A stretch of 64,000 nt of DNA from Hyphomicrobiaceae bacterium (GTDB lineage: Bacteria; Pseudomonadota; Alphaproteobacteria; Rhizobiales; Hyphomicrobiaceae). Shown here piece after piece: positions 1 through 64,000 of the stretch. Under the pieces are notes generated by a model. The model did not search any database. It was not told where the DNA came from and was given only the letters and a program-made list of their open reading frames with translations. Position 1 is the first letter of the stretch. The number at the start of each line of letters is the position of its first letter. The stretch is from NCBI GenBank assembly GCA_025359185.1, contig JANYHF010000059.1:1-64000 (forward strand), in the 5' to 3' direction. The position numbers and the translations under genes were made by a program.

Positions 1-16
1 ACCGCTTCGCGGCGTG

Positions 17-101
17 GCGATTTTGGCCGATGAGTGCGTTGCTCTTCCTAGCAAGCCATTTGGCTTGCGTCGTCGAGCGCCTGCTCCTCGGCCAAAATCG
101 C
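17..101. repeat. Nested palindrome (cruciform-like inverted repeat)
   Basis: A 14-base arm GCGATTTTGGCCGA at 17-30 is repeated as its exact reverse complement at 88-101. Inside lies a second perfect palindrome at 51-68, GCAAGCCA-TT-TGGCTTGC. No open frame of note covers it and no T-run follows, so it does not look like a standard terminator. Only one copy was noticed in the window. It lies 36 bases before the first palindromic element copy. Confidence 0.6.
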
Positions 102-137
102 TCACGTCCAGCCCGAACCCATAACTGACGACAGGCC

Positions 138-329
138 CTAGTACCCACTATCAGAAGTAGCTAGTACGTCTGATCGCGGCTCCGCGAGCCGATCCGGCAG
201 GCGCGCAACGCACCGGCCGGCCGTGGAACGCGACCCAGCGGGCGAACAAGGAAGCTCGTCGCGCCGTTCCGGCCCGGCGAGCGTCCTTGTTCGTCATACG
301 TGCTAGCTACTTCTGATAGTGGGTACTAG
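138..329. repeat. Palindromic repeat element, copy 1 (192 bp, internally deleted)
   Basis: The ends are long inverted repeats: the left end starts CTAGTACCCACTATCAGAAG and the right end is its reverse complement, with about 37 paired bases and two mismatches. The same sequence recurs at 45558-45790 (complete) and 22303-22474 (inverted, one end missing). Relative to the complete copy, exactly 41 bases are absent between two GCTCG direct repeats. No transposase is encoded, so it behaves like a MITE or a large palindromic element. The right end lies 30 bases before the start codon of the VOC gene. Confidence 0.85.
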
Positions 330-359
330 CCACAAGATTGGCTTTCTCGGGATGCAGCG

Positions 360-779
360 ATGATCGATCACTTTTCGCTTGGCGTGCGCGATCTGGACCG
401 GATGTCGGCTTTTTATGACGCCGTGCTGGCGCCGCTTGGCCTCGTGCGCCTAGCCGACTGGGGCGTGATTGCCGAGCATCCGCACCGCTCTACGGCCTAC
501 GGTCCCGCCGGCGCCGATCCGTTTGGTGGGGATGGTGATACGCCGTTCAATCTGGAGGAGCGCCCGGACGCGACGGCCGCCGGACCTGGCTTCCACATTT
601 GTTTCACCGCACCCAACCGCGTCGCTGTGCACGAGTTCCACAGGATCGGCCTTGCTCACGGCGGAACTGACTACGGCACGCCCGGCCCGCGCGAGCACTA
701 TGCACCTGGGTATTATGCGGCGTTCCTGATCGACCCCGAAGGCTGGCGCATCGAGGCGGTCACTTACATCGCGGTGTGA
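360..779 (+). CDS. VOC (glyoxalase/bleomycin resistance) family protein
   Basis: A 139-residue single-module vicinal oxygen chelate fold protein, the usual size for the family. The N-terminal MIDHFSLGVRDLDR and the C-terminal DPEGWRIEAV motif give the expected His near residue 4 and Glu near residue 131 as metal ligands. The substrate cannot be told; such proteins include glyoxalase-like lyases and small-molecule binding proteins. The start ATG has GGGA about eight bases upstream. Any promoter must lie in or next to the palindromic element that ends 30 bases upstream. The xerC gene follows in the same direction after 54 bases. Confidence 0.8.
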   Translation: MIDHFSLGVRDLDRMSAFYDAVLAPLGLVRLADWGVIAEHPHRSTAYGPAGADPFGGDGDTPFNLEERPDATAAGPGFHICFTAPNRVAVHEFHRIGLAHGGTDYGTPGPREHYAPGYYAAFLIDPEGWRIEAVTYIAV

Positions 780-833
780 TAGGGCAGGGCGAATCATGTA
801 GGTTGGATGAGCTAGCCCAACCTATGGTGCTCC

Positions 834-1778
834 TTGAACGCTCCCTTCGAACTCCCTCTGTCGGGCGATCTTGCCGACGCGGCGGCTGCCTGGTTCACGC
901 ACATGGAGTACGAACGCGGGCTCTCGGACCTGACGCTGGATGCCTACGCCCGCGACCTCTCGCAATTTACGGCTTTTCTTACCACCCATCTCGGATATGC
1001 GCCCTGCCTGGGCGATCTGCGCGCGCTCGATGTGCGCACCATCCGCGCGTTTATGGCAGCGCGCCGCAAGCAGGGCACCGCCTCGCGCTCGCTGGCCCGG
1101 CAAATGTCGGCGCTGCGAGCCTTCCACCGCTATCTGGAGCGCGAGGGCCTGATCGCCAGCCGCGCCATTCTCACGGTCTCACTGCCGAAAATTCCTCATT
1201 CAGTGCCCAAGCCGCTGACCATCGACAAGGCGCTCGCCGCCGTTGCTGACAATCCGTTTACGGATGTCGATTGGATCGCGGCGCGTGACATCGCCGTGCT
1301 GACGCTGCTTTATGGGTGTGGCTTGCGCATTTCGGAGGCGCTGGGCCTAACGCCGAAGGACGCTCCCATCGGCGCGCGCGACGTCTTGCGTGTCACGGGC
1401 AAGGGCGGCAAGGAGCGGATGGTCCCGGTACTGGCTGTGACGCGCGACGCCATCGAGCGCTATCTGCATCTCTGTCCGTATCGGTTGGAGCCCGATGAAC
1501 CGATGTTCCGGGGCGCTAAGGGCGGGCCGCTCAGCCCGCGCATCATCCAGCTGCTGATGGAGCGCTTGCGCGATAGCCTCGGGCTGCCCGACACCGCCAC
1601 GCCGCACGCACTGCGGCACTCGTTTGCCACGCATCTTTTGGGATCAGGGGCTGACCTGCGCCAGATCCAAGAGCTGCTCGGCCATGCCAGTCTTTCGACA
1701 ACCCAGGTTTACACCGAGGTCGATCGCGCCCGGCTGATTGAGGTCTACGACAAAGCCCATCCGCGTTCGGGCGGGTAA
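834..1778 (+). CDS. xerC: Tyrosine recombinase XerC
   Basis: A 314-residue site-specific recombinase that resolves chromosome dimers at dif together with XerD in the cytoplasm. The N-terminal SAM-like core-binding domain covers about residues 14-105 and the catalytic domain about 125-310. The full catalytic set is visible: Arg165 (GLRISEAL), Lys190 (TGKGGKER), His258 and Arg261 (HALRHSFATHLL), His284 (LLGHASLSTTQ) and Tyr293 (QVYTEVD). The start is a TTG; the next ATG, at 903, would remove part of the core-binding helix, so TTG is preferred. The C-terminal ending fits XerC rather than XerD. Confidence 0.92.
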   Translation: MNAPFELPLSGDLADAAAAWFTHMEYERGLSDLTLDAYARDLSQFTAFLTTHLGYAPCLGDLRALDVRTIRAFMAARRKQGTASRSLARQMSALRAFHRYLEREGLIASRAILTVSLPKIPHSVPKPLTIDKALAAVADNPFTDVDWIAARDIAVLTLLYGCGLRISEALGLTPKDAPIGARDVLRVTGKGGKERMVPVLAVTRDAIERYLHLCPYRLEPDEPMFRGAKGGPLSPRIIQLLMERLRDSLGLPDTATPHALRHSFATHLLGSGADLRQIQELLGHASLSTTQVYTEVDRARLIEVYDKAHPRSGG

Positions 1779-1860
1779 GCAGGCCGCCCCTACGCCGAAG
1801 CATGGCAGCGATCCCACAGCGAGGTATGTCAAACGGGCAACCCCATGCTAGCGATCAGGC

Positions 1861-2805
1861 ATGGCCGAAACCGCAACGCTTTCAGACGCATCAACGGCCG
1901 CTGCCCCGACGTATGCCTCGGGCATCGGCCTCGCGCTGGCCGGATCGTTCCTCTATTCTTGGAAGCCGCTGTTCGTAAAGCTGCTGTTTGCACAAGGCGT
2001 CGACGCCGAGACGCAGCTCGCCCTGCGTATGGGCATTGCCCTGCCATTTTATGTTGCGTACGCCCTCTATGCGTACCGGGACCGTCTCTCCCGTGCCCAG
2101 ATCACCGATCTCAGCGCCCGCACAATTGGCATAACACTGTTTATCGGTATTATCGGCTACTATGTGGCGAGTTACCTCGATTTCCTTGGCCTGAAGATGA
2201 TCACGGCGTCATTCGAGCGTCTAATCCTCTTTACCTATCCGACGTTCGTCGCTCTGTTTGCCTGGTGGGTCTATCGTGACCGGCCGACACCTGCGCTGCT
2301 CGGTGCACTTGCCCTGATTTATGCCGGGCTCGCCGTCATCTTTGTCAAAGACCTGCATTCGTTTGGCCCGCAGGTCATCATCGGGACGGTCTTGGTTCTG
2401 ATCTGTGCCATTGCCTATGCGCTCTACATCGTCTGGAGCAATTGGCCAATCGGGCGCATGGGCAGCGCCCTGTTTACGTGCCTTTCCATGCTTTCGGGCA
2501 GTGCGCTGTTGATTGGTCAATTCGCCGTCACGCATCCCTGGAGTGCGCTGCTGGTGCCCTGGCCAGCGATGGGTCTGGCGGCTGCGATGGCCATCGGCGC
2601 CACGGTCATCCCGTCTTTCCTGATGTCCGAAGCCATCGCCCGCGTGGGTCCCGGCCCCGCCAGCGTGACCGGCGGCGCTGGTCCGATCATGACGACGCTG
2701 CTCTCGGTGTGGCTGCTTGGCGAGCCGCTGACGGTCTGGCATGTCGCGGGTATGGCCCTGGTGATCGGCGGCGTGCTTGTGCTGTCGTGGCGGCGGGTGG
2801 GTTAG
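1861..2805 (+). CDS. EamA/DMT-family transporter
   Basis: A 314-residue inner-membrane protein with about ten hydrophobic segments arranged as two EamA repeats (roughly residues 20-150 and 165-310), the standard architecture of drug/metabolite transporter superfamily permeases. The substrate is not evident. It is followed after six bases by the cysteine-cluster gene and then an overlapping MFS transporter, suggesting one transcript. Two other DMT proteins occur in the window, each beside an unrelated enzyme, so substrate cannot be inferred from context. Confidence 0.85.
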   Translation: MAETATLSDASTAAAPTYASGIGLALAGSFLYSWKPLFVKLLFAQGVDAETQLALRMGIALPFYVAYALYAYRDRLSRAQITDLSARTIGITLFIGIIGYYVASYLDFLGLKMITASFERLILFTYPTFVALFAWWVYRDRPTPALLGALALIYAGLAVIFVKDLHSFGPQVIIGTVLVLICAIAYALYIVWSNWPIGRMGSALFTCLSMLSGSALLIGQFAVTHPWSALLVPWPAMGLAAAMAIGATVIPSFLMSEAIARVGPGPASVTGGAGPIMTTLLSVWLLGEPLTVWHVAGMALVIGGVLVLSWRRVG

Positions 2806-2811
2806 AGCGAA

Positions 2812-3414
2812 ATGACGCAGAGACACCACCCTTTGGCGCGGCCCCATGTCTGCCGGGATGGTGCGCCGACCCTGAACCGCGTTGATCCCGCAATCTTCGA
2901 GTTCACCTATTTCGCGGCCTGTATGTCATGCGGTTTTTGCCACGACTGGTGCTGCACGCATGGCGTTGATGTCGATCTGCCGAAGGTCAACGCCATTCTC
3001 GCCAGGAAAGATGAGATCGCGTGCTTCACGGGCATTGCGCCGGAGCTGTGGTTCGACGGCAATGTGCAGGCCGATCCGGAGGTTCCCGGCGGGCAGTTTA
3101 TGCGCACACGCATCCATAACGGCCGCTGCGTGTTCCTCAATTCGGCTGGGCGTGGCTGCCAGCTCCACAGCTTCGCGCTGGACCAAGGTGTCGAGTATCA
3201 CCAGCTGAAACCGTTCATGAGTTCACTGTTTCCGCTCACCTTCAACGATGGCCTTCTAACGGTCTCGGACGAAATTGCCGGGCGGTACCTGGTCTGCCGC
3301 GACCAGGGCGTCTCCTGTTACGAGGGCGTGCGTGGCGAACTGGCTTACTATTTTGGCGAGGGGCTCGTTCAGGAATTGGACGCTCTTGCCAAACCTGCGA
3401 AGGAGATCGCATGA
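2812..3414 (+). CDS. YkgJ-like cysteine cluster protein
   Basis: A 200-residue soluble protein with a dense cysteine cluster: Cys37, Cys40, Cys43, Cys47 and Cys48 (CMSCGFCHDWCC), then Cys106, Cys116, Cys162 and Cys169. This resembles the YkgJ/putative zinc- or iron-binding cysteine cluster family, whose biochemical role is not established. No membrane segment or signal peptide is seen. It lies between a DMT and an MFS transporter; its TGA stop overlaps the ATG of the MFS gene, so translation is probably coupled. Confidence 0.7.
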   Translation: MTQRHHPLARPHVCRDGAPTLNRVDPAIFEFTYFAACMSCGFCHDWCCTHGVDVDLPKVNAILARKDEIACFTGIAPELWFDGNVQADPEVPGGQFMRTRIHNGRCVFLNSAGRGCQLHSFALDQGVEYHQLKPFMSSLFPLTFNDGLLTVSDEIAGRYLVCRDQGVSCYEGVRGELAYYFGEGLVQELDALAKPAKEIA

Positions 3415-4592
3415 CCGCCGCCAAGATCACAGCCACGAATACGGCCGCAGATGTGCGTCTATGGTCACTGCTGGCAGGCAACTTCATCATCGGCACTGGC
3501 ATTCTGTTGCCAACGGGGATGCTGGGTCCAATGGCGGCGGACCTTCACGTCACCATCCCTCAGGCGGGCGGGCTGATGCTGGCGGGCGGCATCACCATTG
3601 GCCTTGGTGCACCAGTGTTTGCCGCGTTGACCAGCGGTATCGACCGGCGCCTGCTCCTGGTCGCGTCGCTAGTGCTGTATCTTGCCGGCCATGTCGCTTC
3701 AGCCCTTGCCCCCAGCTTTGCAGTGCTGTTGACCGTGCGCGTGTTCACTGTGGTGGCGGCAGGCATCTTCACGCCGCAAGCAGCGGCAAGTGTGGGGCTC
3801 CTGGTGTCACCCGAACAGCGCGCGGCCGGTGTTGCATTTATTTTTCTCGGCTGGTCGGTCTCGCTGGTGGCGGGCACGGCCATCGCCAGTCTGATCGCTA
3901 ACTATCTGGGCTGGCGGGTGGCCTATCTGATCCTGGCGGCGTTGTGCGTGCCAGTGCTGATCTGGGTCGCTGTAAGCATCCCCAAGGGACTCAAGGCGGT
4001 GCCTTTGTCGTTGTCGTCCTGGGGCGCCGTCTTCACCAGTCCGGCGCTGCTGCTGGTGCTTTTGGTGACGGCCGCCAGTTCCTCGGGCCAATTCACGATG
4101 CTGACCTATCTGCAGCCAATGCTGAGAGATCAGTTCGCGGCCGGTCCGGGTGCGATTGCGCTAGTGCTGGCGGTTTTCGGCATCGTCGGCATTTTTGGCA
4201 ATGCGATTGCCGCTCGCATCGTGGTTGCGTGGGGCGTGGGGCCGCTGATCAGTGTTTTGCTTGTGAGTATGCTGGCGGGGTTTGTGATCTTCGGGCTGGC
4301 AAACGGATCGTTACTGATCGCGGCGCTGGGCGTTGCGGCCTGGGGGCTTGGAACGTTCAGTTCCAACTCGTTGCAACAGGCCCGGCTGATCGGGCTGGCA
4401 CCACCCTTGGCCGCAGCTTCAGTGGCGTTGAACACGTCTGCGATCTATCTCGGCCAGGCGGTTGGTCCGGCGATTGGCGGTATCTTGATCGGTGCCTCGA
4501 TGCCGGGCGCGTTGGCCTGGGCGGCAGCGGGCCTGGTGGCGCTCGCCTTCGCGATGTCGCTGATGGCCGAGCGGATGCGGGAGCGGGTATGA
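3411..4592 (+). CDS. MFS transporter (AraJ-like)
   Basis: A 393-residue protein with about twelve hydrophobic segments, matching major facilitator permeases of the AraJ/YdhP-type sugar or drug efflux subgroup. The N-terminal half contains the usual helix bundle from about residue 20, with a central loop near 195-205. The substrate is not evident. The ATG overlaps the stop of the upstream cysteine-cluster gene by four bases. The gene ends four bases before the convergent small membrane protein. Confidence 0.85.
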   Translation: MTAAKITATNTAADVRLWSLLAGNFIIGTGILLPTGMLGPMAADLHVTIPQAGGLMLAGGITIGLGAPVFAALTSGIDRRLLLVASLVLYLAGHVASALAPSFAVLLTVRVFTVVAAGIFTPQAAASVGLLVSPEQRAAGVAFIFLGWSVSLVAGTAIASLIANYLGWRVAYLILAALCVPVLIWVAVSIPKGLKAVPLSLSSWGAVFTSPALLLVLLVTAASSSGQFTMLTYLQPMLRDQFAAGPGAIALVLAVFGIVGIFGNAIAARIVVAWGVGPLISVLLVSMLAGFVIFGLANGSLLIAALGVAAWGLGTFSSNSLQQARLIGLAPPLAAASVALNTSAIYLGQAVGPAIGGILIGASMPGALAWAAAGLVALAFAMSLMAERMRERV

Positions 4593-4596
4593 GCGT

Positions 4597-5037
4597 TCAT
4601 GACGCGAGCCGGAACAGCCGGGTGCCGCTTGTCTGCCTTGCGGCTGGAATGAGCTGCCTGAAAGGGCGCGGTCTGCCGATAACGCTGCTGGCCGGGATTT
4701 CAACGTCCAGTGCGCGACCCAGCGCTGTCGTCTCACGCCACAGGCAGTTGACCTCGTAGTCGAGCGCGCCGAGACGCCGGGTCGCATTTTCGTGCAATGA
4801 TAGTGCGATGGTGCTGCGTGCGGTCATTGTCTGGAGCGACGCCGATAATACGATCCACTGCCCGGTGAGCCCCATGGCAGCGGTGCGTTCCATCATAGGG
4901 GTCACGAGAGAAGGCGCAAGCCGGTTTCCGCGGCGCATCAAGGGCCAGAACAACAGCGCCACTCCGGCTGGCAGCCCCAGCACTAGGGCGAGCACAGCAA
5001 GTTCGGGCAGCGGCAAAGCAGGCAGCAGCGCAATCAT
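4597..5037 (-). CDS. Hypothetical single-pass membrane protein
   Basis: A 146-residue protein from the ATG at 5037; a TTG four codons upstream is possible. One hydrophobic helix spans about residues 6-32 and ends in RRG, suggesting an inner-membrane anchor with a cytoplasmic remainder. The rest is mildly polar with no recognised motif. The family is not recognised. It converges on the MFS gene with only four bases between stops. The preceding 60 bases contain AT-rich GTTAACAAATCATTAACG, a possible promoter area. Confidence 0.55.
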   Translation of the reverse strand: MIALLPALPLPELAVLALVLGLPAGVALLFWPLMRRGNRLAPSLVTPMMERTAAMGLTGQWIVLSASLQTMTARSTIALSLHENATRRLGALDYEVNCLWRETTALGRALDVEIPASSVIGRPRPFRQLIPAARQTSGTRLFRLAS

Positions 5038-5125
5038 CGGAGAGAGCAATCCGTCAGCGGAATATCCGTGCCGGAGACTGTCTGCGCCGGGTTAACAAAT
5101 CATTAACGGTATCGCGATAGCGAGA

Positions 5126-5389
5126 TCAGCCGGGCGCCTCGGCCTTGATGGCGAGGGCATGGATGCCCATCTTCAGTTCCGCCTCTAGCGCCTTATTGAT
5201 AATCCGGTGACGGTCGATGCGCGACAGACCCGCAAACGCCGCCGACACAATCACAACGCGAAAATGGCTCTCGCCGGAGCCCGGCGAGCCATGATGGCCA
5301 GCGTGCAAATGGGAGTCATTGACCACCTCAAGCGTGAGTGGATTGAGAACCTGCCTCAGACGCTCCGTTATGCGATCCTGCATGGTCAT
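5126..5389 (-). CDS. bolA: BolA family protein
   Basis: An 87-residue protein with the BolA fold: an N-terminal helix (MQDRITERLRQVLNP), the LEVVNDSHLHAGH loop that carries the His used with monothiol glutaredoxins to hold a [2Fe-2S] cluster, and the C-terminal SRIDRHRIINKALEAEL helix region. BolA proteins act in iron homeostasis or as DNA-binding stress regulators. Length is typical. It is divergent from the J-domain gene, with about 150 bases of shared upstream DNA, an arrangement I remember as frequent in alphaproteobacteria. Confidence 0.9.
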   Translation of the reverse strand: MTMQDRITERLRQVLNPLTLEVVNDSHLHAGHHGSPGSGESHFRVVIVSAAFAGLSRIDRHRIINKALEAELKMGIHALAIKAEAPG

Positions 5390-5543
5390 TCAGGCGGCCT
5401 TCACAGGTAGCGGCGCAAACTCCCAACCGATCACATACGGACGCCACACGCAAGCCGGTGAGGCAGCGCCGCCACGCCATCGCTGCTAAGGTCTCTGACC
5501 CATCTTGTGCGGCGGGGCCGCGAGGAACATAGTCTTTGGCACC

Positions 5544-6176
5544 ATGAAATTGGACTCCAAATATTTCGACAGTATCCGCGTCAAACGTGGCTCGGCAGGC
5601 CCCCGCCGCCAGGAGGCACCCATGTGTCAATGGCAGGGCTGCGCCGAACCCGCCCCCCATCGTGCGCCCATGGGCCGAGGCCGCGAAGGCCAATATTTCC
5701 AATTCTGCGTGGCGCACGTGCAGCAGTATAATAAGACGTACAACTACTTTGACGGCATGAGCGATAGCGAGGTTGAAGCCTATCAGAAGTCTGCTGCCAC
5801 GGGGCATCGGCCGACCTGGACGGTCGGCGCCAATTCCATGGCGCATGGCCGCGAAACGGATCCGCATCATCATCGCTTTTCGGAAGGGCCGGGGCGGCCA
5901 CGCCGTCCAGGCGATCCATTTGGCCTGTTCAACGATGGCGAGACCAAACCGGGTGCCAAGCGGCCAGACAATCCGGCGTTGGGCAACATGGCTCGCAAGT
6001 CGCTGAGGGCGCTCAACCTGGACGATCACGCCTCCAAGCTCGAAATCAAAACCCGCTTCAAGCAGCTCGTGAAACGCCACCACCCTGATGCCAATGGTGG
6101 CGACCGCTCCTCAGAGGACCGCCTGCGCGAGATCATCGTCGCATACAATTATTTGAAGCAAGCCGGGTTGTGCTGA
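5544..6176 (+). CDS. J-domain (DnaJ-like) protein
   Basis: A 210-residue protein. The N-terminal half (MKLDSKYFDSIRVKRG, then a CQWQGC...CVAHVQQYNKTYNYF segment) carries three Cys and a His that could hold a metal ion. The C-terminal 60 residues form a J domain with the diagnostic HPD tripeptide in KRHHPDANGG. J proteins stimulate DnaK ATPase; this short cytoplasmic type with a C-terminal J domain is a recognisable alphaproteobacterial family of unknown client. The ATG at 5544 is chosen because the conserved MKLDSKYFDSIR begins there. Confidence 0.85.
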   Translation: MKLDSKYFDSIRVKRGSAGPRRQEAPMCQWQGCAEPAPHRAPMGRGREGQYFQFCVAHVQQYNKTYNYFDGMSDSEVEAYQKSAATGHRPTWTVGANSMAHGRETDPHHHRFSEGPGRPRRPGDPFGLFNDGETKPGAKRPDNPALGNMARKSLRALNLDDHASKLEIKTRFKQLVKRHHPDANGGDRSSEDRLREIIVAYNYLKQAGLC

Positions 6177-6188
6177 GTTTATGGCGAC

Positions 6189-6226
6189 AAAAACCCGGAT
6201 TGGCCGTGGGAGGGCCAACCCGGGTT
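6189..6226 (-). terminator. Rho-independent terminator for the DUF1127 gene
   Basis: Read on the minus strand, a GC-rich hairpin (AACCCGGGTTGGCC...GGCCAATCCGGGTT) is followed directly by five T. It lies 35 bases beyond the stop of the DUF1127 gene and may also catch transcripts of the convergent J-domain gene. Confidence 0.75.
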
Positions 6227-6260
6227 CGCAGTCGCAGTCGCAAACTTTGGCGTTGAAGGC

Positions 6261-6623
6261 CTAAGCGGCTTGGGCAAAGCCGTTGTCGTTGACCGGCTGG
6301 TCGATGCCGGCGCGGCCGTGCAGCACGGCCTGGGTAATGGTGCCTCGATTGAGGCCCAGGTCGGCCAGATCAGCGTCGCTGTAGCTCTCCAACTCTTTGA
6401 CCGCGCCGCGCAAGTTCTCGGCGGCGGCGTGGACCGGCATCAAGTCAGCGTCCAGACGCCAGGGCCAGGCCTTGACGCCCTGCTCCAGCATCTCGCGGGA
6501 AATGCTGATGTCGCTCAGCGTGCGGTCGTCAAGCTGCATCAGCAATTGCATATCCCGGCGCTTCGAAAGATAGGCGCCAGCGTTGCTGCTCAGGCTCTGC
6601 AAACGGTTCAAAAGGGTGCTCAT
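6261..6623 (-). CDS. DUF1127 domain-containing protein
   Basis: A 120-residue protein containing a YjiS-like DUF1127 segment near residues 25-45 (LDDRTLSDISISREMLEQGV). A second, weaker version appears near 83-103 (YSDADLADLGLNRGTITQAV), suggesting internal duplication. Small DUF1127 proteins in Rhizobiales affect phosphate and carbon metabolism and RNA processing; the role of longer ones is unknown. The ATG at 6623 has GAGG at a good distance, so an upstream in-frame ATG at 6659 is not favoured. It is divergent from the LysR gene. Confidence 0.8.
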   Translation of the reverse strand: MSTLLNRLQSLSSNAGAYLSKRRDMQLLMQLDDRTLSDISISREMLEQGVKAWPWRLDADLMPVHAAAENLRGAVKELESYSDADLADLGLNRGTITQAVLHGRAGIDQPVNDNGFAQAA

Positions 6624-6773
6624 GGTCTCAACCTCACTGGGTTTTCTTTTGGCTTTCACCCGATGGACCGGGCTTGCCTGTAACCAGAAAATAGGTCAGC
6701 GTGTGCGTTGCAGCAAATTCCTTCTGTTGCCGTGTCTTGAAAGAAAAACTAAACACACATACATACTGAAGCG

Positions 6774-7703
6774 ATGAGCCAACATCTGACACATCTGAAT
6801 GCACTTAAAACGTTTGAGGTGGTTGCACGCCATCAAAGCGTGCGCCGGGCGGCAGAAGAACTCAATGTGACGCCAGCCGCGGTGAGTCATCAGATCAAAA
6901 AAGTCGAGCAATACTTTGGGGTTACTTTGTTCAACCGGCAAGATGGCCGGTTTGATCTGACTCCGGTTGGTCAAGCGGCTTTGCCGAAACTTCAGGAAGG
7001 TTTTGAAAACTTGTCCGCCGCAGTGCAGCAAATGCGCGCCGTTAAGGGCCGCCGCACGCTGCGGGTGCTTGCGCCACCGTCGTTTGCCGCCAAGTGGGTC
7101 GCCCCCCGGCTGAGCCGCTTTCTGGCCACTCAGCCCGATATCGATATCGAGCTGTCGTCGTCCGACAACCTGATTTCTGAAAATGTCCCGCCGTCCGCCA
7201 TCAGTGCTGCTATCCGCCAGAAGGAGGTGGATGTGGCCATCCCGTTCGGCCGGGGCCGTTTCCCTGGCTGCAAGGCTACCAAGCTGATGACGGTGGAAGC
7301 GGTGCCGCTGTGCAGCCCCAGCCTGATGGAAGGCGAGCGGGCGCTGAAGGAGCCGGCGGACTTGCGCAACCACACCCTGCTGCACGACGATACCAAATAC
7401 CCGGAAAACCCGTCCTGGAGCGATTGGTTCGCGGCAGCGGGCCTCGAAGGCACCAATGGCACGCGCGGCATCCATTTTGACCATGCCGTACAGGCGCTCG
7501 AAGCAGCCATCGGCGGTCAAGGAGTCGCGCTCAGCTTGAAGCCGCTGGCATCGGCCGATCTGGCGGCTGGACGGCTGGTCATTCCGTTTGGCATCGCGTT
7601 ACCGCTGCGCATTGCGTTCTATGTCGTGCGCGATCAGGGCGAGCTTGACCCGCATGTGGATGCCTTCCAGCGCTGGGTGCTGGCTGAGGCTGCTACAGCC
7701 TGA
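6774..7703 (+). CDS. LysR-family transcriptional regulator (GcvA-like)
   Basis: A 309-residue regulator with the N-terminal winged helix-turn-helix at about residues 5-64 (LKTFEVVARHQSVRRAAEEL then NVTPAAVSHQIKKVE) and a C-terminal periplasmic-binding-like effector domain from about residue 95. The HTH wording matches the GcvA subgroup. The 114 bases shared with the divergent DUF1127 gene are AT-rich and would hold its binding site. The flavin reductase gene 45 bases downstream could be co-transcribed or a target. Effector unknown. Confidence 0.88.
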   Translation: MSQHLTHLNALKTFEVVARHQSVRRAAEELNVTPAAVSHQIKKVEQYFGVTLFNRQDGRFDLTPVGQAALPKLQEGFENLSAAVQQMRAVKGRRTLRVLAPPSFAAKWVAPRLSRFLATQPDIDIELSSSDNLISENVPPSAISAAIRQKEVDVAIPFGRGRFPGCKATKLMTVEAVPLCSPSLMEGERALKEPADLRNHTLLHDDTKYPENPSWSDWFAAAGLEGTNGTRGIHFDHAVQALEAAIGGQGVALSLKPLASADLAAGRLVIPFGIALPLRIAFYVVRDQGELDPHVDAFQRWVLAEAATA

Positions 7704-7748
7704 CGACAGCTCTCTTGTGGTAACGGATGCCGTTCTTCGAGGATTTTT

Positions 7749-8336
7749 ATGTTCTACGATACCAAGTCGAATGCCCATGGCCTGCGCCATGACCCGATGA
7801 AGGCGCTGGTCGCGCCCCGTCCCATCGGTTGGATTTCGACCATTGGGCGGGATGGCATCGTCAATCTTGCGCCCTACAGCTTTTTCAACATGGTGTCTGA
7901 GAACCCGCCTTACGTCATGTTCTCGTCCGGCAGCCGCAAGGACAGCCAGCGCAACGCCGAGGAAACGGGCGAATTCGTCTGCTCGATGGCGACGTATGAA
8001 CTGCGGGAAGCGATGAATGTAACGTCCGCCAGCGTTCCACCCGAGGTGGACGAGTTTGTGCTCGCAGGGCTTAGCTCGTCGCCATCCAGGTTGGTCAAGC
8101 CGCCCCGCGTTGCCGCGTCGCCCGTCGCGCTTGAATGCCGCTATTGGCAGACCATCACCCCGCCCAGCCGCTCAGCCTATGCCATAGTGATCGGCGAAGT
8201 CGTCGGCGTGCATATCGATGACCGGTTCGTGATCGATGGTTCGGTGGATACGGTCGCCATGCAACCGATCGCGCGCATGGGCTACATGGACTATGCGGTG
8301 GTGGACAAGAAGTTCACGCTCGGTCGCCCGCGCTGA
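7749..8336 (+). CDS. Flavin reductase family protein (FMN-binding split barrel)
   Basis: A 195-residue protein. The N-terminal half (LVAPRPIGWISTIGRDGIVN followed by LAPYSFFN and PPYVMFSSG) is the conserved FMN-binding split-barrel motif of the flavin reductase/DIM6-NTAB family. Members supply reduced flavin to monooxygenases or bind FMN with unknown catalytic role. No partner monooxygenase is adjacent. It follows the LysR gene in the same direction. Cytoplasmic, no signal peptide. Confidence 0.85.
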   Translation: MFYDTKSNAHGLRHDPMKALVAPRPIGWISTIGRDGIVNLAPYSFFNMVSENPPYVMFSSGSRKDSQRNAEETGEFVCSMATYELREAMNVTSASVPPEVDEFVLAGLSSSPSRLVKPPRVAASPVALECRYWQTITPPSRSAYAIVIGEVVGVHIDDRFVIDGSVDTVAMQPIARMGYMDYAVVDKKFTLGRPR

Positions 8337-8395
8337 GCCGTTCCCGTTTTGTGACGCCAGTTTACGGCCCATTAACCTGCCACACGCTAATTTCG

Positions 8396-8433
8396 TCCCT
8401 GCTCGCGCCGTTCGGGGTCCGCGAGCATAGGGA
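8396..8433. repeat. Inverted repeat in the leader of the transglycosylase-like gene
   Basis: TCCCTGCTCGCG at 8396-8407 pairs with CGCGAGC (8420-8426) and, after a short bulge, AGGGA (8429-8433). It ends eleven bases before the ATG at 8445. No T-run follows. It could end the flavin reductase transcript or fold in the leader of the next gene. Confidence 0.5.
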
Positions 8434-8444
8434 CAAAACAGCAA

Positions 8445-9554
8445 ATGGCAGATGCCTCGCTTGCCGACCTCCCCGCCCAAGTCGCCCTGGCTTTGTCGCT
8501 TGCCAGCAGCAGCACAGGTACGGACTACCATTACCTGTTGAACACCGCGCGCAGCGAAAGCAGCTTCCAGGCCGAGGCCAAAGCACCGACATCGAGCGCT
8601 CAGGGCCTGTTCCAGTTCATCGAGGAAACCTGGATTCGCACGATCAAGGATGAGGGCGATCGATACGGGCTTGGAGACTACGCAGCCAAAATTATCAAGA
8701 CGCCGCAGGGCCGCTATCTGGTGCCCGACCCCAAAGACCGCGCGGCCATTCTCGCCTTGCGCCGCGACCCCAAGATTTCTGCCATGATGGCCGGCGCCTA
8801 TGCCAAGCGGAACGCCGAATTCGTGGAAGCGGGCATCGGCCGCCGCCCGACCTACGAAGAACTTTACATGGCCCATTTCCTGGGGCCATCCGACGCCGTG
8901 CGGCTGATCGCCTATCGCGACAGCAAATCCTGGGCCAGCGCCCCCGATCTGTTTCCTGCTGCCGCCAAAGCCAACCGTCCGATTTTCTTTGGCGACGGAG
9001 GGCCGCGCACCGTTGGCCAAGTCTACGATCTGCTGGTGGCACGACAGCACAACAGTGGCGTTGCCGCGTCCGACAATGGCGCGTTTTTTTCCGGCAACAT
9101 CGACTTCGGCAGCTGGAAACCCACCGTTGAAATGATCTACGCTCCGTCCAAACGGGCAGCGCCAAAGCCTCAACTTGCCAGCATGGACGGAGGCATATCG
9201 CTCTTTGATATGCTCGCGGGCAAAGGCCAGCAAGCTGCGCCCATCGCGATTCCAGTTGCAGACGATGGAAAAGGCTGGGATGCACAAGTTGATACAGGTC
9301 AAGACTCTACCGGCCAGGACAGCACGGGCAAAGCCGCCCCCTACATCACGGTCGAGGACGATGGGTCGAAAACCCTGTTGGGCGGCTTGCTGTCCACTAG
9401 GCCCAGCGAAACGACGGATACCCCTGCCGATGCTACGTTCGCTGACAGCGTGCCCGCTCTAGCCGCAGCTCCTGCCATGCCAGTCGCAGCGTCCGCTGTC
9501 GCCGAGCCTGACCCCTCGCGCCTGAAGATCATCCACGTTCCGAAGAAGGAATGA
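8445..9554 (+). CDS. Lytic transglycosylase-like (SLT) domain protein
   Basis: A 369-residue protein. Residues about 10-120 show a soluble lytic transglycosylase-like fold: ARSESSFQ with the presumed catalytic Glu38, the SSAQGLFQFIEETW core, and a late EELYMAHFLGPSDA segment. Such enzymes cut the MurNAc-GlcNAc bond of peptidoglycan. No clear signal peptide is seen, so export may use another route or the role may be unusual. The C-terminal 140 residues are rich in Ala, Pro, Asp and Thr and look disordered. It converges with NAD kinase. Confidence 0.78.
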   Translation: MADASLADLPAQVALALSLASSSTGTDYHYLLNTARSESSFQAEAKAPTSSAQGLFQFIEETWIRTIKDEGDRYGLGDYAAKIIKTPQGRYLVPDPKDRAAILALRRDPKISAMMAGAYAKRNAEFVEAGIGRRPTYEELYMAHFLGPSDAVRLIAYRDSKSWASAPDLFPAAAKANRPIFFGDGGPRTVGQVYDLLVARQHNSGVAASDNGAFFSGNIDFGSWKPTVEMIYAPSKRAAPKPQLASMDGGISLFDMLAGKGQQAAPIAIPVADDGKGWDAQVDTGQDSTGQDSTGKAAPYITVEDDGSKTLLGGLLSTRPSETTDTPADATFADSVPALAAAPAMPVAASAVAEPDPSRLKIIHVPKKE

Positions 9555-9603
9555 GCGCGAGCGATTTTGCGGTCGGACAGAGAACGGCATCGCATGACAA
9601 CCT

Positions 9604-10389
9604 CTAATATCTGAATTGCTCCGTTAAAATGCGCTCGCCCAGCGTGTGGCCCGGATCGAACATCATCTGCATGGAGCGTTTGGCGTCCTCGACGATGTGC
9701 ACGTCGACGACGGAGCGGAATTCGATATTGTCGGCGACGGCGCTGACGGGGCGCTTGGCCGCTTCCAGGATTTCGATGCGGATCTTGGCTTTGTTCGGCA
9801 ACAAGGCTCCTCGCCAGCGCCTTGGGCGGAACGGGCAGATCGGTGTCAGGGCCAGCAACTTCGCATTCATCGGCAGGATTGGACCGTATGCCGATAGATT
9901 GTAGGCAGTCGAGCCAGCGGGCGTCGCCACAAGTACGCCGTCGCAGATCAGCTCTTCCATGCGGATGGTGCCGTCCACGGACAAACGCAGTTTGGCCGCC
10001 TGGTAGGTCTCGCGAAACATCGAGACCTCGTTGATGGCCATGGCCTCGCGTTCGATTCCATCGGCGTCGAGCACCTGCATCTGCAAAGGATGGATGGTGC
10101 TGACTTCAGCTGCCGCCAGGCGCTCCAGCAACTCGTCTTCCCGGTAGTCGTTCATCAGGAAGCCGACTGAGCCGCGGTTCATGCCGTAGATGGGTGTGCC
10201 CGCGTCGAGGAATTGGCGCAGCGCCACCAGCATCAGGCCATCGCCGCCTAGCGCCACGATCGCGTCGGCGTCTTTGGGCGCGCAATCGCCGTAGCGTTCT
10301 GTCAGCCGCCGCTTGGCCTCCTGGGCCGGGGAGCCCGACGAGGCGACAAAGGCGATCGATTTGAATGTGCGGCGGCGTCTTGCTGGCAT
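9604..10389 (-). CDS. nadK: NAD kinase
   Basis: A 261-residue cytoplasmic enzyme that phosphorylates NAD to NADP with ATP. The diagnostic GGDG motif is at residues 48-51 ([10 protein letters not shown]), the conserved NE pair at 120-121 (AINEVSMFR), and the [19 protein letters not shown] stretch at about 149-167. Length is normal for the alphaproteobacterial short form. It is transcribed alone; the next gene on this strand begins 75 bases upstream. Confidence 0.92.
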
Positions 10390-10464
10390 GGACCTGACTG
10401 TGGTGATCGGCCGGATAGTTTACATCCGTCCAATGAGTTCTGCACGCCAATGGCGAAGGGAACG

Positions 10465-11889
10465 TTAAGCGGGCTCTGTCCTGACGCGGCCGGCGACTTC
10501 GCGGATGACATCGTAGGCCATCATCACATCGTCGCGTGTTGTATAAGTCTGGCCGACTTGCAGGCGGATAACGGATTGACCTGCATAGGTGGTGGGCGTC
10601 AGATAAATCCGGCCGTCGTCGTTGACGGCTTGCAGCAGGCGGGCGTTCAGCTGGTCCAGAGTTGGGTGGCCCTTGGGAGCGTAGCGGAACGAGAACAGTG
10701 ACAATACCGGCTCACTGGTGATTTCAAAATCCGGCTCGGCACGGAGCTTTTCGGCCAGTTCCTGCGACCAGGACACATGATTGCGGATCAGCTGCTGCAA
10801 CGCCTCCACGCCATAGCTGCGGACGACGAACCACAGTTTCAGCGCCCGGAAGCGGCGGCCCAGCGGCACCGACCATTCGGAGAAATTGACAATGCCATCG
10901 CGCCCTAACGTCTGCAAGTATGCGGGGCGGATGCCGAGCGCGCGCACGAGCGATTCTGGGTCGCGGACGAAGTGGGCCGAGCAATCGAAGTTTGTCAGCA
11001 GCCATTTGTGTGGATTGAAGACGAAGCTGTCGGCGTTTTCGGCACCCGCAATCAGGTGGCGGAACTCCGGGCAGATCATGGCGCTGCCCGCCCAGGCAGC
11101 ATCGACATGCACATAAAGTCCGTGGCGTTTTGCAACTGCGCAAACTGCGGCCACATCATCGCACGCGCCGATGCTGGTGCCACCAACGCAAGTTACGATG
11201 CCTGCGGGGATGAGGCCGCCGGCCTTGTCGGCCACAATGGCAGCTTCCAGTTCGCCCACATCGATGCCGTGCAACGGACCTGACACCGGAAGTTTGACCA
11301 GATTGTCCTGGCCGATGCCTGCGATCCAGCACGCCTTGTCGATGGAAGAATGGCAGTGTTCTGAGCAATAGATGCGCACAGCCGGATGTGCGGCAAGGCC
11401 CTTGGCATTGCCCTGCCAGCCCAGCGCCTTTTCCCGCGCCGTCAAGATGGCCGCCAGCGTCGCCGAGGACGCGGAATCCTGGATGACACCCGCAAAGCCC
11501 TCGGGCAGCCCGATCATCTGGCGCAGCCAATCCATCACCCGCTGCTCAAGCTCGGTGGCGGCGGGCGAGGTTTGCCACAACATGCATTGCGCGCCGAGGG
11601 TGGCGGTGAGGTATTCGGCGAGCACGGATGGCGGCGAAGCATTGGCGGGAAAATAAGCGAAAAAGCGCGGATGCTGCCAGTGCGTCATGCCAGGCACGAT
11701 CAGGTGTTCGAAGTCGGCAAAGATGGCGTCCATGGTTTCAGGCGCTTGCGGCGGGGATACAGGCAGAGCACGGAAAATGTCGCCGGGTTTGGTTGGCGCC
11801 CGCACCGGCCGCGCCCGCACCGTCGCCAGGAACTGGGCCGCCCAATCGGCCGTCTTGTGGGCCCAGATGCGGAACGTATCGAGGTTCAT
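10465..11889 (-). CDS. PLP-dependent group II decarboxylase (AADC-like)
   Basis: A 474-residue fold-type I PLP enzyme similar to aromatic-L-amino-acid decarboxylases. Lys295 in NPHKWLLTNFDCS would bind PLP, Asp263 in HVDAAWAGS would contact the pyridine nitrogen, and a conserved His lies in the SEHCHSSIDKA segment. The N-terminal PGMTHWQHPRFFAYFP motif is typical of the family. Substrate is probably an aromatic amino acid but is unproven. The ATG at 11889 overlaps the TGA of the upstream DMT transporter, so both are one operon and the transporter may move substrate or amine product. Confidence 0.85.
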   Translation of the reverse strand: MNLDTFRIWAHKTADWAAQFLATVRARPVRAPTKPGDIFRALPVSPPQAPETMDAIFADFEHLIVPGMTHWQHPRFFAYFPANASPPSVLAEYLTATLGAQCMLWQTSPAATELEQRVMDWLRQMIGLPEGFAGVIQDSASSATLAAILTAREKALGWQGNAKGLAAHPAVRIYCSEHCHSSIDKACWIAGIGQDNLVKLPVSGPLHGIDVGELEAAIVADKAGGLIPAGIVTCVGGTSIGACDDVAAVCAVAKRHGLYVHVDAAWAGSAMICPEFRHLIAGAENADSFVFNPHKWLLTNFDCSAHFVRDPESLVRALGIRPAYLQTLGRDGIVNFSEWSVPLGRRFRALKLWFVVRSYGVEALQQLIRNHVSWSQELAEKLRAEPDFEITSEPVLSLFSFRYAPKGHPTLDQLNARLLQAVNDDGRIYLTPTTYAGQSVIRLQVGQTYTTRDDVMMAYDVIREVAGRVRTEPA

Positions 11890-12839
11890 GCGATGACCGC
11901 GCCGGTTCGTGTCTGGCCGCGCCGGTCCTGCCATAGCCCGGCAAGGGCGCTAGCTGCCAGCCCCAGCAGCACAATAGCACCACCCAGAAGCGTCAACCGT
12001 CCAACTTGTTCGCCGATCACCAGAAACACCCAGATCGGCCCCAGCACCACTTCGGCCAGCGTCAGCAAAGGCAACTCGGCGGCCGGAATAACGCGCGATC
12101 CCAGCGTGTACAACGTCAGTCCGCCCGACAGCACGATGAAGCCGAGTCCGAAGGCGATACTGGCGTCGGGGGCCGAGATCATCAGGTTGTCGCCGTTGAG
12201 GACAACGACGGCGCCAGAGGCGATGCAGGTATAGAGCCCGCCAAAAAACGTTGCGGGTAGACTGTCACCGCTAGGCTCCCAGCGCAGGGCGATGGTGAAG
12301 CAGGCAAATCCCAGGGCCGACGTCAGCGCGGCTGCGTTGCCGTAAAGCTGGCCGAGCGAAATGCCCTCATAGACCATCAACCCGATGCCGAAAGCCGCAA
12401 TGAGAATCGCCGCCCAGGTCGCGGGCCGGACGGGTTCGCCCAGGACCAACCGGCCTAGAATGGCGGCGTGGAGCGGTGTGGTCGCAAACAGGAACGACGC
12501 GTTGGCGATCGAGGTGTTCTTGAACCCGATGATGCTGCCCATGAAGGCTGCGACCAGCCCCAACCCGCCGAGGATTGAGGCCCAGCGGGCCCGGCCAAGC
12601 GCCCGCAACGGATGTCCGCCGCTGGTCCAGGCCAAGAGCAGGAACAGGCACGGCAGCACGCCAAGTGAGCGATAAAATAGGATCTGGAATGCCGAAGCGT
12701 TGCCGATCAACCGCACGCCAAGCCCCATGACAGACCAGATCACGCCCGCCGACAGCACCAACACAAGGCCGGTGGCGTAACTCATCGGTTTGGGCGTCGT
12801 CGGCATGGTGGCGGGCTCGCGATGTGTTTTTTCGAACAT
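11886..12839 (-). CDS. EamA/DMT-family transporter
   Basis: A 317-residue inner-membrane protein with about ten hydrophobic segments in two EamA repeats. Its stop overlaps the decarboxylase start in an ATGA arrangement, the clearest sign of a shared operon. By context it could export the amine made by the decarboxylase or import its amino acid; neither is shown by sequence. The N-terminal 15 residues are polar (MFEKTHREPATMPTT), and a second ATG at residue 12 is a possible start. Confidence 0.82.
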   Translation of the reverse strand: MFEKTHREPATMPTTPKPMSYATGLVLVLSAGVIWSVMGLGVRLIGNASAFQILFYRSLGVLPCLFLLLAWTSGGHPLRALGRARWASILGGLGLVAAFMGSIIGFKNTSIANASFLFATTPLHAAILGRLVLGEPVRPATWAAILIAAFGIGLMVYEGISLGQLYGNAAALTSALGFACFTIALRWEPSGDSLPATFFGGLYTCIASGAVVVLNGDNLMISAPDASIAFGLGFIVLSGGLTLYTLGSRVIPAAELPLLTLAEVVLGPIWVFLVIGEQVGRLTLLGGAIVLLGLAASALAGLWQDRRGQTRTGAVIA

Positions 12840-13109
12840 AGTCTAGGCAGCACCGCCCAGGTAGGCGTTCAAGGCGGCCCAGGCCCTCCAAATCTGCCAT
12901 CTCGGACAGGAACGGCTGGCGGACGTCTCAACTGACGTGGGCAATGGCGGCTTGAGGAGTAGTTGGCAGAACCACTTGGATACCCCCGGCCGCAATTCCC
13001 TCCCCAGGGGAGAGGTTAATTTTCAGTTTACTGATTCGGGTGCATCCCAAGGGTCCGGAACTCTTCCTCCGGCCACAAAAGCAGACATTGACAGCGAGCA
13101 TCCTGTACC

Positions 13110-14909
13110 ATGGCGACTGCAAACCAAGCCGATGGGGTCTCCTACGGCAGCGAAAGCCCCCTTGTTCGAAAGACCATCGCCAGCTGCCGGGAGGGGCTGA
13201 TCCTCGTCGCCCTCTTCAGCGTCATCGTCAACGTGCTGATGCTGACAACATCGGTCTACCTGATGCAGATCTCGGATCGCGTCATGGTCAGTCGCAGCAC
13301 CGATACCTTGGTCCTGTTGACCATCGGATCCATCTTTGCCCTCGTTATCCTGACCGGCTTTGACTACCTGCGCAAAATTATTCTAACCAAGCTCGGCGTG
13401 AAATTGGAAGCCATGCTCGGCGGCCCGTTATTAGCGGCCTCCATTGAAAAATCCATCGGTGGCATGAGCACCGATGCGCAAGGCCTGCGCGATCTCTCGA
13501 CCCTGCGTGGCTTCATGAACGGCGGCGTGATGCCGACGCTCTTTGACGTGCCCACTGTCCCTTTTTATCTGTTCGTGGTGTTCATGATCCATTGGCAGCT
13601 CGGCATGATCACGCTGGCGGGCATCGTCACCCTGGCGTTCTTTGCGCGGCTCAACCAGGTCATCACCAAGAAGCCGCTAGAAGAGTCCAGCAAGGCTGCC
13701 AACTTCGCCCTGGCCCGCGCTTCGGCGCAGGTGCGCAACTCTGATGCCGTCCGCTCCATGGGCATGATCGGCGAATGCGTAGCGGTGTGGGGCGGGTACA
13801 ACGCAGCCTCTTTGAACGTGCAGCTGCAAGCCAGCAATGCCAATGCAGTGGTGGCTTCGCTCTCTAAGCTGTCGCGCCTGATCCTGCAGATCGCGATCCT
13901 GGGTTGGGGCAGCTATCTTGCCCTCAATGGCGAGATCACGTCTGGCATGAGCATCGCCTGCTCGATCATCGGCGCGCGCGCGCTGGCGCCTGTTGAGGCG
14001 GCAATCGAGAGCTGGAAGAGCGTTGTGCAGGCTTTGGAGTCCTACAACCGCGTCAACCGCCTGATGTCGGCCAGCCAACTCGCCTCGCCCCGGACGCGGC
14101 TACCCGATCCCATCGGTGAAGTCCTGGTCGAAAAGCTCGTCTATGCCGTGCCTGGCGGCCGCGAGCCCATCATCAAGCAGATCTCCTTCGGCATTTTCCC
14201 GGGTTCGTCCGTTGCCCTGATCGGGTCAACTGGCGCAGGCAAATCGACGCTCGGCCGCCTACTCATTGGCGCGCTGCCGGCCGTGTCGGGCAATGTGCGC
14301 CTCGACGGTTCGGACCTGCGCAACTGGGACCCAACGCAGCTGGGCCGCAATGTCGGCTACCTGCCCCAGGACGTAGAACTGTTCCCCGGCACCATCGCCG
14401 AAAACATCGCCCGCTTGCGCAGTGACGCCAGGGCCGAAGACGTGGTCGCGGCCGCCAAGTTCGCAGGCGTGCACGATCTGATCGTGCGGCTCCCCGGCGG
14501 CTACGAAACCGTGGTGCACGAGCGTGGCGCGCCGTTGTCTGGTGGTCAGCGCCAGCGGGTCGCGCTCGCCCGCGCCTTCTTCGGGATGCCGAAACTGGTC
14601 GTTCTCGACGAACCCGATGCCGCCCTCGACAGTGAAGGCGAGCAAGCCCTGATGCGTGCCTTGCAGAACGCCAAGCACGCTGGCATGACCGTCATCGTCA
14701 CCACGCAGCGCCGCAACATTCTGGCCGTCATCGAGCGCGTCCTGGTTCTCAAGGACGGCATGATCGAACTCTACGGCCCGCGTGACGCTGTTCTTGCCCG
14801 CATGGGTCTTGGCCCCAATGGCCAGCCTGCCGCTGCCCCTGAAACACCCAGCATTGCAACCGAGGAGGCCGGCCAGCAGCCGGTGCGTATTCATGCCAAC
14901 AAAGTTTGA
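13110..14909 (+). CDS. Type I secretion system permease/ATPase (PrtD-like)
   Basis: A 599-residue ABC exporter. The N-terminal half holds membrane segments (for example residues 31-52 and 67-85); the C-terminal half is the nucleotide-binding domain with Walker A GSTGAGKST near residue 371, signature LSGGQRQRVALARA near 475 and Walker B LVVLDEPDA. It would energise one-step export of an unfolded, usually RTX-type, protein across both membranes. The adaptor gene overlaps its end by 17 bases. No TolC-type outer membrane protein or RTX substrate is visible in the window. Confidence 0.9.
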   Translation: MATANQADGVSYGSESPLVRKTIASCREGLILVALFSVIVNVLMLTTSVYLMQISDRVMVSRSTDTLVLLTIGSIFALVILTGFDYLRKIILTKLGVKLEAMLGGPLLAASIEKSIGGMSTDAQGLRDLSTLRGFMNGGVMPTLFDVPTVPFYLFVVFMIHWQLGMITLAGIVTLAFFARLNQVITKKPLEESSKAANFALARASAQVRNSDAVRSMGMIGECVAVWGGYNAASLNVQLQASNANAVVASLSKLSRLILQIAILGWGSYLALNGEITSGMSIACSIIGARALAPVEAAIESWKSVVQALESYNRVNRLMSASQLASPRTRLPDPIGEVLVEKLVYAVPGGREPIIKQISFGIFPGSSVALIGSTGAGKSTLGRLLIGALPAVSGNVRLDGSDLRNWDPTQLGRNVGYLPQDVELFPGTIAENIARLRSDARAEDVVAAAKFAGVHDLIVRLPGGYETVVHERGAPLSGGQRQRVALARAFFGMPKLVVLDEPDAALDSEGEQALMRALQNAKHAGMTVIVTTQRRNILAVIERVLVLKDGMIELYGPRDAVLARMGLGPNGQPAAAPETPSIATEEAGQQPVRIHANKV

Positions 14910-16389
14910 TGACTGGCGCCAGAGCCTTGGCGCTGCTCTCGATCAGGCCTCTCCCGTGGGCGCCAAGCTGGTGAACTCGCTGGGCTCTCTGGTGTTGGGA
15001 TCATCCGCCGCCGTCCCCGCTTTGGCCAGCGCCGCCGGTACGCCTGCCTCCGACATCTCGGCTCAGCTCTACGGCTGGACCAGTTCGCTCGACCAGAGTA
15101 TCGCCAAACCGGCGCGCATCGGCATCGCCATGCTGGTGTTTTTTGTCGGCGGCATGGGGCTTTGGGCGACAACGGCACCGCTCGCGAGCGCGGTTGTGGC
15201 ACGCGGCAGCTTTGTTGCTACTGGTCAGAACAAGATCGTGCAGCATCTTGAAGGCGGCCTCATTCGCAAGATCCTCGTCAACGAGGGTGACAAGGTCGAA
15301 GCCGGGCAAGCGCTCGTTGAGATGGATGACACCACCTCGCGTGCAGACGAACAGCGCCTGTCGATCAAGCGGGCAACCCTGCTTGCGGCCAAGGCACGCC
15401 TTGATGCCGAACGTGAGGGCATGGACGAAATCACCTTTCCAGCTGAGATGCAGCAGCTCGGCGGCGATCCGGAAGTCGCCAAGAGTGTGCACGCGCAGCA
15501 ATCACTGTTTGCGTCGCGGCGCGAAGAGTTCAACGCCCAACGCGAGATCAACGAGCGCCAGATTGCGGCCATCGGCCAGGAGATCGAGGGACTGAACGCC
15601 CAGAAGGCCTCGACGGAAACGCAGCTCTCCTTGATGACGCGCGAGACCGACAACGCCGAAAGGCTGCTGACCAAAGGTCTAACCGAACTGTCGCGCGTGC
15701 TGGAGCTGCGCCGGACCAAAGCCAAGCTGGAAGGCGATGCCGGCCAGTTCGTGTCTGAGGTGGGCAAGGCTGAGCAGCGCATCCTGCAAACCAAGAATGA
15801 GCTTGTGCATCAACGCTCCAAGATCATGCTGGAGGGGGCTGATCTCTATCGCGAGACCACGGCGGAGCTGTCCGATACTGAACAGCGGCTGTCGGCGGCG
15901 CGTGGCGTGCTCGGCCGGCACATCATCCGGGCACCCTCCAACGGCGTCATTGTCAAGATGAACTACCATACGGCGGGCGGCGTCATTCAGCCGAGCCAAA
16001 CCGTGCTGGAAATTCTGCCGACGGACGAAAAGTTGATCGTGGAAGCCATGGTGCGTCCCGACGAAATCGACTTCGTGCACGCCGGCCAGCAGGCCGAAGT
16101 GCGGCTGACGGCGCTCAACCAGCGCACGACGCCGCTGGTGCTCGGCAACGTCGTTTACGTCTCGGCCGATAAGATCCAGAACCCGAACGCGCGCGCGCCG
16201 GGCCAGGACTTCTTCTACATCGCCCGCGTTGAACTCGACGAAGCCTCGGTGAAGGAGCGCATCGGCAAACTAAAACTCTCGCCCGGTATGCCCGCCGAGG
16301 TCTACATGAAGACGGGTGAACGGACGATGTGGCAGTATCTGGTGAAGCCCATCGTCGAAGTGATGTATCACGGCGCAAGAGAGCAGTAG
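14893..16389 (+). CDS. HlyD-family type I secretion periplasmic adaptor
   Basis: A 498-residue membrane-fusion protein. One transmembrane helix lies at about residues 77-97 ([20 protein letters not shown]), followed by the lipoyl-like [20 protein letters not shown] motif, a long coiled-coil of about 200 residues, and the C-terminal beta-barrel region with the [17 protein letters not shown] ending. It links the ABC exporter to an outer membrane channel. The ATG at 14893 is preferred over an upstream in-frame start because the conserved part begins here and overlap with the ABC gene stays small. Confidence 0.9.
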
Positions 16390-16406
16390 GCAAGCGTCCA
16401 CCTTGA

Positions 16407-16436
16407 CGTCACGTCCGGGCTTGACCCGGCCATCAA
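16407..16436. repeat. Half copy of the CCGGGCTTGACCCGG intergenic repeat
   Basis: CGTCACGTCCGGGCTTGACC and the following CGGCCATCAAG match the left arm of the long inverted repeat at 17669-17768 with a few changes. No matching right arm was found nearby. It lies just after the HlyD gene, in a 282-base gap whose remainder shows no convincing gene. Confidence 0.6.
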
Positions 16437-16671
16437 GGGCAACACACTCGATAGTCCGTCGGCGAAGAGCCTTGATCGCCAGTCTTGGCTATGACGGATG
16501 GATCGGTTGCAAGTGTTTTCCAAAGGCTGACACCCTCGCCGGGCTCGGCTGGGCACGCCCTTATGGCCATATTGGTGGAACAGGTTCATTGGCTGAGTCG
16601 CCAAACTAGCCTATCATCATGGCAGCCCCAGCCTTCGCTTGGGGTAAACTCCGGGAGCGGGCTTCGGCACC

Positions 16672-17661
16672 ATGAAAATTGCGATCACAGGCGGCGGTGG
16701 CATGATTGGCCGCAAACTGGCTGAGCGGCTGGCCAAGGATGGCGCGCTGGGCGGGCGTAAGATCACGGGCATAACGCTCTATGATGTGGTGCCGCCTGTC
16801 GCGCCTGCTGGCGCCAAGTTTCCAGTCCAGCTTTTGACTGGCGACATGCCTGCGCCTGGCGAAACCGATAAGCTCGTTGCTGATCATCCTGACGTGATCT
16901 TTCATCTCGCCGCCATCGTCTCGGGCGAGGCGGAACTGGAGTTCGACAAAGGCTATCGCATCAATTTCGAGGGTACGCACCGGCTCTTGGAGAGCATCCG
17001 CCACGCCTACACCAGCGCCGCGCAAAAGCCCCGCCTCGTGTTCACGTCCTCGATTGCCGTGTTCGGCGCGCCATTCCCAGACAAAATCCCCGACGAGTTC
17101 CAGCACACGCCGTTGACCAGCTATGGTACGCAGAAAGCGATCTGCGAGCTGCTGCTGTCCGACTACACGCGCAAAGGCTTCGTCGACGGGATCGGCATCC
17201 GCTTGCCAACCATCTGTGTGCGCCCCGGAAAGCCGAACAAGGCCGCCTCGGGCTTCTTCTCCAACATTTGCCGCGAGCCGCTGGCGGGCCACGAGGCGGT
17301 GCTGCCCGTTGGCGAAGATGTCCGGCACTGGCACGCCAGCCCGCGCGCCGCTATCGGCTTTTTGCTGCACGCCGCGACCATTGATGGCGAGACCGTTGGC
17401 CCGCGCCGGAATTTGTCATTGCCGGGCCTCTCCGTCACTGTCGGCGAGCAGATCGCCGCGTTGCGCCGCGTGGCTGGCGAGGCGGTCGTCAAACGCATCC
17501 GCCGCGAGCCCGATCCGTTCATCCAGAAGATCGTCTCCGGCTGGGCGCGCGATTTCGATCCCAAGCGCGCGCTGGCCCTGGGCTTCAAAGCCGACGCCAG
17601 CTTCGACGATATTATCCATGCCCATATCGAGGACGAACTTGGAGGCAAAGTGGTGGCCTGA
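16672..17661 (+). CDS. denD: D-erythronate dehydrogenase-like NAD-dependent epimerase/dehydratase
   Basis: A 329-residue extended short-chain dehydrogenase. The nucleotide-binding motif GGGGMIGRK is at residues 7-15 and the catalytic Tyr151/Lys155 (SYGTQKAICELLL) with Ser126-127 are present. Overall wording (DVIFHLAAIVSGEAELEFD, RLPTICVRPGKPNKAASGFF) matches DenD, which oxidises D-erythronate to 2-oxo-tetronate. The kinase, isomerase and lyase partners of the D-erythronate pathway are not next to it; a Gfo/Idh/MocA oxidoreductase follows instead, so the true substrate is uncertain. Confidence 0.8.
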   Translation: MKIAITGGGGMIGRKLAERLAKDGALGGRKITGITLYDVVPPVAPAGAKFPVQLLTGDMPAPGETDKLVADHPDVIFHLAAIVSGEAELEFDKGYRINFEGTHRLLESIRHAYTSAAQKPRLVFTSSIAVFGAPFPDKIPDEFQHTPLTSYGTQKAICELLLSDYTRKGFVDGIGIRLPTICVRPGKPNKAASGFFSNICREPLAGHEAVLPVGEDVRHWHASPRAAIGFLLHAATIDGETVGPRRNLSLPGLSVTVGEQIAALRRVAGEAVVKRIRREPDPFIQKIVSGWARDFDPKRALALGFKADASFDDIIHAHIEDELGGKVVA

Positions 17662-17668
17662 CACTCAC

Positions 17669-17768
17669 CTTCGTCATGACCGGGCTTGACTCGGCCATCC
17701 AAGATTACATCGTACAATCTGTGAGCTGTGGACTCTGGATGGGCGAGTCAAGCCCGGTCATGACGAAG
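17669..17768. repeat. Long intergenic inverted repeat (33-base arms)
   Basis: The arm at 17669-17701 (CTTCGTCATGACCGGGCTTG...) and the arm at 17736-17768 are reverse complements over 33 bases with one mismatch, with a 34-base spacer. Related half-sites or short hairpins occur at 16407, 37077 and 47378. It separates two co-directional genes. It resembles intergenic palindromic repeats common in alphaproteobacteria. Confidence 0.85.
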
Positions 17769-17823
17769 TTGGAGAGAGTTTCAATATTTGGGTTTCATGC
17801 CAGATCAAGAACAGGAAAATGCA

Positions 17824-18954
17824 ATGACCGGAGAGATCGGCGTCGGCCTTATCGGCACAGGCTTCATGGGGCGCAGCCACGCCTTTGCCTATAACAGCGT
17901 CAAGGCCATCTTCGGCGACGTGCTGGCGCCCAAGCGGCTGGTGTTGTGTGACCTCGATGAGGCCGTGGCCAAACAGAAGGCCACCGAGTTCGGCTTTGAG
18001 CGTTCGACCACCCATTGGCGCGAAGTGATCGCGGACCCGGCGGTGGAACTGGTTTCCATCACCACCTGGAACGGCACCCACAAGCAGATCGCCATCGCGG
18101 CGCTGGAAGCGGGCAAGCACGTCTATTGCGAAAAGCCAATGGCGCTTAGCCTGAAGCACGCTGAAGAGATGGCCGCCGCCGCCCGCAAGGCCAAAGGCTG
18201 CGTGACCATGATGGGCTACAACTACATCAAGAACCCAGCCGTGCAGAGCATGAAGCGGTTGGTGGCCTCAGGGCTGATCGGCGATGTCATCGACTTTCGT
18301 GGCACGGTCGATGAGGACTACATGGCGGACCCGATGCTGCCCTGGAGCTGGCGGCTGAAGGCAGCTGATGCTGGGCTGGGCACGCTCGGTGATATCACCT
18401 GCCACCTCATTTCGCTGGCGCTCGATGTCGTCGGCCCCATCGCCAAGCTGACGGCACTTTTGGATACGGTTCATAAGCAGCGTCCACTGGCGGATAAACC
18501 AGGCGAGGATGCAGCGGTTGAAAACGATGACGTCGCGCACGCGCTGGTACGCTTCAAGAACGGTGCGCGCGGCACCATTGCGTCGAGCCGCGTCGCGCAT
18601 GGCCGCAAGAACGTGCTGCGCATCGAGGTGCATGGCACCAAGGGGATGCTGGTGTTCGACCAAGAGCGCATGAACGAGTTGCAGCTCTATACTGCCGACG
18701 GCCCCAAGGAGACACGCGGCTTCCGCACGATTTTGACCGGCCCCCAGCACCCACCCTATGACCGCTTCGTGCCCGCGCCCGGCCACCAACTCGGCTTCAA
18801 CGACATGAAGGCGATTGAGCTGGCGCATCTGCTGCGCGCCATCAAGGGCGAGGTGAAGCCGCATATGTCGTTCGAAGACGGGCTGAAGATCGAGTACGTT
18901 ATCGACGCCATTGTACGGTCGAGCAAGGATGGGGTTTGGGTGGCGGTGGCTTAA
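17824..18954 (+). CDS. Gfo/Idh/MocA-family oxidoreductase
   Basis: A 376-residue NAD(P)-dependent sugar or polyol dehydrogenase. The Rossmann motif GLIGTGFMGRSHA is at residues 8-20 and the family EKP motif (VYCEKPMAL) at 103-105. The C-terminal alpha/beta domain begins near residue 130. The ATG at 17824 has AGGAAA upstream; an earlier in-frame ATG at 17788 is less likely. It follows the denD-like gene, so both may act in breakdown of one sugar acid, but the palindrome between them makes co-transcription uncertain. Confidence 0.85.
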   Translation: MTGEIGVGLIGTGFMGRSHAFAYNSVKAIFGDVLAPKRLVLCDLDEAVAKQKATEFGFERSTTHWREVIADPAVELVSITTWNGTHKQIAIAALEAGKHVYCEKPMALSLKHAEEMAAAARKAKGCVTMMGYNYIKNPAVQSMKRLVASGLIGDVIDFRGTVDEDYMADPMLPWSWRLKAADAGLGTLGDITCHLISLALDVVGPIAKLTALLDTVHKQRPLADKPGEDAAVENDDVAHALVRFKNGARGTIASSRVAHGRKNVLRIEVHGTKGMLVFDQERMNELQLYTADGPKETRGFRTILTGPQHPPYDRFVPAPGHQLGFNDMKAIELAHLLRAIKGEVKPHMSFEDGLKIEYVIDAIVRSSKDGVWVAVA

Positions 18955-19266
18955 CCGCCGCCACGCTGTCAATTTGGGCACAAGGCCCAGGAAGACAATT
19001 GAGGATATGCGAACGCTTGACACTTCTCCCCCCTGCCGCGATTGTCGCAGGCTATTGCGCGGATCTGGAGGCTGCTTAGGACCGGCGAAGAAGAAGAGCT
19101 GGCATTGTGATACCTTCAGCGGATCGCCGCAAAAATTGACTACGTCATAGTTGAAGTCCGCGATCTGAACTGTCGGATAGATGACGCTTTGCATCGGACA
19201 GCCGAAATCAATCATTTGTTCGGCAGCCCAGACCCCCCAGCGCCTCAACCTCGTGGACGCCTGACT
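18955..19266. other. Gene-poor stretch before accA
   Basis: Three hundred bases without a convincing gene and visibly richer in A/T than its flanks. The minus strand stays open through a stretch reading MIDFGCPMQSVIYPTVQIAD, which has plausible protein composition but no recognised family, start signal or neighbour. It may be a gene remnant. The final part must carry the accA promoter. Confidence 0.4.
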
Positions 19267-20220
19267 TTGCGCACTTACCTCGATTTCGAAAAACCCGTCG
19301 CTGAGCTGGAGAGCAAAGTCTCCGAATTGCGCTCGCTCAGTCAAGCCCAGACCAGCGCCCCGATCCGGGACGAGATCGGCAAGCTGGAGCAGAAGGCGCG
19401 GACCGCCTTGACCGATATGTACGCCAAGCTCACGCCCTGGCAGAAGACCGAAGTCGCCCGCCACCCTGACCGGCCGCATTTGCGAGATTATATGGAGGTG
19501 CTCGCCACCGATTTCACTGCGCTGTCCGGCGACCGTCATTTTGCTGAAGACACGGCCATTGTCGGCGGGCCAGCGTGGTTTAGAGGTAAACCCGTATTAT
19601 TCATGGGCCAAGAGAAGGGCAGCGATACCGAAAGCCGCGTCAAGCACAATTTCGGCATGGCCAAGCCCGAGGGCTATCGCAAGGCTATCCGGCTGTTCGA
19701 GCTGGCCGACAAGTTCTCGCTGCCGGTGATCACGCTGGTTGACACACCCGGCGCCTATCCCGGCATCGAAGCCGAGGAGCGCGGACAGGCCGAAGCCATC
19801 GCCCGCTCGACCGATGCCTGCCTCGGGCTCGGCGTTCCGCTGATCGCGGTCGTTATCGGCGAAGGCGGATCGGGCGGTGCCATCGCTATCGCCACCGCCA
19901 ACAAGGTGCTGATGCTGGAACATTCGATCTATTCAGTTGCCTCGCCTGAAGCTGCCGCGTCAATCCTTTGGCGCGACAGTGCCAAACGCATTGAAGCGGC
20001 AACCAACATGAAGATCACGGCGCAGGATCTGGAACGCTTGAAGATCATCGATGGCATTATCCCGGAGCCTCTTGGCGGCGCGCATCGCGACAAGGCGGCG
20101 ATCATAGCGCGCACCGGCGACCGTATCGAAGCGCTGCTGGCCGAGTTCGAAGGCATGAGTGCCGATCAAATCCGCCAGCACCGGCATGACAAGTTCATGC
20201 AGATCGGCCGCTCGCTGTAG
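19267..20220 (+). CDS. accA: Acetyl-CoA carboxylase carboxyltransferase subunit alpha
   Basis: A 317-residue subunit that, with AccD, moves the carboxyl group from biotin to acetyl-CoA, the first committed step of fatty acid synthesis. The conserved N-terminus RTYLDFEKPVAELE follows a TTG, giving the family's usual length; an in-frame start at 19189 would add 26 unusual residues. Core motifs GDRHFAEDTAIVGG, the LVDTPGAYPGIEAEERGQAE stretch and GEGGSGGAIAIATAN are intact. The L,D-transpeptidase gene follows about 150 bases downstream, a pairing I recall from several Hyphomicrobiales. Confidence 0.95.
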   Translation: MRTYLDFEKPVAELESKVSELRSLSQAQTSAPIRDEIGKLEQKARTALTDMYAKLTPWQKTEVARHPDRPHLRDYMEVLATDFTALSGDRHFAEDTAIVGGPAWFRGKPVLFMGQEKGSDTESRVKHNFGMAKPEGYRKAIRLFELADKFSLPVITLVDTPGAYPGIEAEERGQAEAIARSTDACLGLGVPLIAVVIGEGGSGGAIAIATANKVLMLEHSIYSVASPEAAASILWRDSAKRIEAATNMKITAQDLERLKIIDGIIPEPLGGAHRDKAAIIARTGDRIEALLAEFEGMSADQIRQHRHDKFMQIGRSL

Positions 20221-20374
20221 CGGGGTTGCGAGCAAACCGGCTCAACCGCTTGGCAGCCTTGCCACAGTTCATAAATAATCCCAAAATTGCCAACAATCCT
20301 GCGTGTTGTCCCATTGGCTGCGGGCTCCAACTCCGATAGGCTGTAAATATTCTCACAGCGTGGGGTCTGCGGCG

Positions 20375-22306
20375 ATGACGGTCAAGGTGCGTGTTCTGAT
20401 GGTTGGCTTTGTGGTGCTCGCGAGCACCGTCGGGGCCTATGCGGCCGAGCCTGCGGCGCCGTCGCGGCTGATCACGCAGGCCGACATGATCGGAATTTCT
20501 GTCAAGAAGACGCTGATTGCATCGGCAGCTACTGGCAATGGACCGTTCGACATTACGACGGCTGAGGCCGTTGAGATGTATTACGATCAACACAGCAATC
20601 TGCCGTTGTGGGTGGACGCGAACGGCTACAACGCCAAAGCCAAACAGGTGATCGCGACGTTGAAGCTGGCGTCGGATTGGGGCCTGTCCCCGGCGGACTA
20701 TGCGGTGCCGGAGACATCAGTCACGCTAACCGACGCTAAACTGGCCGAAGCTGAGCTGGCACTGACGCGCGCAACAGTCCGCTACGCCCACGACGCCCAT
20801 GTCGGCCGCTTTGATCCCGCCCGTATCAGCGAACTGATCGATTTGATGTCGACGCCGCCGAATGCGACGGCCGTGCTGAACGGCGTGCAGAGTGCTGTCG
20901 ATCCCGCGCCGTTCCTGGCCGCGTTCAATCCGCAGCACAGCGAATTCGAAATGCTGCGTCAGAAGTATCTGGCTCTGCGCGGCGACACTGTCAGCGTCGT
21001 AACGGTTCGCATTCCCGACGGTCCGCGGCTTAAGCCGGGCGAGACCAACGCCGACATTCCGCTGATCCGCCAGCGGCTGCGCGTGTTCGCGCCCGCCAAT
21101 GGCGATCTGCAGATGTATGATGATGTGCTGGCTGCCGCGGTGAAGGAATTCCAGGCCACCCGCGGCTATAAGGCCGATGGCGTCGTCACGCCGTCAATGC
21201 GCCGGCTGCTGAACCAGCAGATCCAGGCGCAGCCCGCCAAAAATACCCAGATCGAGCGCATTCTGGCCAATATGGAGCGTTGGCGCTGGTTGCCCGAAGA
21301 CTTGGGCAAATCCTATGTGTTTGACAATATTCCAGAGTTCCTGACCCGAGTTGTGCGTGACGGGCGCGTCATCCATACCGCCCGGATTGTCGTGGGCAAG
21401 GTCGATACGCCGACGCCGGTGTTCTCCAAGTCGATGCGCTACATCGAGTTCCATCCGTTCTGGAAGGTGCCCGATTCGATCAAGGTCAAGGAGTTGTTGC
21501 CTTCGATCGCCCGTGGCGGCAGCGGGGCGCTTGCTCGGCGCGGCCTCAGGATGTCCTACAATGGCAAGGAAGTGAACCCGGCCAGCGTGAACTTCGGGAC
21601 CACCGATATTCGGGCCTATGAAATTTTCCAACCGCCCGGCGGAGGCAATGCGCTCGGCGACGTCAAGTTCATGTTCCCGAACAAATTCAGCGTCTACATG
21701 CATGACACGCCGTCCAAGGACCTGTTCGCGGACAACGTGCGTGCCTTCAGCCACGGCTGTATGCGCGTCCAGGATCCGCATAAGCTGGCCGAAGTGATCA
21801 TGGGTGAAGCCAACGGCTGGTCGCCCGAGCAAACCAAATCGCAATTTGCCGATCAGAACAATGCGCAGGTGCAGCTGGATCGTCCACTGCCCGTGCATGT
21901 GACTTATTTCACGGTGCGCGCGACAGCTGATGGGCAGCTGCAATACATCGATGACATCTACGGCCACGACCGCCGCACGACGAATGCCATGGCTGGCCGG
22001 TGGAACCAGGTGAATAAGCAGCTGGCGCCGAAAGTAACCGACGAGCCGACGGTGCTTGCGGATTACTCGTACGGGTCGAACGGCAAGTCCTCAACGAAGT
22101 TGTTTGGCAGCAGCGGCAGCGGCAACTTCGCCGATATATTCAACCTGTCAGGTAACGGCGATGGCACGCAGACCAGGAAGGGCCGCCGCCACAGAGTCCG
22201 CGTTTATGGCGGCTCCGGTAGCAGCGGCTATGTTGGCAACACCATCAACAACAACCCGTTTGGCGGCCTGCTCGGTGGCGTCCTGAACTTTACCTCGCGG
22301 CCCTAG
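20375..22306 (+). CDS. Periplasmic murein L,D-transpeptidase (YkuD, WcfB/ErfK-like long form)
   Basis: A 643-residue exported enzyme that makes 3-3 cross-links in peptidoglycan or attaches proteins to it. A signal peptide ends near residue 24 (VGAYAAEP). A peptidoglycan-binding module lies near 225-280 (ADGVVTPSMRRLLNQQ) and the YkuD domain carries the catalytic Cys462 in the HGCMRVQ motif. The C-terminus is Gly/Ser/Asn-rich (GGSGSSGYVGNTINNNPFGG). The TAG stop lies inside the first bases of the palindromic element copy at 22303, so the element appears to set the end of this protein. Confidence 0.9.
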   Translation: MTVKVRVLMVGFVVLASTVGAYAAEPAAPSRLITQADMIGISVKKTLIASAATGNGPFDITTAEAVEMYYDQHSNLPLWVDANGYNAKAKQVIATLKLASDWGLSPADYAVPETSVTLTDAKLAEAELALTRATVRYAHDAHVGRFDPARISELIDLMSTPPNATAVLNGVQSAVDPAPFLAAFNPQHSEFEMLRQKYLALRGDTVSVVTVRIPDGPRLKPGETNADIPLIRQRLRVFAPANGDLQMYDDVLAAAVKEFQATRGYKADGVVTPSMRRLLNQQIQAQPAKNTQIERILANMERWRWLPEDLGKSYVFDNIPEFLTRVVRDGRVIHTARIVVGKVDTPTPVFSKSMRYIEFHPFWKVPDSIKVKELLPSIARGGSGALARRGLRMSYNGKEVNPASVNFGTTDIRAYEIFQPPGGGNALGDVKFMFPNKFSVYMHDTPSKDLFADNVRAFSHGCMRVQDPHKLAEVIMGEANGWSPEQTKSQFADQNNAQVQLDRPLPVHVTYFTVRATADGQLQYIDDIYGHDRRTTNAMAGRWNQVNKQLAPKVTDEPTVLADYSYGSNGKSSTKLFGSSGSGNFADIFNLSGNGDGTQTRKGRRHRVRVYGGSGSSGYVGNTINNNPFGGLLGGVLNFTSRP

Positions 22307-22474
22307 TACCCACTATGAGAAGTAGATAGCACGTATGACGCTCAAGGACGCTCGCCGGGCAGGAACGACGCGACGAGCATAGTGAACTATGGTCGAGCGC
22401 CGTCACGCACCCGGCGAGCTTCCTTGTTCGCCAGCTGGGTCGCGCCCCACGGCCGCCCGGTGCGTTGCGCGCCT
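22303..22474. repeat. Palindromic repeat element, copy 2 (inverted, truncated)
   Basis: Starts CTAGTACCCACTATGAGAAG and matches the reverse complement of the copy at 45558-45790 through its nested core to GTGCGTTGCGCGCCT, where identity stops at 22474. The far terminal inverted repeat is missing. It is more diverged than the other copies. The first bases include the stop codon of the L,D-transpeptidase gene, and on the minus strand it supplies the last 28 codons of a small open frame. Confidence 0.8.
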
Positions 22475-22614
22475 CGACCGTAGCGAAAGCCAAACGGGTT
22501 TGCCCGCACGCCAGGGCGCAAAGTCAATGGCCTGAACAGCGATCCATCGGAGGAAATCTCCGGTGGCTTTGTCTTTGGCTCCTCATCAGTGTCCGCCATG
22601 TCCGCCATAGTCAT
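22387..22614 (-). CDS. Small hypothetical protein with element-derived C-terminus
   Basis: A 75-residue frame. The first part (MADTDEEPKTKPPEISSDGS then LFRPLTLRPGVRANPFGFRYGR) is outside the repeat element; the last 28 residues (GAQRTGRPWGATQLANKEAR onward, ending DGARP) are encoded by it. The complete element at 45558 has the same frame open, ending NGARP, so the element keeps coding capacity. Several in-frame ATGs (22614, 22608, 22599) are possible and no clear ribosome site is seen. Translation is unproven. It is antisense-facing to the TPP riboswitch leader. Confidence 0.4.
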   Translation of the reverse strand: MTMADMADTDEEPKTKPPEISSDGSLFRPLTLRPGVRANPFGFRYGRGAQRTGRPWGATQLANKEARRVRDGARP

Positions 22615-22655
22615 ACTTGCGCGCTGGCCGCGATCAGGCCTATAGTTTTTCCACT

Positions 22656-22741
22656 CTAACGGGGTGCCTCCAAGGCGGGGCTGAGAGACCAACCTAGGTC
22701 AACCCGACGAACCTGATCCGGATCATGCCGGCGGAGGGATT
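22656..22741 (+). promoter_or_regulatory. TPP riboswitch (THI element)
   Basis: The conserved THI-box blocks appear in order: ACGGGGTGCC, GGGGCTGAGAGA, AACCCG, ACCTGATCCGGATCATGCCG and GCGGAGGGA. This RNA binds thiamine pyrophosphate and turns down expression of the downstream genes. It ends about 60 bases before thiB, leaving room for an expression platform over the thiB ribosome site (GGAGAGCCCTCATG). Confidence 0.93.
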
Positions 22742-22799
22742 TGGAGGTGCGGCCGAAAGGGCGACGATCCGGGTTCCCAATGCCATTTGGAGAGCCCTC

Positions 22800-23813
22800 A
22801 TGCGATTGTCTGTTTCGCGAATTGCCTGCGCTGTTTCTCTCGCTGTTGCGATGTTCGCCGCCTCGCCAGCGAGTGCCGCCGAAACCCTCACCGTCTACAC
22901 CTATGAAGGCTTTCCGGCCGACTATGGCCCTGGCCCCGCCATCAAGACGGCCTTTGAAAAGGACTGCGCCTGCACGCTTGACTGGGTGACCGCCGGCGAT
23001 GGCGTCAGCCTGCTCAACCGGTTGAAACTCGAAGGCGCCAACTCGCGCGCTGACGTGGTGCTTGGCCTCGACACCAGCCTCACCGCTGAAGCCCGCGCCA
23101 CCGGACTGTTCGAACCGCACGCCGTCACGCCCACTGGCCTCGCCTTGCCCACGCCGTGGACGGACGACCAGTTCCTGCCCTTCGACTTCGCCCACTTTGC
23201 CGTCATCTACGACCGTAACAAGGTAAAGTCCCCGCCGAAAAGCCTCGCTGAGCTGGTCGATGGCCCTGCCGTCGAGAAGATCGTTCTGGAAGACCCGCGC
23301 ACGTCCACGCCAGGCCTCGGCTTCCTCCTCTGGATGAAATCGGTCTACGGCGACAAGGCGCCCGCCGCCTGGACAAAACTGAAGTCCCGTGTGCTGACCG
23401 TTGCGCCTGGCTGGACGGAAGCCTACGGCCTTTTCACCAAGGGCGAGGCGCCGATGGTGCTGAGCTACACGACGTCCCCCGCCTATCATGTCATCTCGGA
23501 AAAGGTGGACAAGTATCAGGCCGCCAGTTTCAGCGAGGGGCACTATTTGCAGATCGAGGTTGCTGGCCTTGTAAAGTCATCAGCACACAAGGAGTTAGCA
23601 AAGAGGTTCCTCGCCTTCATGCTGACGCCGAAATTCCAGGACGCCATCCCGACCGGCAACTGGATGTTCCCGGCGGCCGCGACGTCGACCGCGCTTCCCG
23701 AGGCGTTCAACGCGCTGGTGAAACCGGCCAAGACCTTTCTGTATACGCCAGAAGAGGTTGCAGCCAAGCGCAAGGCCTGGATCGATGAATGGCTGGCCGC
23801 GATGGGGCAATAA
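22800..23813 (+). CDS. thiB: Thiamine ABC transporter substrate-binding protein ThiB
   Basis: A 337-residue periplasmic binding protein for thiamine and its phosphates. The signal peptide covers about residues 1-26 ([20 protein letters not shown], cleavage near ASAAE). Mature motifs [17 protein letters not shown] and [18 protein letters not shown] are typical of ThiB. The ATG at 22800 is chosen over one at 22725, which lies inside the riboswitch; GGAG precedes the chosen start. First gene of thiBPQ. Confidence 0.95.
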
Positions 23814-23814
23814 A

Positions 23815-25422
23815 ATGTCCAGGGAAAGAGTGGACCGCCATGCCATGCGCGTTAGCTCCGGTCCGGCATTTTGGGTCGCCGTTGCCGTTGCTGTGCTCGT
23901 CGCGGGTGCGATGCTGTCGCTCGGGGCCAGTGCAGCGACCGGCGCATCGCCCTGGGCGGCCCTCGGCGAGCCCTACATCTGGTACGCGCTGCGCTTTACG
24001 CTGTGGCAGGCGGGTTTGTCGACGCTGCTCAGTGTGGGTCTGGCCATTCCGGTGGCGCGAGGGCTGGCCCGCCGGATGGATTTCCTCGGCCGCGGCCTGA
24101 TCATCGGCTTGTTCCGCATCCCCCTTGCCCTTCCCGCCCTGGTGGCCGTGTTCGGCATTGTTGCCGTGTTCGGCCATACGGGACTTTTGACACGTGGATT
24201 GATGCGTCTCGGCATACCGAGCGAGCTGCCACTTTACGGCCTCACCGGCATTCTGATCGCTCATGTCTTTTTCAACCTGCCATTTGCCGTGCTGCTCTTG
24301 CTGGCGCGGCTGGAGGCGATCCCTGCTGAAAGCTGGCGGCTGGCGGCGCAGCTCGGGCTTGGCGCGGGCTCTGTGTTTCGCTTCATCGAATGGCCCGCGC
24401 TCAAAGTCGCGCTGCCGGGCGTCGCGGCCATCATTTTCCTCATCTGCGTCACCAGCTTCACGATCGTGCTGACACTGGGCGGCGGACCCGGCGCCACTAC
24501 GCTCGAAGTCGCCATCTACCAGGCCCTGCGCTTCGATTTCGATCCGCCGCGCGCAGTGCTGCTGGCCCTGCTGCAAATGCTGCTATGCGGAGCGATCATC
24601 ATGCTGACGCGCGGAGCTGGGGGCTCTGCACTGCCGGTGCCGGGCGCCGGACGTAGCAACAGGCGGCTGGAGACCGGCAGTTTACAGAGCAAATGCGTGG
24701 ATGCAGCTCTCATTGCCACGGCCGTGCTCTTCATTGGGGTGCCAATGCTATCGGTGATCCTCTCCGGCCTCACTGCGTCTTTGGCATCGTTGCTCACTGA
24801 GAGCATTGTCTGGCGCGCCATCGCTACCAGTCTCGCCATTGCCGCCTGCGCTGCCTCATTGGCGGTGGGCGCGGCGTGGGCGCTCGTGACGGCTGGCCGA
24901 ATGGAGGGAGCGTCAGGCGCGCGCGCGCTGACCAGCGGCGGTGCGCTGCTGCTGGTGGTGCCGCCCTTTGTTATCGGCGCGGGATGGTTCCTGGCCCTCA
25001 ACCGTTTTGGCCTCGCCTTTGCGCTCGCCCCGCTCGTGCTGGTACTGATCAATGCGCTGATGACACTGCCCTATGCGATCCGTATTCTGGCCGCAGCCGA
25101 TGCCGCGTCAACGCGCGACCACCACCGGCTTTGCGCCAATCTCGGCCTCGACGGATGGACTCGCTTCCGGCTGATCGACTGGCCGCTGCTCGCCCCGGCC
25201 ATCGCCTTTGCCGCTGCTCTGTGTGCCGCTTTGTCGCTCGGCGACCTCGGCATCGCGGCCTTGTTCGGCAGCGAGCGCCTGGTGACCCTGCCGCTGCTGC
25301 TGCATCAGCGGATGGGCAGCTATCGCAGCGCCGACGCGGCTGGGCTGGCGCTGCTGCTGGCGATGCTCTGCCTGCTGCTGTTCATAGCGGCAGACCGGAT
25401 GGCCGAGAGGGCGCGCACATGA
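23815..25422 (+). CDS. thiP: Thiamine ABC transporter permease ThiP
   Basis: A 535-residue inner-membrane permease with two fused binding-protein-dependent transport domains, about 12 hydrophobic segments in total. EAA-type loops appear near residue 165 (AIPAESWRLAAQLGLGAGSV) and near 430 (STRDHHRLCANLGLDGWTRF). It starts one base after the thiB stop and its TGA overlaps the thiQ ATG, so the three genes are translated together under TPP control. Confidence 0.95.
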   Translation: MSRERVDRHAMRVSSGPAFWVAVAVAVLVAGAMLSLGASAATGASPWAALGEPYIWYALRFTLWQAGLSTLLSVGLAIPVARGLARRMDFLGRGLIIGLFRIPLALPALVAVFGIVAVFGHTGLLTRGLMRLGIPSELPLYGLTGILIAHVFFNLPFAVLLLLARLEAIPAESWRLAAQLGLGAGSVFRFIEWPALKVALPGVAAIIFLICVTSFTIVLTLGGGPGATTLEVAIYQALRFDFDPPRAVLLALLQMLLCGAIIMLTRGAGGSALPVPGAGRSNRRLETGSLQSKCVDAALIATAVLFIGVPMLSVILSGLTASLASLLTESIVWRAIATSLAIAACAASLAVGAAWALVTAGRMEGASGARALTSGGALLLVVPPFVIGAGWFLALNRFGLAFALAPLVLVLINALMTLPYAIRILAAADAASTRDHHRLCANLGLDGWTRFRLIDWPLLAPAIAFAAALCAALSLGDLGIAALFGSERLVTLPLLLHQRMGSYRSADAAGLALLLAMLCLLLFIAADRMAERART

Positions 25423-26138
25423 GCGGAGCGGCGCTGGACCTCAAAGGCGTCACCTTTCACTACCGCGAGGGCGCCTCGGAACTCGCCATGCGGTTCGATC
25501 TCGCCGTTCCCGCAAGCACCATCACCGCCATTATTGGCCCCAGCGGCGCTGGCAAATCAACGCTGCTGTCGCTGATCGCCGGGTTCGATCTGCCGGGCGC
25601 CGGGACAATCTCCATCGGCGGCGTGGATGTGACGGCTGATCCGCCCGCCCGGCGCCCCGTCAGTATGCTGTTCCAGGACCACAATCTGTTCGCCCATCTC
25701 GATGTCTGGACCAATGTCGCGCTCGGGCTGTCGCCCCGCCTGGCGTTGACTGCTGAACAAAGCCGGCAGGTGACCGCAGCGCTGCAACGGGTGAGGCTCG
25801 CCGGTTTCGAGCGCCGGTTGCCAGCGCAAGTGTCTGGCGGCGAACGGAGCCGGGTGGCCCTCGCTCGCGTGCTGGTGCGCGACCGGCCAGTGCTGCTGCT
25901 TGATGAACCCTTTGCAGCCTTGGGTCCGGCGTTGCGCAAAGGAATGCTCGGTCTACTGAAGGATCTTGCCCGCGAGACGGGCGTTACCATGCTGATGGTC
26001 ACCCATCAGCCCGAAGATGCGCGTTTTCTCGCAGACCTCACGGCTTTCGTCGATGCCGGCCAAGTGCTGGCACTGCGCCCTACCGCTGAACTGTTCGCCT
26101 CGCACGATATTCCAACGCTGACAGAGTATCTGGGGTAA
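25419..26138 (+). CDS. thiQ: Thiamine ABC transporter ATP-binding protein ThiQ
   Basis: A 239-residue ABC ATPase. Walker A GPSGAGKST lies near residues 39-47, the Q-loop in MLFQDHNLFAHL, signature VSGGERSRVALARVL and Walker B VLLLDEPFAALGP follow in order. It powers thiamine uptake through ThiP. The longer in-frame extension upstream lies entirely inside thiP and is rejected in favour of the ATGA overlap start. Last gene of the operon. Confidence 0.95.
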   Translation: MSGAALDLKGVTFHYREGASELAMRFDLAVPASTITAIIGPSGAGKSTLLSLIAGFDLPGAGTISIGGVDVTADPPARRPVSMLFQDHNLFAHLDVWTNVALGLSPRLALTAEQSRQVTAALQRVRLAGFERRLPAQVSGGERSRVALARVLVRDRPVLLLDEPFAALGPALRKGMLGLLKDLARETGVTMLMVTHQPEDARFLADLTAFVDAGQVLALRPTAELFASHDIPTLTEYLG

Positions 26139-26261
26139 GTCTCAGCCCCGCCACCCGCACTCTGAGGAGGCACATCTTCTGGGCCGTCTCGACGGATGCT
26201 GGGTCAGCATCGGCGCACGCGCTGGCCGCATCTGGCACGCCGCAGGGAAGTCGCCGGGCGC

Positions 26262-26304
26262 AAAAAAAAGGAGAAAGCGCAGCCATGCCCGGCTGCGCCT
26301 CTCC
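26262..26304 (-). terminator. Rho-independent terminator of the TadG-like gene
   Basis: On the minus strand the hairpin GGAGAGGCGCAGCC-GGGCAT-GGCTGCGCTTTCTCC is followed immediately by eight T. It starts 30 bases past the stop of the TadG-like gene. The rest of the 195-base gap to thiQ shows no gene. Confidence 0.9.
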
Positions 26305-26333
26305 TTGTCACCCCATGACGGTGCGAGGTGCCG

Positions 26334-27659
26334 CTACTCGCTCAACCGCAGCTGCGTGAGCTTGGTTGCGATGTCCTTGAAGGCAGCTGACAATTCAGCT
26401 TTGCTTTCGGCGTGGTAATAGTCCGGCTTGCCCGAATGTGGATCGACAGTCGCGCAAGCCTTCAATGTCGCTTCAGCTGCAACCGGCGCCGTGAAGCCGA
26501 TAGTGTACACGTGAACGCCCTGTGCCTTGGCATTTTTGCACAGATCGATCGCTTGTTGCGCCGCTGAGGGGGCGTTGTAATAGGCCGTGTTATAGATGCC
26601 GTCGGTCATGACCACGATCGCTTTCACGAGATCTTTGGTGCCATAGGGCCTAGGGGCAATCGGCCAGACTGTGCCCCAATTTGGCGAGACGAGATACCAG
26701 CCCCAAGCTGTTCCAAGGTGTCCTGAAGTCCAGAAGTCAGCCTGGAAACTGTTGACGGCATTTTTCAAGCTGGCTTTGTCGCTGGTCAACGGAACTATCG
26801 CGTTCGATGGGCAGAAGTATCCATTGTTGGCATCATTGGAGTCACCGAAGCCTTCGGTGGGATCAATATCGGCTGAATAGTAGCGGGGTCCATTCGGCCC
26901 AGCCGATACGGTTGCATAGTGAAAGTACTGGTTTGGAGCCGGGTCGGCGTCCGTCAAAGCCTCGGCCCCAGTCCGCTCGATAACGCAATTGTCGGTACTA
27001 TTGTTATTGGTCGCAACGCCGGCATAAGCACCGGCATTGACTGAGGCAGAAAACGGAGCAAGGCCAATCTTGACATCCCCAAGGCTGCCACTGTCTGGCA
27101 GTAGCTGGTCAAACAGTTCGTTGGCGGCAACCTTCAACTCATCGATCTTGCGGTCGCCGGTGCCGCTGCCGCTCGGGTTCTTCATGGAGCCTGTCGTATC
27201 GAGAACCAGCCCCAGCTCAATATCGTTAATCTGGAAACTGGCCTGCGAGCTCGACGTGAAGTCGATCGACGTCCTGTTGACGACCCAGAAAAACGTTGTC
27301 GGCAAGTGGGTTACGACCGAGACCGTGACCACCTTGGCGGCGCGATCCACATTGAGCGTGAAACCGTCATGCGTCTCGTTCACCGAGGCATTTAGCTCCG
27401 AGTTCTGACGAAAGAACTGTTGGGCGATAGCGGCCAGCTCGCCATCGGGCGGATTGGTGCGCATCAGTGTAGTGGCGGCGGCGATAGCGGCAGAATCGAG
27501 CGCGGCGGCGGCCTTGTTCTTGGCCAGTACCGCGCGGCTTCCATCAACGGCAATACCAAGCAGCACGCAGAAGAAGAGTAATCCGAGCGTGAAAATGATG
27601 GCAATTGCGCCATTTTGGTCCTTGCGGAACCGGTCTTGTAACAGTTTGATACGTGACAT
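26334..27659 (-). CDS. TadG-like pilus assembly protein with VWA domain
   Basis: A 441-residue protein. The N-terminus (FRKDQNGAIAIIFTLGLLFF) is the Tad/TadE-G type pseudopilin-like membrane helix at about residues 14-42, followed by DGSRAVLAKNKAAAALDSAAIAAA, the family hallmark. A von Willebrand A domain starts near residue 150 with the metal site LDTTGSMKNPSGSG and ends near the C-terminus. Such proteins belong to Flp pilus/Tad loci, but no other tad gene is here, so it may be a free-standing copy. GGGAG precedes the ATG. Confidence 0.85.
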   Translation of the reverse strand: MSRIKLLQDRFRKDQNGAIAIIFTLGLLFFCVLLGIAVDGSRAVLAKNKAAAALDSAAIAAATTLMRTNPPDGELAAIAQQFFRQNSELNASVNETHDGFTLNVDRAAKVVTVSVVTHLPTTFFWVVNRTSIDFTSSSQASFQINDIELGLVLDTTGSMKNPSGSGTGDRKIDELKVAANELFDQLLPDSGSLGDVKIGLAPFSASVNAGAYAGVATNNNSTDNCVIERTGAEALTDADPAPNQYFHYATVSAGPNGPRYYSADIDPTEGFGDSNDANNGYFCPSNAIVPLTSDKASLKNAVNSFQADFWTSGHLGTAWGWYLVSPNWGTVWPIAPRPYGTKDLVKAIVVMTDGIYNTAYYNAPSAAQQAIDLCKNAKAQGVHVYTIGFTAPVAAEATLKACATVDPHSGKPDYYHAESKAELSAAFKDIATKLTQLRLSE

Positions 27660-27832
27660 TGTGCGCTCCCTTGGGGCATCAATTGGAGATGCTTGGGGAG
27701 CTGCAAGGACGGTGCTTGAGGTGTCCCCAATCCGGCCGCATCGGTTGGGCTGGTGAACAAACCGTTAACAGGCAGCGCCCCGGCGTCGTCACCCGCAGGC
27801 GCTGGTCCGCGCCCCTTTGGAAAGAGGATGCC

Positions 27833-29077
27833 ATGTCCCAATCCCCGCTGGCCGGGCTCAAGGTGCTGGAGCTGGCCCGTATTCTGGCGGGGCCCTGGGC
27901 AGGGCAGACGCTGGCCGATCTTGGCGCGTCCGTGATCAAGGTCGAGAGGACAGGGGCAGGTGATGATACCCGCGCCTGGGGGCCGCCGTTTGTGGCGGCG
28001 GCTGAGGGTGAAAAGGCGGACTCGGCGTACTATCACTCCTGCAATCGCGGCAAGCGCTCGATCGCTGTCGATTTCGAGACGGTCGAGGGGCAGGAGATCA
28101 TCCGTAAGCTGGCGGTTGAAGCCGATGTGCTGATCGAGAACTTCAAGGCCGGCGGCCTTGCCAAATATGGTCTCGACTATGCGCGCCTTTCCGCGCTCAA
28201 CCCGCGCCTCATCTATTGCTCGATCACCGGTTTCGGCCAGACCGGCCCCTATGCGCACCGGGCGGGCTACGATTTCATGATCCAGGGCATGGGCGGCATG
28301 ATGGACCTGACGGGTGCGGAGGGTGGTGAGCCGATGAAGATCGGCGTGGCCATCGCCGATATCGCGACAGGGCTCTACGCGGTCATCGGCATCCAGGCCG
28401 CGCTGGCGGCGAGGGAACGCACCGGACGAGGCCAGCATGTAGATATGGCGCTCCTGGATACGCAGGTCGGGTTGCTCGCCAATCAGGGGACGAATTATCT
28501 GGTGTCAGGTGTGGCGCCCAAGCGGATGGGTAACGCACACCCGAACATTGTGCCCTATCAGGCCGTGCCCACATCCGACAGCCACATCATTATTGCGACG
28601 GGCAATGACCGGCAGTATGCCGATGTCTGCAAGGTGCTCGGGGTGCCGGAGTTGGCGGAAGATCCGCGCTTCAAGACCAATGCGGACCGGGTCAGGAACC
28701 GCGCCGTGCTGATGCCGCTGCTGTTCGCCCAATCCGTAACGATGACCAAATCGCAACTGCTGCTGGCGCTGGAGCTGGCGAATGTGCCGGCGGGACCGAT
28801 CAATTCGCTACCAGAAGTGTTCGCCGACGCGCAGGTGGTGGCGCGTGGAATGCGGATGGATCTGCCCTCCGGCGATGTGGCTGGGGGGACGGTGCCGTCA
28901 GTGCGCTCGCCTATTGTGTTGTCAGAAACGGCGTTGACATACGAACACGCCGCCCCTCGCCATGGCGAGCACACGCGCGAGGTGCTGACCGAACTCGGAT
29001 ACACAGAAGCGGATCTGCGGCGGCTGAACGGTGCAAAGACAATTGAATTGCCAATGTATAAGGACGCAATTTCATGA
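27833..29077 (+). CDS. CaiB/BaiF-family CoA transferase
   Basis: A 414-residue family III CoA transferase. The N-terminal PLAGLKVLELARILAGPWAG and ADLGASVIKVER motifs and the GQHVDMALLD motif holding the catalytic Asp near residue 204 are clear. It moves CoA between carboxylic acids; substrates are not predictable from sequence. The ATG at 27833 has AAAGAGG upstream. Its TGA overlaps the purB ATG, an unexpected partner that probably reflects operon economy rather than shared pathway. Confidence 0.88.
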   Translation: MSQSPLAGLKVLELARILAGPWAGQTLADLGASVIKVERTGAGDDTRAWGPPFVAAAEGEKADSAYYHSCNRGKRSIAVDFETVEGQEIIRKLAVEADVLIENFKAGGLAKYGLDYARLSALNPRLIYCSITGFGQTGPYAHRAGYDFMIQGMGGMMDLTGAEGGEPMKIGVAIADIATGLYAVIGIQAALAARERTGRGQHVDMALLDTQVGLLANQGTNYLVSGVAPKRMGNAHPNIVPYQAVPTSDSHIIIATGNDRQYADVCKVLGVPELAEDPRFKTNADRVRNRAVLMPLLFAQSVTMTKSQLLLALELANVPAGPINSLPEVFADAQVVARGMRMDLPSGDVAGGTVPSVRSPIVLSETALTYEHAAPRHGEHTREVLTELGYTEADLRRLNGAKTIELPMYKDAIS

Positions 29078-30393
29078 TCCCACGCTATTCCCGCCCCGAG
29101 ATGGTGGCGATCTGGGAGCCAGCCACGCGCTTTGGCATATGGTTCGAAATTGAGGCGCACGCAGCCTCTGCCATGGCCGGGCTCGGCGTGGTGCCGCAAG
29201 CGGCTGCCGATGCGATCTGGACCAAGGGCGAGGGGTACGCGTGGGACATTGCGAGGATCGACGCCATAGAGCGCGAGACCCGGCACGATGTGATCGCGTT
29301 CCTGACCCATGTCAGCGAAGTGGTGGGACCGGAGGCGCGGTTCCTGCATCTGGGTCTAACGTCGTCGGATGTTCTCGATACGTGTCTTGCAGTACAACTG
29401 TGCCGGGCGTCTGATATTCTCTTAACGGATTTGGATCGGTTGCTGGCCGCGTTGAAGCGGCGGGCACTGGAGCACAAGTTGACCGTCTGCATCGGCCGCA
29501 GCCACGGCATCCATGCCGAGCCTGTAACGTTCGGGTTAAAGCTGGCCGGGGCGTTTGCGGAGTTTGCGCGGGCACGGCTACGGCTGGTAGCGGCGCGCGC
29601 CGATATTGCAACGTGTGCGTTATCCGGCGCCGTGGGCACGTTCGCTCAGATCGACCCGCGCGTGGAGGAATATGTGGCGGGCAAGTTGGGTCTGACGCCG
29701 GAGCCGGTGTCGACGCAGGTGATCCCTCGCGACCGGCACGCGCAGTTCTTTGCGACGTTGGCGGTGATCGCGTCGTCGGTTGAGCGGCTGGCGACCGAGA
29801 TCCGGCATCTCCAGCGTACCGAAGTGCTGGAAGCGGAGGAATTTTTCTCGAAGGGCCAGAAGGGGTCGTCGGCGATGCCGCACAAGCGCAACCCCGTGCT
29901 GACAGAGAATTTGACTGGCCTGGCTCGGCTCGTACGCGGCTATGCGGCGCCAGCCATGGAGAACGTGGCGCTGTGGCACGAGCGCGATATTTCCCATTCG
30001 TCCGTAGAGCGCATGATTGCGCCGGATGCGACCGTGACGCTGGATTTCGCGTTGGATCGCTTGGCGGGGGTGGTCGATAAATTAGTGGTGTACCCGGAGC
30101 GGATGCGCGCAAACTTGGACCGCCTAGGCGGCCTGGTGCATTCGCAGCGTGTGCTGTTGGCGCTGGTGGAGGCGGGTCTGTCGCGGGAAGAAGCGTATAC
30201 GGTGGTTCAGCGTAACGCAATGCAGGTGTGGGACGCCTATCAGCAGGGTGCCGCGACGCCGGATTTCAAGGCTCTTCTGGCGGCGGATGGAGATGTGACG
30301 CGTGTGCTGAGTGCGGAGCAACTGGCGGGCCTGTTCGATCTGGGGTTCCACCTCCGGCACGTAGATACGATTTTTGCGCGGGTGTTTGGGTAA
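29074..30393 (+). CDS. purB: Adenylosuccinate lyase
   Basis: A 439-residue homotetrameric lyase that cleaves SAICAR and adenylosuccinate in purine synthesis. The fumarase/aspartase signature GSSAMPHKRNP is present near residue 265, and the HDVIAFLTHVSE and LGLTSSDVLDTCLAVQL stretches are typical. Length is normal. It overlaps the CoA transferase by four bases. The purC/purS/purQ genes are not in the window. Confidence 0.95.
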   Translation: MIPRYSRPEMVAIWEPATRFGIWFEIEAHAASAMAGLGVVPQAAADAIWTKGEGYAWDIARIDAIERETRHDVIAFLTHVSEVVGPEARFLHLGLTSSDVLDTCLAVQLCRASDILLTDLDRLLAALKRRALEHKLTVCIGRSHGIHAEPVTFGLKLAGAFAEFARARLRLVAARADIATCALSGAVGTFAQIDPRVEEYVAGKLGLTPEPVSTQVIPRDRHAQFFATLAVIASSVERLATEIRHLQRTEVLEAEEFFSKGQKGSSAMPHKRNPVLTENLTGLARLVRGYAAPAMENVALWHERDISHSSVERMIAPDATVTLDFALDRLAGVVDKLVVYPERMRANLDRLGGLVHSQRVLLALVEAGLSREEAYTVVQRNAMQVWDAYQQGAATPDFKALLAADGDVTRVLSAEQLAGLFDLGFHLRHVDTIFARVFG

Positions 30394-30425
30394 TCGATAT
30401 TGCCGCGCTCAACCTTTTATGATAC

Positions 30426-30803
30426 ATGAACCATAAATGGTGCAGCACGTCCATGTTCGGGCAAAGAGCGCCTCTTGTCTTCTATGCAAAGGCGGCCGGA
30501 AAAGAACCTGTGCGGGAATGGCTCAGGGGGCTTGATGAAGGCGATCGACAGGCTGTCGGCCAGGATCTCCAACGGCTCCAATGGCGTTGGCCGGTGGGAA
30601 TGCCGCTTTTCCGGAACCTCGGCGATAGCCTTTGGGAAGTTCGAAGCACGTTGCCGAGCGGCCGGATTGCACGAGTGATTTTCTATGTGTTTCGGGGTGT
30701 GCTGGTCGCGTTGCACGGTTTCATCAAGAAGAGCCAGAAAACGCCAAAGTCAGATTTGGAATTAGCCCGAAAACGGAAAAAGGAATTGGAGTATCGTGAA
30801 TAG
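30426..30803 (+). CDS. HigB/Gp49-type (RelE superfamily) toxin
   Basis: A 125-residue basic protein of the phage-derived Gp49-like family. FYAKAAGKEPVREWLRGLDE, LRLLPSGRIARVIFY-like wording (STLPSGRIARVIFYVFRGVL) and the KSQKTPKSDLELARKRKKE tail are diagnostic. Such toxins cut mRNA on the ribosome. The start could be the ATG at 30426 or at 30453 (116 residues); neither has a strong ribosome site. Toxin precedes antitoxin, as in HigBA, with an eight-base overlap. An ACCAT-AA-ATGGT palindrome at the start could be an operator. Confidence 0.85.
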   Translation: MNHKWCSTSMFGQRAPLVFYAKAAGKEPVREWLRGLDEGDRQAVGQDLQRLQWRWPVGMPLFRNLGDSLWEVRSTLPSGRIARVIFYVFRGVLVALHGFIKKSQKTPKSDLELARKRKKELEYRE

Positions 30804-31113
30804 AGCGAAAACCCAAGCAGATCATGGAATTCCCAAGCATCCCAATGTTGGTTCCACCCTCGACAGCTTCCTCGCAAAAGAGGGTGTGCTGGAGGAATTC
30901 CAGGCTGTCGCCATCAAGGAAGTGATCGCCTGGCAGATCGGGCAGGCGATGGCGGCAAAACAGCTCTCCAAGAACGCGATGGCCAAGCTGATGAACACCA
31001 GCCGCGCACAGCTCGACCGGCTGCTCGACCCGGCAGCGGGGAACGTGACGATCGAGACGCTGCAGCGCGCGGCGACCGTGCTGGGGCGGAAGGTTCGGGT
31101 GGAGCTGGCGTGA
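30796..31113 (+). CDS. XRE/HigA-type antitoxin
   Basis: A 105-residue protein. A helix-turn-helix at about residues 53-95 (GQAMAAKQLSKNAMAKLMNT then SRAQLDRLLDP) would bind the operon promoter and, with the N-terminal region, neutralise the toxin. The last part GNVTIETLQRAATVLGRKVRVEL is typical of antitoxins of this type. The start GTG/ATG region lies inside the toxin end. A small gene follows that may belong to the same transcript. Confidence 0.88.
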   Translation: MNRAKTQADHGIPKHPNVGSTLDSFLAKEGVLEEFQAVAIKEVIAWQIGQAMAAKQLSKNAMAKLMNTSRAQLDRLLDPAAGNVTIETLQRAATVLGRKVRVELA

Positions 31114-31283
31114 CTGGGGAAACTCCAAACTCGTCATGGCAGCGCGGGCGTGTGGCAAGCGGTCTGCCTAGCCTGAATTCGCCGCCAGACTTAAGGCTTC
31201 GCACGCCTGCGGGAGCGGATACACCCATAAATTCTTTACTCTATTTCGAAAGGGCCGTCCATGCCCCGAGGAACACCTTGAAA

Positions 31284-31445
31284 ATGTCAAGCAATGAAAG
31301 ATCATCCAAGCGCATTGGAACCATCGGCTCAAAGGCCATGCGGGATCCCAAGTCGGTTTCGCTGAGAGAAATCAAATCCTTGGGTGCTTCTGCTGTGACG
31401 CAGCGCCCAGATCACCCAAAGGGTGGAAAAGTCAAAGGTAAGTAA
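31284..31445 (+). CDS. Small basic hypothetical protein after the toxin/antitoxin pair
   Basis: A 53-residue protein from the ATG at 31284 (MSSNERSSKRIGTIGSKAMR ... KGGKVKGK). The frame is open further upstream to 31110, overlapping the antitoxin end, but that extension reads poorly. The composition (Ser/Lys rich, repeated SK and a basic tail) resembles small hypothetical proteins found singly in many bacteria; I do not know a function. It could be a third member of the toxin/antitoxin transcript or an independent gene. Confidence 0.5.
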   Translation: MSSNERSSKRIGTIGSKAMRDPKSVSLREIKSLGASAVTQRPDHPKGGKVKGK

Positions 31446-31522
31446 TTAAAAAGTAACGATTCGAGTGTTAATGGCAGGCAGATGCACCGCACTTGCTTAC
31501 CATGATTGGCACGCGATACTCC

Positions 31523-32473
31523 CTAAAACCCCACCTTATCCCCGCCCTTCAACCCCAATATCTCCCGCGCCTCATCCGGCGTCGCCACGCCTAACCCCAG
31601 CCCCTCGATAATCCCTCGCACCTTCGCCACCTGCTCCGCATTCGACTTCGCCAGCCTCCCCGGCCCGAGCCACAGCGAATCCTCCAGGCCGACGCGCACG
31701 TTCCCACCCATCGCCGCCGAAATCGCCGCAATTGGCATCTGCTGCCGGCCTGCACCCAGCACGCTCCACCGGTACTCGTCCCCGAACAGACGATCCGCCG
31801 TCCGCTTCATCATCATCACGTCTTCGGCGTGGCTGCCGATGCCGCCTAGGATGCCGAACACCGACTGGATGAAGAATGGCGGCTTGACCACGCCGCGGTC
31901 AGCAAAATGGCGCAACGTGTACAGATGGCCGATGTCGTAGCACTCGATCTCGAAGCGGGTGCCGTTGGCCGCGCAGGTCGTCAGAATGTATTCAATGTCC
32001 GCAAACGTGTTGCGGAACGGGCGCTCGCGGGTGCCGTCCAGATAGGGCTTTTCCCAGTCGTGCTTGAAGTTCTTGAAGCGCTCCAACATTGGATACAGCC
32101 CGAAATTCATCGTGCCCATGTTGAGCGAAGCTACCTCCGGCTTGAAGGTCGCGGCGGGAGCCACGCGCTGCTCGATGGTCATGGTGGCCGCGCCGCCAGT
32201 GGTGATGTTCACGACGCATCCAGAGCGCTGTTTGATCACCTTGAGGAACGGCGCGAAGGCTTCGGGTGTCTGGTCCGGGCGGCCGTCGGCGGGATTGCGC
32301 GCGTGCAGGTGGACGATGGCCGCGCCCGCCTCGGCCGCACCGATGGCCGCGTCGGCGATCTCCTCAGCGGTCACCGGCAGATGCGGCGACATCGAGGGCG
32401 TGTGGATCGAGCCGGTCACCGCGCAGGTGATGATGACTTTGCGGCCAGAAGTGGCGCGGGGGCTTGCGGCCAT
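31523..32473 (-). CDS. BKACE family enzyme (3-keto-5-aminohexanoate cleavage protein)
   Basis: A 316-residue zinc-dependent beta-keto acid cleavage enzyme. The zinc-binding IVHLHARNPADGRPDQ motif lies near residues 54-69, with VVNITTGGAATM and EVASLNMGTMNFG following. Family members condense a beta-keto acid with acetyl-CoA to give acetoacetate and a CoA ester; the keto acid here is unknown. It is transcribed in the same direction as trigger factor, 230 bases downstream of it, with hairpins between, so probably independently. Confidence 0.88.
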   Translation of the reverse strand: MAASPRATSGRKVIITCAVTGSIHTPSMSPHLPVTAEEIADAAIGAAEAGAAIVHLHARNPADGRPDQTPEAFAPFLKVIKQRSGCVVNITTGGAATMTIEQRVAPAATFKPEVASLNMGTMNFGLYPMLERFKNFKHDWEKPYLDGTRERPFRNTFADIEYILTTCAANGTRFEIECYDIGHLYTLRHFADRGVVKPPFFIQSVFGILGGIGSHAEDVMMMKRTADRLFGDEYRWSVLGAGRQQMPIAAISAAMGGNVRVGLEDSLWLGPGRLAKSNAEQVAKVRGIIEGLGLGVATPDEAREILGLKGGDKVGF

Positions 32474-32666
32474 GGCGGGGGCTCCGGGTGGGTTTGATGC
32501 ACCACATTGCCCCGGAGGGAGCGGGCGAGCAAGTGGTGTGCCCCCCCGATGTAGGGCCGGCCGGAGGTCGCCTGCCGTGCAACGGCTTCAACGGCGCAGT
32601 AAGAAAAAAGGGCAGCACGCGGCCACTCTTTTGCGGTCTCAATTGCGATTGCGTTTGCAGCGACAC

Positions 32667-32705
32667 GGGCGACCGCCGGTCGCCCCTACATCGCACCGCC
32701 GGTGC
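32667..32705. repeat. Two short hairpins after trigger factor
   Basis: GGGCGACC-GCC-GGTCGCCC at 32667-32685 followed by CCTAC, then GCACC-GCC-GGTGC at 32693-32705, which touches the last base of the tig stop region. A near copy of the first, also followed by CCTAC, is at 48927-48945. No T-run follows, so they may attenuate or protect RNA rather than act as classic terminators. The remaining sequence to the BKACE gene (about 190 bases) shows no gene. Confidence 0.6.
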
Positions 32706-34301
32706 CTAATCGTGCTTGTGGCCCTTGTGGTCGTGCTCACCAGGCCCACGGCTGTGATCGCGGTCGTGAGAATGATCGGTGCTGTACCCGTGGTCAGGCC
32801 CCTTGGTGTGGGCTTTATCGTGATCGTGGGAGTGATCTTGCCCTTGGTGGTCATGCGCGTGATCATGGCCATGATGGCTGTGATCATGCTCATTATGATC
32901 ATGGTCATGATCATGCCCGGCATAGTCATGCCCCGCACCGACATGCACGTGATCATCGTCTTCGTTCAGCCCCTTGAACAGTTCCTCGACCGTCATCGGC
33001 TTGTCGGTCAGATTCACCTGCTCCAGCATATGCGTGACCACCTTTTCCTCATAGATCGGCGCGCGGATGCTCAAGAGCTGCTGCGGGTTCTCGCGGAAGA
33101 ACTTGTAGACATGCTGCTCCTGGCCCGGGAAGCGCGAGGCCTGCTGTGACAGGGCGCGGGCCATCTCGTCCTCGGTGACCTTGATCGAATTCTTCTCGCC
33201 GATCTCTGACAACACCAGTCCCAACCGCACGCGGCGCTCGGCCAGCTTACGGTATTCAGCCTTCTCGCCTTCCTCGGTCTTGCCTTCGTCGGCGAAGGTC
33301 TTGCCGGCCTTCTTCAGGTCCGCGTTCAGCTTGTCCCAGATGCCGTTGAACTCACTGTCGACCAGCGTTGGCGGTAGCTCGAACGCGTGTTTTGCATCCA
33401 AAGCATCGAGCAGCGCCCGCTTCATGTGCTGGCGCGCGCCATCGGCATATTCCCGGGCCATGCGCTCCTTCAAGGCGTTGCGCAGGCTGGCCACGGACTC
33501 GAGGCCGAACTTCTTGGCGAACTCTTCGTTCACCTCAGGCGTCTCGGGTTCGGCGACTTCTTTCACGGTGACCTTGAAGTTGGCAGCTTTGCCAGCGAGA
33601 TTGGCCTGCCCGTATTCAGCCGGGAACGTCGCATCAACCACTTTGTGGTCGCCCGCCTTGGCACCGGTCAGCCCCTCTTCGAAGCCGGGAATGAACCCGC
33701 CCGCGCCGATCACGACCGGGGCGTCCTCGCCCTTGCCGCCGTCAAACGCGACGCCATCGATGGAGCCCACGAAATCGATGGTGACGCGGTCGCCCTTGCC
33801 GGCCACGCGGCCTTCGGCAGGCTTGAAGCTGATGGAGCTGCTGACCAGATTGGCCAGACTCTTGTCGATGTCGGCCTCAGCTACCTCGGCAACAGGCTTC
33901 TCAATGGAAATGCTCGCAAGGTCGGTCACGGCGATGGCGGGCACCACCTCGTAGGTCATACCGTAAGCAAGATCCATCTCGCCATTCAGCACCTTCTCGA
34001 TCTCGCCCTGGTCCTCGGTGAACTTGATGTCCGGCGTGAAGGCAGCGCGCTCCTTGCGGTCGTCCAGCGCCTTCTGCGTCGATTCTGTCACCGTCGTTTG
34101 TACCACTTCGGCCATCACCGAGCGGCCATACACGCGCTTCAGATGCGCCACAGGGACTTTGCCGGGGCGAAACCCCTTGATCGAGACCTGGCCCTTGATC
34201 TCGTCCAGCTTGGCCGAAAACCGGCTGTGCAAGTCGGCGAGGGGTATGGTGACTTTCAGCTCGCGCTTCAGGCCGCTGCTGCTGGTTTCGGTGACTTGCA
34301 T
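32706..34301 (-). CDS. tig: Trigger factor with long histidine-rich C-terminal tail
   Basis: A 531-residue ribosome-bound chaperone and prolyl isomerase. The N-terminal ribosome-binding domain carries the KGFRPGKVPVAHLKRVYG signature near residues 42-59; the FKBP-like domain is near 160-250 and the helical C-domain follows to about 443. The final 88 residues are extra: 27 are His, mostly HDHDH and HDHSH runs, predicted to bind metal such as Zn, Ni or Co. Normal trigger factors end near 430-450. AAGGGA precedes the ATG. clpP/clpX do not follow, unlike many genomes. Confidence 0.93.
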   Translation of the reverse strand: MQVTETSSSGLKRELKVTIPLADLHSRFSAKLDEIKGQVSIKGFRPGKVPVAHLKRVYGRSVMAEVVQTTVTESTQKALDDRKERAAFTPDIKFTEDQGEIEKVLNGEMDLAYGMTYEVVPAIAVTDLASISIEKPVAEVAEADIDKSLANLVSSSISFKPAEGRVAGKGDRVTIDFVGSIDGVAFDGGKGEDAPVVIGAGGFIPGFEEGLTGAKAGDHKVVDATFPAEYGQANLAGKAANFKVTVKEVAEPETPEVNEEFAKKFGLESVASLRNALKERMAREYADGARQHMKRALLDALDAKHAFELPPTLVDSEFNGIWDKLNADLKKAGKTFADEGKTEEGEKAEYRKLAERRVRLGLVLSEIGEKNSIKVTEDEMARALSQQASRFPGQEQHVYKFFRENPQQLLSIRAPIYEEKVVTHMLEQVNLTDKPMTVEELFKGLNEDDDHVHVGAGHDYAGHDHDHDHNEHDHSHHGHDHAHDHQGQDHSHDHDKAHTKGPDHGYSTDHSHDRDHSRGPGEHDHKGHKHD

Positions 34302-34351
34302 GACGTCCCTTACTACTCGTTTCGGAGGCTAAGCCCCCGGTGAATTCCTAT

Positions 34352-34435
<84 letters not shown>

Positions 34436-34654
34436 TAAAGGGTGATGCGGAGGTCTTAGCAAGAAGCGCGGGGGTGGGCAATCGCGATTGCGGACGGAGG
34501 GTGAAGAGCCTGAGGTCCCCGTCAACGCGTCCCGCGCAGCCCTAAGCCCTAAGTCTCAGCCGTTTGCAGCCTTCAGTCCCATAGGCTGGGCTATTGGTGA
34601 ACTCTACGGTTGCATCCGCGCAAATGCGTATGCATCAGACACTGGAGAGCGCTA

Positions 34655-36334
34655 ATGCCCCATTGGCGAACAAAGATGCTTTCACGGCGGGATGCCTTGA
34701 CCATCGGCCTCGCCGCATCCGGCTCGGCGTTGCTTGGCCTGAAGTCGCTGCACTCCAAGGGCCTCGCCCCCAGCCCCCTCACCACTCCCTTTGTCGAGCC
34801 GCTGCCCATCGCGGCCATCGCGCGGCCGGTTACGGCGTTTGCGACGCAGGCTGATCCAACGACGGTCAATGTCGATGGCAGCACGGCGTTCCATGTGCAT
34901 GGGCCGCGCAACGTGCCGGCAGGCGCGGAGTATTACTGGGTCGAGGAGCGCGAGGCGCTGCACTCATTCCACCCGCAGCTGCCGCCAAACCCGGTATGGG
35001 GCTATGACGGCACAGTGCCGGGGCCGACTTTTATCGCCAGAAGCGGAACGGCGTCGCTGGTGCGCTTCGTCAACTCTCTGCCGCTGGCCAATCCCCTCAA
35101 CATCGGCGCGCCGGTCACCGCCGTACACCGGCATAGCGGCTTCCAGGCGCCCGAGGACGACGGCTATCCGCTCGACACCTTTGCAACCGGTCAATCGCGC
35201 GATTTTCTGTACCCGAATGTTCCCGAGGAGGGGCTGCAACAGAACGAGCCCTCGACGCTTTGGTATCACGACCACGCGATCGATACGACGGCCGAGAATG
35301 TCTATCGCGGCCTCTCCGGCTTCTTCCTCAATTTCGATGCGCGCGACTCGCTGGCGGGCGAGGAGGACACCAGTCCGCTGGCGCTGAAACTGCCCGGCCG
35401 GATGCGAACGTCAGCCAGCGGCTTACCCATCCGCGAATACGACATCCCGATTGTGATCCAGGACCGGAAATTCGATCAGGCGGGGTTCCTTAGTTATGAT
35501 AGTTTCGATCACAATGGCTTCCTTGGCGATAAGTTTTTGGCCAATGGCAAGATCCAGCCGTTCCTGAAGGTGGACCGGCGCAAGTACCGCTTCCGCTTCC
35601 TCAACGGCTCGAACGCGCGCGTCTACGAACTGTTCCTTGGCAACAACAAGCCGTTCGATTTTGCCATTGGCACCGACGCGCTGTTGCTGCCCAATCCGGT
35701 GGCGAACTTGCCAAGTTTCCGTATCGCTTCAGCCGAGCGCGTCGAGGTCGTGATCGATTTCAGCAAATATGCGGCGGGCACTGAGATTATCCTGGAAAAC
35801 CGGTTGGAGCAGGTTGACGGCCGCAAACCGGGCAACCTTGTCCAGCCCGGAACGCCAATCGTGAAATTCATCGTCGGCTCCAACACGCCGCCGGACCCCA
35901 GCCGCGTGCCCGAAAGCTTGCGGCCGGTGTTCCTGGGGCCCGCCCAACTGGTGCCACTGGTGAAAGTGCGGCGCAAGTTCGAGCTCGTGCGCTCCGAGGG
36001 CGCCTGGCAGATCAACAATCTGTTCTTCGATGAAAACCGCATCGACGCCAGGCCGAAACTGGGCGACCCGGAAATCTGGACACTGAGTTCGGGTGGCGGC
36101 TGGGTGCATCCGATGCACATTCATCTGTCGGAATTTTTCATCCTGTCGCGCAACGGCAAGCCGCCGCCGGTGCTGGAGCGCGGCCGCAAAGATGTGTTCC
36201 GGGTCGGCGCCGGGGAGGGCAGCATCGACATCCTGGTCCGGTTTACGGGGTATACGGGGCGGTATGTGTTCCACTGCCACAACATCGAACATGAAGACAT
36301 GCGGATGATGGCTCAGTTCGAGGTGGGGCCATGA
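34655..36334 (+). CDS. Multicopper oxidase (CotA/bilirubin oxidase-like)
   Basis: A 559-residue exported oxidase. The N-terminus carries a twin-arginine motif (SRRDALTIGLAASGSALLGL). The four copper motifs are present: VHRHSGFQ near residue 157, WYHDHAID near 204, HPMHIHLSEF near 485 and HCHNIEHEDMRMM near 540, the last with the type 1 copper His-Cys-His and axial Met. Such enzymes couple oxidation of phenols, bilirubin or metal ions to water formation. The ATG at 34655 has GGAGAG upstream. Its stop overlaps the SCO gene start. Confidence 0.92.
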   Translation: MPHWRTKMLSRRDALTIGLAASGSALLGLKSLHSKGLAPSPLTTPFVEPLPIAAIARPVTAFATQADPTTVNVDGSTAFHVHGPRNVPAGAEYYWVEEREALHSFHPQLPPNPVWGYDGTVPGPTFIARSGTASLVRFVNSLPLANPLNIGAPVTAVHRHSGFQAPEDDGYPLDTFATGQSRDFLYPNVPEEGLQQNEPSTLWYHDHAIDTTAENVYRGLSGFFLNFDARDSLAGEEDTSPLALKLPGRMRTSASGLPIREYDIPIVIQDRKFDQAGFLSYDSFDHNGFLGDKFLANGKIQPFLKVDRRKYRFRFLNGSNARVYELFLGNNKPFDFAIGTDALLLPNPVANLPSFRIASAERVEVVIDFSKYAAGTEIILENRLEQVDGRKPGNLVQPGTPIVKFIVGSNTPPDPSRVPESLRPVFLGPAQLVPLVKVRRKFELVRSEGAWQINNLFFDENRIDARPKLGDPEIWTLSSGGGWVHPMHIHLSEFFILSRNGKPPPVLERGRKDVFRVGAGEGSIDILVRFTGYTGRYVFHCHNIEHEDMRMMAQFEVGP

Positions 36335-37038
36335 GGCGGGCGGGCCTTGCGATGTGCGCGGCCGTTTTGGGGCTTGCCGTTTTGATCGCCGCCAAGCCGC
36401 CTGATGATCTGCCAGCGCCCGTGACTGCGCCAGGTTCCTTACCCAGCCGCATCGACCTTATCCGTGAGCAGCATCTGCCCGATGTACCTCTGACTACGCA
36501 AGATGGCCGCGCCGTGCGATTCTACAGCGACCTCGTTAAAGGCCGCATCGTCGCCATCAATTTTATGTTCACCAGCTGCCGCGCCGCCTGCCCGCTTTCG
36601 ACCGCCAACATCCGGGACGTGCAGGAGGCGCTGCGTGTACGCCTGAAACAGCCGGTGGCGTTCCTGTCGATTTCGTTGAACCCGGAGATCGACACGTCTG
36701 CGGTGCTACACGCCTATGCAGAGGCGCATGGCGCTGGCCCCGGCTGGACCTTCCTCACTGGCCAGCGCGCCGACATTGAATTGCTGCGCCGCAGTCTCGG
36801 CGCCTATGACCTCGACCCCGAACTCGACAAAATCCCGACGCAGCACACCGGCCTGCTCATTATCGGCAACGAACCCACGGGCCGCTGGAAAGCGATCGCG
36901 GCTCTATCGCACCCCACGCGCCTGCGCCAGGCCATCGAGCGCGTGGTGCTGCCGGTGACGGAGTGGCAGACCGGCGCGGTTGCCGTAAACGCCGTGCCGT
37001 ACGCGGATAATGCGCAGGCGAGTATTCGGGGCCAGTAA
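36331..37038 (+). CDS. SCO1/SenC-family copper chaperone-like protein
   Basis: A 235-residue thioredoxin-fold protein with an N-terminal membrane anchor or signal at about residues 4-21. The copper-binding CxxxC (Cys83, Cys87 in FTSCRAACPLS) and partner His172 (PTQHTGLLIIGN) are all present. SCO proteins deliver copper to CuA of cytochrome oxidase or act as thiol reductants. Because it is translationally coupled to the multicopper oxidase (ATGA overlap), delivery of copper to that oxidase is a reasonable inference. Confidence 0.88.
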   Translation: MRRAGLAMCAAVLGLAVLIAAKPPDDLPAPVTAPGSLPSRIDLIREQHLPDVPLTTQDGRAVRFYSDLVKGRIVAINFMFTSCRAACPLSTANIRDVQEALRVRLKQPVAFLSISLNPEIDTSAVLHAYAEAHGAGPGWTFLTGQRADIELLRRSLGAYDLDPELDKIPTQHTGLLIIGNEPTGRWKAIAALSHPTRLRQAIERVVLPVTEWQTGAVAVNAVPYADNAQASIRGQ

Positions 37039-37076
37039 GGTTCCGGAGCGAAATTGTGAGCACCCCTCTTCTTCGG

Positions 37077-37101
37077 CATGGCCGGGTGAAGCCCGGCCAT
37101 G
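37077..37101. terminator. Perfect hairpin between convergent genes
   Basis: CATGGCCGGG-TGAAG-CCCGGCCATG: ten paired bases and a five-base loop, 39 bases past the SCO stop and 47 bases from the stop of the convergent caspase gene. It belongs by wording to the CCGGGC intergenic repeat family. Probable two-way transcription stop, although no T-run is seen. Confidence 0.6.
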
Positions 37102-37147
37102 ACGCAGGTGATGTCAGGGGATAGGAAAAAGGCGAAGGGACGCCGCC

Positions 37148-38902
37148 TCACGGATCGATCGTGCGGGCAATGCGGAAGCCCAGCACATTGTAGCGCCGGG
37201 CACCGCGATTGTAGTTGCGCAAATCGGTGCGCTGGAGCTGTGGGCCGTCGAGCCAGGAGCCGCCCCGGATGACGTTGAAATTGCAATCGCCCGAGGTGCG
37301 CGCGCTGCCATCGCCCGGATTGCCGGCGTTGGTGTCGTTCCAGCAATCGCTGGTCCAGGTCCAGACATTGCCGGCGACGTCATAGAGGCCGAACGGGTTG
37401 GGCTTGAAGCTGGCCACAGGGGCCGTGAAGACAAAGCCGTCTTTGCACGGCGCGCCGGACCAGGAGGGAAATTTTACCTCGCCCGTCCGGTCGGCGACGT
37501 TGGCATAGGTGCACAGGTCGCGGTCCTTATCGCCAAAGAAATAGCGCGGCTGCGGCGTGGCCTGGACTGCGCCACGGGCGGCGTATTCTGCTTCTGCTTC
37601 GCTCAATAGGCGGTAGGTTTTGCCTGTCTTGTCTGACAGCCATTTTGCGTAAGCCAGCGCTTCATCCACGTTCACGCAGACGACGGGATGCTGATTGTCC
37701 TGTGCGAACCCTGGGGCTTGCCAGGAGGCTGCGGCGTCAGTCTTCCAATCTTTGCCGTCAAAGACGTCGCAGCCGCCGTCGGACTTGAAACCGGTGGCTT
37801 CGGCGAAGGCCGCAAACTCCCCGCGTGTCACATGCGAGCGGCCAACGGCGAGGGCCTGCGGGATGCGGACCGTGATCTGAGTGGCCTCACTGTCGAAAAA
37901 CTCGGCGCTGGCGGCGTATTGCTTTTTGAGGAGGGCAATCTCCTGCGGGCTCGATCCCATCAGGGACACGCCCGCCGGCAGCACCACCATTTGCGGCCCG
38001 CTTTCGGCATCACGGAAGACACTGCCTGGCTTCAGGCAATCCTCGCTGCCAGCGACGTTCACGAGGATGGCGTTGCAGCTGCCGTTGGCAGCCTTGGATA
38101 CTGGGTCTGCCAGCGCGGTTTTTGCAGGGTCCTCTGGAGCCGCCACCACCGCCGCCGGGTTGAGATAAATCTCCTCCACCCCCAGCGTGCCGTACACGAA
38201 CGGCTCTTGCGAGTTCCCCGTCGCCTGCAACACGTCATCGCGCACGCGGCGGAATAGGAAGTTGATTTCGACGCCGGGCTCACCGAGCCGCTTGGCCAGC
38301 GCCGACGCGAACGGGCTGTTGTCGCCGTCGCCATCACCGGCCACCGTGTTTTCACGCGCCGCATAGGCTACCAGCTCGTTGGCCCCAGGTTCCACCTTCG
38401 CAAGCCCACGCGAAACGCCTCGCGTCCCGTCCTTGCCCAGCATCGGGAACGGATTGTTGCGGCAGGCATCGAGGATTACCAGCCGCAGCTTCGACGCGCC
38501 CGACGCCGCCTCGCGCACATCTTCAAGCGCGATGGCCTCGAAACGCACGTCACCCTTGCGCGCCAGCTTGGCATCGACCGGCACCAGGAAATTGGTACCA
38601 TCGAACTCAACGCCGTGCCCAGCATAGTAAACGAGTGCGATCTCGGCGGTTTGCGAGCGGCCGGAGAAGGTTTTCAGCGCATCGCGGAAGCCTTGGGCGG
38701 TGAGGTCGGTGGCAAGGTCGGTCTCGAAACCGAGGCTTTGCAGCGTCTTGGCAATGACGCTGGCGTCCTTGACGGGGTTCGGAAGCGCGCCAACGGCCTG
38801 GTAGCCGGAGTTGCCTATAACGAGCGCGATGCGCTTGGCGGCGGCAGCGGGCACAGGACAAAGTGACGACAAGACCACGACTGCCAGCCAGAAAAACCGC
38901 AT
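37148..38902 (-). CDS. Exported caspase-like (C14) protease fused to SUMF1/FGE domain
   Basis: A 584-residue protein. A signal peptide covers about residues 1-22 (FFWLAVVVLSSLCPVPAAAA). A caspase/metacaspase domain follows with the catalytic dyad His96 (YYAGHGVEF) and Cys147 (LVILDACRNNPF). From about residue 303 to the end there is a formylglycine-generating-enzyme-like (SUMF1) domain ending RGGSWLDGPQLQ and YNVLGFRIAR. The combination suggests a periplasmic or surface protease with a ligand-binding SUMF1 domain. The ATG at 38902 is preferred since it begins the signal peptide. Confidence 0.88.
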   Translation of the reverse strand: MRFFWLAVVVLSSLCPVPAAAAKRIALVIGNSGYQAVGALPNPVKDASVIAKTLQSLGFETDLATDLTAQGFRDALKTFSGRSQTAEIALVYYAGHGVEFDGTNFLVPVDAKLARKGDVRFEAIALEDVREAASGASKLRLVILDACRNNPFPMLGKDGTRGVSRGLAKVEPGANELVAYAARENTVAGDGDGDNSPFASALAKRLGEPGVEINFLFRRVRDDVLQATGNSQEPFVYGTLGVEEIYLNPAAVVAAPEDPAKTALADPVSKAANGSCNAILVNVAGSEDCLKPGSVFRDAESGPQMVVLPAGVSLMGSSPQEIALLKKQYAASAEFFDSEATQITVRIPQALAVGRSHVTRGEFAAFAEATGFKSDGGCDVFDGKDWKTDAAASWQAPGFAQDNQHPVVCVNVDEALAYAKWLSDKTGKTYRLLSEAEAEYAARGAVQATPQPRYFFGDKDRDLCTYANVADRTGEVKFPSWSGAPCKDGFVFTAPVASFKPNPFGLYDVAGNVWTWTSDCWNDTNAGNPGDGSARTSGDCNFNVIRGGSWLDGPQLQRTDLRNYNRGARRYNVLGFRIARTIDP

Positions 38903-39024
38903 AATTGTCCCGCCATCGCGAATTCTCGAACCATTGAACCCTAGCAAATGGCTTACCAGCGGGCAAACGGGTCCGGTCCGGGTGGTGAAGGGCCTGCTAT
39001 CACCTCATCGATCTGCTAATGGCG

Positions 39025-39087
39025 TTCAAGCGGCGCTACGGCTGTACGCCGTCTGAGATCCGGGCGACGGCCGCCGGCAGTGCCTGA
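39025..39087 (+). pseudogene. AraC-family regulator C-terminal remnant
   Basis: The frame reads AFKRRYGCTPSEIRATAAGS before a TGA at 39085-39087. This matches the end of the second helix-turn-helix of AraC-type regulators (AFKRRYG, P, SE, R pattern). Upstream the frame closes at 38986 and no further AraC sequence is recognisable. It sits on the opposite strand in the 196-base gap between the caspase gene and pcs. Read as a decayed gene end. Confidence 0.5.
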
Positions 39088-39098
39088 GCCGCGAACCC

Positions 39099-39854
39099 TT
39101 ATTCCGGCTCGCCCTCGGTCGTCCGGATGACGCAGATCGCGGCGAAATACAGCGTTGCGGCGATCCAAACGGCGAACACCAGCGGTTCGCTGACGGCGGG
39201 ATGCGCGGGCTTTTCAACCGTGAACAGCAGCCAGAAGCTGGTGAAGCACCAGACCACGGTCGCGGCGATGGTGGCGGGACGGAAGCGAGCGACGCGCAAC
39301 GGATGCACATATTTCCAGGGTACAAAGGTCAGTACACCGCACAGGACGATCACACCGAGGTTGACCCATTGCGGCGTGCGAAGAATTTCTAGGTATAGCA
39401 CCACAATGTTCCAGACCGCCGGGAAACCCTGAAAGTAGTAATCTGACGTCTTCATATTGGTGTTAGCGAAACAGTACAAAGATGTCAGCGCGATGAACAC
39501 CGCCGCTACCACGCCAAAGCCAGGCGGAACCATGCCGAAGAAGTAGACCATCAGTGCCGGGATGAAGGTGTAGGTGTTGTAGTCAACGACGTTGTCGAGG
39601 GTGGCACCGTCGAAATGCGGGGTCAGTTCGCGGACGTGGAAGTGGCGGGCGAGGCTGCCGTCGATGCCATCGACAAAGAGGGCGAGGCCGAGCCACAGGA
39701 AGGCGTTCAACTCATAGCCCTGGAAGGTGGCGAACAGCGCGAACATCCCCAGCATGATTCCGGTGGCCGTAAAGGCGTGCACGGCCCAGGCGGCAGCGAC
39801 ACGGCCGTTCTCGGCGCTGACATGCGGCAAATCGATTTTCATGTCCGATGTCAT
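39099..39854 (-). CDS. pcs: Phosphatidylcholine synthase
   Basis: A 251-residue membrane enzyme that joins CDP-diacylglycerol and choline to make phosphatidylcholine, typical of alphaproteobacteria. The CDP-alcohol phosphotransferase motif is complete: Asp62, Asp65-Gly66, Ala69-Arg70, Gly83, Asp87, Asp91 (VDGIDGSLARHF ... GATLDNVVDY). About seven hydrophobic segments follow. It starts 20 bases after serB on the same strand, so both belong to one transcript with the SHMT-like gene. Confidence 0.93.
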   Translation of the reverse strand: MTSDMKIDLPHVSAENGRVAAAWAVHAFTATGIMLGMFALFATFQGYELNAFLWLGLALFVDGIDGSLARHFHVRELTPHFDGATLDNVVDYNTYTFIPALMVYFFGMVPPGFGVVAAVFIALTSLYCFANTNMKTSDYYFQGFPAVWNIVVLYLEILRTPQWVNLGVIVLCGVLTFVPWKYVHPLRVARFRPATIAATVVWCFTSFWLLFTVEKPAHPAVSEPLVFAVWIAATLYFAAICVIRTTEGEPE

Positions 39855-39874
39855 GGCACAGTTCGGCCGGGCGG

Positions 39875-40780
39875 TCAGCCCGCGAAATCGGCCTGAGTGT
39901 AGCCCTGCAGGTAGAGCAGCGCCGTCAGATCTGCGTGCCGGATGACGGCGGCGGCGACACTCGCCAGCAGCGGTTTGCCGCGATAGGCGACGCCGAGACC
40001 GGCCAGCTGCACCATGTCCACGTCGTTGGCGCCATCGCCGACAGCGAGCGCATCGGCCGGGGTTATGCTATAGGCTGCCGCCAGAGAACGCAGGCGTTCG
40101 GCCTTGGCGGCGGGGCCGAGGATGGGTGCGGCCACAGTGCCGTCGAGCCCGCCACCGGATAGGCCGAGCACATTGGCAAATTGCGCGTCGAACCCGAGGC
40201 GCGCGGCCACTGGCTCCGTGAAATAGGTAAATCCCCCTGAGACCAGCGCCGTTGCCGCTCCGTGCGCCCGCATCGTCGCGACCAGCGTCTTGGCGCCAGG
40301 CAGCAGCGTCAGCCGGTCGCGAAGCCGGGCAAGTTCAGCCAGCGACAGGCCCTTCAGCAGCGCCACCCGCTCGCGCAAGGAGGTGTCAAAGTCGATCTCG
40401 CCGCGCATCGAGCGATGGGTGATGGCGGCAACGTGCGCGCCGATCCCGGCCGCCTCGGCCAGCTCATCGAGGCACTCCTCGGCGATCATGGTCGATTCCA
40501 TGTCGGCGACGAGCAGCCGCTTGCGCCGGTTGGCCGCGGGCAGCAGTGCGCTGTCGATGGGTTCGCGCGCCAATTCCGTCGCGATGGCGTCGGCTATTCC
40601 TTCGGCCACGACAGGCTCCTCGACGGTCAGATGCAGCTCCGCCGCCATACTGGCCGCCAGCCAGACGATGCCGCCTTGGCACAACTGCGGCACCAGCCCG
40701 AAATAGAGGTCATGCACGAACCCCGCCGTCAACGGCGGCGCGCCGAAGCCGTTGATCAGAACAATGACGAACTGGGGCAT
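39875..40780 (-). CDS. serB: Phosphoserine phosphatase SerB
   Basis: A 301-residue HAD-family phosphatase, last step of L-serine synthesis. An N-terminal regulatory region of about 80 residues precedes the catalytic core. Nucleophile Asp93 starts the motif DMEST, motif II is VSGGFTYF and the GDGANDVDM motif binds magnesium. Length is normal. A short tandem CCCTAAT repeat at 40789-40820 lies directly upstream. serA and serC are 16-19 kb away on the same strand. Confidence 0.93.
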   Translation of the reverse strand: MPQFVIVLINGFGAPPLTAGFVHDLYFGLVPQLCQGGIVWLAASMAAELHLTVEEPVVAEGIADAIATELAREPIDSALLPAANRRKRLLVADMESTMIAEECLDELAEAAGIGAHVAAITHRSMRGEIDFDTSLRERVALLKGLSLAELARLRDRLTLLPGAKTLVATMRAHGAATALVSGGFTYFTEPVAARLGFDAQFANVLGLSGGGLDGTVAAPILGPAAKAERLRSLAAAYSITPADALAVGDGANDVDMVQLAGLGVAYRGKPLLASVAAAVIRHADLTALLYLQGYTQADFAG

Positions 40781-40840
40781 ACCGCTTTCCCTAATCCCTA
40801 ATCCCTACCCTCTAATCCCTCTGACTAATTCACTTTCTCC

Positions 40841-42196
40841 CTACTGCCGCACAAACCGCATCCCCGTAAACCGCCGCCGCATCGCGCTTGCCGCCTCAGC
40901 CACCGCCTCAGGCTCCTCATTACCGATCAGCGCCCGCACGATCAGCCCCGCCAACTCGCCCATATGCTCCGGACCCATCCCGATCCGCACGATTTCCGGC
41001 GTGCCGATGCGCAGTCCGTTGGCATCGCCGTCCACGGCCGCAATCGGCAGGCCGATTCCGCAGGTGAGAATGTTGGCCCGCCGCAGGCATTTTGCTGCCG
41101 CGTGCCCGCCACCCCAGCGGCCCGCCTCCACTGCCAGCGCCTGCGACGTTGTGAACCCATAGCCCGCGCCATGCACGGGCAGACCCGCCGCCGCCAGAGC
41201 CATGGCCAGCGCCTTGGCCGTCGCCGCCATCGCCACCGCATACTCCCGTCCGTGCACCTTCCAGTCGAGCAGCGTCACCGCCAGCGCCGCCGTCTTGGCC
41301 GCATCGAAATTGGCCGTCATCCCCGGATAGGCGATGGCGTCGAGCTTTTTCGCCAGCTCCGGCTCGTTCGTCAGCACCAGCCCTGCCGCCGGGCCACCGA
41401 GGCTCTTATACGTGCTCATGGTCAGCATGTGCGCGCCCTCGACCAGCGGCTGCTGCCAGGCGTGGCCTGCAATCATGCCGGACATATGGGCGGCATCGTA
41501 GAGCACCAGCGCGCCCACCTCATCGGCAATGGCGCGGATCTCTTTCAACGGATGCGGCAGCAGATTAAGGCTGCCCGCAACTGTGATCAGCTTTGGCCTG
41601 ATGTTTTTGGCTTTCGCCCGCAGCGCCCCAAGATCATACGTATACTGCGCCGGATCGGCGTTGCCCTCGTGAACAACGAGCCCATACAACCCGGCTGCCC
41701 CGCTCGCCTGATGCGTCACATGTCCCGCGATGGATGCGGGCGGCACGATGATGGCGTCGCCTGGGCGGGCCGCTGTCATGAAGGCATAGAGATTGGCCAT
41801 AGCGCCTGACGCCACCCGGTACTCGACGAAGCGCGCGCCAAACACCTCGGCCGCCAGCTCCTGCGCGATCACCTCGATGCGTTCGATGGCTTCCAGCCCC
41901 ATCTCGTATTTGTCGCCGGGATAGCCCAGCGACGGCCGGTTGCCGAGACTCATGCTCAACAGCCGCTCAGCTTTAGGATTGAGGATGTTGGTGGCGGGGT
42001 TGAGGTTGATGCAGTCGCGCTCGTGGGTGGCGCGGTTGGCGTCCGCCAGGCGCAGAATTTCCGCTTCAATGGCGTCCGCATCGAGCCCGGCCGCAAGCGC
42101 TGCGAGCGCCTGCACATGGTGCTCGGACGCGCTTGGCACCCAGTCGCGGCGGGCGAGCGCGGGTTTGCCGGTCTTCGCCGTCGGTTTGCTTGCCAT
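40841..42196 (-). CDS. Divergent serine hydroxymethyltransferase-like PLP enzyme
   Basis: A 451-residue fold-type I PLP enzyme of the SHMT family. Lys264 in STYKSLGGPAAGL takes the place of the usual TTTHKTLRGPRGG lysine, Asp234 and His237 lie in YDAAHMSG, and GYPGDKYEMG resembles the YAEGYPGKRYYGG segment. Several usual glycines and the folate-contact wording differ, so it is a paralogue rather than standard GlyA; related activities include alpha-methylserine or threonine aldolase types. Start could be 42196 or 42229. It heads the serB-pcs operon and is divergent from miaA. Confidence 0.75.
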   Translation of the reverse strand: MASKPTAKTGKPALARRDWVPSASEHHVQALAALAAGLDADAIEAEILRLADANRATHERDCINLNPATNILNPKAERLLSMSLGNRPSLGYPGDKYEMGLEAIERIEVIAQELAAEVFGARFVEYRVASGAMANLYAFMTAARPGDAIIVPPASIAGHVTHQASGAAGLYGLVVHEGNADPAQYTYDLGALRAKAKNIRPKLITVAGSLNLLPHPLKEIRAIADEVGALVLYDAAHMSGMIAGHAWQQPLVEGAHMLTMSTYKSLGGPAAGLVLTNEPELAKKLDAIAYPGMTANFDAAKTAALAVTLLDWKVHGREYAVAMAATAKALAMALAAAGLPVHGAGYGFTTSQALAVEAGRWGGGHAAAKCLRRANILTCGIGLPIAAVDGDANGLRIGTPEIVRIGMGPEHMGELAGLIVRALIGNEEPEAVAEAASAMRRRFTGMRFVRQ

Positions 42197-42245
42197 CGAC
42201 GTCACTCTGCTTGCCTCGTTGCTCGTCATTGGCCTACCCAGGCGC

Positions 42246-43157
42246 ATGACCAGAACCATACTCATCGCAGGGCCGACCGCCAGCGGCAAGTCGGCGCTGG
42301 CGCTGGCGCTGGGCGAGCGCCTTAACGGCGCAGTGATCAACGCCGATTCCATGCAGGTCTATGCTGAACTTAACATCCTCACCGCCCGCCCCTCGGCCGC
42401 CGATCTCGCCCGCGCCCCGCACCGGCTCTTCGGCCATGTGCCCGCCGCCGAGGCCTATTCCGTTGGCCGCTGGCTGGCCGATGTGGCGCGCGAGCTGGCG
42501 GCGGCGCGCGAATTGAGCCGCGTGCCCATTATTGTCGGCGGCACTGGCCTCTATTTGTACGCATTGCTGCATGGCCTGACGCCGGTGCCGGATATTGCGT
42601 TGCCCGTGCGGACGCATTGGCGGGCTGAGGCGGAGCGGCTTGGACCTGAGGCGCTGCACGCAGTGCTGGCCGCGCGCGATCCCGTGATGGCAGGGCGGCT
42701 GCGGCCGAGCGATCCGCAGCGGGTGACCCGCGCGCTCGAAGTACTGGATGGCAGCGGCCGCTCACTGGCTGATTGGGCGCGCGAGACGGGGGTGCCGCTG
42801 CTGGGGGAGGCTTCGGTTGTGCGGGCCGTGCTGATGCCCGAACGCGAAGACCTCTACGCCCGATGCGATCGCCGGTTTGATCTTATGTTGGCGGCGGGCG
42901 CGCTTGCCGAAGTGGAGGCGCTGCTGGCGCTGAGTCTCGTGACCGAGAAGCCGGCCATGCGCGCACTCGGCGTCCGTCCGCTGGTGGCGCATCTCAGGGG
43001 TGAACTGACGCTGGCGGCGGCGGCCGCGCAAGCCAAAGCCGAAACCCGGCACTACGCCAAACGGCAGACCACATGGATCCGTGGGCGGATGGCCGATTGG
43101 CCGCGTGTCGAGGCAGGGGATGTGGAGGCCGTCGTGCGAATGGTTGGGTTGTCGTGA
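42246..43157 (+). CDS. miaA: tRNA dimethylallyltransferase MiaA
   Basis: A 303-residue enzyme that adds an isopentenyl group to A37 of tRNAs reading UNN codons. The P-loop GPTASGKS is at residues 9-16, DSMQVYAELNILTARPS and the IVGGTGLYLYALLHGL motif follow, and the C-terminal TRHYAKRQTTWIRGR-type ending (ETRHYAKRQTTWIRGRMADW) is intact. The start lies only 16-49 bases from the divergent SHMT-like gene, so the two promoters must overlap. Confidence 0.95.
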   Translation: MTRTILIAGPTASGKSALALALGERLNGAVINADSMQVYAELNILTARPSAADLARAPHRLFGHVPAAEAYSVGRWLADVARELAAARELSRVPIIVGGTGLYLYALLHGLTPVPDIALPVRTHWRAEAERLGPEALHAVLAARDPVMAGRLRPSDPQRVTRALEVLDGSGRSLADWARETGVPLLGEASVVRAVLMPEREDLYARCDRRFDLMLAAGALAEVEALLALSLVTEKPAMRALGVRPLVAHLRGELTLAAAAAQAKAETRHYAKRQTTWIRGRMADWPRVEAGDVEAVVRMVGLS

Positions 43158-43333
43158 GGCAGAGCAGCCGCGCTGACCGTCGGACGTCTGAGAAAACGAC
43201 AGTTTTCAACGCTAGACGGGGCGTAACCGGTGGGGTAATTTTTTGACCAGGGATGACCCGGTGCGGCCTGAGTTTATGGCCTTGGTCCGGCGAGCGATGC
43301 CGTATTTGCGAGCCAGATGAACCGTGGATGGTA

Positions 43334-44797
43334 ATGAGTATGCCTAAAGACCCTGAAGTGACGCTTGATCCCGCCGATTGGACAGCCGTTCGAGCCCTTT
43401 CGCACAGAGTCGTTGACGATGCTGTTCATCATCTTAGCACTGTTCGGAGCAGACCCGTCTGGCAGGAGATGCCGGACAACGTTCGCGCCCGCTATTTGAC
43501 AGAAGTTCCCCAGACCTCGACGCCGTTGGCGGCTGTTTACGAGGACATGATCGAAAATTTGTTACCCTACGCGATGGGCAACATTCATCCCCGTTTCTGG
43601 GGCTGGTATATGGGTTCCAGTAATTATACCGGAGCCTTGGCCGACTTCATCGCGGCCGTCGACGGGTCTAACGTTGGTGGCGGTAACACCGCAGCGGTAC
43701 ACTTAGACCGGCAAGTCGTGAGCTGGCTCAAGGCCATGATGCAATTCCCCGCCGATGCCAGCGGCACGCTGACGAGCGGCGGCTCAATGGCAAATATGGT
43801 CGGGCTGACTGTTGCTCGAAATGCAATGGCGGGGGTCGACGTTCGAACCCAAGGCGTGACCTCTTTGCCAAGGTCCTTGCGCTTTTATGCGTCGGATCAG
43901 GCGCATAGCTGCCACCAAAAAGCGATGGAAATGCTGGGGCTCGGCAGCCGGGCACTCCGGTTGGTGCCGACCGGTCCCGATTTCCAATTGAGCGTTGTGG
44001 CGCTTGAGCAGGCAATTGCACAGGACAGAGCAGCCGGACTTCGCCCGGCTTGCGTGATTGCGACTGCTGGAACAACAAATACAGGCGCAATTGACGATAT
44101 GCGGTCGATTGCGCAAGTCTGCCGTCGCGAAGACCTTTGGTTTCATGTTGATGGTTGTATTGGTGCCCTGATCAAAATAGCGCCAGCCAACTGCGGCCTC
44201 GTCGAGGGAATTGAGTTGGCGGATTCCATTGCGCTTGATCCGCACAAATGGCTTCACACACCCTTTGAGGCAGGCTGCGCCTTGTTGCGGGATTCCGCCA
44301 GACATCGCGCAACTTTTTCTTTACACGGAGAATATCTCGAAGAAAAGGCTCGTGGCATTGCGGCCGGTGAATTTTTGTCTGACTATGGATTTGAGTTGTC
44401 GCGCAGTTTCAAGGCCCTGAAGATTTGGATGTCCTTGAAGGAACATGGCGTTGCCAAGTTCGGCCAACTGATCGACCAGAATATTGCACAAGCCGCCTAT
44501 CTCGCAACGGTCATCAAAGCAGAACCCAAACTCAAATTGATGGCGCCATCGCCGATCAACATCGTCTGTTTCCGCTATCAGATTGAGGGCGCACCGGAGT
44601 CAGATCTGAAGGAAATCAACACAGAGATCATGCTGCGCCTGCAAGAAGCAGGGACGGCTGTGCCGACCGACACCACCGTACATGGCCAGCATTGCATTCG
44701 GGTTGCGATCAACAACCATCGAACCCGGCGTGAGGATCTGGACCTGCTGATCCGCGAAGTCGTGAGACTTGGCACGGAATTGGAAAACAGCCGGTGA
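43334..44797 (+). CDS. PLP-dependent group II decarboxylase (second copy, divergent)
   Basis: A 487-residue relative of aromatic-L-amino-acid decarboxylases. Lys305 (LDPHKWLHTPFEAG), Asp273 (FHVDGCIGALIK) and His191 (DQAHSCHQKAMEM) fit the active site, and GNIHPRFWGWYMGS is the substrate-side motif. It is not close to the copy at 10465. Codon third positions look visibly richer in A/T than its neighbours, and a frameshifted HxlR gene and repeat copy follow, hinting at acquired DNA. Starts at 43328, 43334 or 43340 are all possible. Confidence 0.82.
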   Translation: MSMPKDPEVTLDPADWTAVRALSHRVVDDAVHHLSTVRSRPVWQEMPDNVRARYLTEVPQTSTPLAAVYEDMIENLLPYAMGNIHPRFWGWYMGSSNYTGALADFIAAVDGSNVGGGNTAAVHLDRQVVSWLKAMMQFPADASGTLTSGGSMANMVGLTVARNAMAGVDVRTQGVTSLPRSLRFYASDQAHSCHQKAMEMLGLGSRALRLVPTGPDFQLSVVALEQAIAQDRAAGLRPACVIATAGTTNTGAIDDMRSIAQVCRREDLWFHVDGCIGALIKIAPANCGLVEGIELADSIALDPHKWLHTPFEAGCALLRDSARHRATFSLHGEYLEEKARGIAAGEFLSDYGFELSRSFKALKIWMSLKEHGVAKFGQLIDQNIAQAAYLATVIKAEPKLKLMAPSPINIVCFRYQIEGAPESDLKEINTEIMLRLQEAGTAVPTDTTVHGQHCIRVAINNHRTRREDLDLLIREVVRLGTELENSR

Positions 44798-44821
44798 TCA
44801 CCTGCGTCGAGGTTGGCAGTC

Positions 44822-45531
44822 TTATGAAGGCGTCCGGTTCGCCGTTTGCGGTTTTGCGGGCCGTGGTGTCTTGGCCGCTGCCGACAGCGGAAACCATTTG
44901 GGAAACGCCCGGCACACATGCCGCTCGCCGATGACCTGAACGATTTCCGAGCGCAAGGCTGTCTGCAGGGGCAAATCCCCCATCCAGACGCCAATCAGGT
45001 GCCGGGACGTGCTGGTGACGTAGCAATTCACATCCTTGCCTGGGTCCTCGTAACACAAATCGACCTCGCAGCCCTGGCAGACCAGCCACCACCGCCCAAA
45101 GGTATTGAGATCGGTAAAGGTGAAGCACAACACGGTCTCACCGTCTGGAAGGGCCGCCGTATCGATCCCCCGCTGGATATCAAACATCAGGAATGATACG
45201 TCAAAATCATCCGCACTCATCTCGTCGCGCGCCCAGCGCATCCCCCAAACCGCGAGTGCATCGATCACGCTGGAGAGTTCGCGGCCGGCCGGCGTCAAAC
45301 GATAGTCGTGGCCGCGCTGGCCGTTCAGGCGGCGCTTGACAATAACGCCCCCTCCTCAAGCTCTTTCAGCCGCGTATTGAGGACCGTCGGCGAAATGCGG
45401 GGCAGCCCCTTCTGCAGCAGATTGAACCGTGTGCTCCCCAGCAGCAGCTCGCGCACAATCAGGATCGACCAGGGATCGCCGATGATCTCCGCCGACTTGG
45501 CGACCGGGCAGAACTGACCGTATTTTTTCAT
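44822..45531 (-). pseudogene. HxlR-family transcriptional regulator, frameshifted
   Basis: The first frame (MKKYGQFCPVAKSAEIIGDP ... LNTRLKELEEG) is a typical HxlR winged helix that stops early. The next frame continues at the expected point with VIVKRRLNGQRGHDYRLTPA, GRELSSVIDALAVWGMRW and a C-terminal SCP2-like domain ending near 44822. The switch lies at a run of five G on the minus strand (45348-45352); a sixth G would restore LEEGGVIVKRR. It may be real decay, phase variation or a sequence error. The repeat element lies 26 bases upstream of its start. Confidence 0.85.
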
Positions 45532-45557
45532 CGGGTGCCTTTACTGAATTCCTTCTG

Positions 45558-45790
45558 CTAGTACCCACTATCAGAAGTATCTAATACGTCTGATCGCGGC
45601 TCCGCGAGCCGATCCGGCAGGCGCGCAACGCACCGGCCGGCCGTGGAACGCGACCCAGCGGGCGAACAAGGATGCTCGCCGGGTGCGTAACGGCGCTCGA
45701 CCATAGTTCACTATGCTCGTCGCGCCGTTCCTGCCCGGCGAGCTTCCTTGATCGTCATACGTGCTAGCTACTTCTGATAGTGGGTACTAG
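45558..45790. repeat. Palindromic repeat element, copy 3 (complete, 233 bp)
   Basis: Bounded by inverted ends CTAGTACCCACTATCAGAAG and its reverse complement. Inside is a second long imperfect palindrome around ACCATAGTTCACTATG with arms CTCGCCGGG and CCCGGCGAG. One strand is open from the left edge for about 60 codons, ending RRVRNGARP then TAG. It fills much of the divergent promoter region between the HxlR pseudogene and a membrane protein gene. No transposase is present. Confidence 0.88.
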
Positions 45791-45921
45791 CTGCCACCCG
45801 GCAGCCTGCCAACTGCGCAAAGCGTAGTTGGTTGGTGCGCTTGGCGCAGTATCTGCGAGGGCACGGACTCCATAATCCATCTGGAAAGGCCGTTTTGGCC
45901 TCGCAACGAATGGAGATTGGG

Positions 45922-46350
45922 ATGTTACGTTTTTTGAGGCATCTACTGGAATTCTTTGGCGTGGTCTATCTGCGGTTCCGCCCAGTGCCGCGTCTGTGGT
46001 GCGTGTGGCTGGTGGGCGTGAATGCCGCCTGTCTGCTCTTCATCACGCATATCGAGGCCCAAGCCGTCCTGGCGGTCACGGGCATCGCTGTCGTGGCTCA
46101 GACGCTCATTTATGGACGCATCGGCTTCACCCGCATCCTGGGTGCGGTTCATATCCTGTGGGTGCCGATGTTTGCCTGGATGGCCACCCGTCTTGACAGC
46201 ATCGCGGCCGAAACGGCACTGGCTCAATGGCTGCTGGTGTTGCTGGTCACTAATCTGATCTCAATGGCCGTGGATCTGACCGATACCATCCGCTTCCTGC
46301 GCGGCGAGCGGGCACCGCACTACACTTGGCGGTTAGCGGACCAATTCTGA
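45922..46350 (+). CDS. Hypothetical multi-pass membrane protein
   Basis: A 142-residue protein with about four hydrophobic segments (near residues 26-40, 47-65, 75-92 and 103-122) and a basic N-terminus MLRFLRHLLEFFGVVYLRFR. The family is not recognised. The ATG at 45922 has GGAG upstream, better placed than the ATG at 45910. The last residues DTIRFLRGERAPHYTWRLAD are polar. It stands alone, after the third repeat copy and before a hairpin. Confidence 0.65.
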   Translation: MLRFLRHLLEFFGVVYLRFRPVPRLWCVWLVGVNAACLLFITHIEAQAVLAVTGIAVVAQTLIYGRIGFTRILGAVHILWVPMFAWMATRLDSIAAETALAQWLLVLLVTNLISMAVDLTDTIRFLRGERAPHYTWRLADQF

Positions 46351-46380
46351 CATCACGGCACAAGGGTACACCGCGCTGGA

Positions 46381-46410
46381 GCCTCCGCAGCCTGACACGG
46401 CTCCGGAGGC
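46381..46410. terminator. Hairpin after the membrane protein gene
   Basis: GCCTCCG-C-AGCC-TGACAC-GGCT-C-CGGAGGC pairs over eleven bases with one internal mismatch pair, 31 bases past the stop at 46350. No T-run follows. Probable transcription end for the plus-strand gene, possibly shared with the minus-strand L19 transcript. Confidence 0.5.
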
Positions 46411-46417
46411 ATCAAAG

Positions 46418-46507
46418 CTAATTCAGTTTCGCCATAGCCAGCGGCACATTGAACTGCTCACACCAGATCCAGACCTCATTTTCGCAAACGAGAGTGACAA
46501 CCCTCAC
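46418..46507 (-). CDS. Possible 29-residue small protein overlapping the rplS stop
   Basis: A GTG overlapping the TGA of rplS opens a frame reading [20 protein letters not shown] then VPLAMAKLN and a TAG at 46418. The composition is protein-like with no low-complexity, and the GTGA overlap fits translational coupling. It may instead be a remnant. No family recognised. Confidence 0.35.
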
Positions 46508-47175
46508 CCCGCCGCCGGAGCATCCCCCTCAGCCACAGCCGGGGCCTCGGCAACCGCCGCCGCCGTCGCCAGCGAGCGGGCCTGGCCGATCCAGTCTTCC
46601 GTCTCCATGCGGCCCTTGAGGCTCATGGCGTCGTCGACTTTGGTGAGTTCGTCGTCGGTGAAATCGGCGATCTGCTCGAACTTGGTGACGCCGATCTTGG
46701 CGAGACGCAGCTTCAGTTCCTCGCTGACGCCTTTGATCTTGGTGAGATCGTCGGCTTCGCCCTTGGGCTTCTTGAAGCCCTTCCAGTTGTCGAGTTTGGC
46801 CAGTTCCTTGCCGCGCACGTCAGTACGCTCGAAAATACGAGCCGCTTTACCGCGCAGACCGCGCAGATAGTAAAGTTTAGCCCGGCGCACTTCGCCACGG
46901 CGCACGACCTGGATCGAGTCGATCATCGGCGAATACAGCGGGAACACGCGCTCGACGCCTTCGCCATAGGAAATCTTGCGAACCGTAAAACTCTGATTCA
47001 GCCCGCCGCCGTCGCGGGCGATGACGAGGCCCTCGTAAGCCTGGATACGCGAATTATCGCCGTCAACGATCTTGACGTTGACCTTGACGGTGTCGCCGGG
47101 CTCGAAATTGGGCACCGGACGTTTGGTGACCAAGGTGTGCAGTTGCTCGGCTTCGAGCTGCTGGATGATGTTCAT
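46504..47175 (-). CDS. rplS: 50S ribosomal protein L19 with C-terminal helix-hairpin-helix extension
   Basis: A 223-residue protein. Residues 1-118 are a normal L19 ([48 protein letters not shown]), which sits at the 30S-50S interface. The rest is extra: a linker, then at about 142-201 a helix-hairpin-helix-like module ([31 protein letters not shown]-type wording, [14 protein letters not shown]) and an Ala/Glu tail. The same module is known to me fused to L21 in Rhizobiales. rpsP-rimM-trmD do not precede it here. Confidence 0.93.
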
Positions 47176-47377
47176 GACGGCGGCCTTTCGAGCGAAGCGA
47201 GATTTTCGGCAACGCCAAATCCGGACCGGCGAATTTTCCCGTCACTGTCAGGAAAATCCACCATGCGGAGCGGCCGTCAAACGACGGCTCACGCGACCCG
47301 GTTGGCGGGGGATAGCGGTGGCTTAGCTGAAGTTGGCGGGGGTGTCGATGGAATTGTGAGCGGGTTCCGGCAAACCA

Positions 47378-47408
47378 CATCATGGCCAAGCTTGACCCGG
47401 CCATGATG
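47378..47408. repeat. Perfect hairpin of the CTTGACCCGGCC repeat family
   Basis: CATCATGGCC-AAGCTTGACCC-GGCCATGATG: ten paired bases, eleven-base loop. It lies in the 320-base divergent gap between rplS and a small secreted protein. The remainder of that gap holds the rplS leader and no gene. Confidence 0.65.
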
Positions 47409-47495
47409 AATGGGGGGGCCATGCATTTACTTTGCGTTAACACCGGCAAGCTATGACTTGAGGTTTGCTATGCCCCAACAGGCGGAACCCGCGCC

Positions 47496-47831
47496 ATGCG
47501 TCTGCCAGCCGCTGCCGTTTGTCTCCTGGCCTGCACCACGGCGGCAACGGCCAGCGGCCTGCCAGCCTTCGATTCCGCCGCCTATTGCGCCAAAGTTGGC
47601 TTTGTCGGCATGACCCAGACGACCACGACATTGGATGGCTGCTCGGCGCAAGAGGCCTCGGCGCGGGCCGATTTGATGCCAGTTTGGCCCAATGTTCCCG
47701 ATGATCTGCGCTCCCATTGTGTGCTGGCCGCCGAGTTTACCGGCACTGGCAGCTACGCGCTGCTGGCGAGCTGCCTCGCCAAGACGGCGGCCGAGCGTGC
47801 CCTCAACGGCGGCGAGACGGTGGGCAACTGA
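47496..47831 (+). CDS. Small secreted hypothetical protein
   Basis: A 111-residue protein with a signal peptide (MRLPAAAVCLLACTTAATAS, cleavage near residue 20). The mature part has four Cys (in AAYCAKVG, LDGCSAQE, SHCVLAAE and ASCLAK), probably two disulfides in the periplasm. I do not recognise the family. The ketopantoate-reductase-like gene starts 59 bases after its stop. Confidence 0.65.
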   Translation: MRLPAAAVCLLACTTAATASGLPAFDSAAYCAKVGFVGMTQTTTTLDGCSAQEASARADLMPVWPNVPDDLRSHCVLAAEFTGTGSYALLASCLAKTAAERALNGGETVGN

Positions 47832-47890
47832 AGCTGGTCCCGTGCCGAAATTTGTCGCAGAGTTGCCGGGCAAAGCGGAGCGCGGCAGGA

Positions 47891-48880
47891 ATGAAAGTCT
47901 GCATCTACGGGGCGGGGGCGATTGGCGGCTATCTGGCGAGCGGCTTGGCGAAGGGCGGCGGGGAGGTAAGCCTGATCGCACGCGGGCCGCATCTAGCGGC
48001 GATCCGGCGGCAGGGTCTGACGGTGCGTCAGGGCGGCCGGGAGGCCGTCACCAAATTGGCGGCGAGCGACCGGCCCGAGGATTTCGGCCCCCAGGATTAT
48101 GTCGTCATCGCGCTAAAGGCCCAGGCAGTTGCCGGAATCCTCGACCGGCTGCCAGCCATCTTGCATGAGCGCACAGCTGTGGTCACCGCCGTCAACGGCG
48201 TCCCCTGGTGGTACTTCCACGGCGTTGGCGGTGCCTACGAGGGCAAGACATTGGAGACCGTCGATCCTGGCGCGCGGCAATGGCGCGTGATCGGCCCAGC
48301 GCGGGCCATCGGCTGTGTCGTTTACCCCGCCGCCGAAGTGCTCGCGCCCGGCGTCATCGACGTCTTAGAGGGCGATCGCTTCTCCCTTGGCGAGCCCGAT
48401 GGCAGCGTCAGCGCGCGGGTGCAGGCGTTGGCCGATGTAATGCGCAAGGGCGGCCTGAAAGCGCCGGTGCGGCCGCGCTTGCGTGAGGAGATCTGGGTCA
48501 AGCTGCTCGGCAATGTCAGTTTCAATCCGATCTCGGCGCTGACGGGAGCGACGCTCGGCGAGATCTGCCGCGATGCTAGCACGCGCGCGCTGGTGCGGGC
48601 GATGATGGTGGAAGCAGCGGCGGTTGCGGCCAAACTCGGCGTGGTGGTGCCCATCGACGTCGACAAACGCATCGCGGGCGCCGAGGCGGTTGGCGAACAC
48701 AAGACGTCGATGTTGCAGGACCTGGAGCGAGGCCGGCCGATGGAGATCGATGCGCTGGTGGCCTCGGTCGCCGAGCTCGGCCGCCTCACCAGTGTGCCCA
48801 CGCCGCACATCGACGCGGTGCTGGCCCTGGTTCGCCAACGGGCGGCTTTGGCAGGATGTTACACAATCCCATCGGCGTAG
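47891..48880 (+). CDS. panE: 2-dehydropantoate 2-reductase-like protein (ApbA/PanE family)
   Basis: A 329-residue NADPH-dependent reductase. The N-terminal dinucleotide motif MKVCIYGAGAIGGYLA starts at the chosen ATG; the upstream in-frame extension lies over the previous gene. KLLGNVSFNPISALTGATLG carries the catalytic Lys and Asn region, and a late SMLQDLERGRPMEIDAL motif is typical. Known members make pantoate for coenzyme A; other family members act on different keto acids, so the exact substrate is not certain. GGCAGGA precedes the ATG. Confidence 0.85.
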   Translation: MKVCIYGAGAIGGYLASGLAKGGGEVSLIARGPHLAAIRRQGLTVRQGGREAVTKLAASDRPEDFGPQDYVVIALKAQAVAGILDRLPAILHERTAVVTAVNGVPWWYFHGVGGAYEGKTLETVDPGARQWRVIGPARAIGCVVYPAAEVLAPGVIDVLEGDRFSLGEPDGSVSARVQALADVMRKGGLKAPVRPRLREEIWVKLLGNVSFNPISALTGATLGEICRDASTRALVRAMMVEAAAVAAKLGVVVPIDVDKRIAGAEAVGEHKTSMLQDLERGRPMEIDALVASVAELGRLTSVPTPHIDAVLALVRQRAALAGCYTIPSA

Positions 48881-48926
48881 GTGCAACCGGCAGTCGCCCG
48901 TAGGGCAGCATACGCCACTGTAAGAC

Positions 48927-48945
48927 GGGCGACGGCCCGTCGCCC
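48927..48945. repeat. GGGCGAC hairpin, second copy
   Basis: GGGCGACG-GCC-CGTCGCCC followed by CCTAC, the same architecture as at 32667-32685 (eight-base stem, GCC loop). It lies 46 bases past the panE-like gene. Confidence 0.6.
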
Positions 48946-49012
48946 CTACGCGACGAGCCGCATTCCGTCCCTCACCGGTCCGACGGAAAGCCCTTGCTTG
49001 GCGCCGTCACCC

Positions 49013-49978
49013 ATGACACAGCCCACGGCCATGCTTTCTGTCCTCACCGTTGTCACGCCGGTCTTCGGCATCATCCTCGTTGGCTTCCTGGTAGCGCAGC
49101 GCCGCTGGCTGCCTGAGGGCACGGGCAAAGGACTGTCCGATTTCACCTTCACCATCGCCATGCCGGCGCTGTTGTTCCGCACCATGGTGACAGTCGAGCA
49201 ATCGGGGGTACCCCCGCTGGGGCTGCTGCTCGGATATTTCAGCGCCAATCTGATCACCTGGGTGCTGGCCTCCTACGCCACCACGCGCCTGCTGCGGCGG
49301 CCAATCGCCGATGCGCCCTCCATCGCCATGGCGGGCTGTTTTGGTAATACGGTCATGCTGGGCTTGCCGCTGGGCACTGCTTATTTCGGAAATCCGGCGG
49401 TGGCGGCGATTGCCGTTATCATCGCCCTGCACGCGCCCATCCTTTGGATCATCGCGACGTTGCAGCAGGAATGGATTTCTCGCACGGCGGGGACGGGCGA
49501 CCGCAGTTGGGGCCGGCTGCGTGAAGTCGCCATCGATCTCGCCACTAACCCCATCGTCTTCGCCGTCATTGCCGGCAGCCTGTGGCGGCTGACGGGGCTG
49601 GGCTTGCCTGTGGTCATCGATAAGATCATGGCGCTGCTCGGCCAGGCGGCTGTTCCCGGCTCGCTGTTCGCTCTCGGCATGGGGCTGACCCGCTTTGAAG
49701 TGCGCACCGATCTTTCCGCACTCTCGGTGATCACCCTGTTGAAGCTGATCGTCATGCCGGCTATTGCCTGGGTGATCGCCTCACAGGTGCTGGCGCTGGG
49801 GCCGGTCGGCACTGATGCAGTGACCCTGCTCGCCGCCTGCCCGACGGGTGCCAATGCGTTTCTCTTTGCCAGCCGCTGCGAACGGGCGGTGGGGCCGGTC
49901 TCGGGGGCCATCGCTGCTGGCACAACTGTTGCAGCGGTCACGATCTCAATTGTGCTGTTGATGTTGTCGCCCAGGTAA
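49013..49978 (+). CDS. AEC-family (auxin efflux carrier-like) transporter
   Basis: A 321-residue inner-membrane protein with about ten hydrophobic segments. The N-terminal VTPVFGIILVGFLVAQRRWL and FTIAMPALLFRTM stretches and the late CPTGANAFLFASR motif are characteristic of AEC permeases such as malonate or malate carriers. Start could be 49013 or 49031. It follows the panE-like gene in the same direction after about 130 bases with a hairpin between. Confidence 0.85.
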   Translation: MTQPTAMLSVLTVVTPVFGIILVGFLVAQRRWLPEGTGKGLSDFTFTIAMPALLFRTMVTVEQSGVPPLGLLLGYFSANLITWVLASYATTRLLRRPIADAPSIAMAGCFGNTVMLGLPLGTAYFGNPAVAAIAVIIALHAPILWIIATLQQEWISRTAGTGDRSWGRLREVAIDLATNPIVFAVIAGSLWRLTGLGLPVVIDKIMALLGQAAVPGSLFALGMGLTRFEVRTDLSALSVITLLKLIVMPAIAWVIASQVLALGPVGTDAVTLLAACPTGANAFLFASRCERAVGPVSGAIAAGTTVAAVTISIVLLMLSPR

Positions 49979-50289
49979 TGCCGCAATGCAACGGACAACT
50001 CATGGTGGCTGTTTGACAGTCCAGAGGGGCTGGACTAGCGTTCCGGGAACATTAAGCGTCGCCGTGCGTTATTGTGCGTCGCTATGGGAGCCGGGGTATC
50101 GCGATCTTGGGGCTCTGAAATGATTTCCCTATTTGCTGTGGAGTTCCTCTGCCCGGGCGACAGTTTCGCGGGCCCTGAACTCGTATGTCTTATACCGTAA
50201 GCGGCGTTGCCTCAGGCCCGACACCGGGCTGTCATGTTGCAACTCTAAGTAAAAGTCACTTGCCGGAACGACAGGAATTACCGATCCAC
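49979..50289. other. Gap upstream of ptsN
   Basis: About 310 bases. A hairpin AGTCCAG-AGGGG-CTGGACT at 50018-50036 lies 40 bases past the transporter stop and may end its transcript. The rest shows no convincing gene; an in-frame extension of ptsN from 50185 reads as non-coding. The ptsN promoter should be here. Confidence 0.5.
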
Positions 50290-50754
50290 ATGGACCTAGG
50301 TGATCTCATTAAGCCCGATGCCGTGATCGCGAATTTGCGCGCGCGTAGCAAAAAGGCTTTGCTTCCCGAAATCGCATTGCGCGCTGGCGAGCTGTTGAAA
50401 ATTGACGGCGCTTTGATCCAGGAAGCGATCTGGCGGCGCGAGATGCTCTCCTCGACCAGCATTGGCCGGGGCATCGCCATTCCGCACGCCCGGATGCCGC
50501 AGGTGGAGCATATGTTCGGCATGTTCGCGCGTTTAGAACAACCGATTGATTTCGAAGCCATGGACGCCCAGCCGGTCGATCTGGTGTTTTTGTTGTTGGC
50601 CCCGGAGCAGGCGGGTGCCGACCACCTGCAGGCGCTGGCCCGGGTGTCGCGGCTGATGCGGGACCCGGCGACACTTGAGCGCTTGCGCGGTAGCCGCACC
50701 CGTACCGCCATGTACGCCGTGCTGACCGAGCCTTCGACGTCCAACGCCGCGTGA
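50290..50754 (+). CDS. ptsN: PTS IIA-like nitrogen regulatory protein PtsN
   Basis: A 154-residue EIIA-Ntr. The phosphorylated His66 lies in GIAIPHARMPQV; MDLGDLIKPDAVIANLRARS is the usual N-terminus. It receives phosphate from NPr in the nitrogen phosphotransferase system and controls potassium uptake and metabolic regulators. Length is typical. rpoN and hpf, common neighbours, are not in the window. The DMT transporter gene starts ten bases after its stop. Confidence 0.92.
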   Translation: MDLGDLIKPDAVIANLRARSKKALLPEIALRAGELLKIDGALIQEAIWRREMLSSTSIGRGIAIPHARMPQVEHMFGMFARLEQPIDFEAMDAQPVDLVFLLLAPEQAGADHLQALARVSRLMRDPATLERLRGSRTRTAMYAVLTEPSTSNAA

Positions 50755-50764
50755 GCTGTCACAT

Positions 50765-51664
50765 ATGGCTGCCGAAACCAGCCGCACACTTGCCGCTCCG
50801 GGCCGCACCACGGGGACACTGTTGGTCACCGCCGCCGCCGTCCTGTGGAGCACGGGCGGACTGATTGTCAGGCTGCTGCCGGGCGTGGACAGCTGGACGA
50901 TTGTCTTTTGGCGCTCAGCGACGGCGTTCCTGTTTCTCTTTGTCCTGGGATTTGCGCTGGAGCGTGGCCGATTTCCGGCTGCCGTCTTACGCATGGGCTT
51001 GCCCGGTCTCGTCATCGCGCTGTGTTACACGGTCGCCTCCGTTGGCCTGGTGGTCGCCCTGAAGCTGACGAGCGTCGCCGATGTGCTCATTCTCATGAGC
51101 TGCGCGCCGTTGCTCGCCGCCATGCTCGGCCGGATTGTACTTGGCGAACGGCTGTCCGTGCTGGGTTGGACAGCACTGGCCATTTCCGTCGCAGGCGCTG
51201 GCGTCATGGTCTCCGACAGTTATGCGCGCGGTAATCTCGCAGGCGATCTGGTCGCGCTGGCGATGGCGTGCGCGCTGGCGATCGCAACCGTCACCTTCCG
51301 GCGGCACCGCGACGTCAGCCTGATCCCGGGCGTGTGCCTGGCCGCGCTGCTCGCGACACTGCTGGTGCTGCCGTTCGCCAAACCCTGGCCGCTGCCGTTG
51401 CGCGAGGCCGGGATGCTGACGTTTTTCGGCGCTGGGCAATTGGGCCTTGGGCTCGCCATGTTCGCGTCGGGCGCGCGGCTGATTCCTGCGGCACAGACTG
51501 CGATGCTTGGCGTGCTGGAGCCGGTCATCGGCCCCGTCTGGGTGTGGCTGGTGCTCGGCGAACAGCCCAGCCCCATGGGGATGGCCGGCGGCGCCGTTGT
51601 GCTGGCGGCGCTGATGCTATTTGCGCTTGCAGGGCTCTGGGACAAGGCGGGCAAATCAGATTAA
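50765..51664 (+). CDS. EamA/DMT-family transporter
   Basis: A 299-residue inner-membrane protein with ten predicted hydrophobic segments in two EamA repeats (LVTAAAVLWSTGGLIVRLLP near residue 19; LGVLEPVIGPVWVWLVLGEQ near 252). Substrate unknown. It is tightly linked to ptsN, ten bases apart, and is followed by rfbC about 55 bases later, so a long transcript ptsN-DMT-rfbCB is possible. Confidence 0.85.
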   Translation: MAAETSRTLAAPGRTTGTLLVTAAAVLWSTGGLIVRLLPGVDSWTIVFWRSATAFLFLFVLGFALERGRFPAAVLRMGLPGLVIALCYTVASVGLVVALKLTSVADVLILMSCAPLLAAMLGRIVLGERLSVLGWTALAISVAGAGVMVSDSYARGNLAGDLVALAMACALAIATVTFRRHRDVSLIPGVCLAALLATLLVLPFAKPWPLPLREAGMLTFFGAGQLGLGLAMFASGARLIPAAQTAMLGVLEPVIGPVWVWLVLGEQPSPMGMAGGAVVLAALMLFALAGLWDKAGKSD

Positions 51665-51719
51665 GTCAATGACGGGTGTGTTGCGTGACGTTGGGCTGAA
51701 CAAGCAGGAGCGCGAGAAG

Positions 51720-52283
51720 GTGCAGGTCGAACGGCTTGACATTCCGGACGTGGTCGCCATCACGCCGAAGCGGATCGGCGACACACGCGGTTTTTTCGCC
51801 GAGGTGTTCCGGCGCGACGCGTTCGCTGAGATCTGTCGTGGTGCCGATTTCGTGCAGGACAACCATTCGCGCTCGGCTGAGATGGGCACCATCCGTGGGC
51901 TGCATTTTCAGGCGCCGCCGTTCGCGCAGGCCAAACTCGTGCGTGTGGTGCGCGGCGCCATTCTCGATGTGGCAGTAGACATTCGCACCAGTTCGCCTAC
52001 CTACGGCCGCCATGTGACACGGATGCTGAGCGCGGACAACGGCACGCAGCTGTTCGTGCCCGCCGGTTTCGCGCATGGCTTCTGCACGCTCGAACCTGGA
52101 ACTGAGATAGACTACAAAGTGAGCAACTATTACAGCGCTGCTCACGATCGCGGGCTGGCCTGGGACGATCCCGCGCTTGGTATTGCTTGGCCTGTGACGC
52201 ACGAGAAAGCTGTACTCTCGGCGAAAGACCGCGCACATCTTAAATTGGCGGAATTGCCAGCCTGTTTCACCTACCGCGCCTGA
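51720..52283 (+). CDS. rfbC: dTDP-4-dehydrorhamnose 3,5-epimerase
   Basis: A 187-residue cupin-fold epimerase that converts dTDP-4-keto-6-deoxyglucose to dTDP-4-keto-L-rhamnose. [20 protein letters not shown] contains the catalytic His; [13 protein letters not shown] and [11 protein letters not shown] are standard. The GTG at 51720 is chosen: it has GGAG nine bases upstream and gives the family length, whereas the ATG at 51669 adds 17 residues. First of rfbC-rfbB-rfbA. Confidence 0.93.
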
Positions 52284-52293
52284 GGAGATCGCA

Positions 52294-53355
52294 ATGCGCA
52301 TCATCGTCACCGGCGGGGCTGGGTTCATCGGCTCGGCACTCTGCCGTCATTTGATCGCGGCGACCGGCCACGACATCCTCAACATCGACAAGCTCACCTA
52401 TGCGGGTACACTGACGTCCTTGCGTGATGTGGCGGCGGACCCGCGCTACCGGTTCGTTGAGGCTGACATCTGCGACCGCGCCCGCATGGCCGGGCTGTTC
52501 GCAGAGTTCCGCCCCGACGGCGCAATGCATTTGGCCGCCGAGAGCCATGTTGACCGCTCCATTGCCAGCTCCGCCGCCTTCATCGAAACCAATATCATTG
52601 GTACACACTCTTTGCTGGAGGCGGCCCGCGGCTATTGGCAAGGGCTAGCGGGCGAGGCGAAGACGCGCTTCCGGTTTCTGGCGGTGTCCACGGATGAAGT
52701 CTACGGATCGCTCGGCGAAACCGGGCTGTTCGAAGAAACGACGGCCTACGATCCGCGCTCGCCCTACTCGGCCAGCAAGGCGTCCTCCGATCACCTCGTA
52801 TCGGCCTGGCATCACACTTATGGCTTGCCCGTGCTGATCTCCAACTGCTCGAACAACTACGGCCCTTATCACTTCCCCGAAAAGCTCATTCCCCTGACGA
52901 TTCTTAATGCCGTGGCAGGCAAGCTGCTGCCGGTCTACGGCAAGGGTCTCAATGTGCGCGACTGGCTCTACGTCGATGACCACGCGCGGGCCTTGCTGGC
53001 GATCCTGGAAAAGGGGCGGGTGGGCGAAACCTACAATGTCGGCGGCCGCAACGAGCGCACGAACATCGACGTCGTCCGCCGCATTTGCAGCATTCTCGAC
53101 CGGCTGTCGCCAAAAGGCGGGCCGCATGATCGTCTGATTACGTATGTTATGGATCGGCCCGGCCATGACGCGCGCTATGCCATCGACGCCAGCAAACTCG
53201 AAGGCGAACTGGGCTGGCGGGCTGCCGAGAGTTTCGACACCGGCATCGAGAAAACCGTCGCCTGGTATCTCGCCAATGAGTGGTGGTGGCGCCCGTTGCG
53301 CGAAAAAGTGTATAGTGGTGAGCGGCTGGGGCTGGAGGCGGAAAAAACAGTATGA
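52294..53355 (+). CDS. rfbB: dTDP-glucose 4,6-dehydratase
   Basis: A 353-residue extended short-chain dehydrogenase. NAD motif [14 protein letters not shown] is at residues 7-20, catalytic Thr/Asp/Glu lie in [11 protein letters not shown] and Tyr/Lys in [13 protein letters not shown]. It forms dTDP-4-keto-6-deoxyglucose. AGGAG precedes the ATG, ten bases after rfbC. The 150 bases to rfbA hold no gene. Confidence 0.94.
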
Positions 53356-53507
53356 GTGATCGTCGTCCTGTGCGCGACGCAGCGCTACTTCAACGGTGCG
53401 CCGCAGACATGGGATCTTCCATCCGTATAACTTGTATCGTACAGCAATGGCTGAGCCAAGATCCCGGATCAGCCTTGCAGGATGACAGCTGACGTGGGGG
53501 CAAAGTC

Positions 53508-54380
53508 ATGAAGGGCATCATCCTTGCAGGAGGCAGCGGCAGCCGTCTTCATCCGCTGACACTGATCACGTCCAAGCAGCTGTTGCCGATCTACGACAAG
53601 CCGATGATCTATTATCCGTTGTCGGCGCTGATGCTGGCGGGCATCACGGATATCCTGATCATCTCGACACCCCGTGATTTGCCGAATTTCGAGAGGCTGC
53701 TGGGCACCGGCAAGCAATGGGGGCTCACGCTTTCGTACGCCGAGCAGCCGAGCCCCGATGGGCTGGCGCAGGCCTTCATCATCGGCGAGAGTTTTGTGCG
53801 CGGGGAGAAGTCGTGCCTGATTCTGGGAGATAATTTGTTCTACGGTCACGGCCTGAGCGAGGTCTTGCAGCGCGCGGCGGCTCTGCGCGACGGAGCTACC
53901 GTGTTCGGTTATCGCGTCGAGGACCCGCAGCGCTACGGCGTTGTCGCTTTTGACGGGGAGGCCCGCGCAACCTCGATCGAAGAAAAGCCGGCGGCGCCGA
54001 AATCCAACTGGGCCGTCATCGGATTATATTTCTATGACGAGGAGGTGGTGGACATCGCCAAGAACCTCGCGCCTTCGCCGCGCGGCGAACTGGAAATCAC
54101 CGATGTCAACCGTATCTACCTGGAACGGTGTAAGCTGACGGTCGAGCGGCTGGGGCGCGGCTTTGCCTGGTTCGATGCCGGGACACACGCGTCGCTGCTG
54201 GAAGCGAGCGAGTTCGTGAAGGTGCTGCAAACCCGGCAAGGCCAGATGATCGCCAGCCCTGAAGAAATCGCTTACGCACAGAAGTTCATCGGCCGCGAGG
54301 AACTGGCGGCGGCAGCTAAGGCGCTGGGGAAGAGCGACTACGGGCGGTATCTGGAGAGGCTGCTGAGCGAGGCGATGTAG
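53508..54380 (+). CDS. rfbA: Glucose-1-phosphate thymidylyltransferase
   Basis: A 290-residue nucleotidyltransferase that makes dTDP-glucose. The signature [20 protein letters not shown] is at residues 8-27, [12 protein letters not shown] and the [20 protein letters not shown] block are typical. GGGGGCAAAGTC precedes the ATG. It completes three of four dTDP-L-rhamnose genes; rfbD is absent from the window. Confidence 0.94.
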
Positions 54381-54729
54381 CTCATCGCCAAAAGGCGGCT
54401 ACGGATTATTCACCGTCATGGGGTAGGCTGCCGGTATCGTCCTGCCCGTCCACCGCTGCCATGTTTCGCATTGCCGCGTGATGACAGAAAGGTTGCTCTG
54501 GCCAACCGCATCGATGCGATCCGCGAGCGCGGAGCAAGGTAAACGCGGGCGGTTCATGGCCAGAGCCGCGCCGTTAAGATTAACCGCCCTCCGATCGCCG
54601 GGAATCGTCCGGAATGATACATGGATGAACCGGAACCATCACTCTAGGAGCAGGAATGAACGCTTCCTGAGCGCCCGTGACCACGCTATAGTTGGTTAAT
54701 CCAGACCCAACCGGCAACAAGGTCACCCC
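54381..54729. other. Gap between rfbA and the aminotransferase
   Basis: About 350 bases. The rfbA frame stays open for some 50 codons after its stop and ends in a protein-like stretch (RDDRKVALANRIDAIRERGA), perhaps chance or a remnant. A 73-residue plus-strand frame at 54478-54699 looks non-coding. The promoter of the aminotransferase should lie at the 3' end. Confidence 0.4.
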
Positions 54730-56145
54730 ATGGACAAGTCATCGATCCCCAACTACCCGCTTGAAGATCTCGACCGCGAAACGCTGTTCCATCCCAACAC
54801 GTCCATTGCCGATCACCTCAAGAAGGGCCCCTTCATCGCCGCCCAAGGCAAGGGTGTGCGGATCATCGACCACAAGGGCAAGGACATCATCGATTGCAGC
54901 GCCGGCCTATGGTGCGTGAACATTGGATACGGCCGCAAGGAGCTGGGCGAAGCGGCGAAAAAATCGGTCAACGAACTGGCCTATTATCATTTGTTCGGTG
55001 GCGCCTCCAACGAGCCGATCATTCGTCTGGCCGAGCGCGTGCTCCAGCTCTTCCACAATAAGGCGAACGCGCCGCATTTGAGCAAGGTGTTCTTCGGCTG
55101 CTCAGGCTCGGACGCCAACGACACCAACTACAAGCTCGCCCGCTATTACAATAATCTCCGTGGGCTGCCGAAAAAGAAGAAATTTATTTCGCGGTTGGGA
55201 GGCTATCATGGCCTCACCTACGCCGCCGCCAGCCTCACCGGCATCCCTGCCTACCACAAAGCCTGGGACCTGCCGATGGAAGGCGTCATCCATACGTCGT
55301 GCCCGCATTATTACCGCTTCTCTAATCCTGGCGAGAGCGAAGATGCCTTCTGCACACGCATGATCGCCGAGATAGAGGGCATCATCGCGCGCGAGGGCGC
55401 GGACACCATTGCCGCTTTCATCGCCGAGCCGATCATGGGCACGGGCGGCGTGCTAATGCCACCCAAAGGCTATTTTGAGAAGCTGCAACCTATCCTGGCC
55501 AAACACGATATTCTCTTCATCGTCGATGAAGTCATCACCGGCTTCGGTCGCACCGGCCATTGGTTCGCGACCGGCGGCATGAACTTGAAGCCCGACATCG
55601 TGACGCTGGCCAAGGGCATAACATCCGCCTACTTCCCGGTTTCGGCCTCAGTGATTTCAGAAAAGATCTGGAACGTATTGAAGGACGAAAGCCCCAATTA
55701 TGGGCCGGTTATGCATGGTTTCACCTATTCCGGCCATCCGATGGGCGGCAACATAGGGCTCGCCAATCTGCGCATCATGGAAGACGAGCGGATGGTGGAG
55801 AACGGCGCCGAAGTAGGCCCATATCTGCTGAAAGCCTTGCGTGAACGGATCGGCGGCAACCCGTATGTGGGTGACGTGCGCGGTACAGGCATGATCATGG
55901 CGGCCGAGTTCGTCGCCGACAAGACAACGCGGCGGCTGTTTGATCCGAAGTCAGGCGTGCACAGAATGGTGTCGGCCAAGGCGCTGGAGATGGGCCTGCT
56001 CAGCCGTGCGCTGCCCTTCATCGAAGTGTGCTCGTTCTCGCCGCCGCTGATCATGACGCGAGCGGAGGCGGACGAAGCCGTTGGCCGCTTCGGCCGGGCC
56101 CTGGATGCGGTTACGCCGGAGCTGGAGCGGCTGGCGGGAGCGTGA
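54730..56145 (+). CDS. Class III (omega) aminotransferase
   Basis: A 471-residue PLP enzyme. Lys295 ([15 protein letters not shown]) binds PLP, Asp in [14 protein letters not shown] contacts the ring, and [18 protein letters not shown] with [18 protein letters not shown] are subgroup motifs of pyruvate-dependent omega-transaminases. Likely donors are omega-amino acids, diamines or amines; exact substrate is not given. It converges on serA with a hairpin between. Confidence 0.9.
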
Positions 56146-56162
56146 TGGTGCGGTGGGGACTG

Positions 56163-56191
56163 GGTGTCAGGCACCGCTGGTGCCTGACACC
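56163..56191. terminator. GTGTCAGGCACC hairpin between convergent genes
   Basis: GGTGTCAGGCACC-GCT-GGTGCCTGACACC: perfect 13-base stem, three-base loop, 17 bases after the aminotransferase stop and 15 bases before the serA stop. The same stem recurs at 60293-60319, also between convergent genes. Likely a two-way transcription stop. Confidence 0.7.
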
Positions 56192-56206
56192 GGGTCAGCC
56201 GCTGGC

Positions 56207-57787
56207 CTAAAACACCAGCCGTTCCACCCTCTTCACATGCGGCAACGCCTTCACGTCGGACAGCACTTTGTCCGACACCGGATCATCCACCTCGGCGAGC
56301 GCGATGGCTTCGCCGCCGGGGCGGTTGCGGCCGAGACTGAAGGCTGCGATGTTGACGCCCGCTGCGCCCAGCAATGAGCCCAAAGCACCAATATATCCTG
56401 GCTTATCGGCGTTCTGCGTGTACAGCATATGTGCCCCGATCTCGGCTTCAAGATTAATGCCATCGAGCTGGATCAGCCGCCCGCGGCCATCCGAAAACAC
56501 CGTGCCCGCCACCGATCGCTCGCCAGCCTCGCTGAGCACCCGCACCCGCATATACGATCCGTACGCGCCCTGCTGCGCGCGGGTCGACTCGTTGATGGTG
56601 ATGCCACGCTCCTTGGCGATGACCGGCGCCGAGACCATGTTGGCGCCCTCCAGCACATGCCCAAGCACGCCCGCCAGCGCCGCCGACGTCAACGCCCGCG
56701 TGTTCATGCTGGCGACTTCGCCGGTGTATTCGATGCCGATCTCCTTCAACCCCGAATGCGTGACCTGGCCGCAGAATGACCCGAGCTGCTCGGCCAGTTT
56801 CACAAACGGGCGCAAGCGTGGTGCTTCATCGGCTGAAATCGACGGGAAGTTGAGGGCGTTGGTGATCGCGCCGGTGGTGAGATAGTCCGACATCTGCTCG
56901 GCGACCTGCACGGCAACGTTTTCCTGGGCCTCCACCGTGGACGCGCCCAAATGAGGTGTACACACCACGTTCTCGTAACCGAACAGGGGATGTGTTTTGG
57001 CAGGCTCCTCTGCAAACACGTCGAGCCCCGCGCCAGCGATATGGCCGCTGTCCAATCCCGCTTTCAGCGCCACCTCGTCCACCAGACCGCCGCGCGCGCA
57101 GTTGATAATCCGCACGCCCATCTTCATTTTCGCGATGGCCTTAGCGTCGATGATGTTACGTGTCTTCTCGATGAGAGGCGTATGCAGCGTAATGAAGTCA
57201 GCACGCCGGAACAGCTCATCCAGTTCCACTTTCTCAACGCCCAGCCGCTGCGCCCGGTCTGCCGTCAGGAACGGATCGTACGCGACGACGCGCATCTTCA
57301 GGCCAACGGCACGATCGGCGACAATCGATCCGATATTGCCGCAACCTATGATGCCCAGCGTCTTGCCCGTGATCTCGACACCCAGAAACCGCGACTTCTC
57401 CCATTTGCCGGCGTGGGTTGAACGGTCGGCGGCCGGGATCTGCCGGGCGAGGGCGAGCACCATCGTGATGGCGTGCTCGGCGGTGGTGATGGAATTGCCA
57501 AACGGCGTGTTCATCACAATGACGCCCTTGGCGGTGGCTGCCTTGATATCGATGTTGTCGACACCAATCCCCGCCCTGCCAATGACCTTGAGCTTGCCCG
57601 CCGCCGCGATCAGTTTGTCGGTCGCCTTCGTCGCCGAGCGCACGGCAAGACCGTCATACTGCGGAATGATTGCCAGCAACTCGTCTTTGCTCAGCCCCGT
57701 CTTCACGTCGGCCGCAATGCCGCGCTCCTTGAAGACAGCGACGGCCTGAGCAGAGAGTTCGTCGGCAATGAGAACGCGCGGTGCCAT
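56207..57787 (-). CDS. serA: D-3-phosphoglycerate dehydrogenase
   Basis: A 526-residue long-form PGDH, first step of serine synthesis. Catalytic Arg in NCARGGLVDE, Glu in LDVFAEEPAKTHPLF and His in VVCTPHLGAST are present; the NAD motif is GIIGCGNIGSIVADRA. The C-terminal ASB and ACT domains run from about residue 320 to the end, where serine feedback usually acts. The ATG at 57787 has AAGGGA upstream. It follows serC by 84 bases on the same strand. Confidence 0.95.
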   Translation of the reverse strand: MAPRVLIADELSAQAVAVFKERGIAADVKTGLSKDELLAIIPQYDGLAVRSATKATDKLIAAAGKLKVIGRAGIGVDNIDIKAATAKGVIVMNTPFGNSITTAEHAITMVLALARQIPAADRSTHAGKWEKSRFLGVEITGKTLGIIGCGNIGSIVADRAVGLKMRVVAYDPFLTADRAQRLGVEKVELDELFRRADFITLHTPLIEKTRNIIDAKAIAKMKMGVRIINCARGGLVDEVALKAGLDSGHIAGAGLDVFAEEPAKTHPLFGYENVVCTPHLGASTVEAQENVAVQVAEQMSDYLTTGAITNALNFPSISADEAPRLRPFVKLAEQLGSFCGQVTHSGLKEIGIEYTGEVASMNTRALTSAALAGVLGHVLEGANMVSAPVIAKERGITINESTRAQQGAYGSYMRVRVLSEAGERSVAGTVFSDGRGRLIQLDGINLEAEIGAHMLYTQNADKPGYIGALGSLLGAAGVNIAAFSLGRNRPGGEAIALAEVDDPVSDKVLSDVKALPHVKRVERLVF

Positions 57788-57871
57788 GGTTTGAGAGTCC
57801 CTTCGGAGAAATCGTTGAGTAGGCGGCAAGTAGAAGGCTGCGGGGCGCAGGCAGTAAGGCAGGCTCCTGCG

Positions 57872-59053
57872 TTACGGCCTTGCCGCTGCCTGTTCCCTGT
57901 CGCCAGCTGCCGTGCATTGCGCATACGCCCAGTCGAGCCAGGGCAGCAGCGCTTCGATATCGGAAGTTTCCACCGTCGAGCCCGCCCAGATTCGCAGGCC
58001 CGGCGGCGCATCGCGGTAATGGCCGATGTCGTAAGCAACCTTCTCGGATTCGAGCAGGGCACAGAGCTTTTTCGAGACTGCCGCCTGGCCGTCCACGGAC
58101 AATGCCGTCACCGCGGGATCTTTGAACTTGAGGCATACAGACGTGTTCGACACCGTTGCCGGGTTTATCGCGAGATCTGCAACCCACGAGGACTTCGCCA
58201 CCCACGCCCGGATCGCAGCGGCGTTGGCGTCGGCGCGCGTAATCAGCGCCGTCTGCCCGCCCAATCCGTCCGCCCACGTCAGCGCATCGAGATAATCTTC
58301 CACGCACAGCATCGACGGCGTGTTGATGGTCTCGCCTTCGAAGATGCCTTCGATCAACTTGCCGCCCTTGGCCATGCGGAAGATCTTGGGCAGCGGCCAC
58401 GGCGGATTGTAGGTGCTCAGACGTTCGGCCGCGCGTGGTGACAGGACGATGACGCCATGCTGCGCTTCGCCACCGACGGCCTTCTGCCAGGAATAGGTGG
58501 TCACGTCGCACTTGGCCCAGTCGATGGCTTGCGCAAACGCCGCCGACGTTGCATCGACGAAGGTGAGGCCTTGACGGGTCGCCGGAATCCAATCCCCGTC
58601 AGGCACCCGCACGCCCGACGTGGTGCCATTCCAAGTGAAAACAACGTCGCGCGAGAAATCAACGGTCGAGAGATCCGGCAGCGCCCCATAGGCGGCCTCG
58701 ATCTCGCGCACATCCTTGAGTTTTAGTTCTTTTAGAACATCCGTTGCCCAGCCCTTGCCGAAGGCTTCCCACGCCAGCACATCAATGCCGCGTGCGCCCA
58801 GCATCGACCACATGGCGGCCTCGAAGGCGCCCGTATCCGACGCGGGCATGATGCCGATGCGGTAGTCCATTGGGATGCCAAGGATGGCGCGGGTCTTGTC
58901 GATCGCGAGCTTCAGGCGCGCCTTGCCCTCTTTGGAGCGATGCGAGCGGCCGGTCAGCGCGGATTCGAGGGATTTGGCAGTCCAGCCGGGGCGCTTGGCG
59001 CAGGGCCCGGAGGAGAAATTAGCGATGGCGGGTTTAAGCGTCGGCTTGGTCAT
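57872..59053 (-). CDS. serC: Phosphoserine aminotransferase
   Basis: A 393-residue PLP enzyme, second step of serine synthesis. Lys191 lies in [15 protein letters not shown]; the N-terminal [18 protein letters not shown] and the [17 protein letters not shown] stretch mark the alphaproteobacterial SerC subgroup. The ATG at 59053 is chosen because AAAGGGTGG sits at a suitable distance; a GTG three codons upstream is possible. First gene of serC-serA. Confidence 0.94.
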
Positions 59054-59266
59054 TGCGTCCACCCTTTCAGATGGTGAGCCCCTCGTTGGGGAGGGGTGGC
59101 CCGCTGCCGGAATTATGGTGCGTCGCGGTGATTGTCAAGAAAGCTGGGTGCCGGTCACGCGACCCACACACCGCGTGCACGCAAATGTGACACAAAGGGC
59201 CTGCTGACGGCGCGCTCCGGGCAGCCTATATAGTGGGTTCGGCGCTACGGGATGCGGAGACTGTCG

Positions 59267-59584
59267 ATGCTTTTCATTCTGCGACTGTTCGGTGGCTGGT
59301 CCATCCTGGCAGCAGCCATCGCGCTTACTTACGACATCACTGCCGCGTACCAGACGGGCGCCAAGCTGGTGTTCGCTTCGCTCGGCAAGGATTGGGAGGC
59401 CATTAGTCCGTCGTCGCTCAATGCACTGCAGACGGGCATTGAGCGGCACGTCGCCAGAGCCTTGTGGGACCCGCTGGTTCTGGGGATTTTGAAGACACCA
59501 GCCTTTGCGGCTTTCGCGGTCTTTGGTGTGCTGCTGTATATCCTCGGAATGCGCCGGAGCCGGACGAATATCTACGCCAACTAG
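59267..59584 (+). CDS. Small two-helix membrane protein
   Basis: A 105-residue protein with hydrophobic helices at about residues 2-26 and 73-92 and a short basic end RRSRTNIYAN. GGAG precedes the ATG at 59267. It resembles short alphaproteobacterial membrane proteins without assigned function that lie near serA/serC. It is divergent from serC; msrA follows in the same direction after 27 bases. Confidence 0.65.
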   Translation: MLFILRLFGGWSILAAAIALTYDITAAYQTGAKLVFASLGKDWEAISPSSLNALQTGIERHVARALWDPLVLGILKTPAFAAFAVFGVLLYILGMRRSRTNIYAN

Positions 59585-59611
59585 TCAACCCAAACTGAAG
59601 GAGCCCACGCC

Positions 59612-60277
59612 ATGCTATTGTCGCGGAATCAGACAGGTATGCCTGCCCAGGATCGCGCGCCGGCCGGCCGCCCCGATGCCTTGCCCACGGCCAGCCGTCA
59701 CCACATCAGTGGAGCCGCCTTGAAGGGGCCATTTCCAGCAGGCTCGGAGCAAGTTATCTTCGGGCTCGGCTGCTTCTGGGGAGCGGAGCGCAAATTCTGG
59801 TCCTTGCCTGGCGTGATCATGACGGCAGTTGGCTATGCTGGCGGTTACACACCCAATGCCACGTATAAGGAGGTCTGCTCCGGCGCGACCGGCCACAACG
59901 AGGTGGTGCTGGTGACCTATGATCCCAAGCTGATCAGCGTTGACCAACTGTTGAAGGTGTTCTGGGAGAGCCATAATCCCACGCAAGGGATGCGCCAAGG
60001 CAATGATATGGGCACGCAGTACCGCTCGGGCATTTATGTGACGACGGCGGAGCAGAAGGCTGCGGCGCTGGCGTCGAAGGCCGGATACAACGCGGCGCTG
60101 GCGGCAAAAGGTCTCGGCGCGATCACAACGGAAATCCTTGACGCACCAGAGTTCTACTATGCCGAGGATTATCATCAGCAGTACCTTGCCAAGAATCCGG
60201 GCGGCTATTGCGGCCTTGGCGGCACGGGCGTGGTTTGCCAGATCGGCACGGGCGTAAGGGCGATGGCGGCGGAATGA
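59612..60277 (+). CDS. msrA: Peptide methionine sulfoxide reductase MsrA
   Basis: A 221-residue enzyme reducing methionine-S-sulfoxide in proteins. Catalytic Cys54 lies in [33 protein letters not shown] and the C-terminal [20 protein letters not shown] with resolving Cys follow. The first 40 residues are an extension seen in longer MsrA forms. GGAG precedes the ATG. Converges with an aminotransferase. Confidence 0.95.
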
Positions 60278-60292
60278 TTTCCTGGTGCCCTA

Positions 60293-60319
60293 GTGTCAGG
60301 CACCCGCGGTGCCTGACAC
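60293..60319. terminator. GTGTCAGGCACC hairpin, second copy
   Basis: GTGTCAGGCACC-CGC-GGTGCCTGACAC: perfect 12-base stem. It starts 16 bases past the msrA stop and overlaps the last codons and stop of the convergent aminotransferase, encoding its VSGTAGA end. Same stem as at 56163-56191. Confidence 0.7.
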
Positions 60320-61711
60320 CAACCCCATCCGCCGTGTCTCGGCCTCAAAATCCGCCACCATCGCTGACAGCCGTCGCATCAACTCGTCGCACTCGGCGCG
60401 GGTGATGATCATCGGCGGGCAGACCATGATCCAATCGCCGTTGCGGCCGTGCGCCGTTCGGCGTCCGTAGACCAGAAGACCGTTACGCAGGCCCGCCAGC
60501 TTCAGGAGATCAACTGGCGATACCTCCGGCGGGAACTGCCCCTTGGTGGCCTTATCTGTGACTACCTCCAGCGCCATGACCAGACCCAGACCACGAATGT
60601 CACCCACCACACTTGAATGGGCCTTCAAGCCTTCGAGCTTTTCGCGCAGATAGGCGCCCATCTTTTTGGTGTTTCGCAGGATATCCAGCCGCTCGTATTC
60701 GTCCAGCACGGCCAGGGCTGTGGCGCAAGAAATCGGATTTGCTGTGTACGTATGGATGAAGGCGAAACCGGCGCTTGCTGCCAGCGTGTCGGCCATTCGC
60801 GCGGGGATCAGCGTGGCGCCCAGCGGCGTGTAGCCGGAGCCGAGGCCCTTGGCCATGACGACCAAATCGGGCAGCGCATCCGGCCAATTGTGCGCGGCAA
60901 GGAACGTGCCCGTGCGACCGGTGCCACACAACACTTCGTCGAAAACCAGCGCGATGCCCGCCTTGGTACAGATCTCGCGGATCTGGCGGAAATACTCTGG
61001 CGGCGGAACATTGCAGCCGGTGGCAAGGCCACCCACCGGTTCGATGAAGAAGGCGAGGATGGTATCCGCACCCTCCTTGCGGATCATCTGCTCCAACGCC
61101 TCGACGCAATGGCGCGCATACGTCGTTGCTGTGTGGTTGGCGGGCAGCCGGTAGCTAACAGGCGAGGGCACCTTCAAGGCCGCAAGTGCCATGCCGTCCA
61201 GATAGGGGGCAATGTCGTCATCGCCGGACATCGCCAGCGTCAGCATCGTTGCGCCGTGATAGGACGGATTGCAGGTGATGATCTTGCGCCGCTGCGGCTC
61301 GCCCATGACGACGGCATACTGACGCAGAAATTTCACGGCGCATTCAATGGCCTCGCTGCCGCCCGAGGAGAGGCAGACGCGCTCGAAACCCGGTCCCGCC
61401 AGTGCCGCGATTCGCGCTGTCAAATCGATGTTCGGCTGGCTACGGGCGTGGCTGCAATAGGCGAAATCGACGGTTTTGGCCTGCCGCGCCATGGCGTCGG
61501 CGACCACCTCGCTGCCATGACCAATGTTGCTGACGACCGGCCCGGACGACAAATCGATATAGTCGCGGCCGTCCTCGTCCCACATCGTGATGCCCTTGGC
61601 GCGCACGATCAGCGGCCGGGGAACTGCGCCATTCCAGGGATAAAAAACATCCTGCCCGCCGCCTTGGGCGGGGTGGATGGCTTTGCGAGGCAATCCAGTC
61701 ATGGCGCGCAT
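60296..61711 (-). CDS. Class III aminotransferase (second)
   Basis: A 471-residue PLP enzyme. Lys288 (VVMAKGLGSGYTPLG) and Asp258 (LVFDEVLCGTGRTG) are in place; LSSGGSEAIECAVKFLRQY is the phosphate-binding segment. It differs clearly from the aminotransferase at 54730 and resembles the BioA/omega-aminotransferase group acting on amines or amino acids. The last seven residues are encoded by the hairpin repeat at 60293-60319. Usg lies 55 bases upstream on the same strand. Confidence 0.88.
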   Translation of the reverse strand: MRAMTGLPRKAIHPAQGGGQDVFYPWNGAVPRPLIVRAKGITMWDEDGRDYIDLSSGPVVSNIGHGSEVVADAMARQAKTVDFAYCSHARSQPNIDLTARIAALAGPGFERVCLSSGGSEAIECAVKFLRQYAVVMGEPQRRKIITCNPSYHGATMLTLAMSGDDDIAPYLDGMALAALKVPSPVSYRLPANHTATTYARHCVEALEQMIRKEGADTILAFFIEPVGGLATGCNVPPPEYFRQIREICTKAGIALVFDEVLCGTGRTGTFLAAHNWPDALPDLVVMAKGLGSGYTPLGATLIPARMADTLAASAGFAFIHTYTANPISCATALAVLDEYERLDILRNTKKMGAYLREKLEGLKAHSSVVGDIRGLGLVMALEVVTDKATKGQFPPEVSPVDLLKLAGLRNGLLVYGRRTAHGRNGDWIMVCPPMIITRAECDELMRRLSAMVADFEAETRRMGLVSGTAGA

Positions 61712-61765
61712 CTCCTACGATCCGGTAAGACAATGCCGTGCCGCGCGCCCGTGACGCAACCCCCC

Positions 61766-62035
61766 TCAATGCATGATCAGTTGGCCGTCCTTATAACGGA
61801 ACTCGCGCGGGCAGATCAGGCCCTTGTGGGCGACGCGCACGCCCTGCAACGGCCCTTCCAGCTTGTGCACCCAAAAATCGAGAAACGATTTCAGCTTCGG
61901 GTAGAGTGGGTGCAGGTCGTAGTCCTGCCAGACATAGGTCTGCAGCAAGGAGCGATGGTCCGGCAGCCGGTAGAGAATTTCGGCCGTCGTCAAACTGAAG
62001 CCAGCGAACTGCTTTTCAAAGTCGCGATCCCGCAT
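61766..62035 (-). CDS. usg: Usg family protein
   Basis: An 89-residue protein with the wording of the Usg family (FEKQFAGFSLTTAEILYRLP, LLQTYVWQDYDLHPLYPKL, GPLQGVRVAHKGLICPREFR). The family is found mainly in alphaproteobacteria; no biochemical role is established to my knowledge. The ATG at 62035 has GGAG eight bases upstream, better than the upstream in-frame start at 62068. Confidence 0.85.
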   Translation of the reverse strand: MRDRDFEKQFAGFSLTTAEILYRLPDHRSLLQTYVWQDYDLHPLYPKLKSFLDFWVHKLEGPLQGVRVAHKGLICPREFRYKDGQLIMH

Positions 62036-62358
62036 CGTCACGCTCCGCTCAGGTTTCCCGCAAAGCAACCGATGACGGAAGGATACTCTGATTCGGATGA
62101 ATATTGCCTAAATGAGACAATGAAATCAGTCGATTGGCACTCACAGCTCGGGACGGCTGCCTGCGTGCACTGCGGTAGAATGGCCGCATCGGCTTAAACA
62201 GAGGCCTGCAAAACCAATGACATCCCTTGACCTTTCAGCTCGTATGCAGCCAAACGGACACACTCTGATGCCGTCCTGCAGTGTGCGGTAGGAAAGGTCT
62301 TGGAGCCGTTTTCCCAAGAGTCTAGAGTGCTTTGGGGATCGATCGTGAGAGGCTTTTG
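62036..62358. other. Gap upstream of the CapA-family gene
   Basis: About 320 bases. The minus strand between 62194 and about 62310 reads TASECVRLAAYELKGQGMSL then VLQASV and a stop, protein-like but without a start or family; a possible remnant. AT content is higher than around it. Promoters for usg and the CapA gene should lie here. Confidence 0.4.
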
Positions 62359-64000
62359 ATGCGCGTCCGGACAGTGGCACTGGCGGCGGCACTGATGGTG
62401 TTGGCACAACCGGCCGATGCGCGCCGCCAGCCGCGCAAGGAAGATCCGGCGTCTTCCACCGCTGCTATCGCCCAAGGCAAGACGATAGCATTCGCCCAAG
62501 CCTGTGCACCGGGCGAACGAATCACCATCGCGGCCACGGGCGATTTGCTGTTTCACCGGCCGCTGGAGCAGGAGGCTCTGACGCCGTCGGGCAACTATCG
62601 CGATTTCTGGAAGCCCGTCACCAGTATCATCGCCAATGCCGACCTCGCTTACGCCAATTTCGAGGGTGCTGCCGCCGACGGCGTCACCAATGGCCTTGAT
62701 ATCGTCAAGGATCCGGGCCGGGAGTGGAATAACCGTGTCTACACGGCGCAACCGATGGTGCTGAGCTACAACTACCATCCGTCGCTGATCGACGACCTTA
62801 TCAACACCGGCTTCGATGTGGTTTCGACGGCCAACAACCACGCACTTGACCGTGGCGCCATCGGCATCGACCGGACGGTTGCCAATTTTGAAAAGCGCGG
62901 GCTGGCGTTCTCCGGCACGCGCGTGAGCGATGCGGCCGAGCATCCCTTCAGCGTCGTGACCACGGTGAAAGGGCACAACGTGGCCTGGCTAGCGTGCACG
63001 TTCGATACCAACGGTTTTCCTGACCGGCACGATCAAGTGCTGCATTGCTTCTCGCAACGCGATGCAGTGCTGGCGGAGATCAAGCGCCTGGCGTCCGACC
63101 CGCAGATTGACGCTGTGATGTTCACGCCCCATTGGGGTATCGAAGGCTCGCCAACGCCCGAAAAGCGGCAGCGCGATCTTGCCCAGGCCGCTGTCGAGGC
63201 AGGTGCCACAGCTGTTGTCGGCACACATCCGCACGTGCAGGGGCCATGGGAAAAGCTCAGCGCCACAGATGGCCGCGAAGGACTGGTGATCTATTCGACC
63301 GGCAACTTTATTTCCAACCAGCGTCATCCCGAGCAGCGCATGGGCGAGATCGCGCTGATCGAGCTGACGCAGGAGCCAGGCGCAAAGAAAATGCGTGTGA
63401 CCGCAGCGGGCTTCATACAGACTTATGTCGATATCACGGCCGTCCACCGGGTCACGGAAGCGCCGCGATCCATGGCGTCGCGGCCGATGCCGGCGGGCAA
63501 CCGGGTGTTCGGTGCCGAATTGCCAAAACTTCCGCGAACCTGCGATGCAGGGCAAAGCGTAACCGAAAGTTGGGGTGCCGCGCCGCCGGTGACCGTGGCG
63601 CTACTACCGCTGCCCCCGCCCAAACCAGTTGAGCCAAAGTCAGGCGCGGTGATCCGCGAACTGGCGGTTGTGACCGTGACTGCTGCGGCGATGCCTGCGG
63701 CCAAACTGGTGCTCGCGGCTGTGCAACCCGTTGTCCGATCAACTCAGCCTTCGGCAGTCAGCGCCTTGGCGAGCCTGAAAGCACCGCAGGTCAACGCTAA
63801 GCTGGCCGGGATCGCAGCGCTGCCAACGGACGGCTGGGCACTAACCTCCAAAGCTGCGGGCAAGACCGACGCGGTCGCAACGAATTTGGCCGTGCCCGCT
63901 AAGGCCCGCCCTGCCAAGACCTACTATGTTGACGTCAAGCTGGCGGGTGTAGCGGGTCTGCCAACGGACGGCTGGGTGCTTGCGAAGCAGACAATCGCGG
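62359..64000 (+). CDS. CapA-family (PGA_cap) protein, cut by the window end
   Basis: Open for 547 codons to the edge. A signal peptide covers about residues 1-21 (MRVRTVALAAALMVLAQPAD). The CapA metallophosphatase-like domain spans about 52-360 with TGDLLFHRP, STANNHALDRG near 157, FTPHWGIEGSPTP, VGTHPHVQGPW near 287 and YSTGNFISNQ. Family members act in poly-gamma-glutamate capsule or envelope polymer handling. After it comes an Ala/Pro-rich region and two related units starting at residues 481 and 527 (KLAG, then LPTDGW), about 46 residues apart. Confidence 0.85.
   Translation, partial: MRVRTVALAAALMVLAQPADARRQPRKEDPASSTAAIAQGKTIAFAQACAPGERITIAATGDLLFHRPLEQEALTPSGNYRDFWKPVTSIIANADLAYANFEGAAADGVTNGLDIVKDPGREWNNRVYTAQPMVLSYNYHPSLIDDLINTGFDVVSTANNHALDRGAIGIDRTVANFEKRGLAFSGTRVSDAAEHPFSVVTTVKGHNVAWLACTFDTNGFPDRHDQVLHCFSQRDAVLAEIKRLASDPQIDAVMFTPHWGIEGSPTPEKRQRDLAQAAVEAGATAVVGTHPHVQGPWEKLSATDGREGLVIYSTGNFISNQRHPEQRMGEIALIELTQEPGAKKMRVTAAGFIQTYVDITAVHRVTEAPRSMASRPMPAGNRVFGAELPKLPRTCDAGQSVTESWGAAPPVTVALLPLPPPKPVEPKSGAVIRELAVVTVTAAAMPAAKLVLAAVQPVVRSTQPSAVSALASLKAPQVNAKLAGIAALPTDGWALTSKAAGKTDAVATNLAVPAKARPAKTYYVDVKLAGVAGLPTDGWVLAKQTIA

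Follow-up and report, generated by a model that had tools for sequence, protein, structure and literature searches.

What is a long stretch of histidine and aspartate residues doing at the end of a trigger factor, and is it a real part of the protein? The question is raised by the tig gene of the window, by which we mean the whole stretch of 64,000 nucleotides analysed here. The features concerned are as follows.

32706..34301, minus strand: tig, trigger factor of 531 aa (open frame, profile matches)
32973..34301, minus strand: ordinary trigger factor core, residues 1-443, with an FKBP-type PPIase domain (Pfam, alignment, structure model)
32706..32972, minus strand: C-terminal tail of 88 residues plus stop, with 27 His and 19 Asp (composition, structure model)
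34352..34435, minus strand: tRNA-Leu just upstream of tig (tRNA scan)
31523..32473, minus strand: BKACE (beta-keto acid cleavage enzyme) gene downstream of tig, context outside the system (Pfam)

The trigger factor core and its tail

The tig gene at 32706-34301 is complete, with 531 codons plus a stop on the minus strand. Pfam analysis identified Trigger_N, FKBP_C and Trigger_C domains in its product, which matched the NCBIfam equivalog TIGR00115 for full-length trigger factors with 408 bits (cut-off 180) and scored above the curated cut-off for trigger factor membership (TIGR00115 / PF05697, PF05698). The ribosome-binding motif GFRPGKVP was intact at residues 43-50; it fits the GFRxGKxP pattern of the N domain and aligns to the E. 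coli trigger factor, and G43, F44, R45, G47 and K48 were invariant across 36 aligned trigger factors. AlphaFold2, run with an alignment of 36 sequences, modelled the core confidently (pTM 0.69), and a Foldseek search with the modelled protein ranked chains of E. coli trigger factor first. The latter (1w26) is the same three-domain protein, with 34% identity, a sequence match of 3.5e-64 and a fold match of 1.8e-33, although the TM-score was only 0.47-0.55 over the whole; it differs in ending with FNELMNQQA, without a tail. Judged by its sequence, the window protein is a genuine trigger factor.

This tig was the sole full-length trigger factor copy found in the genome. A second Trigger_N match, on contig C35, corresponded to the beginning of another trigger factor, which is truncated by the contig end. 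That end (G000:C35:45295-45456, L002), which also carries a tRNA-Gly, looks contaminating or chimeric.

The tRNA-Leu adjoins tig in 17 of the 19 relatives scanned, as it does in the window. Downstream of tig, a ClpP-like frame was found in 16 of 19 relatives checked; the window has the BKACE gene there, and clpP of this genome is located on another contig (G000:C88:47597-48166). Three further loci in the window were noted. Positions 34610-37038, divergent from tig, encode a multicopper oxidase with a twin-arginine-like start (judged by eye) together with a SCO1/SenC gene. Positions 30426-31113 encode a Gp49-like (DUF891) protein and, after it, an HTH protein, which together resemble a toxin-antitoxin pair, and positions 37148-38947 encode one protein with caspase-like and formylglycine-generating-enzyme-like (FGE-sulfatase) domains.

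The earlier note had described 27 histidines among the last 88 residues, in an Asp-rich context; a recount confirmed the 27 His and gave 19 Asp. The first 443 residues contain 7 His; at this rate, the binomial probability of at least 27 His in 88 residues is 3e-27. The richest other 88-aa stretch among the open frames of the window held 15 His and was the antisense of the tail; elsewhere the maximum was 14. The His-rich part begins near residue 451, where the last predicted helix (438-452) ends, and residues 450-531 were modelled with a pLDDT below 50. The tail, which contains no Cys, is thus disordered as modelled, and in the model it joins the folded C-terminal domain directly. By composition and model, it is a disordered C-terminal tail dense in His and acidic residues, as are the tails of the SlyD, HspA and GroEL1 kind.

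Microsatellite expansion was considered as the origin of the tail and rejected for the window, because the tail DNA contains only two short imperfect arrays (3.5 copies of a hexamer and 2.3 copies of a 15-mer) and its codons are mixed (12 CAT and 15 CAC for His; GAT and GAC are likewise both present). For the other tails described below it is unlikely: the longest perfect hexamer run was at most 24 bp in 44 of 46, and one of the two tails with a longer run owes it to a run of N.

Distribution of the tail among relatives and beyond

We classed an extension as a His tail when it held at least 4 His making up more than 10% of its residues, and as Lys-rich when it held at least 6 Lys; X positions, produced by a run of N in L004, were excluded before counting. 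Of the 99 genomes in the window's family, 94 gave a trigger factor match. Among the best 30 of these 94 loci, which were read, eight had a His-rich tail (six in genus g3, one in g15 and that of the window itself) and 22 did not. In the remaining 64 genomes no match extended beyond query residue 455, and at least five of these matches ended between residues 170 and 420 and are thus uninformative on the tail. The absence of the tail from 22 of the 30 members read indicates that its function is dispensable or replaceable.

Adding 84 further members of the order to the 30 family loci gave a set of 114 of the 385 trigger factors matched in the order: 37 with a His tail, nine with a His tail that also held at least 6 Lys, eight with a Lys-rich tail and 60 with neither. 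The total of 46 His-rich tails in 114 comes from a sample enriched for them and is not a prevalence, because the order members, like the 30 loci from the family and the 30 from SAR11 mentioned below, were the best-scoring among the matches listed, and score ranking favours tailed proteins. His tails occurred in 12 of the 31 order families read (the window's own and 11 others); their extensions were 15 to 98 residues long and contained 4 to 34 His. Across these members the composition of the tail recurs and its sequence does not. Some order members have His/Asp stretches followed by Lys/Ala stretches. In family f30, the tails (L034, L173, L178, L179) share a conserved HGPDC segment that places a Cys ahead of the HDHDH run; the window tail is Cys-free.

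Seven of the tailed trigger factors came from single-contig genomes (G204, G283, G323, G233, G151, G239 and G176), so a general assembly artefact was ruled out and rejected as an explanation. The earlier note had called for a survey of trigger factor C-termini in relatives, and would have given up its reading if close relatives proved tail-less and the tail an artefact. The survey turned out otherwise: His-rich tails recur in two other genera of the family and in 11 other families of the order. Its remark that normal trigger factors lack such a tail holds for the E. coli protein and fails for this order, where the tail is frequent.

A survey of the class gave a trigger factor match in 143 of 152 genomes, and of 107 proteins read outside the order, one was His-rich, 49 were Lys-rich and 57 were neither; this count omits L151, whose stop codon is not reached in the sequence read, and L149, a member of the order. 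The single His-rich protein, L139, had 23 His in 55 residues, and three further ones held 3 or 4 His. Many loci in L138-L166 and L240-L319 have Lys-rich tails at the same position, often rich in Lys and Ala (AAKKPAAKK type). The Lys-rich tails of other lineages indicate that this C-terminal end accepts many low-complexity additions.

We also surveyed the order of G571, chosen because the G571 trigger factor was the nearest to a Pelagibacteraceae one. A match was found in 52 of 58 genomes; among the best 30 of the 52 loci, 29 were readable and five had 4 to 10 His ahead of a conserved Lys-rich end, a count biased toward His tails because the query itself bears His. In these SAR11-like loci (L328-L357), short His runs come and go between close relatives, right before a conserved KKVSKK end. 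A scan of named genomes, biased in that the tail peptide was one of its six patterns, yielded 80 loci, of which nine were His-rich, 68 were below the threshold and three were unread. The nine comprised seven Pelagibacteraceae, one Caulobacteraceae MAG and one Clostridiales MAG; two Pelagibacteraceae below the threshold, L076 and L078, had 5 and 7 His, respectively, and loci titled as beta- or gammaproteobacteria had at most 1 His at that end.

Inheritance of the tail and use of its histidine codons

A quick maximum-likelihood tree was built from the cores of 123 trigger factors, 47 of them tailed, with the tail excluded. The tail state required at least 16 changes on this tree, and when it was shuffled 200 times at least 31 changes were required (mean 37.8). 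The value of 16 applies to that tree only, in which branches were supported by SH-aLRT alone, 36 of 120 inner branches were open and the outgroup did not form one side of a branch. The difference from the shuffled data indicated that the tail is inherited, yet easily gained or lost.

Tail His codons were compared in 17 hand-picked pairs from the same genus. Four pairs aligned gap-free (two of these share a row) and showed 7 silent and 0 replacing differences. Over all 17 pairs, 126 His codons were identical, 101 differed silently and 31 were replaced; the BLOSUM62 alignment used for this larger set favours His-His pairing, which makes the gap-free pairs the more reliable comparison. With equally likely single-base changes, 1/9 of the changes at His codons would be silent. 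The excess of silent changes therefore suggests selection for His, and at the level of sequence it points to a His composition maintained in the protein. Taken together, the tail is a real and recurrent trait that is apparently selected.

These data bear on the explanation that the tail is a hydrophilic charged bristle that helps with solubility, with spacing or through a pH-dependent charge, or else a low-complexity addition that is almost neutral, with metal irrelevant in either case. Its labile presence on the core tree, the tolerance of the same end for Lys-rich tails and the wide range of extension length (15 to 98 residues) would all suit such an addition. However, silent changes prevail at the His codons, and Asp or Glu alone would suffice for a bristle, whereas the alternation of His with Asp in many lineages suggests metal or pH chemistry. 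We regard this explanation as unlikely.

Candidate roles of the tail in metal handling

His-rich metal-binding tails are known on the chaperones SlyD, HspA and GroEL1. Among the titles and abstract starts listed by searches that named trigger factor, none concerned a His-rich tail on this protein; a survey of prokaryotic His-rich proteins (Cheng et al., 2013) may mention such proteins. SlyD is not known to carry Trigger_N and Trigger_C domains, and the window protein, with Trigger_N, FKBP_C and Trigger_C, does not have its architecture (insert-in-flap, no Trigger_N/C). Like the window protein, SlyD is described as an FKBP-domain chaperone of the cytosol that ends in a His-rich extension, which in SlyD binds divalent metals; in E. 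coli this extension has 13 His and 6 Cys and is reported to bind up to seven nickel ions (PMC7840056). Unlike the window protein, SlyD has an insert-in-flap domain and Cys in its tail (PMC7840056). HspA of Helicobacter pylori is likewise a general chaperone with a lineage-restricted C-terminal extension, described as His/Cys-rich and nickel-sequestering (PMC7840056), but it is a GroES homologue and not a trigger factor, and its extension has Cys. The mycobacterial chaperonin GroEL1 ends in a DHDHHHGHAH tail, and model peptides of this His-rich end are reported to bind Cu(II) (PMC10170517). It differs in being a paralogue that is said not to do ordinary folding (PMC10170517), whereas the window tig is the only full-length copy found.

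The earlier note had read the tail as a SlyD-like link between protein folding and the storage or delivery of zinc, nickel or cobalt. To examine the nickel part of this reading, the presence of nickel-related genes was compared in 80 genomes, comprising all 47 tailed and 33 untailed ones (35 other untailed genomes of the 115 were left out). The profiles were TIGR01792 (ureC), TIGR00073 (hypB) and PF03824 (NicO); G275 was scored urease-positive though its gene is split over two contigs and below the cut-off, and NicO in G254, below the cut-off, was scored absent. Tests that allow for relatedness comprised 7 independent pairs only. Over the 80 genomes no significant association with nickel enzymes or NicO was found, and the link was rejected. 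Urease alpha was present in 29/47 tailed and 17/33 untailed genomes (independent pairs, median p 0.69), HypB in 7/47 and 5/33 (median p 1), either of the two in 34/47 and 20/33 (Fisher 0.33), and NicO in 36/47 and 25/33 (Fisher 1.0; median p 1, leaning the other way). Urease or HypB did lean to the tailed rows, with 3.1 against 0.4 pairs on average (median p 0.375, lowest 0.03); with only 7 independent pairs, this leaves room for a weak nickel link. Thirteen of the 47 tailed genomes had neither urease nor HypB; eight of these were at least 90% complete and three (G204, G283 and G323) were single-contig genomes. A role in nickel delivery is therefore not required.

SlyD-like matches occurred in 8 of the 80 genomes, one marginal match being excluded. 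The raw counts, 2/47 tailed against 6/33 untailed (Fisher 0.06), suggested that the tail replaces SlyD, but the signal was gone once relatedness was allowed for (independent pairs, median p 1), and the tail as a SlyD replacement was rejected. The window's genome contains urease, and an E. coli SlyD query gave no match in it at E 0.001. Other proteins with an H[DEG]H[DEG]H[DEG] motif in this genome include a NicO transporter, a heavy-metal P-type ATPase and a Tad-like VWA protein; the last, on G000:C87 near 48986 (L234), contains a long run of DHDGYDHDGY-type repeats.

These results allow the view of the tailed trigger factor as a nickel metallochaperone, replacing SlyD in the hand-over of nickel for hydrogenase or urease maturation, to be weighed. 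It would fit the raw scarcity of SlyD-like matches in tailed genomes, the leaning of urease or HypB to tailed rows and the window's own genome, with urease and without a SlyD match; in family f31, moreover, a SlyD-like match was found in three untailed g134 members and in none of ten tailed ones (the fourth untailed member, G261, had none). Against it, SlyD, ureC, hypB, ureC or hypB, and NicO were all without significance at the median of the 7 independent pairs, urease, HypB and NicO occurred at the tailed and untailed frequencies given above, and the 13 tailed genomes without urease and HypB include the at least 90% complete and single-contig ones noted above. We consider this role quite unlikely. 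Of the earlier reading, the tail itself and its likeness to metal-binding tails stand, whereas nickel or cobalt delivery does not find backing in the distribution of ureC, HypB and NicO. By elimination, we consider nickel delivery less probable than a role with zinc, copper or in general buffering.

Published work on copper connects the core protein itself to metal stress. E. coli strains without trigger factor are reported to be highly copper-sensitive, with growth restored by ectopic tig, and copper is reported not to induce E. coli tig (PMC9040851, to which PMC13121390 led). A metal-holding tail makes sense in this light, and since the untailed E. coli protein is already copper-protective, such a tail would extend that role.

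The same copper work is compatible with a metal-sensing switch, in which metal bound to the tail would alter the oligomeric state, PPIase activity or ribosome affinity of trigger factor and so tune folding help to metal stress. Nickel is reported to lower the PPIase activity of SlyD (PMC7840056), the tail is attached directly to the folded C-terminal domain in the model, and the 6 or more Lys in 9 of 46 His tails could add nucleic-acid contacts. In H. pylori SlyD, however, nickel inhibition is described as independent of the C-terminal region (PMC7840056). A switch of this kind seems to us distinctly improbable.

The explanation that we favour, as on balance the probable one, is that the disordered tail equips a general chaperone with a buffer for divalent metals, analogous to the tails of SlyD, HspA and GroEL1; by this analogy the tail probably holds metal ions. 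The composition, the modelled disorder, the recurrence without shared sequence, the retention of His, the published chaperone tails, the copper sensitivity of E. coli without trigger factor and, in part, the metal-related proteins that bear an H[DEG]H[DEG]H[DEG] motif in the window's genome argue for it. Against it stand the absence of the tail from most family members read, the Lys-rich tails in the same place elsewhere, the lack of association with nickel enzymes or NicO, and the reports that E. coli trigger factor protects from copper without a tail and that copper does not induce its gene (PMC9040851).

We infer metal binding by the tail, the identity of the metal, buffering and coupling to the ribosome. 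A housekeeping trigger factor would have acquired a tail, disordered and rich in His and Asp, to which several divalent metal ions (zinc, copper, nickel or cobalt) would bind in a weak and reversible manner. Because trigger factor is plentiful in the cell and alternates between ribosome-bound and free states, the tail would form a cytosolic metal buffer where new proteins are most exposed. This buffer would shield them from mis-metallation and metal-induced aggregation, and the tail may store metal for later draw. Going further, trigger factor could be a ribosome-docked reservoir whose tail delivers zinc, or some other divalent metal, to the exit tunnel for transfer to emerging metalloproteins, evolution swapping the tail with Lys-rich ones that would tighten contacts with the ribosome or nucleic acid; we hold this to be very unlikely. 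If it were true, metal supply would be linked to translation.

Should the tails bind no metal, they would clearly exemplify a composition preserved for some different reason. Should metal binding occur in the cell, then throughout a large bacterial group a chaperone present in one copy, which encounters proteins while they are being made, would also serve as a metal buffer, and the repeated gain and loss of the tail would provide many natural pairs, with and without the tail, for asking how new metalloproteins get their metal.
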